Virus record (IMG/VR): IMGVR_UViG_3300005613_000371
Coordinates: 1-25,857 of that record
Strand: one strand, 5' to 3'
Source of the DNA: a virus
DNA length: 25,857 bases
Part shown: positions 1-25,857 of the stretch, one piece after another
How positions within the stretch are numbered: the stretch's first letter is position 1
Layout: every line of letters starts with the position of its first letter
The notes under the pieces: model-generated
The model's database searches: none
The model's input: the letters and a program-made list of their open reading frames with translations, nothing else
What the model was told of the DNA's origin: nothing
Made by a program: the position numbers and the translations under genes

Positions 1-744
1 AGCCGTAGTTGGAATATTTGTTAAACCACTACCATCTCCATAGAATATACCATTAGTTAAAGTGATATTTCCGTTTATTAGATTTATATCACCATTTACT
101 GATGTATCACCTTGTATTAAAACCTCATCTAATGTAATGGCTGATAAAGAAGGTATTCCTGTAATACCACTACCATCACCATAAATTACCCCTCCAACTG
201 TTAAATCATTTGTTGTTGTTAAAGTCCCATTTACTTCCGTATTACCGATGATTTGAAGTGTGCTACCACTACATACTTCAATATTATCTGTCTTAATACC
301 ACCACCACAGAAATCTACTATTGAATTAAATGTTGTATCACCTGTAACTGTTCCTCCATTCCAATTGGCTACAATACCTGTTAGATTACTTCCATCACCA
401 TAGTATGTCCCACCACTGAATGTATTTCCGTATATCGTATCACCACTTATAATTGTCCCATAAAAACCTGTGCCATACAAATCTCCTGTCATTGTATCAC
501 CAGTTTTATTTACATAAGTTGATATTGAAATAGATGATGTTCCTGATGTGATTGGGACAATACCATTTAAGGTGCGTATCCACATATTATCATCCGCTGC
601 GTTTAAGAAAAACTCACCTACATATAAGTCTGTTGGAGACCATGTCCCATCTGTATGGTCTAATGATGGTGCTATTGTCGGTGTTTCACCTGATATTGTA
701 GAATATTTGAATGTAATTCTACTATTTTGTGTGTTTAATGGCAT
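1..744 (-). CDS. Tail fibre protein, 3' end cut by the window edge
   Basis: An open frame of 248 codons starts with ATG at 744 and runs off the left end without a stop, so the C-terminus is missing. The N-terminal 65 residues resemble an adaptor domain seen at the start of fibre proteins in Bacteroidota phages (DHTDGTWSPTDLYVGEFFLN). Next comes a typical fibre motif, NKTGDTMTGDL (79-89). Three repeats of the type YGDGS(N/G)(L/I)T(G/N)I follow at about residues 115, 188 and 235, as in beta-structured trimeric fibres. It is the last visible gene of the long minus-strand run, 45 nt after the large tail protein. The role is probably receptor binding or fibre shaft; the host-specific tip lies outside the window. 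The composition (Gly, Thr, Asn, Asp) supports an extended fibre. Confidence 0.82.
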   Translation of the reverse strand, partial: MPLNTQNSRITFKYSTISGETPTIAPSLDHTDGTWSPTDLYVGEFFLNAADDNMWIRTLNGIVPITSGTSSISISTYVNKTGDTMTGDLYGTGFYGTIISGDTIYGNTFSGGTYYGDGSNLTGIVANWNGGTVTGDTTFNSIVDFCGGGIKTDNIEVCSGSTLQIIGNTEVNGTLTTTNDLTVGGVIYGDGSGITGIPSLSAITLDEVLIQGDTSVNGDINLINGNITLTNGIFYGDGSGLTNIPTTA

Positions 745-789
745 ATTATATCATTTTTTATAAAATATATTATTCTCTATATTTGTTTT

Positions 790-3741
790 TTAGAATAAAA
801 ACTCTAAACTATTATCAACACCACCTACAATTATGTTGTATGGTGATACTCCTCCTGTATTCATAACACTATCAATAGGACATTTAACCAAATCTACCTT
901 ATTACCTGAATTAAATGGTGCTGATGTCTTATTTACCAAACTACCTATCTTATTTGGTTTCTGTGGTAATGTCTCTTTTTCTATAACATTACCATTCATA
1001 TAGATGGCATTTGATTTTGTTACATATTGTCCGTTTCCTATAACCTGTGTATTCTCAACACCTGCCTCAATAAAGTTATTATCACCTATGATTTCTAATT
1101 TTTTAACCGATGGTGATATGTTATTATTATTACCTTTGATAGATATTTGAGATGCCGTAGGGGCTACATAATTCTTCTTACCCATTATCTCAACCCAACT
1201 ACCCTTTTGGAAGGTATTTTGATTTATATTAGTATATAAGTTATTTTTGGAGTATGTATTATTACCTGTTTTTTTCTTTGTATTTAAGTTTTCGTTTTCA
1301 GTATAATACTTCCATCCATAAAAACCTTTTGATGTTTGATTAGTCCAAGTCCCAAATGTTGTATTTGTTGTAATACCACCTGTTGATATACCTCCACTAC
1401 CTGGCTCTAAAAAAGGAATATTCCAACCTGGTTTCCCAATTGGTTTTTTCTTAATTTCTTCCGTAGGTTTTTTGGTTACAACACCACTATTTCCTGTTGA
1501 AGTAATCTTTTGTGAAGGGAAATTTAAGTATGTATAAGTTTTGAATAATTCAACTTTAGCCGTTTCAGTTAAAATATCATATTCTAATTTATTTATCTTA
1601 TAATACACATCATCCATTTGGATTGTATCAAAAATATTTAAGTTTATAATATCTAATGGCTTAATATGTAATTCACCAGTCCAAATATGACTATCAGATG
1701 AGGTTATATCTATCATTAGATTTTTCCAATAACCCTCATATAAGTTGTCCTGTGGGATTATCTCCCAATCGTAATAGTATTCCTTCGTTTCACCCCAGTT
1801 GATGTCGTATGTTGGAGAATATGGGTCATCAAAGTGCCCACAATAAGGATAATTATTAAATGTATTACCCTTCAAACTCCACTGAACACCATGTGTTTTA
1901 ACACCACCATATATCAATATTCTTGGTTTAACATCTCTTTCTTCTGTAAAACCATTCTCAATAGTTAAGAATGCTGGTGCTATCATATCTGTATTTAAGA
2001 ATTTAACCATTGGTGATGGTGAAAACTTAACATCTATTTTATCTTGATTTGTAACGAAATCGTTATTTATCTCAATTAGTTTTTGTCCGTAAATATCTGT
2101 ATAATTGGTTGTATATAACTCATTATACCAATCATCATCTTCTGTGTATGTAAATAAGTATTCTTTATTGTTTAATTCAGCCAATGGTGTAATCTTAATT
2201 TCCTTTGCCCTATCAGCCTCATCAGTCCAATCATATATTTTTACATCATCTGACGAATAAAATACATCACGAGGTTCAATTTGGAATGTATCTTCATCTA
2301 TCGGCACCCAATAAAGGTTAAACATTTTATTTATGTCCTTAATGAAGTCAATACAATTGTAATCATTAGGTAATAATTGGTTCATATCAACTGTATCACC
2401 TTCGTATATCCATTCTTGTGCCGTTGTGTTATATAATTCAGTTTTACAATCTATATCAGATGATACACCATTGAAGATATAACCACCAATAGTTTGTCCT
2501 GCTAGATTTATAAACTTTGATGCATTAGGTCCAGCGTCAGAAATAAAATCTATGTATATTTGATATTGATGAAATGGTTCAAGAATACCTGTATAATCTA
2601 AAAATACATTTGTAACAACTACATAATCTGTTTTAGCCGCACCAACTTGTCCTGTTGAATGTATCACCTCAAATGGTTCAGAGTGAATAAATGTATTTGT
2701 TGTAGCGTCTTTTAGATAAACATTACCTCTAATTCTCGGTCCTGTAATAAAAAATCCATCTGGTTGTCCAGGTGTAGCCCTAAATATTGTTTTTATACAG
2801 ATATTAGCCGCAATAGAAGTGTTTTGTTTAACTATTGGTATGTAAGTATCACCATAAAAAAATAAGTTGTTAGGGTCAGAATTCTCTGTTGGAAACTTTA
2901 TCTTATATTTTGGTGAAGTCCATGTATTGGTAACACTACCTGTATAAAACTTTTTATAACCAGCATAACCCAAATCATTATAATCACTATCACCTATCTC
3001 AACACTGAATAATCTTTTGTTTTTTTCTTCATCACTTAAATAAAGTTTTGATTTATTATAAGGAAAAATTAAACTCTTAAACTTATCACTATTAAGAAAC
3101 TCTGACTTATATTGTTTTTCACCATTTGAAAAGATTTTATCCCATATTGTTTTTACATATACTGCGGGTAAAAAATCTTCAACACTTAAATCAAATTCTT
3201 GTTGTCCTCTGTTGATAAGTGGATAAACATATCCCCTACCTTTTAAGAATGGTATATCCAAATCATTTCTTTTGATTGAAGTATCCCACGATTTTACAAC
3301 ATTATCATAAGTCCAAAGGTGATTATATTCACTTAAATCTATATCACTTATTTTACAACCAACAAGGTTATTAAATAACGATGATAATTCACCATATATT
3401 ACAACAGAATAATAACCATCTTCATCTGTCCTACTAATATCAACCAATTGTAAAAAACCATCTATGATAATATTATCATCATACATCAATTGGCAATCAA
3501 CTTTGAAATTAGGGTTAAAATCATTGGTAAAAAATCCATTCTCATTTATACCATCAAAGAATTGGTTATTGTTGTGAGATGCAGGTATATCAAATTGTTT
3601 GGTATAATTAGTTTTTATACTTTCAGGCTCTCTTACATCCTTAACATTAAATACAACTGGTATATTTACATTATCGTATAAATCCAAATCATAAGTTTTG
3701 GAATTATCCTGTGATTTTACTGATAGTTTATAGTGTCTCAT
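790..3741 (-). CDS. Large tail/baseplate structural protein with C-terminal beta-helix-like repeats
   Basis: This 983-residue protein starts at ATG 3741, which shares one base with the stop of the upstream gene (TAATG), so translation is probably coupled. The N-terminal part (about 1-170) has the pattern of a large structural protein family common in Bacteroidota phages, usually placed at the tail tip or baseplate; I infer the role from this and from position. From about residue 770 the sequence becomes low in complexity (Gly, Thr, Lys, Pro). It then shows short repeats of the form NNNISPSVKKLEIIGDNNFI, ENTQVIGNGQYV, which look like rungs of a beta-helix. Such repeats are frequent at the ends of phage fibre and baseplate proteins. 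No enzymatic motif was seen. The next gene downstream is the fibre, which fits an attachment platform. Confidence 0.7.
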   Translation of the reverse strand: MRHYKLSVKSQDNSKTYDLDLYDNVNIPVVFNVKDVREPESIKTNYTKQFDIPASHNNNQFFDGINENGFFTNDFNPNFKVDCQLMYDDNIIIDGFLQLVDISRTDEDGYYSVVIYGELSSLFNNLVGCKISDIDLSEYNHLWTYDNVVKSWDTSIKRNDLDIPFLKGRGYVYPLINRGQQEFDLSVEDFLPAVYVKTIWDKIFSNGEKQYKSEFLNSDKFKSLIFPYNKSKLYLSDEEKNKRLFSVEIGDSDYNDLGYAGYKKFYTGSVTNTWTSPKYKIKFPTENSDPNNLFFYGDTYIPIVKQNTSIAANICIKTIFRATPGQPDGFFITGPRIRGNVYLKDATTNTFIHSEPFEVIHSTGQVGAAKTDYVVVTNVFLDYTGILEPFHQYQIYIDFISDAGPNASKFINLAGQTIGGYIFNGVSSDIDCKTELYNTTAQEWIYEGDTVDMNQLLPNDYNCIDFIKDINKMFNLYWVPIDEDTFQIEPRDVFYSSDDVKIYDWTDEADRAKEIKITPLAELNNKEYLFTYTEDDDWYNELYTTNYTDIYGQKLIEINNDFVTNQDKIDVKFSPSPMVKFLNTDMIAPAFLTIENGFTEERDVKPRILIYGGVKTHGVQWSLKGNTFNNYPYCGHFDDPYSPTYDINWGETKEYYYDWEIIPQDNLYEGYWKNLMIDITSSDSHIWTGELHIKPLDIINLNIFDTIQMDDVYYKINKLEYDILTETAKVELFKTYTYLNFPSQKITSTGNSGVVTKKPTEEIKKKPIGKPGWNIPFLEPGSGGISTGGITTNTTFGTWTNQTSKGFYGWKYYTENENLNTKKKTGNNTYSKNNLYTNINQNTFQKGSWVEIMGKKNYVAPTASQISIKGNNNNISPSVKKLEIIGDNNFIEAGVENTQVIGNGQYVTKSNAIYMNGNVIEKETLPQKPNKIGSLVNKTSAPFNSGNKVDLVKCPIDSVMNTGGVSPYNIIVGGVDNSLEFLF

Positions 3742-5465
3742 TATCCTCTTTGAATTATTTTATTGTTAGAATGTTTATAACTTATTTGGTATGATGTTAA
3801 ACCAAAGTTTTCTCTATTACCTCTTGTGAAACTCTCATCAGTTATGTTGATTGGCATCATATTATTCGTATCTTCTATTAAATAAACTTCTGGTGATGTA
3901 TATAATTCTTCCAACCATTGTAATTCATCATCTTTTATCCAATTTGAGAATACTGTTTCAGTGTCGTTGGCATCAACAATATAAGTTGTATAACCTCTAT
4001 CACCCATTGAATAATTATATAAACCACTTGTTGAGTTATAACTTCTTAAATTTCTCTTATATTCATTTCTATTTATATTGGTCGTAACATCACTTCTCAT
4101 ATTAAAGGTAAAGAAGTCCCACCCACCTAATCTATTTAACCACATCAATCGTTTTTGGGTAAATCTATAACATTCTGTGTCTATTAAAAAAGTGATTTCT
4201 TCTGATATTGGGTTTGATAAACTATCTTTGATTTGAACGGTATAATATGAGGCGTTTGTAAAATCTAAATTACCATCTAAATTCTCTGTCCCTACACCTA
4301 ATTGTAATGTTTTATATACTTTTGTTGATGACCCTAACGCTGTTGAATATGTATCTATTAAAACTCCACTTGAAGTATAAGAGTTAAATACGGCTGTCAT
4401 ATTAAACAATACTGAATTATCCCAATTGATAAGAGATAAATACTCCACTTGTCCTAACTGAATTGTCCTTGTTTTAGGTCCATTAGTTAAAAATCTTCCT
4501 TGTGATGAAGGTAAAGAAGAAATATAAAAATCATCAATATCATAACTTAAAAATTCTTTGTATTGTAATCCACCATTCCAACTATACTCTGTTGAAGATG
4601 TAACCTGTTCAGTGAATTTATATTTATCTTTGGCATATATAACACCAGGTGTTACTGGTGATGATGTATTCCAAGGGCAATTGGTTACAATAACCTTATC
4701 AGACCCTACTGTTATTATATCAACAACTAACCATTCACCATCATATCCAGCCACTTGTGGTGTAACTGGTGCCTTTCTATTTGATACTACAACTGTATCA
4801 CCAACATTTATTCTTGTTGGTAAAGCACCTAATGTAAGAAATCCTACTAACGACCCTAATGTTGGATGTGCATAATAATAATTATCAAAAAACTGTTCTC
4901 CTTCAATAATCAAACCACTTGAATTAGAAGTCCATGGTTTATCAATTATTACTGATGTTGCAGTGGTTATTAAAACACGAAAGTAGATATTACCAAAGAA
5001 ATCAAAATCATAATCACTATTGGTATTATTCTGTAATACAACTAAATCACCTGGTCTTAAATTATGCCCATCTGGGACAAGTAATCTTGTTTGAAAACCA
5101 CCACCATAAGATTGGGATGATGTATATTCCAAATATCTTTCATACTCCTCACCAAACTTAATATAATAATCTGTTGAACAAGTTGTATCACCAGCGAAAC
5201 CTGGTGTTGTAAAATCATATCTTCTCGTTGATAAGTAATTCTCTACAACTCTACCTACATCAAATATACCATAATTATTGGCACTGATATTTTTATTATG
5301 TTTTAATGTCGTAACCAAATTACCACCAACATATACATCAGCGATATACTTATAGTTATACCTCTTTGTTTTATCACTATACACAATGAATGGTAATCCA
5401 TTATAAACGGGCATCATTGGTTTTGTTTGTCCCTCACTTGGTGTTTTTACTATACTAACTGCCAT
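3741..5465 (-). CDS. Tail structural protein (distal tail/baseplate-like)
   Basis: This 574-residue, beta-rich protein is high in Thr, Ser, Tyr, Asn and Asp and has no signal peptide or membrane segment. The region around residues 440-480 (TECYRFTQKRLMWLNRLGGW) resembles a conserved stretch in tail-associated proteins of Bacteroidota phages. The start at ATG 5465 overlaps the previous gene by 11 nt, and the stop overlaps the next start by 1 nt. The tight packing with a gp10-like protein upstream and the big baseplate-like protein downstream points to a tail tip or distal tail function. This assignment rests on context and a remembered family pattern, not on a catalytic motif. Confidence 0.62.
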   Translation of the reverse strand: MAVSIVKTPSEGQTKPMMPVYNGLPFIVYSDKTKRYNYKYIADVYVGGNLVTTLKHNKNISANNYGIFDVGRVVENYLSTRRYDFTTPGFAGDTTCSTDYYIKFGEEYERYLEYTSSQSYGGGFQTRLLVPDGHNLRPGDLVVLQNNTNSDYDFDFFGNIYFRVLITTATSVIIDKPWTSNSSGLIIEGEQFFDNYYYAHPTLGSLVGFLTLGALPTRINVGDTVVVSNRKAPVTPQVAGYDGEWLVVDIITVGSDKVIVTNCPWNTSSPVTPGVIYAKDKYKFTEQVTSSTEYSWNGGLQYKEFLSYDIDDFYISSLPSSQGRFLTNGPKTRTIQLGQVEYLSLINWDNSVLFNMTAVFNSYTSSGVLIDTYSTALGSSTKVYKTLQLGVGTENLDGNLDFTNASYYTVQIKDSLSNPISEEITFLIDTECYRFTQKRLMWLNRLGGWDFFTFNMRSDVTTNINRNEYKRNLRSYNSTSGLYNYSMGDRGYTTYIVDANDTETVFSNWIKDDELQWLEELYTSPEVYLIEDTNNMMPINITDESFTRGNRENFGLTSYQISYKHSNNKIIQRG

Positions 5466-5904
5466 ATGTATCTCTATTTATATTTTTTAATAATTCTTTT
5501 GTAAATACAGATGAAAACTTCTCACCCATAATCTCTTTTAATACTGGTATATCTTCGTAAATTGGTTCAGTAAAGTTTATACCTCTATAACCATTTTGAC
5601 CGATGGAAACTGCGATAGGCCAAGCCGCCTCTTGTGGTATTCCTTTTAACCTACACCATTCTCTAATATCATCAACTGGTGGCATACCACCTGGTGGTCT
5701 TCCTCTATCAACCCATTTACCATAAAACAAATAAGAAAAAGATAAGGAATAAACATCATTTTTATCTTTAACCACTCTTGACGCAATACTATCATATAAC
5801 CATCCTGACGCTATAGCCCCATTTAATTCAATTAAAGCTTTCATATCATCAGTGATACTATCACCGAAGAATTTTAATGCCTTTACTATTTCCTCATCTT
5901 CCAT
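5455..5904 (-). CDS. HK97 gp10-like tail completion protein
   Basis: This 149-residue protein has features of the HK97 gp10 family of neck and tail completion proteins: an N-terminal helical part with GWLYDSI, a central beta part (SLSFSYLFYGKWVDRG) and a conserved linker with RPPGGMPPVDDIREW followed by a KGIP turn. This Gly/Pro-rich linker and the short helix after it are common in homologues from Bacteroidota phages. It lies 7 nt after a tail-terminator-like gene and overlaps the next tail gene by 11 nt, which is the usual setting for head-tail joining proteins. No alternative function is suggested by the sequence. Confidence 0.6.
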   Translation of the reverse strand: MEDEEIVKALKFFGDSITDDMKALIELNGAIASGWLYDSIASRVVKDKNDVYSLSFSYLFYGKWVDRGRPPGGMPPVDDIREWCRLKGIPQEAAWPIAVSIGQNGYRGINFTEPIYEDIPVLKEIMGEKFSSVFTKELLKNINRDTYGS

Positions 5905-5911
5905 AATCTAC

Positions 5912-6361
5912 TTAATCATTTACTTGACAATATCCACTTCCGTTGAATGAAGGGACTTCAATATCCATATCCGCATACCATCCAATACAATAATCAACAA
6001 ACTTTTGTCTAAATGGTAATGCTGATGGTGTATTTACTACTGATGCCTCTTCATTATTCCAAAAAGGTGTTGAATTTAATATCATCATTACATCATTTAA
6101 GATTAAGATTGTATCACTCAATAATTCGTCATCTATACTATCATCACTTTCCGCTATATCAAATACCATTACCCTAATAGTATAAATCATTGAGTTTTGT
6201 CCTAATGTTACTCTTTGGGGTATAACCCATAACACAGGAAACTTATCATCTTTGTTGAAGATATTTATATCCTCCATAGCCCCATTACCAAAATTCTGTA
6301 TTCCAATATGAGTATCGGCTATCTCATTGAATGTTTTTAATATTGTATTGTATGTAATCAT
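5912..6361 (-). CDS. Putative tail terminator/completion protein
   Basis: This 149-residue protein starts at ATG 6361, 2 nt after the stop of the 39-residue ORF. It is a small alpha/beta protein with an N-terminal helix (YNTILKTFNEIADTHIG), a beta core (FPVLWVIPQ, MIYTIRVMVFDI), a long central helix (ELLSDTILILNDVMMIL) and a C-terminal beta part (MDIEVPSF). The pattern of an aromatic-rich strand (LWVIPQ), then a strand ending in DI, then a helix and a final strand is one I associate with small tail completion proteins in Bacteroidota phages. Its place before a gp10-like gene agrees. The exact role (tail terminator versus neck) cannot be settled from the sequence. Confidence 0.5.
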   Translation of the reverse strand: MITYNTILKTFNEIADTHIGIQNFGNGAMEDINIFNKDDKFPVLWVIPQRVTLGQNSMIYTIRVMVFDIAESDDSIDDELLSDTILILNDVMMILNSTPFWNNEEASVVNTPSALPFRQKFVDYCIGWYADMDIEVPSFNGSGYCQVND

Positions 6362-6363
6362 AA

Positions 6364-6483
6364 CTATTCTTTCATTTCGTTTTTATATAATAAGTAAGTA
6401 AAACAGAATAAAACAGGTAATTCAACAACCTCCTCATATTTGAGAATATCACCTCCAGCCAAATTATCTATCATCTTCATCAT
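6364..6483 (-). CDS. 39-residue ORF overlapping the tail-chaperone-like gene in the -1 frame
   Basis: A short frame starts with ATG at 6483, overlapping the TGA of the 220-residue gene (ATGA), and ends with TAG at 6364, 2 nt before the next start. The peptide begins MMKMIDNLAGGDILKYEEVV and ends in a hydrophobic and aromatic part (PVLFCFTYLLYKNEMKE). It lies in the -1 frame relative to the upstream gene, and that frame stays open upstream of the ATG for at least nine codons. It could be translated on its own by coupling, or as an extension made by frameshifting, as in the gpG/gpGT tail chaperones of lambda. It fills the gap between two tightly packed genes, which argues that it is real. Confidence 0.55.
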   Translation of the reverse strand: MMKMIDNLAGGDILKYEEVVELPVLFCFTYLLYKNEMKE

Positions 6484-7142
6484 ATTCCACTTTCTTCTAA
6501 TTTTTTCTTCAGCTCTTGCCTTTGCGTCTCCGATAGTCCTTCCCCCTGGTATATCATCTTCTTCACTTCCTCCTTCTTCATCTCCAGTAAAGAGCGTTGA
6601 AAATCTATTGAAAATTCCTTTACGATACGATAAAAAAAAAGTATCATCGGATATAAAATATCCATACCCATATCTAAAAATAGTTTTTCTCTATTCTCAT
6701 CTATCGTATATTCTTCCAATGTATATTTCTTCGTAATTGGGTTATACTTCTTTACAGGTAAATAAATCACTGCCAAAACCTTATGTATATTATCAAACAC
6801 ACTACCCTCTGATAAGTATTCTTCAATATCAACATATTGTCCCAATGTAAGTTTTCCCAAATCAATTAAACCTAATCTACCTTTTTCAGTTTTAATAATT
6901 GGTATAGATTTCTCTTGTGGTGGCTCTTTTAAGAATTCCCATTTTGAGTATTCTTCCATTATATCCGTAACCGCCATATCCTCAATATCCGCTGGGTCTT
7001 TATCCAATAGGATGGCTAATACATTCACCATTAAATCCAATTTATCATCGTATTTTGGAAGTGTATGTATTTCTTGAAGTTGGTGTAATTTAATATCATA
7101 CCAACTTTTCTCATCAGTTTTATTTTTCTTCAATAGTTTCAT
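6480..7142 (-). CDS. Putative tail assembly chaperone-like protein
   Basis: This 220-residue protein is mostly helical. It contains KSWYDIKLHQLQEIH (12-26), MVNVLAILLDKDPADIEDM (38-56), a LGKLTLGQYVDIEEYL stretch near residue 100 and a LAVIYLPVKKYN stretch near 125, and ends in a charged helix. This pattern (domain on usage of helical segments, then GQYIDL-type motif, then AVLLIPV-type motif) is familiar from proteins of the tail region in Bacteroidota phages that look like tail assembly chaperones. A short ORF in the -1 frame follows directly. The tape measure, which normally comes next in such clusters, is elsewhere in this genome. The name is an inference. Confidence 0.45.
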   Translation of the reverse strand: MKLLKKNKTDEKSWYDIKLHQLQEIHTLPKYDDKLDLMVNVLAILLDKDPADIEDMAVTDIMEEYSKWEFLKEPPQEKSIPIIKTEKGRLGLIDLGKLTLGQYVDIEEYLSEGSVFDNIHKVLAVIYLPVKKYNPITKKYTLEEYTIDENREKLFLDMGMDILYPMILFFYRIVKEFSIDFQRSLLEMKKEEVKKMIYQGEGLSETQRQELKKKLEESGI

Positions 7143-7156
7143 TATAGTAAAATATG

Positions 7157-7402
7157 TTATCCCTCTTTTTTGTTTTCGTTATACCATCCGTTTAATCTTC
7201 TCCATACTCTACCCCTACAAGATGCACAACTCTTACCAGTTTCTTTTATATGTGGGAATATCCTATTGTGTAAATTAAACATTACTTCTGTTTGGAATGC
7301 TGATACATAATTCTTATCAACACTACTAATAAATTCACCTACCTTATCGTGTAGGTTTTCATCTGTAATATCCTTAAAAAAGGCGTTTAGTTTTTCTTTC
7401 AT
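7157..7402 (-). CDS. Small conserved phage protein with a CxxC motif
   Basis: This 81-residue protein has no membrane segment. A central part (FNLHNRIFPHIKETGKSCASC, about residues 42-62) leads into RGRVWRRLNGWY. The CASC pair and the basic aromatic tail suggest a metal or nucleic acid binding site, although only two Cys are present, so a full zinc finger would need the nearby His residues or a dimer. It overlaps the end of the upstream membrane protein gene by 4 nt (ATGA) and is followed by the chaperone-like gene 14 nt later. I recall similar short proteins in tail regions of Bacteroidota phages but know no function. Confidence 0.6.
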   Translation of the reverse strand: MKEKLNAFFKDITDENLHDKVGEFISSVDKNYVSAFQTEVMFNLHNRIFPHIKETGKSCASCRGRVWRRLNGWYNENKKEG

Positions 7403-7680
7403 AATCTTCCATTATTTATTCTGTTATTTATCAACTCTGACACCACTGATACGATTGAGGCATAAAATATAGATTGAGTAAAAATAAGTCCAATCCAAAA
7501 TCCACTACATAGACAACAAGTTATTAGCCTAAATATAAATCTTTTAATAACCCCATATTCTCCATAATTCTCTTCACAGAAACCCAAATACCTTCTTAAT
7601 AATACTGATGGCTCACTTGTAACGAAAAGTATCGTTAGAGACGATAATCCTACTAATTTTAATACTAATTCTAATTCCAT
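7399..7680 (-). CDS. Small membrane protein with a CCLCSGFW motif
   Basis: This 93-residue protein has an N-terminal hydrophobic segment (about 3-22) and a second one around residues 50-80 (RLITCCLCSGFWIGLIF, then a further hydrophobic run). The Cys-x-x-Cys-Gly-Phe-Trp type motif inside a membrane segment recalls the DUF1360 type of small membrane proteins, where a similar ltCxxCxgfW pattern occurs; this is a memory-based comparison. It starts 2 nt after the methyltransferase and overlaps the CxxC protein by 4 nt. Possible roles are membrane association late in infection or exclusion of other phages, but nothing in the sequence decides this. Confidence 0.6.
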   Translation of the reverse strand: MELELVLKLVGLSSLTILFVTSEPSVLLRRYLGFCEENYGEYGVIKRFIFRLITCCLCSGFWIGLIFTQSIFYASIVSVVSELINNRINNGRL

Positions 7681-7682
7681 AA

Positions 7683-8681
7683 TTATATTTTTTCTAACTT
7701 AAATTTATATCCACCTACGGATTTCCTATTACCTCTATAACATCTCATTATATCTTCTTCACATAGATTTAATTCTTTACCAGCACTACTTCTATTTGGA
7801 TATGATTTTATAAACTCATCTTCCATACTATACTGATTTACAACATATGTATCACCTTCTAAATTATTTAATCTATTGATTGTAAAGTTGTGATATGTTT
7901 CATTCAATTCATATCCTATATAATCTCTATTTAATTCCTTACAGGCAATACCACTTGTCCCTATACCACTAAATGGGTCTAATACAACATCACCTTCATC
8001 TGTAAGTAAATTGATAAAATATCTCGGTAATTCTCTATTGAATGGGGCAGGATGTTTGATGGTATTATCTCTTTCAGTCCCAGCGGTGGCAAATCTAAAT
8101 ACATTGTCTGGTCTAACACCATTTAACATATTCTCTATTCTCACAACAGATTTATCAGTCCTAACACCATCTTTGGTAACACCATGATTGGATATATCAT
8201 TATATTCAGTCCTTTTCTTTGTCCCTTCTGATGGCTCTTCCAATACTCTATCCATATAAAACTTCATCTCCTTTGGATTTTTACAGAAGTGAAATATAAA
8301 CTCAGTCATATTCCTAAATCTTTTCTTTCCACCATTTGGAATACCATTTTTCTTGTGCCAAAAATAACTATCATATAGTTTTAACTTTGTATCTGTTTGA
8401 CTTCTATATATCAATTCATAGATATAGTAATTTCTAACCCCTCTGGTAACGTTATCGTTTATGTTTAATATGAAACTACCACTCGGTTTCAAAACTCTCT
8501 GTATCTCATTAAAAAGTGGTAATAACCAATCTACATATTCTGTTGGTTTTTTAATACTTACATCCTTACCATAATTTACAATATCACTATATGGTGGTGA
8601 TGTAATAATCAAATCTATTGAATTGTCTGGTTGAGATTTAATCAACTCCATACAATCGCCTAATTCTAATCTAATCTCCAT
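7683..8681 (-). CDS. DNA methyltransferase, N4-cytosine/N6-adenine type, beta order
   Basis: This 332-residue protein transfers methyl from S-adenosylmethionine to the exocyclic amino group of a base in DNA. The catalytic motif IV, TSPPY (27-31), comes before the SAM-binding motif I, DPFSGIGTSG (235-244), which gives the beta-type order. SPPY favours cytosine-N4 but does not exclude adenine-N6. HPAPF (210-214) just before motif I and the following YIGYELN stretch also match the family. No restriction enzyme gene is next to it, so it is an orphan enzyme, likely used to protect phage DNA or to mark it. It sits 2 nt after the sigma-like gene, inside the late run of genes. Confidence 0.9.
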   Translation of the reverse strand: MEIRLELGDCMELIKSQPDNSIDLIITSPPYSDIVNYGKDVSIKKPTEYVDWLLPLFNEIQRVLKPSGSFILNINDNVTRGVRNYYIYELIYRSQTDTKLKLYDSYFWHKKNGIPNGGKKRFRNMTEFIFHFCKNPKEMKFYMDRVLEEPSEGTKKRTEYNDISNHGVTKDGVRTDKSVVRIENMLNGVRPDNVFRFATAGTERDNTIKHPAPFNRELPRYFINLLTDEGDVVLDPFSGIGTSGIACKELNRDYIGYELNETYHNFTINRLNNLEGDTYVVNQYSMEDEFIKSYPNRSSAGKELNLCEEDIMRCYRGNRKSVGGYKFKLEKI

Positions 8682-8683
8682 AA

Positions 8684-9283
8684 TTATTCTTCTATTAGTT
8701 TTATTATTTTTTTTCTTAAATCCTTCATTAAGTTATATATTGATTTCTTTGATTTGTATTTTACACGCTTACCATCTTTTTCTCTAAAAAATGTGTATTT
8801 CTTAACAATCTTATCATAGGATAAGTTTTCCAAAAAATAGGCTTCAAATAATATCTGTTCAGTTTTGGTTAGTTTGGGTATAATACTTTCTACCAATAAT
8901 ATTTTTTGTATCTGTAAGTCGGTAAATTGTTTGGATAATTCTTTGATATAATCACTTTCGTATATTAGCCTATCATCATCACCAACCAATGTTTCAATCA
9001 TATAGTCATCAATCTCATAGGCGTTATTATTATACTTCCTATTTATCGTTGATGTGGCGTATCTACCTTGTATATTTAACCAACTTACTGAAAACGCCTC
9101 TAATTTGTTTATTTCAATATATTCTTTTACTTTGGTTTCGTTTTCTAATAGATGTATAACTAACTCTGATACTAAATCCTCAGGCGTTAGATTAGTGTTA
9201 TACCTCAATATATTTGTTGAACATTCAATTAAATATTCGTATCTTTTACTTATAAATGAGTTTATTATCTCTTTATAGTCCAT
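8684..9283 (-). CDS. Sigma-70-like protein (sigma factor-like, phage)
   Basis: This 199-residue protein has a sigma region 2-like part at about 32-83 (LTPEDLVSELVIHLLEN, then a helix ending in ATSTINRKY) and a region 4-like helix-turn-helix near the C-terminus, beginning at about 135 (PKLTKTEQILFEAYFLENLSYDKIV) and ending in a basic helix (SIYNLMKDLRKKI). A loop of charged residues splits the C-terminal helix-turn-helix. The architecture is that of short sigma factors, and a role in recruiting host RNA polymerase to phage promoters is likely, though DNA packaging or replication helper proteins can share such helices. It follows the large terminase after a 43-nt gap that holds a repeated promoter-like element. 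Confidence 0.6.
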   Translation of the reverse strand: MDYKEIINSFISKRYEYLIECSTNILRYNTNLTPEDLVSELVIHLLENETKVKEYIEINKLEAFSVSWLNIQGRYATSTINRKYNNNAYEIDDYMIETLVGDDDRLIYESDYIKELSKQFTDLQIQKILLVESIIPKLTKTEQILFEAYFLENLSYDKIVKKYTFFREKDGKRVKYKSKKSIYNLMKDLRKKIIKLIEE

Positions 9284-9294
9284 ATATAGTTTTA

Positions 9295-9328
9295 TCTATA
9301 TATAAATATCTGGTTATTTGAAAAAGTT
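9295..9328 (-). promoter_or_regulatory. Copy A of a 34-nt repeated element, candidate phage promoter
   Basis: On the minus strand this reads AACTTTTTCAAATAAC, then C, then AGATATTTATATATAGA. It matches the element at 14402-14435 in 33 of 34 positions. It lies between the terminase stop and the sigma-like gene, 12 nt before the ATG at 9283. The core TTCAA, 8 nt, ATATTTATA also occurs upstream of the nuclease gene (with 7 nt), so a promoter or operator is likely. It does not fit the host-type TAnnTTTG. Confidence 0.5.
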
Positions 9329-10514
9329 AAAAAGAAAACGAAATAAATTCTACACCACCCGCATCAGAGTTATTTCTTTTGTGATAAAGTATTGCGTATC
9401 TAAATGCGTCAGCGGCATGATTAAATTTATCAATGGGGTCATCTAATAGTGTATCACCTTTCATCTTCCACTTATAATTGGATAATTCTTTTTTGATATT
9501 TACACTATCATCATGAACGAAGAATTGTTTTGATTTAACGGCGTCTATACCTTCTTTGATATTCTTTATTGCGTTGGCACAATTAAATCCATTACGTCTT
9601 AAATCTTCAATGATTTCAGGTCTTGCGTAATCACAAACAATAAGGGTTGAATAAGGTAATTTTTCTATTTCAAATATACTTTTTAATCTATCTATAATTT
9701 CAGGTGTTGTTAAATAACTCTCATATAATAATTCTTCAACATAAACTTCATTCTCCACAAAATCACATCTTATCAATGCTGTTTCATCAACGTAACCAAA
9801 ATCCAATCCTAATATTGTATCTGTAATCTTTTCAGGTCTAAACGTAAAATACTTCTGATGATTATATATTGTATGTTTTGATTTGGAAGGAATACCTAAG
9901 GCATATATGTTGTAATAATCTTCATCTGTTTTAATCAACTCCTCAATTTCTTTTACCAATGTTTTTGATAAGAATGGATTGTCCTTATATGTTGAATGTA
10001 TTTTAATTGCGTCAGGTCTATCTATTAAATCATATAACCAGTGTTCTGTATCCGAAGGGTTAAAATCACAAAATATGTTTCCCTCTGTCCTCATATTCAA
10101 CTGAACGAATTCTTCTCTATTTATTTCGTTAGCCTCATTCATCCAACATATATCTCTTTTCCTACCTCTTAATTTTTGTTCGTCATCAGTTGAGAAGAAT
10201 TCTACAATACTACCATTTGGGAATGTATATATGTTTTCTGTTTTATTATGGTATTGGGGATTATATATTTCAAGTTGTCTCATAACCTCAAAGAAATCCC
10301 TCATAACTGTTGCCCTTAACGCTGGAAATGTTTTACGAGTTATAGATATTACCTTATTGGGATTTTGTAAGGCATAGACGATAAATAACTGACATAAGGA
10401 ATATGTCTTACTACTACGAGACCCACCTTGATTGACAATAAATCTAATATTATCATCTTGTAATGCCTTATAGTTTTTACTAAATACCTTCGTTGTCTTT
10501 AACTCTAATTCCAT
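9327..10514 (-). CDS. terL: Terminase large subunit
   Basis: This 395-residue protein is the ATP-driven DNA packaging motor and headful or site nuclease. The ATPase has a Walker A of the form GGSRSSKT (30-37) and a Walker B ending in the catalytic Glu of ICWMNEA (E127). The RNase H-like nuclease shows its three acidic residues at D238 (LGLDFG), D295 (LIVCDY) and D369 (NHAADAFRY). The length and motifs fit the Terminase_3/PBSX-type family. The start at ATG 10514 overlaps the upstream stop by one base. The small subunit is not adjacent: four genes lie between, including a lipoprotein and a HAD fusion, which is unusual. Confidence 0.95.
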   Translation of the reverse strand: MELELKTTKVFSKNYKALQDDNIRFIVNQGGSRSSKTYSLCQLFIVYALQNPNKVISITRKTFPALRATVMRDFFEVMRQLEIYNPQYHNKTENIYTFPNGSIVEFFSTDDEQKLRGRKRDICWMNEANEINREEFVQLNMRTEGNIFCDFNPSDTEHWLYDLIDRPDAIKIHSTYKDNPFLSKTLVKEIEELIKTDEDYYNIYALGIPSKSKHTIYNHQKYFTFRPEKITDTILGLDFGYVDETALIRCDFVENEVYVEELLYESYLTTPEIIDRLKSIFEIEKLPYSTLIVCDYARPEIIEDLRRNGFNCANAIKNIKEGIDAVKSKQFFVHDDSVNIKKELSNYKWKMKGDTLLDDPIDKFNHAADAFRYAILYHKRNNSDAGGVEFISFSF

Positions 10515-11269
10515 TATCTAACTAATACACCAACATTTGGTAATTCTTTTATTACATCAGGGTTATTGTCGTAAAACTTATTTAATCCTAATTGTTTTAC
10601 TTTCTCAATCTTTTTCTCATTACTACCTGTGAAAAATACTCTATAAAGTGGAATACCCAATTCCATTGCGAGTGTATAAAGGGCATAAGAAGAAGACCTA
10701 GCAGAAACAATATAAACTTCTGTAGCACCCGCTGTAATAAGTTTTTTAACATATTCTCTTACTTTGTATTTGGTTAGTGTTTCATCGTAATCAAATCCTA
10801 CCTTTATGGTTGCCAATTCTTCATCTATTTGTTTTAGTTTTTTCTGTGCCCATTCAATTCCTGTGTCTCCACCCCATGCATCATACATCAATCCACCACA
10901 TCCTTCATCGTATGGGACATCCTTATGTTGTTGATGTCTTTTGAATGATGCCATTCTTGATATTGTATCTCTACTGATGTTTTCTCTATTACATAATTGA
11001 TTGGCTCTTTTCTTACCTGTGGCTTCACCACAACTACCCCATCCATTCTCTTCTACCCATCTAAGTGCTCTACAAGCGTTTTCACTCGCTGATTTGGGAT
11101 AATCATTATATGTCTCCAATTCATATTCACCGATGGCAATTCCTTGTTTATACGCTTTCTCTTTGGCTTTATTTCTATCTTCTTCATTACCACATTCGTA
11201 ATAATATTTTTTTTGGTTACCCCATCTGGCGTAACACCCTTCTTTATCTCTTCCTAAATTTACTGGCAT
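10514..11269 (-). CDS. Phage virion-type domain fused to a HAD-superfamily phosphatase domain
   Basis: This 251-residue protein has three parts. Residues 1-50 (LGRDKEGCYARWG, then KYYYECGN) match a short module common in phage head gene clusters. Residues 55-145 carry a conserved block with ASENACRALRWVEENGWGSC and MASFKRHQQ, DEGCGGLMYDAWGG. I know this block from phage structural or protease-associated proteins. Residues 155-251 form a HAD-like domain with all catalytic motifs: DYDET (D160, D162), S189 in VSARS, K219/K220 and DNNPD (D234, D238). HAD enzymes with this layout hydrolyse small phosphates or nucleotides, so a nucleotide or DNA-end phosphatase role is possible but unproved. It lies between the MuF-C-like gene and the large terminase. 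Confidence 0.75.
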   Translation of the reverse strand: MPVNLGRDKEGCYARWGNQKKYYYECGNEEDRNKAKEKAYKQGIAIGEYELETYNDYPKSASENACRALRWVEENGWGSCGEATGKKRANQLCNRENISRDTISRMASFKRHQQHKDVPYDEGCGGLMYDAWGGDTGIEWAQKKLKQIDEELATIKVGFDYDETLTKYKVREYVKKLITAGATEVYIVSARSSSYALYTLAMELGIPLYRVFFTGSNEKKIEKVKQLGLNKFYDNNPDVIKELPNVGVLVR

Positions 11270-11283
11270 TGTATATTGTTTAA

Positions 11284-11895
11284 TTATCTGTTATATCTTG
11301 GGACACTACCTGGTGAGGTTTGTGTTGGTTGTTGATTATTAGGTGATTTAACCAATGAGTTAGTTGATGGTTGGAATAAATACTTAACCCAGATATGTTT
11401 ACAATTTACTCCTCCACGCCAATTAAATACTGAATATGTGTTAGCCCCTCTAATACCAAAACCAGGATTAGATGAGTTTAATCTTTGAATACTATCTTTT
11501 GTTAAAAGTGATAAATTACTTCTAACACTTAACTCTCTACAAAATGGTCTTGTGTTTGGTCCTATACCATTGTTATAACCACTTGTATTTCTTGCCTGTG
11601 GTGCTACAACATATCTGTATAACTTAAATATCTTCTCAGCCACTAATCCTTCTTCTACATTATCTAAAATCTCATCTTCCATATCTTCATTGTCTCCAAC
11701 GATTTGATAGTATTCAGGATTATCCAAATCTTCTTCACTTATACCCAATTCATCAATTGATATAAATAAGTCAGGGTTTTCATCCATATATTTAACAATG
11801 GCTTCTTCTACCTCATCAGGCACAATATTATTCTTCTCCAATATTGTTAAATCTTCTTTTACTTTAATTCCGAATTTGTATTTTACCTCGCACAT
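11284..11895 (-). CDS. MuF-C-like minor head protein
   Basis: The N-terminal half of this 203-residue protein is acidic and helical (about 1-85). The C-terminal part holds the pattern FKLYRYVVAP, RPFCRELSVR (C near 118), GFGIRGANTYSVFNWRGGVNCKHIW and KYLFQP. The Cys, then the G-G-x-x-C-x-H-x-W block, is shared with C-terminal domains attached to minor head or portal-linked proteins in Bacteroidota phages. The usual N-terminal MuF head domain is not evident, so this may be a stand-alone C-terminal module. The tail (QQPTQTSPGSVPRYNR) is disordered. The ATG at 11895 lies inside the lipoprotein gene, overlapping it by 32 nt. Confidence 0.55.
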   Translation of the reverse strand: MCEVKYKFGIKVKEDLTILEKNNIVPDEVEEAIVKYMDENPDLFISIDELGISEEDLDNPEYYQIVGDNEDMEDEILDNVEEGLVAEKIFKLYRYVVAPQARNTSGYNNGIGPNTRPFCRELSVRSNLSLLTKDSIQRLNSSNPGFGIRGANTYSVFNWRGGVNCKHIWVKYLFQPSTNSLVKSPNNQQPTQTSPGSVPRYNR

Positions 11896-12034
11896 AATTC
11901 TTTTCGTATTTCATTAGTTTTTTATTATTCCCATAAGGTAATACCCCTCCCCTTTGATAATGTCTTACAACCTCTCTTTGTGTCATACAACTTGATAATA
12001 GAATAAGACATAATATCAATATTCTACTCTTCAT
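11864..12034 (-). CDS. Small lipoprotein, 56 residues
   Basis: ATG at 12034 to TAA at 11864. The N-terminus MKSRILILCLILLSSC is a signal peptide of class II: two positive residues, a hydrophobic core and a lipobox LSSC with Cys16 as the lipidation site. The mature 41 residues (CMTQREVVRHYQRGGVLPYG onward) are basic and end RGKIQIRN. The gene overlaps the end of the upstream gene by 11 nt and the start of the MuF-C-like gene by 32 nt in other frames, in an otherwise virion-assembly run. Plausible roles are an outer membrane spanin subunit or a superinfection-exclusion lipoprotein like T5 Llp; neither can be chosen from sequence alone. Confidence 0.7.
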   Translation of the reverse strand: MKSRILILCLILLSSCMTQREVVRHYQRGGVLPYGNNKKLMKYEKNYVRGKIQIRN

Positions 12035-12275
12035 CCTTTTTCTTCCTTCTCACTGGTCTTTTTGTTTTTGGTTTAACCAATTTATCTTCTACTATAATTT
12101 CCTTCTTTGGCTCTTCTTCTATAACCTCAAAGATTTCTGTAAATCCTAAATCATAATAGTTTTGGTAATGTTCCTCTTTAACTGTGTTGGCATCAAATGT
12201 AATCTTACCAACTCTCATGTCGTTTCTTGTTACTCTTAAACCTTCATATTGGCTTTTAACTTTCAGTTTCTTCAT
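12024..12275 (-). CDS. Small phage protein with a basic C-terminal tail, unknown
   Basis: The most likely start is ATG at 12275 (MKKLKVKSQYEGLRVTRNDM), giving 83 residues; a TTG five codons further up is possible but weaker. The N-terminal half is beta-like, with DMRVGKITFDANTVKEEHYQ, and is followed by YYDLGFTEIFEVIEEE. The last 20 residues are strongly basic (PKTKRPVRRKKKDEE), which suggests contact with DNA or RNA. It overlaps the small terminase by 20 nt and the lipoprotein gene by 11 nt. I do not recognise a family. Its place next to the terminase suggests a role in packaging or head completion. Confidence 0.65.
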   Translation of the reverse strand: MKKLKVKSQYEGLRVTRNDMRVGKITFDANTVKEEHYQNYYDLGFTEIFEVIEEEPKKEIIVEDKLVKPKTKRPVRRKKKDEE

Positions 12276-12669
12276 CTCTTTGTATTTCAATTATTTTTAT
12301 AACTTCAATGTTATTTATTTTATCACCACCACTTGTTATATCAACTTTGTTTTGGTGTAATCCACTTATCTTATTTATTTCTTTTCTAATATCATTGGCA
12401 AGTCGTCTATCTTCTTCTTTTAACGCCTCATAGTATTGTTTCTCCATCTCTGTAATGGTTTCCTCTAACCTATCCTTTGATACTTCTATCAGTGTCTCCC
12501 TAATCAATGGTTTAGCCTCATTATAAAGGGTATAGAAATAACTTATTTGATATCCTAATTTTAATATATCCTCTCTTATTTTGGCTTGGGGAACACCATC
12601 TATAACCCATTCAACTATCATCTTGATAAGGTCATCTTTTTTATATGTAGGTTTTTTCTTTCTTGGCAT
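12256..12669 (-). CDS. terS: Terminase small subunit
   Basis: This 137-residue protein binds DNA and guides the packaging motor to the phage DNA. Residues 9-60 form an N-terminal helix-turn-helix region (DDLIKMIVEWVIDG, QAKIREDILKLGY), followed by a helical oligomerisation region with LEETITEMEKQYYEALKEED. The C-terminal KISGLHQNKVDI plus a short tail is typical of small terminase proteins. It is the first gene of the long minus-strand run. A hairpin terminator lies about 80 nt upstream, and the 86-nt gap holds a TATATATAC stretch around 12705, but I could not assign a promoter. Confidence 0.8.
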   Translation of the reverse strand: MPRKKKPTYKKDDLIKMIVEWVIDGVPQAKIREDILKLGYQISYFYTLYNEAKPLIRETLIEVSKDRLEETITEMEKQYYEALKEEDRRLANDIRKEINKISGLHQNKVDITSGGDKINNIEVIKIIEIQRDEETES

Positions 12670-12747
12670 CTTTTTTTCCCTATATTACGATGTTATACCA
12701 TAAAGTATATATAGACTACCTTTTGTTTATTTAAGTTTGTTAGGGAC

Positions 12748-12771
12748 AAAAAAAAGGGGGTAAAAACCCCC
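12748..12771 (-). terminator. Intrinsic terminator after the 126-residue gene
   Basis: On the minus strand a stem GGGGGT/ACCCCC with a four-base loop is followed by eight T residues. It lies 25 nt after the stop of the gene at 12796-13176 and separates the small host-promoter genes from the terminase operon. Confidence 0.85.
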
Positions 12772-12795
12772 CTCCAAACGCTAAACTTAAAATTA

Positions 12796-13176
12796 TTACA
12801 TTCTTATCTTATCCTCTTCTAAAACAATCTCACCATCTTCATTTGTTATCTGAGACATGAGTGCTGTATAATACTGTTTATCTCCAAATGTTAAATGATA
12901 AATGATAAGGCTTATAACTTTTTCTATATCAACCAATTTCTTATCATTACAAATCTTTTTAATAATACTAAACGCATTTTTTAAGTTTTGTTCATAATGC
13001 TCAATGTCATAACCAGACATCATATAATATTGTAAGGATAAAAACTTATGGTAATCATATCCAATATAATCCTCTAATACATATGATATACCTACAACTC
13101 CTTGTTGATAATTGTCGTATTCATCAGCTAATTTAACCATTTCTTTAATTTCTTTCTTAAACTCATTTGTTCTCAT
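12796..13176 (-). CDS. Small early-type protein, 126 residues, unknown
   Basis: ATG at 13176, with its own host-type promoter 36 nt upstream and a terminator downstream. The protein is mostly helical with a cluster of Tyr residues (DEYDNYQQGVVGISYVLEDYI, YDYHKFLSLQYYMMSGYD) and a leucine-rich middle (LVDIEKVISLIIYHLTF). It has no membrane segment, signal peptide or known catalytic motif. It shares the MRT start and the promoter and leader with the next gene upstream (13251-13643), so both are likely expressed together early in infection. I do not recognise a function; a host-takeover or anti-defence protein is possible from the setting only. Confidence 0.75.
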   Translation of the reverse strand: MRTNEFKKEIKEMVKLADEYDNYQQGVVGISYVLEDYIGYDYHKFLSLQYYMMSGYDIEHYEQNLKNAFSIIKKICNDKKLVDIEKVISLIIYHLTFGDKQYYTALMSQITNEDGEIVLEEDKIRM

Positions 13177-13211
13177 ATTTTATAATTTTTATTGTTATTA
13201 CTATCTTTCTA

Positions 13212-13241
13212 CAAATATAATGATTTAGGTTGGATTGGCAA
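13212..13241 (-). promoter_or_regulatory. Host-type promoter P1 for the 126-residue gene
   Basis: Minus strand TTG (13241-13239), 19 nt, TATATTTG (13219-13212), which is a full match to the Bacteroidota primary sigma pattern. The start codon is about 36 nt downstream. The spacer and leader closely match P2 at 13679-13708. Confidence 0.85.
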
Positions 13242-13250
13242 TGGCTTTTC

Positions 13251-13643
13251 TTATTTTTTTCTCTTCTTTTTCTTTGGGGTCATATTTGTGTTACCATTTG
13301 TTTTACACCTCATAATCAATAAACCATTCGCATCATCATTAGGAACTACTTTTTTGTGATTTACAAGGTCGTTTATCATAGCTAAATTCATAAGAGCTTC
13401 CTTAGCATTGACCATATAAGTCTTACCATTATAACTATCATAATATGATTGTTCAAGTTCATTTAAGTAATTTATCATAGCATCCACTTCTTCATCCTTT
13501 TCAATCGCTTTATTAAGCATTTCAGAAAGGTTTTTCCAATCTGATGTTTTTAATATTTGATGAAACATCATTGTTCCATTCCAGAATGCCATTACTTTAA
13601 CTTCTCCCGCTTTTGGTGTTCCATATACATCTATTGTTCTCAT
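13251..13643 (-). CDS. Small early-type protein, 130 residues, basic tail, unknown
   Basis: ATG at 13643 (MRTIDVYGTPKAGEV). The N-terminal 30 residues are beta-like (KVMAFWNGTMMFHQIL), the middle is helical (NLSEMLNKAIEKDEEVDAM, ALMNLAMINDLVNHKK) and the end is strongly basic (TPKKKKRKK), which may bind nucleic acid. It has its own host-type promoter 36 nt upstream and no terminator before the next promoter. No family was recognised. With its neighbours on both sides it forms a set of three single-gene units. Confidence 0.75.
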   Translation of the reverse strand: MRTIDVYGTPKAGEVKVMAFWNGTMMFHQILKTSDWKNLSEMLNKAIEKDEEVDAMINYLNELEQSYYDSYNGKTYMVNAKEALMNLAMINDLVNHKKVVPNDDANGLLIMRCKTNGNTNMTPKKKKRKK

Positions 13644-13678
13644 AATTTTTGTTGTTTTATTGTTATTACTCTGTCTTA

Positions 13679-13708
13679 CAAATATAGTGATTTAGTTTGG
13701 TTTGGCAA
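13679..13708 (-). promoter_or_regulatory. Host-type promoter P2 for the 130-residue gene
   Basis: Minus strand TTG (13708-13706), 19 nt, TATATTTG (13686-13679). The stretch GTAATAACAATAAAA in the leader is shared with P1, and TATATTTGTAAGACA with P3. Confidence 0.85.
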
Positions 13709-13716
13709 TGAGATTT

Positions 13717-13881
13717 TTATTTTATTTTTACCCCAGTGATGATTTCACAAAATTCTAATAATTGAGGTGTATTTAGATATACAGCGTATCTCATCTCTTG
13801 ACTATTTGTTTTATATCTTCTACGGATTGTCTCGTATGCCTCTCTTCTACTCTCTAATTCTTTTTCTGTATAAGTTTCCAT
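13717..13881 (-). CDS. Small protein of 54 residues
   Basis: The start is ATG at 13881 (METYTEKELESRREAYETI), giving 54 residues. A longer frame up to 14004 would run through a promoter and a terminator, so it is not used. The peptide is helical and charged (RRRYKTNSQEMRYAVYLNTP), ending in LLEFCEIITGVKIK. It has its own host-type promoter (P3). Nothing identifies a function; small charged phage proteins expressed from such promoters are often modulators of host enzymes, but this is only a general inference. Confidence 0.7.
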   Translation of the reverse strand: METYTEKELESRREAYETIRRRYKTNSQEMRYAVYLNTPQLLEFCEIITGVKIK

Positions 13882-13909
13882 AATGTTTGTTGTTTTAATG
13901 TTTGTCTTA

Positions 13910-13940
13910 CAAATATACAAAATCTTTTCTAATATATCAA
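13910..13940 (-). promoter_or_regulatory. Host-type promoter P3 for the 54-residue gene
   Basis: Minus strand TTG (13940-13938), 20 nt, TATATTTG (13917-13910), with the ATG 29 nt downstream. The leader (TAAAACAACAAACATTATG) resembles that of P2. The TTG touches the T-run of the preceding terminator. Confidence 0.85.
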
Positions 13941-13973
13941 AAAAAAAAAGGAGATAATTTCTTACCTCCTTTT
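13939..13973 (-). terminator. Intrinsic terminator after the UVR-like gene
   Basis: On the minus strand AAAAGGAG and CTCCTTTT form a stem (with an inner TAA/TTA part and a tetraloop-like centre), followed by a long T-run. It ends the unit made of the sigma-like gene, the nuclease gene and the gene at 14017-14400. Confidence 0.85.
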
Positions 13974-14016
13974 CCATAACAACAAAAAAATTAAAACCAA
14001 ACAATTATGATTTATA

Positions 14017-14400
14017 TTAAACATCAGGCAAAACCTGTAAAACACTTTTTTTATAAATATCAAGGATAAACCTAACTTCACTTAAACAATCCTCCATATC
14101 GTCTCCTTTTTTTATTTTAATCAATCTTATTATATCATCCGTAGTTATATTGATGGCGTCTCTTAATTTAGCACACATAATATAATCTTCCGCCATTAAA
14201 TAACTTAATAACAATGCGTGATATATTTCTATTTCCTTCTCATATAAATCCACTATATCGTTGGATGATAGTTTAGTTGTTGAGATATCCATCAACCAAT
14301 CTATACTATCTCTAATCTCGTTATTTTGAATTATTTCGTCAAGATGTAATTCCAACTTTTTTCTATTATACATAATATTATTTTTCATAACTTTTCTCAT
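14017..14400 (-). CDS. Helical protein with a UVR-like motif, unknown
   Basis: The start chosen is ATG at 14400 (127 residues, MRKVMKNNIMYNRKK); the ATG at 14388 is a second option. A GTG at 14445 would make 142 residues but its codons would cover the repeated 34-nt element, which is noncoding in its other copy. The protein is all-helical. Near the middle LLLSYLMAEDYIMCAKLRDA resembles the UVR motif of UvrB/UvrC (helical hairpin with A-x-x-L-R-D), which mediates protein contacts. It lies just after the nuclease gene, so the two may work together, but no function is certain. Confidence 0.6.
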   Translation of the reverse strand: MRKVMKNNIMYNRKKLELHLDEIIQNNEIRDSIDWLMDISTTKLSSNDIVDLYEKEIEIYHALLLSYLMAEDYIMCAKLRDAINITTDDIIRLIKIKKGDDMEDCLSEVRFILDIYKKSVLQVLPDV

Positions 14401-14401
14401 C

Positions 14402-14435
14402 TCTATATATAAATATCTCGTTATTTGAAAAAGTT
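14402..14435 (-). promoter_or_regulatory. Copy B of the 34-nt repeated element, candidate phage promoter
   Basis: Identical to 9295-9328 except one base. Minus strand TTCAA, 8 nt, ATATTTATA. The nuclease stop (14438) lies just upstream and the ATG at 14400 is only 9 nt from the ATATTTATA part, so transcription may start at or near the start codon, or the ATG at 14388 may be used. Confidence 0.5.
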
Positions 14436-14437
14436 CA

Positions 14438-14941
14438 TCAATCACTCCAAATATTTTTATCTTTTTTTATTTTAACCACATTGAATATACTTTTCCATTT
14501 GTGTCTATCAACCACATATCCTGTTACTCTTCCACCATCTCCACTTTGTGTAGCTAATCTTATACCTGTCCTTTTTTCATCAGTGTTGAAGAATTCTCTT
14601 ATTTTATCCATTTCAACGAAGTATGCCAATTCATGGTAAGGGAAGTAATAGACGAAGTAATCGGCTTTGGATGAGGTAATACCGCTATCTCTTCCATTAC
14701 ATTTAATCTCAATAAACATATTGTTGGTATAGTATCCTTTTAATTTCTCAAAACAATCTGTCTTAACTTCAAAGGTTTTATCTTCAACTGTATCACCAGT
14801 CATTCTAAAATCATACCACTTATCATTTCTGTAATAAGCTATTTTGTATTCAGGTTTCTTTTTTGTTATATAATCAGCGATTACACGCTCTCCTTTGTTT
14901 CCTTGGTCTAAATCAGACCACCACTTTTCTTCTCCAGTCAT
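14438..14941 (-). CDS. PD-(D/E)XK-type nuclease
   Basis: This 167-residue protein shows the core of a PD-(D/E)XK endonuclease: QGNKGERVIADYI with Glu18, YDFRM with Asp44 and FEVKTD with Glu58 and Lys60. A helix with ETNNMFIEIKCNG-like strand (residues about 73-86, FIEIKCN) and SSKADYFVYYFP follow; this second part is common in phage and restriction-type nucleases. It could cut host DNA, resolve junctions or serve in recombination. A 60-nt AT-rich leader with a TTCAA, 7 nt, ATATTTATA element lies upstream. The gene is preceded by the sigma-like gene and followed by the UVR-like gene. Confidence 0.7.
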   Translation of the reverse strand: MTGEEKWWSDLDQGNKGERVIADYITKKKPEYKIAYYRNDKWYDFRMTGDTVEDKTFEVKTDCFEKLKGYYTNNMFIEIKCNGRDSGITSSKADYFVYYFPYHELAYFVEMDKIREFFNTDEKRTGIRLATQSGDGGRVTGYVVDRHKWKSIFNVVKIKKDKNIWSD

Positions 14942-14975
14942 TTTTTTTATAAGTTTGTTGTTGTTATTATTTACT

Positions 14976-14996
14976 TATAAATATGTTGAAGTTGAA
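14976..14996 (-). promoter_or_regulatory. Copy C of the TTCAA-ATATTTATA element
   Basis: Minus strand TTCAA (14996-14992), 7 nt, ATATTTATA (14984-14976), 35 nt before the nuclease ATG. It shares the core but not the flanks with copies A and B, so it is a weaker member of the family. Confidence 0.4.
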
Positions 14997-15002
14997 AACT
15001 TT

Positions 15003-15479
15003 TTACCTTAATCCTAATTTTTTTCTTACCATCGCTCTTAATCTTGTAAATCTTCTAACATCTCTTTCACTATATTCACCTTTTTGCCATTCTTTTGGTT
15101 TCTTATAACCCCTTGAATAATATTTTAACATTTCATCATAATCAAATTGAAGGATATCTTTTATCTTACTTAACATAGGGTCTTCATAAAACTCATATTC
15201 TCTATCATATGTCTCCTCAGGCAACATATCTATTGTGATGTTAGGGTTATACTTTTGACTATCTCTCCAACAACCATACAAGTAATTTCTGTAAGTTATA
15301 AACATATAGTTTTCAATGTTAGACATATCTACTCTACCTTCATTATACTTGTCTAATAATCTAAATAATACTTCTGAATATGCTTCATCTCTATCTACAT
15401 ATTTGAAGTATCCACTAAAAGCGTATTCATACTTTCTACGCACTTTATCTAATAATTCTTTTATCTGTAATTCTTCCAT
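15003..15479 (-). CDS. Sigma factor-like protein
   Basis: The start chosen is ATG at 15479 (MEELQIKELLDKVRRKY), 158 residues; an ATG at 15542 in the same frame would add 21 hydrophobic residues read from promoter and repeat DNA. Residues 29-45 (DRDEAYSEVLFRLLDKY) and 55-76 (IENYMFITYRNYLYGCWRD) look like sigma region 2 helices. The C-terminal SERDVRRFTRLRAMVRKKL resembles the recognition helix part of region 4. It is shorter than a full sigma factor. With the second sigma-like protein at 8684-9283 it may redirect host RNA polymerase; this is an inference. It is the first gene of a three-gene unit divergent from the helix-turn-helix gene. Confidence 0.6.
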   Translation of the reverse strand: MEELQIKELLDKVRRKYEYAFSGYFKYVDRDEAYSEVLFRLLDKYNEGRVDMSNIENYMFITYRNYLYGCWRDSQKYNPNITIDMLPEETYDREYEFYEDPMLSKIKDILQFDYDEMLKYYSRGYKKPKEWQKGEYSERDVRRFTRLRAMVRKKLGLR

Positions 15480-15482
15480 ACT

Positions 15483-15524
15483 TATAAGTATCACCAAAGT
15501 TGAAGAAATACAAAATAGTTTCAA
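15483..15524 (-). promoter_or_regulatory. Candidate promoter of the sigma-like gene at 15003
   Basis: Two readings are possible on the minus strand. TTG (15524-15522), 19 nt, CAACTTTG (15502-15495) is a host-type promoter with one mismatch and a short leader to ATG 15479. TTCAA (15504-15500), 8 nt, ATACTTATA (15491-15483) resembles the phage element, but lies only a few bases before the ATG. The upstream element overlaps the degenerate end of the repeat array. Confidence 0.45.
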
Positions 15525-15537
15525 TATGGTGAATTTT

Positions 15538-15606
15538 ACCATAGTAATTTTTACTATACTACTATGGTAATTTTTACTATACTACTATGGTAATTTTTAC
15601 TATACT
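15538..15606. repeat. Three 23-bp direct repeats (iteron-like)
   Basis: Three head-to-tail copies at 15538-15560, 15561-15583 and 15584-15606. Copies 2 and 3 are identical; copy 1 differs at two positions. Each has a core ATGGTAATTTTTACTAT (ATAGTAATTTTTACTAT in copy 1), which is itself an inverted repeat (ATAGTAA, 3 nt, TTACTAT). A degenerate copy lies at about 15523-15545. They sit upstream of an initiator-like gene. Confidence 0.9.
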
Positions 15607-15611
15607 CAATA

Positions 15612-15644
15612 ATAAGATTATTAAATAAGATTATTAAATAAGAA
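15612..15644. repeat. Two 13-bp AT-rich direct repeats with a partial third
   Basis: ATAAGATTATTAA occurs at 15612-15624 and 15625-15637, and ATAAGA begins a third at 15638. The repeats lie next to the 23-bp array. Such AT-rich tandem 13-mers are known in origins as melting elements. Confidence 0.85.
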
Positions 15645-15713
15645 TAAAAATAATATAAAATAATATAGTAATTTATTATAATAACGCGCGCAAGAAAAAT
15701 ATTTTTTTAATCA

Positions 15714-15745
15714 TTTGATAATTTTTTATATTTTTCATATATTTA
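15714..15745 (+). promoter_or_regulatory. Host-type promoter of the helix-turn-helix gene
   Basis: TTTG (15714-15717), 20 nt, TATATTTA (15738-15745), one mismatch from TAnnTTTG. The ATG at 15781 is about 36 nt downstream and is preceded by an A-rich leader. Confidence 0.65.
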
Positions 15746-15780
15746 TAATTAAACAATAAAAAAATTAAAAACTCAAAGAA

Positions 15781-16344
15781 ATGAAAAAAGAAGAATTTAT
15801 TAAAATCCAATTAGATTTATTGAATAGAAAAGATATTACTCCAACAGAAAAATTAGTAATAGCTTATCTCAAATCACTACAATCAAATAATAATTATCAT
15901 TATGCTGGTGTTCCATCATTAGCAGAATGTTTGGGAATGAAAAAAGATAACTTAAATAAAGTAATCACCAAATTAGAAGATAAAAAGATTATATTCAAAT
16001 CATCTGATAAAAAATATATCCAAAAAAGATATAATCAAAGAATGGCTATTGTATTAGTTGATAATAATAATCCTTATCCAACGAATAATACACCAAAGGT
16101 TAAATCTAATAAAGAAAAAACTAAAAGTAATACCAATACACCAAAGGAAGAAAAAGAATTCGTTAGAGAGGAAATTTCATATAAATTATTTGGTAAAGAA
16201 TTATCTATACCAAAATATATGAAAGAAGATTTTGAAAAATATATACTCAACAGAAATACTATACTCAAACAGGCTTTAAGAAAAAGTGATGTAATCAGAG
16301 AAGATTACTTAAATGAAAAAATTGAAGAAATTAAAAATAGATAA
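15781..16344 (+). CDS. Helix-turn-helix protein, probable replication initiator-like
   Basis: This 187-residue protein is one of two genes on the plus strand. Residues 15-75 form a winged helix-turn-helix (ITPTEKLVIAYLKSL, then VPSLAECLGMKKDNLNKVITKLEDKKII) of the HTH_36 type found in phage and plasmid replication initiators. A low-complexity linker rich in Asn, Thr, Lys and Pro (about 95-125) leads to a short helical C-terminal domain (ELSIPKYMKEDFEKYILNR, then a basic end). This domain plan (DNA binding, linker, helicase-loader contact) resembles O-like initiators. It lies directly next to a repeat array that may be its binding site. A transcription repressor is the alternative. Confidence 0.7.
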   Translation: MKKEEFIKIQLDLLNRKDITPTEKLVIAYLKSLQSNNNYHYAGVPSLAECLGMKKDNLNKVITKLEDKKIIFKSSDKKYIQKRYNQRMAIVLVDNNNPYPTNNTPKVKSNKEKTKSNTNTPKEEKEFVREEISYKLFGKELSIPKYMKEDFEKYILNRNTILKQALRKSDVIREDYLNEKIEEIKNR

Positions 16345-16443
16345 AAATACTATTGATTAAACCAAAATAATTTTATATCATTATATTAGTTTGTTGTTGT
16401 AAAAAGTTTAATATAAATTTTTATTATACTTTTCTTTGAGGTC

Positions 16444-16483
16444 AAAAAGTGGGATTGATAGATGTTAGGTCAATCCCCTTTTT
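16444..16483. terminator. Bidirectional intrinsic terminator between convergent genes
   Basis: A stem GGGATTGA/TCAATCCC (16451-16458 and 16470-16477) is flanked by AAAAA on the left and TTTTT on the right, so each strand has a T-run after the hairpin. It ends the plus-strand helix-turn-helix gene and the minus-strand holin unit. The rest of the gene-free stretch 16345-16485 is AT-rich with nothing else evident. Confidence 0.85.
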
Positions 16484-16485
16484 AT

Positions 16486-16548
16486 TTATAGATATTTAAT
16501 TAAAAATATCAAAGACACCACAGCACAAGTTATTCCAACTATCATCAT
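16486..16548 (-). CDS. 20-residue hydrophobic ORF after the holin
   Basis: ATG at 16548 overlaps the TGA of the holin (ATGA) and the frame ends with TAA at 16486. The peptide (MMIVGITCAVVSLIFLIKYL) is one membrane-spanning stretch with one Cys and a Lys near its end. Such coupled mini-ORFs after holins can encode holin regulators or spanin-like parts, but at this length a chance frame is possible. Confidence 0.3.
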   Translation of the reverse strand: MMIVGITCAVVSLIFLIKYL

Positions 16549-16976
16549 TTCTTTAATTCAGTTATATCTTTTTTTATTCCCTTCAATCCTGTTATAAGAT
16601 TTTTGATTATTTCAATAATAGATTTATTACCCATCTTCATTGAGTTTTCATTTATTGATACACTCTCAATAAATACCGCAATCACACATACCATTTTTGA
16701 TAGGAAATATTCAATCTGGAATAGTTTCTCACCAAAGACATACTTATCCATCAAAAAAGAAATTAAGATTGCCACAGAGTAAAAAATAATCTTTGGTATA
16801 ATATTAAAAAGTTTATGTGATTTGAAACTCTTCTTACCATCAATTTTAATACAAGTCCAAATACCTGTAATAGTATCTAAAAAAACCATCGCTACCATAA
16901 TAAGTATTAAGGGTTTGATTGGTAAAATAAGAGTGCAAAACGCTGTTAAAAATAGTGTGATGTTTTTCATAATCAT
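16545..16976 (-). CDS. Holin
   Basis: This 143-residue membrane protein has about four hydrophobic segments: 4-18 (ITLFLTAFCTLILP), 21-40 (LILIMVAMVFLDTITGIWTC), a segment near 58-75 (IIPKIIFYSVAILISFL) and one near 92-105 (MVCVIAVFIESVS). The LDTITGIW and ESVSINENSMKMG motifs match the phage holin family 4 (TcdE/Cph1-like). It forms pores in the inner membrane at lysis time. The ATG directly follows the stop of the connector gene. An endolysin was not seen in this window. A charged C-terminus (KGIKKDITELKK) faces the cytoplasm in the family. Confidence 0.8.
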   Translation of the reverse strand: MIMKNITLFLTAFCTLILPIKPLILIMVAMVFLDTITGIWTCIKIDGKKSFKSHKLFNIIPKIIFYSVAILISFLMDKYVFGEKLFQIEYFLSKMVCVIAVFIESVSINENSMKMGNKSIIEIIKNLITGLKGIKKDITELKK

Positions 16977-17534
16977 TTAGTTTGAAGGTCCGTAATATTT
17001 CTTATATAATCTCCAATCAATATCTTCATCTAATACAATGTCGTTGTCGTATCTTGTTTCCAATGTTGGTGTAATGTTTTCAATATTATCTGTATCGTTA
17101 TATAGAGGGAATAATTTACTATTCTTACAAAGAAATTCCACCACGCGTTCGTCAAAATAATTTGCCTTCGCTACTAAATCTTCTTTTAAGTATTTCAAAG
17201 ATGGTAAATCAATAGGGTCAGAATAGTCGCCTCTTAACTTCTGTGCTCCTTTCGCTGTAATCTTCATAGTTCCATATACCAAAGCTTCTGATGCCGCTCT
17301 ATATGCAATCCCTCTCTTTAATAATAATACCAATTCTTCTTCATCACTATTAAGAGTTTGTGCTATAAACTTAGCCTTCAAATCTTCATATAAAGGTCTT
17401 CCAACTAATTCTCTTGTATTGATTAGCTCAATTACCTCCAATTGAGGAATTATCTCACTAACATCCATATTAGCGGATATTGGTGTGAATTGTTTTAGAT
17501 AATATTCTGTTACAAATGATGTGAAATTTGCCAT
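16977..17534 (-). CDS. Head-tail connector/adaptor-like protein
   Basis: This 185-residue, largely helical protein follows the portal by 6 nt. The middle (NSDEEELVLLLKRGIAYRAASEALVYG) and the early VIELINTRELVGRPLYEDL stretch match a family of small proteins next to portals in Bacteroidota phages; I associate it with head-tail connectors (the DUF6712 type), from memory. It has no enzyme motif. The C-terminal 40 residues are acidic and probably extended. Position between the portal and the holin supports a structural role at the head-tail junction. Confidence 0.6.
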   Translation of the reverse strand: MANFTSFVTEYYLKQFTPISANMDVSEIIPQLEVIELINTRELVGRPLYEDLKAKFIAQTLNSDEEELVLLLKRGIAYRAASEALVYGTMKITAKGAQKLRGDYSDPIDLPSLKYLKEDLVAKANYFDERVVEFLCKNSKLFPLYNDTDNIENITPTLETRYDNDIVLDEDIDWRLYKKYYGPSN

Positions 17535-17540
17535 AGTATT

Positions 17541-18737
17541 TTAGTTTTGTGTAGTGTTATTTTTGTTTAATTCCAAAGGTTTGATACGGAAGTTTATTCC
17601 ATCCAATCCAGCTGTTGAGAATAACTTATTTATTATCCTATTCAAAAATTGTTGGTTTGGTCTAATTACGAATTTATCAAATGCTTCAATCTGTGTTTCA
17701 AAATCAGCTGTCCCTAATTTACCTGGTATAGATATCCCAAATAATTCAGGTGTTGTAACCCTCGCACCTGTTAAAATCTTTGATTGAATTTGGTCTGCTA
17801 ACACTGTGTATTGTTTATCAAGGTTAGATGTTTGTATTGGTTCAACTTCTGGAGCTAATTCCTTACCATCAGAAAACATTGTAATAGCTTTACCACTATT
17901 CTTAACTCCACCAAACGATTGTTTTAACCCTCTGACGATGTCATCTCTTTCTTCCAATGTCTTCGGTTTCCTAAAAAATCTTATGATAACAGATGGGTTA
18001 AAACCATTCTCTAAAAGTGATTTATAGAATAACCCTGTTTGTCCTTCAAGCTGTATCCAATTACATGATGCCAAATACGATGGTTCCCAATAATATTCGT
18101 TTGAAATCATTTGTGTCCCTAAATATAAAAGTTGTCTATGGTTTTCCTTATTCGTAACATCAAATGTCGCCATATGGACTGGGTCTTCTCTTCTATTACT
18201 CCAATCTCTTTTGTAGTAATAACAATCAACATCACCATCTTCAAACTTACCACTTCTAATATGTTTTGGACTAATTCTTGTAAATTTAACAACCTTTGAG
18301 AAATCTAAACTCCAAATCACTTCAATAGCAATACTACCATATAATTCCAAATCCTTTGCCAAATCTCTTACAAAGTCCTCAATATCTCTTCTACCATCAA
18401 CATACTCAATAAGTTTATATAGGTTAAGTTTTTGTTCATCTGTAAGGTTTGTATCATCCAATTCAAAACCATCACCAGCAACGATTAAACTCTTAGCGTC
18501 AATAATAGCCTGATGAGTTGGTGATGTATTGTATAAGTTTTGTAGGTATTCAGGGTATTGTTCCCCTTCATCCGTAACATACTCTACCCATTCTCTATTT
18601 TGTTGCTCCTTAATAATTGGTAAAGAGTTTTCCATCTTTAAGTTGAATATTGTATCAACAGCATCACCACCATTTGATGTTGGTAATTCAGGTGTAGTTT
18701 CAACCTTATTATTCTTATTAAAATTAAATATTCCCAT
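17541..18737 (-). CDS. Portal protein
   Basis: This 398-residue protein builds the ring through which DNA enters and leaves the capsid. Typical features are a disordered N-terminus, NTSPTHQAIIDAKSLIVAGDG (about 69-89), a helix with DFVRDLAKDLELYGSIAIEVIW, a beta region (FTRISPKHIRSG, YYYKRDW), then a C-terminal helical part with the conserved ITGARVTTPELFGIS and FDKFVIRPNQQFLNRI. The length is close to that of HK97/SPP1-type portals, a bit short. It is flanked by the small beta-rich protein upstream (7 nt) and the connector downstream (6 nt). Confidence 0.88.
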   Translation of the reverse strand: MGIFNFNKNNKVETTPELPTSNGGDAVDTIFNLKMENSLPIIKEQQNREWVEYVTDEGEQYPEYLQNLYNTSPTHQAIIDAKSLIVAGDGFELDDTNLTDEQKLNLYKLIEYVDGRRDIEDFVRDLAKDLELYGSIAIEVIWSLDFSKVVKFTRISPKHIRSGKFEDGDVDCYYYKRDWSNRREDPVHMATFDVTNKENHRQLLYLGTQMISNEYYWEPSYLASCNWIQLEGQTGLFYKSLLENGFNPSVIIRFFRKPKTLEERDDIVRGLKQSFGGVKNSGKAITMFSDGKELAPEVEPIQTSNLDKQYTVLADQIQSKILTGARVTTPELFGISIPGKLGTADFETQIEAFDKFVIRPNQQFLNRIINKLFSTAGLDGINFRIKPLELNKNNTTQN

Positions 18738-18744
18738 TTCTTAA

Positions 18745-19149
18745 TTATTTATATATGTCATTTATTCTGGCATCATTACCTCTAACTTGTAATCTACCCT
18801 CTTCTAATATTTTTCCTGTTGTGTATTGTATATCCAATGTATCGGCACTAAAAGGTGTATCACTTTCATATACCTTATATCTCCATTCACTTGTATTACC
18901 TGTTAGATAAATCTTACCATCCAATAAATCATTTGGGTTTGTATTATTATAAAATTCTTGTATTCTAAAATAATTGTATCTTTCAGGTATATCAGACAAA
19001 TCATCCGCTGTAAATTTTACCGATTGTTGTGTCCCTTCATTCTCAACTACGAATAAATAATAATTGGGCACATTTAATAAGTAATACTCACTCTTTTCTG
19101 TTAAAGTAAGGACTACATTATTAGTTTTCTGTTTATCTAATCTTATCAT
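18745..19149 (-). CDS. Small beta-rich structural protein upstream of the portal
   Basis: This 134-residue protein starts with MIRLDKQKTNNVVLTLTEKS and is made of alternating strands (YYLLNVPNYYLFVVEN, KIYLTGNTSEWRYKVYE), ending in EEGRLQVRGNDARINDIYK. Small proteins of this type, with a membrane-free beta sandwich and the final GRLxVxG motif, are common near capsid and portal genes of Bacteroidota phages, but the function is not known to me. It begins a unit (after the strong terminator at 19502-19533 and a divergent promoter region) that continues with the portal, connector and holin. Confidence 0.65.
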   Translation of the reverse strand: MIRLDKQKTNNVVLTLTEKSEYYLLNVPNYYLFVVENEGTQQSVKFTADDLSDIPERYNYFRIQEFYNNTNPNDLLDGKIYLTGNTSEWRYKVYESDTPFSADTLDIQYTTGKILEEGRLQVRGNDARINDIYK

Positions 19150-19184
19150 CTCTTTTTTTATAAAATATATAATTGGTAAATTTT

Positions 19185-19208
19185 GTTTATATAATTTGGC
19201 CGATTGAA
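19185..19208 (-). promoter_or_regulatory. Candidate promoter of the portal unit
   Basis: Minus strand TTCAA (19208-19204), 8 nt, ATTATATAA (19195-19187), a loose match to the TTCAA, 8 nt, ATATTTATA element. It lies 36 nt or more before the ATG at 19149 and overlaps the divergent plus-strand promoter. Confidence 0.3.
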
Positions 19209-19226
19209 ATAAAGTTAGTATCTTGG
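19195..19226 (+). promoter_or_regulatory. Host-type promoter of the 85-residue gene
   Basis: TTTG (19195-19198), 20 nt, TATCTTGG (19219-19226), one mismatch from TAnnTTTG. The ATG at 19246 is 20 nt downstream. Confidence 0.55.
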
Positions 19227-19245
19227 TTGTATAAATATTTGAGTT

Positions 19246-19503
19246 ATGGAAGAGAGAAGATTAAAAATCATTGAGAAGATTAAAAGAGTTAAAAATTTTT
19301 ATGATGGTTATATTGAAGAATTGGAAGAGATGTATGACAATGGTGAAGAAGATGTAATCATTGATATTGAAGAAACCCAAGAAAAGTTAAGATACATTGA
19401 ATACGACATTCAACACTTATCTGATGAGGTATTTAAGAAGATAAATTTGGATATATTTGAAGATATATATAAAGATTATGATGAAGAGGGTTATTTAATA
19501 TAA
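19246..19503 (+). CDS. Small acidic coiled-coil protein on the plus strand
   Basis: This 85-residue protein is highly charged and helical (LKIIEKIKRVKNFYDGYIEE, EETQEKLRYIEYDIQHLSDEV) and probably forms a coiled coil. It is on the plus strand inside the minus-strand structural block, with its own host-type promoter and a terminator directly after its stop. That makes it a self-contained unit, like a moron gene. The function is unknown; an early regulator or a host-interaction protein fits the setting. No transmembrane segment or enzyme motif is present. Confidence 0.7.
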   Translation: MEERRLKIIEKIKRVKNFYDGYIEELEEMYDNGEEDVIIDIEETQEKLRYIEYDIQHLSDEVFKKINLDIFEDIYKDYDEEGYLI

Positions 19504-19533
19504 AAAAAGGGAGGTAAAAAATACCTCCCCTTT
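19502..19533. terminator. Strong terminator between the tail tube gene and the plus-strand gene
   Basis: GGGAGGTA (19509-19516), five A, TACCTCCC (19522-19529). On the minus strand it is followed by seven T; on the plus strand by CTTT. It ends the tail tube transcript and probably the plus-strand one. Confidence 0.88.
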
Positions 19534-19556
19534 AATAAAACTATATAGAGGGATAA

Positions 19557-20093
19557 TTACGGTGCTGGTATCAACAACGCTGGAATGATTGTGTTATCCA
19601 CCTCTGGTGCGTTATCCGCTTCTTCTGATGTGAAAGTTAAGTTATAAGAGTTAGCATCTCCTTTAGCTACTCCTGAACCACCTGCTACTTCTGTTAAGTA
19701 AGCTCCACTATCTTTACCAAATAACCAATATAAACCATTACTATCTAAAACGATGATAGCCAATTGTTTTTGACCAGCCGCTAATTCTCTGATAGCCTCA
19801 GCTTTCGTTTTATCTCTTCTGTGTAAAATTAAATTTACTGATTGGTTAAAGAATGTTGAACCATTCTCAATATTCACATTTATTGTTTCTTCGTAAGACG
19901 AAGTATTTCTATTAAACTGGTATTCCCAAAACTGAGAAGTTGTTGCCATAGTGATAGCTGTTACTTCTGATGAAGCTTCAACATAACTCTCAATATTACA
20001 CCAATCTGTAATATAGATTTTTTCAACACCTCCAGAGTTTAAATCACAAGATTTTACAATCCCACCAGTTATTAAACTACAATTACAAGCCAT
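19557..20093 (-). CDS. Probable major tail tube protein
   Basis: This 178-residue protein starts MACNCSLITGGIVKSC; Cys residues at 3, 5, 16 and 31 are a notable feature. The body is beta-rich with a helical insert (RRDKTKAEAIRELAAGQKQ), then LAIIVLDSNGLYWLFGKDSG, and it ends in GVAKGDANSYNLTFTSEEADNAPEV. The pattern GxAxxDxNxYxLTFTxxE near the C-terminus is typical of tail tube proteins in Bacteroidota phages. It follows the capsid gene after a 95-nt gap containing a hairpin. Its A-rich leader (AATAATACTTAAATAAAAAC) resembles that of the capsid gene, consistent with high expression. Confidence 0.7.
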   Translation of the reverse strand: MACNCSLITGGIVKSCDLNSGGVEKIYITDWCNIESYVEASSEVTAITMATTSQFWEYQFNRNTSSYEETINVNIENGSTFFNQSVNLILHRRDKTKAEAIRELAAGQKQLAIIVLDSNGLYWLFGKDSGAYLTEVAGGSGVAKGDANSYNLTFTSEEADNAPEVDNTIIPALLIPAP

Positions 20094-20140
20094 TTTTTTA
20101 TGTTTTTATTTAAGTATTATTTTTTATTTTAGTTGGTTAA

Positions 20141-20157
20141 GGGAGGTGTTTCCTCCC
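20141..20157 (-). terminator. Hairpin between the capsid and tail tube genes
   Basis: GGGAGG (20141-20146), five-base loop, CCTCCC (20152-20157). On the minus strand only a short TTAACC follows, so this is a weak or partial terminator, perhaps an attenuator or an mRNA-protecting stem. Confidence 0.5.
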
Positions 20158-20188
20158 CTCACCTATTCACATTTACATATAGATAATC

Positions 20189-21112
20189 TTATGCGTAATA
20201 AACGATTTCTGAACCATAGATAAAATCAACCCCAAATTTGAAATCAGAAACAAAACGAACTGTTCTAGCTCCTGAGATATTTCTTTGTGGTAAAATTGTA
20301 GCCTCACCCATATCAGACATTAAGTCAGTCAATAATAATAAGTTATCTTGAACTGATGCTACGATTTTATCATCACCTAAACCTGGTGCTACGATGATTT
20401 TAACTCCTAAGAATTCTAAATCTCTGTGGTTTTGCATGTAATACATCTCAGCTGATGCTGACGCTAAAGCTTGTCTGTAAAAACCAGCTGTTTTAGTGTT
20501 GATGTAGATAGCTAATCTTTCGTTATCTTTAACTGTTGCTGGGATAGCGTCATATACTTTATTCATCTCAGAGATGATGTTTGATGCTGATAATGTAGTA
20601 GCTGTCAAAGCGATTACATCACCATCAGCCGCTAACTTATCTTGTAATCCTTCAGCACAAGTGAAGTTAGATGCAACTGTAGCTCCACTTCCTTGCCATA
20701 CGATATATTCTAAATCGTTAGATACTTTCTTAGCTACTTCTTGAACTAAATAAGCTTCAACTGTGTCTGGCATCACTTGGTCTGAATTAGACCCAGCTCT
20801 TAATAAATCAGATAAATAATTTCGTTCAAAAGTTTGAGCACACCACTCAAGCCCGATATTTACATCACATACTTCAACTGTTTTTTGTGATAATTCTCCT
20901 TCTCCTGTTGGTGAGAATGAACAAGTTCCATCTTGTAAAATTGACCCTAAATTTAATTGAGCAATTTTAGCTTTTGATTTAACATCAGGGATTAAACGGA
21001 AACTTTCTTTTGATACCCCTTTTAATAATGCCTCGCTGTAAAAACCTTCTAAATCTTTTCCTGCGAATATTGTATTATCTACAAATGATAATTTGAAATT
21101 TGAATTTTTCAT
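20189..21112 (-). CDS. Major capsid protein (HK97 fold)
   Basis: This 307-residue protein forms the icosahedral shell. N-terminal MKNSNFKLSFVDNTIF and the stretch EVCDVNIGLEWCAQTFERNYLSDLL lead to a helical spine (VEAYLVQEVAKKVSNDLEYIVWQG, about 118-141). A P-domain and A-domain pattern follows (YINTKTAGFYRQALA, VKIIVAPGLGDDKIV), and the end has RTVRFVSDFKFGVDFIYGSEIVYY. These are typical features of the HK97-type fold, and the order protease, scaffold, capsid supports it. It lies 67 nt after the protease gene with an A-rich leader. The length is similar to other capsid proteins that lack a fused scaffold part. Confidence 0.9.
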   Translation of the reverse strand: MKNSNFKLSFVDNTIFAGKDLEGFYSEALLKGVSKESFRLIPDVKSKAKIAQLNLGSILQDGTCSFSPTGEGELSQKTVEVCDVNIGLEWCAQTFERNYLSDLLRAGSNSDQVMPDTVEAYLVQEVAKKVSNDLEYIVWQGSGATVASNFTCAEGLQDKLAADGDVIALTATTLSASNIISEMNKVYDAIPATVKDNERLAIYINTKTAGFYRQALASASAEMYYMQNHRDLEFLGVKIIVAPGLGDDKIVASVQDNLLLLTDLMSDMGEATILPQRNISGARTVRFVSDFKFGVDFIYGSEIVYYA

Positions 21113-21179
21113 AATTTTTATTTTTTTATTTTGTAATTTTTATTATTAAGTATTATTTACTCTTTTATTGTAGATTTTT

Positions 21180-21719
21180 TTATCTAAACTTTCTAATTGT
21201 GTTTATTCTACTTGATAATTCTTCCTCCAATTTGATTTTTCTATCATCAGATTTTTTAGTGATTGTTTCAGCACCTGCCATCTTTGATAACTCCTCAATT
21301 TGAGATTTTAATTCTGTAGCCATCTCTTCACCTTTTTCAGCAAACTTTGTCTCTAACTCTGTTAGTTTATTTACTAATTCAGCGTTTTGTGCTACAAACT
21401 GGTCAAAAAGTGGTTGAACAACTGACATTACTTTTTCTTCAAAAGATAACTCCTCTTCAACTTCTTTAACCTCATCAGTAGTTTCTTCTGACATTTCTTC
21501 TTCAACTACTTCTTCTTCTTTTTCCATGATTTCAACAACTTTTCCTTCAGCGTCTAAAATCACTTTAGCACCACTCTCTAATGTGTGTTCACCTTCTGGT
21601 GCTTTTTCAGTCATTTCTGGGTCTAAAAATAAAGGTGTTCCTACTCCAACTTCTTCTCCATCAAAGTAAATTTCAACACCATCATCTCTTTTCACCATTC
21701 CTAATTTTGTGTTTTCCAT
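21180..21719 (-). CDS. Nested scaffold protein from an internal start
   Basis: The in-frame ATG at 21719 (residue 187, MENTKLGMVKRDDGVEIYF) would give a 179-residue scaffold without the protease domain. The 24 nt before it (rich in A, with AAATAAATAAAAATACAGAA) match the A-rich start regions of this genome, such as the capsid gene's AAAATAAAAATT. The break lies in a linker (LSHNKINKNTE) right after the catalytic domain. This mirrors lambda C and Nu3. It is an inference without expression data. Confidence 0.55.
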   Translation of the reverse strand: MENTKLGMVKRDDGVEIYFDGEEVGVGTPLFLDPEMTEKAPEGEHTLESGAKVILDAEGKVVEIMEKEEEVVEEEMSEETTDEVKEVEEELSFEEKVMSVVQPLFDQFVAQNAELVNKLTELETKFAEKGEEMATELKSQIEELSKMAGAETITKKSDDRKIKLEEELSSRINTIRKFR

Positions 21720-22277
21720 TTCTGTATTTTTATTTATTTTATTATGTGATAATTCTACCAACTCAGCGTCAGCTTTGATTTCTACACTAAATCCTTTTAC
21801 TTCTTCACCTTTAACATACTTGTCCCAAAACTCCTTATCTTCAACCTTAACCGCTCCAAACCAAGTCCCATCTGGTAAGTCAAAACCATACTTTTTAGAT
21901 TTGTCAGGGTTTTCAATCAACCAGTTTTCTTTTAGGTAAGCATTTACCATTTGGTCTGAATGTTGGAAGTTAAATTGGTCGTTGAATTTGTTTTTGTTAA
22001 ACTTTTCAGCGATGAGTTCAATAACCTCTTCATCAAACATAATGTTATACTCATAACCTGTTTTCTCATCTCTTCTATAAATCATCTTATTTGGGATAAG
22101 TAATGGTCCGTATAACAATTGTCTGTCCTTATCGGCTGAGAATTTAATCTCTATTTGTTTTGATAGTTTAATCCAATCTTCCTCTATAGCAGGGAAATCT
22201 ACTAATGACACCATATAAACGCCACTTTCGTCTTCGGGATTTACTTTAATCTTGTATAATGGTATTTTATTCTCCAT
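21180..22277 (-). CDS. XkdF-like prohead protease with C-terminal scaffold
   Basis: This 365-residue protein has an N-terminal protease domain (1-170) of the XkdF type. His106 in FNFQHSD and Ser164 in KGFSVE are the likely catalytic residues of this serine protease family, and WLIENPDKSKKYGFDLPDGTWF is a conserved stretch. From about residue 240 the sequence is acidic (EEEVVEEEMSEETTDEVKEVEEE) and then coiled coil (QNAELVNKLTELETKF), as in scaffold proteins. The C-terminus is basic (SRINTIRKFR) and would bind the capsid protein. The protease cuts the scaffold during head maturation. A second start at 21719 within the gene probably yields the scaffold alone. Confidence 0.85.
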   Translation of the reverse strand: MENKIPLYKIKVNPEDESGVYMVSLVDFPAIEEDWIKLSKQIEIKFSADKDRQLLYGPLLIPNKMIYRRDEKTGYEYNIMFDEEVIELIAEKFNKNKFNDQFNFQHSDQMVNAYLKENWLIENPDKSKKYGFDLPDGTWFGAVKVEDKEFWDKYVKGEEVKGFSVEIKADAELVELSHNKINKNTEMENTKLGMVKRDDGVEIYFDGEEVGVGTPLFLDPEMTEKAPEGEHTLESGAKVILDAEGKVVEIMEKEEEVVEEEMSEETTDEVKEVEEELSFEEKVMSVVQPLFDQFVAQNAELVNKLTELETKFAEKGEEMATELKSQIEELSKMAGAETITKKSDDRKIKLEEELSSRINTIRKFR

Positions 22278-22316
22278 ATCTTAAATTATTATTTAATCGT
22301 TATTTGTAGATTTTTA

Positions 22317-25238
22317 TTAAAATGTAGTCCTATTTTTCAATACATTATCTGACTTTTGTTGTTGTGTCATATCTGATGATACAACATAAGTTTTGATTGG
22401 TCTATTCACCAATTCAGATATTAAACTTTCCATTCTTGATGTATCCATTGTTTGTTGAGCAACCATACCACCTGTAGCCATAACTTTTTTAGACATCAAA
22501 GGTGTCCCACCATAAGCCTGATTGATACTATCCAATAATGGTAAGAAGGCAGATGATGATTTTTTGTTGATAATAACCTCACCACCTTCAGCATTGATAT
22601 CAACACCTCCACCTGAATGAGAAGGTCCTGTAATCATACCACCACTACCAAATTGAGGTGGGTTTGGTTTATTAGCTTGAATTGTAGCTAATTGTGTAAC
22701 CCCCAAAGCTGCAACAACTCCTAATTGGAATGGGTTAGCTGCCGCACCTAAAAGGGATTTACCTAAATTCACAATAGCTTCTAAATAACTATATTCCCAT
22801 TTCCTAATCTCACCTTTGTATTGTGCTTCAGCGATTTGTTTATCTCTTTCCTTTTGTTCAATTGCCGCCTTATCATCAAATTCTTTTAACTTAGCTGACT
22901 TAAATTTTTCAGCGTTTGTCTGTTGAGTAATACTATCCAAATAAGCGTTTTTCTCAGCGTCAATAGCTGCTAATCTTAAATCACTTTCCTGTTGGATAAA
23001 TGATATTCTTCTATCCTCAATCGTTGTATATATACTATCTAAAAGAGTTAAAGACGCTGATAATTGTTGTTGTATAGCATCAACCACTTCTGTCTCCCTT
23101 TCAGACATAAACTTAGCCAATTTTGATTTACCTTCTTTAACCTTATCATCAAACTCCATTTCAAGTTTTAACTTGTCCTGAACATACTTTTGATAAATCA
23201 TGTATTGTTGGCGTTGGTTTTCGTCATACAATTCTTGTCTTTCCTTTTCAGTCAATTCTTGATTTCTAATCTCCTCTTCGTATTGTAATCTTAATATCTC
23301 TAACGCATCTTGTTTTTCTTTTTCTAAAAGTTTTTTTCTATTTTTGATATATTCTTCTAACAATACTCTTCTTTGACGAAAGTTTTTGGCTGTCGCTAAG
23401 TTTTCCTCTAATTCTCTATCTAATCGTATAAGGGCTGTTTCATCTTCAACCTTTCTTCTTTCACTTGTGTATTTATCATACGCAATTTTTCTTTTCTCCA
23501 AATTGTTGAATACGAAACCTGTGATTGTATCTTCAAGGATATAAACTTCTCTAAATATTTTTTGGTAATTATCTACCAATTCTTGTGCTTCAGTTATGGT
23601 TATATTCTTATTTTTAGAAATAGTCATAACCAATTGTTCAACATAATTATTATACTCTTCATATACATCTAATGCTTTATCAAATTTTGGTTCCAATCTT
23701 GATATAACACCATCTATTTCTCTAAATAATACTTCACCATCAACCTTCATTTTATCAGCCGTTACATCCATTAAATCACTGAATACTTCTGCTGTTTTTT
23801 GAGCGTCAAAACCAAAAGCTTCTAACTCTTCTTTAGCTACTTTATAACCATTTACTAAACCAACTATTTGTCTTCTTTGTTCATCACCAAAGTTTTTAAT
23901 CTCATCACTATCTAATGTCTCTTTAAGTATTTGAGTATATTCTTCTAATGTTGATGTTGGGAATGTATCTGTTAAATTATCTCTAATCTTTTGGAATACT
24001 CTGTTAAAATCTTCACCAAACTCAACAATTTGTCCTCCAAATAAATCTTCAACATCTACCCTTAATACTTTATATGTTTCTTTTAGATTATCTCTTAATA
24101 TTTTTAATTCCTCAATTCTTTTTTGATTACTCTCTTTTAACTTATCAGATAATTCTTGTTGTGCCTCAGCTACTTCTTTATTATATTGTTTTTCAAGTAA
24201 TACCCTTTGTTTTCCAAATGAGTTAAGGAATGTCTCATCAACCGCTAATTTTTGTTTTAATGCCTTATTCTCTTCTTCTAATTTTTTTCTCTCTTCAATT
24301 AAATCTTCATCTTTAGCGTTTCTTAAAGCCTGTATTCTTTTGTAATTGGCGTTATATGTATCCCTCGCTATTTCTTCCTCTTGCTCACTTAATTGGACTT
24401 TTAGATTATAGATTTCTAATAATGAACTACCTTCTAATTCCAATATTTGAACATTATAATCATTCACCTGTTTGGTGATAGCTAAGTTTTCTTCCTGTAA
24501 TCTCTTAAATTCTTCTAATTGAGCATTTAAGTCCTTTTGTTTTTCAACACTATCATCAATTAAATTATTCCATATTTCCCATATAGCAACAACAGCTGTA
24601 AGGACTGTAACTAATAAAAATACTGGATTAGCCTTTAATACTAAATTATATGCCTTATTAAGGATTGTCCCTTTTTTTGTAAGTTGGTTAGATATTTCTT
24701 GTATCCCTTGTAGGATAGCCATACCAGCATTTAACTTTACTAATGTCTTTTCTAATTGTTCGTTTTCCTCACCAAACAAAGCTACAGCACCTTGTGCTAT
24801 ATTGAATACAGATACTAAACCAGCAACACTATCAACTACCTGTGTAATACCTCTACCTCTTTCAGTAAAAGCATCAACTTGTGCATCTACATCCTGAACA
24901 GTCCTTTTCATACCTACTAATTCTGTTTGTAGGTCAATGAATTCTTTTGTGTTTTGTTTTCCTTGTAAGGCTAACTCATACATTCTATCTTCTAACTCAC
25001 CAATTCTACCTGTAAGTGGTTGAATATCACCATATACATCTTCAAATCTTAAATTAAGATTACCCATAGATTGAGTAAGCCTTTCAGCCTCCTCATTTAG
25101 TAATTCAAAAGCACCACTTCCGTATTTTACCTCATCTAAACCATCTTTTAAATCTTCTAAAGCCTTTCTTTGTTCCTTTAAGGTTTTAGCGGATTTGGAG
25201 GCATTTATTAGAATATCAATATTTATTTGTTCAGCCAT
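22317..25238 (-). CDS. Tail tape measure protein
   Basis: This 973-residue protein sets tail length and is ejected with the DNA. The N-terminal 100 residues are helical and coiled (KEQRKALEDLKDGLDE). A hydrophobic segment at about 203-222 (NPVFLLVTVLTAVVAIWEIW) and another near 829-858 (PFQLGVVAALGVTQLATIQ) flank long charged coiled coils. The C-terminal part has GGMITGPSHSGGGVDINAEG and GEVIINKKSS, a well-known tape measure signature, and it ends with a NRPIKTYVVSSDMT-type motif. At about 0.15 nm per residue the helical length predicts a tail near 145 nm. It lies upstream of the protease, which is unusual. Confidence 0.88.
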   Translation of the reverse strand: MAEQINIDILINASKSAKTLKEQRKALEDLKDGLDEVKYGSGAFELLNEEAERLTQSMGNLNLRFEDVYGDIQPLTGRIGELEDRMYELALQGKQNTKEFIDLQTELVGMKRTVQDVDAQVDAFTERGRGITQVVDSVAGLVSVFNIAQGAVALFGEENEQLEKTLVKLNAGMAILQGIQEISNQLTKKGTILNKAYNLVLKANPVFLLVTVLTAVVAIWEIWNNLIDDSVEKQKDLNAQLEEFKRLQEENLAITKQVNDYNVQILELEGSSLLEIYNLKVQLSEQEEEIARDTYNANYKRIQALRNAKDEDLIEERKKLEEENKALKQKLAVDETFLNSFGKQRVLLEKQYNKEVAEAQQELSDKLKESNQKRIEELKILRDNLKETYKVLRVDVEDLFGGQIVEFGEDFNRVFQKIRDNLTDTFPTSTLEEYTQILKETLDSDEIKNFGDEQRRQIVGLVNGYKVAKEELEAFGFDAQKTAEVFSDLMDVTADKMKVDGEVLFREIDGVISRLEPKFDKALDVYEEYNNYVEQLVMTISKNKNITITEAQELVDNYQKIFREVYILEDTITGFVFNNLEKRKIAYDKYTSERRKVEDETALIRLDRELEENLATAKNFRQRRVLLEEYIKNRKKLLEKEKQDALEILRLQYEEEIRNQELTEKERQELYDENQRQQYMIYQKYVQDKLKLEMEFDDKVKEGKSKLAKFMSERETEVVDAIQQQLSASLTLLDSIYTTIEDRRISFIQQESDLRLAAIDAEKNAYLDSITQQTNAEKFKSAKLKEFDDKAAIEQKERDKQIAEAQYKGEIRKWEYSYLEAIVNLGKSLLGAAANPFQLGVVAALGVTQLATIQANKPNPPQFGSGGMITGPSHSGGGVDINAEGGEVIINKKSSSAFLPLLDSINQAYGGTPLMSKKVMATGGMVAQQTMDTSRMESLISELVNRPIKTYVVSSDMTQQQKSDNVLKNRTTF

Positions 25239-25280
25239 ATTTGTCTTTTATGTAAAATATATTATTGGTGATAATTGTTT

Positions 25281-25857
25281 TTATGTCAATTCAGTTAGAA
25301 TGACATTCATATTCTCTAACGTAACATCTCTAGCACCACTAACATTCGCTACATATACTTCTATATAATCACCATCAACCATATCTGTCATACAATGAAA
25401 AGGTATAGTATCTCCTTTACCACTACCACTGATAACCTTTGTCCCTAAACTACATGGGATTGGATTACCACTCTTATAAAATAAGATATGTATCTCATCA
25501 TTATTACTACCTTGAAAAGCGATATTACCTTCTAACTTAATTGGGTTATATCCATCACCTACTTTTGTCAATCTACCATTGGTGTGAATAAATCCTTTTG
25601 TATAGTTTGATGTAGTATTGGCATTTACCTTATAATAAACACCTGTTGAAGATATGGTTGTAACAGTCCCACCAGTATAATCAAAAAAGTTTCCATAATC
25701 TCCACCACCTACTTTGTAAGTGCCTACCTTTTGAATATCATATTGTTCGGTTAGTATATTCCAAGTTGTTGGTTTGTATTCTATCAACAATAAATCTTGT
25801 CTATCCTCATCCCAATGAAGAATATGTTTTTTTGTTTTTTCACTGATTTTAGTCCCC
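25281..25857 (-). CDS. Fibre-like protein with C1q/TNF-like C-terminal domain, 5' end cut by the window edge
   Basis: The frame is open through the right edge (22 codons before the first TTG at 25790), so the start is outside the window. The visible 192 residues begin GTKISEKTKKHILHWD. The last 110 (LEGNIAFQGSNNDEIHILFY, then SGNPIPCSLGTKVISG, then IPFHCMTDMVDGDYIEVYVAN, DVTLENMNVIL) show a beta sandwich pattern of the C1q/TNF type, which forms trimers at the ends of fibres. It precedes the tape measure, so it may be a tail or head fibre. There is no sign of a receptor pocket to pick between these. Confidence 0.6.
   Translation of the reverse strand, partial: GTKISEKTKKHILHWDEDRQDLLLIEYKPTTWNILTEQYDIQKVGTYKVGGGDYGNFFDYTGGTVTTISSTGVYYKVNANTTSNYTKGFIHTNGRLTKVGDGYNPIKLEGNIAFQGSNNDEIHILFYKSGNPIPCSLGTKVISGSGKGDTIPFHCMTDMVDGDYIEVYVANVSGARDVTLENMNVILTELT

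Follow-up and report, generated by a model that had tools for sequence, protein, structure and literature searches.

A predicted HAD phosphatase and its companion domain MOD recur as exchangeable cassettes in the head gene clusters of tailed phages

Enzymes fused to phage head proteins are already known. Polyvalent proteins, described from phages and conjugative elements, combine enzymatic and head domains, and both packaging and injection have been predicted for them (Iyer et al. 2017, PMC5512222). The authors of PMC9503650 gave the same reading to Nudix (T4 NudE-like) and 2H phosphoesterase domains that are joined to MuF, portal and the capsid-processing serine peptidase. Across the two papers, packaging and injection are proposed for MuF, portal or capsid serine peptidase fusions whose enzymatic part is ART, 2H, Nudix or another enzyme. 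The MuF polymorphic toxins (PMC5576092) likewise carry enzymatic domains on head morphogenesis proteins near the portal and terminase. The HAD domain studied here was not found in the texts of PMC5512222 and PMC9503650; the terms haloacid, dehalogenase and phosphatase are absent from the main text of PMC5512222, and the HAD therefore seems to be undescribed there. A literature search returned nothing on this HAD or on the protein family phrog_2859. What is new is thus a variant of the known theme, consisting of a HAD enzyme and a companion domain, designated MOD.

The window, which is the whole stretch of 25,857 bases analysed from a virus record, contains an ORF of 251 amino acids that extends exactly from 10514 to 11269 on the minus strand. 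The encoded protein consists of three parts, a 48-residue N-terminal piece (tagA), a MOD of about 100 residues and five helices, and a capless HAD phosphatase domain, and the stop codon of the gene overlaps the start codon of the terminase large subunit gene. The packaging and head cluster is of the terminase-portal phage type, with TerL, MuF, portal, capsid and protease genes:

9327..10514, minus strand, terminase large subunit (TerL, Terminase_3), adjoining the tagA-MOD-HAD gene downstream
10514..11269, minus strand, whole tagA-MOD-HAD gene, 251 amino acids, translational overlap with TerL (TAATG)
10517..10807, minus strand, capless HAD domain, residues 155-251, with D160/D162 (nucleophile, acid), S189, R191, K220 and D234/N235/N236
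10817..11119, minus strand, MOD, residues about 51-151, five helices, phrog_2859
11126..11269, minus strand, tagA, residues 1-48, three strands and a helix in the AlphaFold2 model
11284..11895, minus strand, MuF-like head protein gene, adjoining the tagA-MOD-HAD gene upstream
17541..18737, minus strand, portal protein, a MOD carrier in other phages, here without MOD
20189-21112, capsid-like protein of the head cluster
21180..22277, minus strand, XkdF/S78_2 head maturation protease, which carries HAD and MOD in other phages but neither of them here

A sequence-only reading had described this gene as a predicted HAD phosphatase fused to a head-cluster domain next to the terminase, and the fold, the motifs and the gene maps agree with that description. 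Its N-terminal block (residues 1-145) does belong to head gene clusters, but it is not one block, since it resolves into tagA and MOD. Profile searches with both halves, which it had proposed, gave weak HAD matches for residues 155-251 and assigned the N-terminal MOD to phrog_2859, a family annotated without function.

The HAD of the window is fused to MOD only and not to a structural protein, and MOD itself is joined to head proteins elsewhere. In the relatives, an enzyme and a head domain (S78_2, MuF or U35-type protease) do occur in one polypeptide, as in the polyvalent proteins, with which they share the multi-domain build, the terminase-portal phages and the pairing of an enzyme with MuF or portal domains (PMC5512222). 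The window protein is small by comparison, the carrier is here often the head maturation protease, and the position at which cassettes are swapped is fixed. The resemblance to PMC9503650 lies in a phosphate-acting enzyme on the same set of head proteins; the difference is that the enzyme belongs to the HAD superfamily and has MOD travelling along. The toxins of PMC5576092 are located at MuF C-termini in temperate phages, whereas in the window MuF has a gene of its own, and MuF joined to HAD is rare here (L103, L117). It was also noted that the MuF-like gene at 11284-11895 matches the C-terminal end of the portal profile phrog_33693 (450-513); portal and MuF, which are separate genes in the window, are one protein in relatives, where the MuF domain is fused with portal and with MOD.

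Matches of residues 155-251 to HAD families in Pfam and NCBIfam were weak and sub-threshold (HAD-IIB, E 0.0017 to 2.5e-4), and the curated cut-off of no named HAD family in either collection was passed. Because the fold and motifs fit and the family matches were sub-threshold, the domain was filed under the superfamily and not under a named family. The PHROGs matches were also weak, to phrog_4256 and to the nucleotidase family phrog_8630; the latter matched 25 of 32 HADs (best E 1.1e-6), a weak pull toward nucleotide substrates. AlphaFold2 confidently predicted a HAD/Rossmann fold (mean pLDDT 92.5) from an alignment of 60 rows that left out rows from annotated phage records. The top solved-structure matches of this model in Foldseek were capless HAD phosphatases of the KdsC/YrbI type, with 2p9j as the best (E 2.1e-3, probability 1.00), followed by 3n07, 2r8x and 4hgo; the CopA ATPase was also matched. 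The predicted fold speaks against a different fold for the C-terminal part, which would have undermined the first description. The KdsC/YrbI phosphatases (2p9j, 3n07, 2r8x) are the closest solved folds and share the capless build and the DxD motif, but their identity to the domain is 12-20% (E 2e-3 to 1e-2) and a role in KDO-8-phosphate metabolism is without support here. Enzymes with the nearest solved folds use sugar phosphates as substrates.

HAD-superfamily phosphatases carry the second Asp of DxD. Among 73 distinct HAD relatives, D160, D162 and R191 were invariant, position 189 was S or T in all, and K220 was kept in 72, as were D234 and N235, followed by N236 (71) and D238 (66). The four motifs named from the sequence thus hold across the relatives, and the choice left between K219 and K220 is settled in favour of K220, position 219 being usually alanine. 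Judged from the conserved residues and the model, the domain is a predicted capless phosphomonoesterase with intact catalytic residues. A relationship to T4 PseT, a polynucleotide 3'-phosphatase, found little support (hhalign probability 8.6, E 0.0039, in one comparison; phrog_415 weak in 7 of 32 HADs). A match to glutamate racemase was attributed to chance (phmmer E 1.6), and Pfam matches to DUF5872 and ADH_zinc_N fell below the cut-off and were not accepted as true.

Relatives of the HAD were present in at least 504 IMG/VR stretches. A scan of genome contigs returned one relative, located next to S78_2 and capsid genes in a Bacteroidetes MAG, which is too little to assign a host. A cultured-phage relative is the HAD family hydrolase QMP87651.1 of the Flavobacterium phage elemo group (hhalign probability 98.8); it differs in that it stands alone, without MOD and outside the head cluster. 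The elemo gene (L251:2477-2830) is located between tail-fibre and GroEL/GroES genes and offers a cultured system.

MOD modelled alone gave five helices (pLDDT 94.7), and neither profile nor fold searches of the PDB identified a solved structural relative (best fold E 2.2), so that the idea of a known fold was dropped. Relatives were found in at least 597 IMG/VR stretches, of which the best 80 were mostly 70-80% identical across the domain, the remainder of the protein often being unrelated. A divergent branch without the cysteines was represented by cultured phages of Vibrio, Roseobacter and Synechococcus and by Pseudomonas phage PaBG, and the MOD of haloarchaeal viruses was closer to the window MOD than this branch. 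MOD is located at the N-terminus of the major capsid precursor in the cultured phages Synechococcus phage S-CBS1 and Roseobacter phage CRP-811, within the portal protein of HRTV-4 and HRTV-28, and within a protein annotated as prohead protease in HGTV-1. Taken together, MOD is very common, highly conserved, without a solved relative, and joined to almost all classes of internal head protein. In PaBG (L085), a stand-alone MOD relative annotated as a putative DNA-binding protein is located beside topoisomerase genes; this case, outside the head cluster, hints that MOD may bind DNA.

The tagA-MOD-HAD architecture recurred in six other contigs (L002, L003, L004, L005, L094 and L097), which rules out that the fusion is an assembly error. 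Architectures were counted per ORF from the gene maps of the loci in hand, and the ORFs with HAD were distributed as follows:

HAD alone, 31
HAD-S78_2 protease, 25
HAD-MOD, 10
MOD-HAD, 9 (the window and one contig each entered twice)
MOD-HAD-S78_2, 6
HAD-MOD-S78_2, 4
MOD-HAD-U35-type protease, 2
HAD-MuF, 1
MuF-HAD-MOD-S78_2, 1

The ORFs with MOD and without HAD were:

S78_2-MOD, 14
MOD-ClpP, 6
MOD-MuF-S78_2, 5
portal-MOD-MuF, 4
MOD-MuF, 2
portal-MOD, 2
MOD without other recognised domain, many

PHROGs and Pfam searches confirmed the fusion partners, and further portal-MOD, portal-MOD-MuF and MOD-protease cases exist beyond these counts. Every larger carrier of HAD in the gene maps was a head gene, namely the S78_2 protease, MuF or the U35-type protease. 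The MOD-HAD fusion is accordingly not the non-standard arrangement it had been taken for; it recurs, with many different orders of the domains, in tailed phages from environmental metagenomes.

HAD and MOD were fused in both orders and were also encoded by neighbouring genes. A count of fused versus separate cases, suggested at the outset, showed that MOD was located in the same ORF at 26 of 82 HAD loci and in a separate adjoining gene at 5. Each of 32 contigs searched end to end, many of them 29-35 kb, contained exactly one HAD. Fourteen of the 32 contained a MOD, a fraction that is uninformative since the contigs had been picked for HAD and some for MOD; informative are the lack of second copies and of distant MODs, as each of the 14 had one MOD and the HAD was in the same frame or adjacent in all 14. 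On a tree of the 73 HAD domains the architectures required 20 changes (minimum possible 7), the presence of MOD 16 and the order of HAD and MOD 5; these values are rough, given few columns and many unresolved forks.

One exchange could be followed at the nucleotide level. L112 and L124 have near-identical DNA on both flanks, and L124 contains a clean in-frame insertion of MOD in the protease gene, giving the order tagB, MOD, HAD; apart from a few bases (TTTGC), a target-site duplication was not seen. At the site where L124 has MOD, L128 has a different, Cys-rich unit. The tags recur in other contexts too: tagA also precedes HAD-only genes and one MOD-MuF gene in other phages, and tagA and tagB stand before HAD or MOD alike, tagB also within the protease. 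Within the head and packaging gene cluster, MOD and HAD are thus cassettes that can be exchanged. Furthermore, the motif [FLMY]A was found within ten residues just before the HAD in 21 of 21 protease-embedded HADs (4.6 expected; for example L139 and L112) and in 28 of 38 free HADs (8.9 expected). It may be a cutting site of the maturation protease or, given the relatedness of the sequences and its presence in free genes as well, simply the edge of the HAD unit, and we treat it as a lead only.

The swapping of HAD and MOD pieces among head proteins suggests that enzymes are carried inside the virus particle. Maturation protease, MuF, portal and capsid precursor enter or line the prohead interior, and in phages with such fused carriers the HAD would therefore be brought into the prohead. 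The explanation that best accounts for the observations jointly, and which we hold with moderate confidence, is that the window gene is a stand-alone carrier of two head cassettes. In other phages HAD and MOD would reach the procapsid interior built into the protease, MuF or the U35-type protease; in the window phage, tagA and MOD probably bring the small protein, made together with TerL, into the procapsid. The intact phosphatase would then stay in the head, be delivered with the DNA, and remove a phosphate from a nucleotide, oligonucleotide or nucleic-acid end early in infection. The head association of HAD and MOD is well supported; that the enzyme is retained in the mature virion and injected, and what kind of substrate it acts on, is inferred. 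By analogy, the HAD fits the pattern of head-fused, packaged and injected enzymes. A nucleotide or nucleic-acid end is favoured as substrate by the weak similarity to nucleotidase profiles and by the theme of these systems, whereas the nearest folds are sugar phosphatases. Against a head cargo, an insert in the protease could be degraded or exit the procapsid before maturation, the window HAD has no structural fusion partner, and the elemo relative is located outside the head cluster.

The position beside the terminase could instead indicate a packaging factor, with the HAD trimming phosphates at DNA ends or regulating TerL or portal, and MOD as the tie to the motor. Free HAD genes are mostly located upstream of TerL; those of the window clade overlap or abut it (0-13 nt in ten loci), most others are 280-620 nt upstream and a few are further away, and portal-MOD fusions occur in several phages. 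In about as many phages, however, the HAD is located in the maturation protease beside the capsid gene, without a link to TerL, and action on DNA ends during packaging is for this reason less favoured. PseT, the phosphatase acting on polynucleotide ends, is also an unconvincing relative. Of the two roles first suggested a carried-in enzyme fits better; we regard a packaging factor as unlikely. The frequent insertion into the maturation protease, which is normally consumed during head maturation, and the location of MOD in the N-terminal part of the S-CBS1 and CRP-811 capsid precursors would also suit an enzyme that is active only within the prohead, where it would target a phosphoprotein or metabolite, and that disappears when the head matures. 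Yet 72 of 76 MOD loci had no nearby HAD, so the HAD is dispensable for head assembly as such, and a purely assembly-phase role is likewise unlikely.

The 31 free HAD ORFs, most without MOD, together with the elemo relative, are what would be expected of a hitch-hiking moron, a late accessory metabolic gene placed in the head cluster by chance and acting in the host cytoplasm. Repeated in-frame insertions into the head protease and the strict coupling to MOD are unexpected for such a bystander, which makes this quite improbable. A reuse of the HAD fold as a non-catalytic scaffold or decoration of the head would agree with its location among structural genes, but is very hard to reconcile with D160, D162 and R191 being invariant in 73 distinct sequences and K220 and D234 being kept in 72.

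Under the preferred reading of a head cargo, the particles of hundreds of uncultured phages may contain this enzyme. More tentatively, phages of the window type may possess a head-cargo cassette system, in which tagA, tagB, MOD, HAD and the Cys-rich unit are swapped in frame at fixed places of prohead-entering proteins, chiefly just before the protease body; the protease would free the cassettes by cutting at their borders, and a change of enzyme would be a one-gene change. If the cassettes are indeed head cargo, natural swaps such as L112/L124 are ready-made comparison pairs.

Two smaller pieces were also noted. The Cys-rich unit, of about 115 amino acids, separates tagB from HAD within the head protease (L128:5377-6747, L125:5338-7092) and, in occupying the place of MOD in L124, represents a further exchangeable cassette. 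A DUF3721 unit of 33 amino acids, a small cassette-like piece, is located beside MOD in a portal protein (L010:1647-4088) and in a protease (L047:5158-6303).
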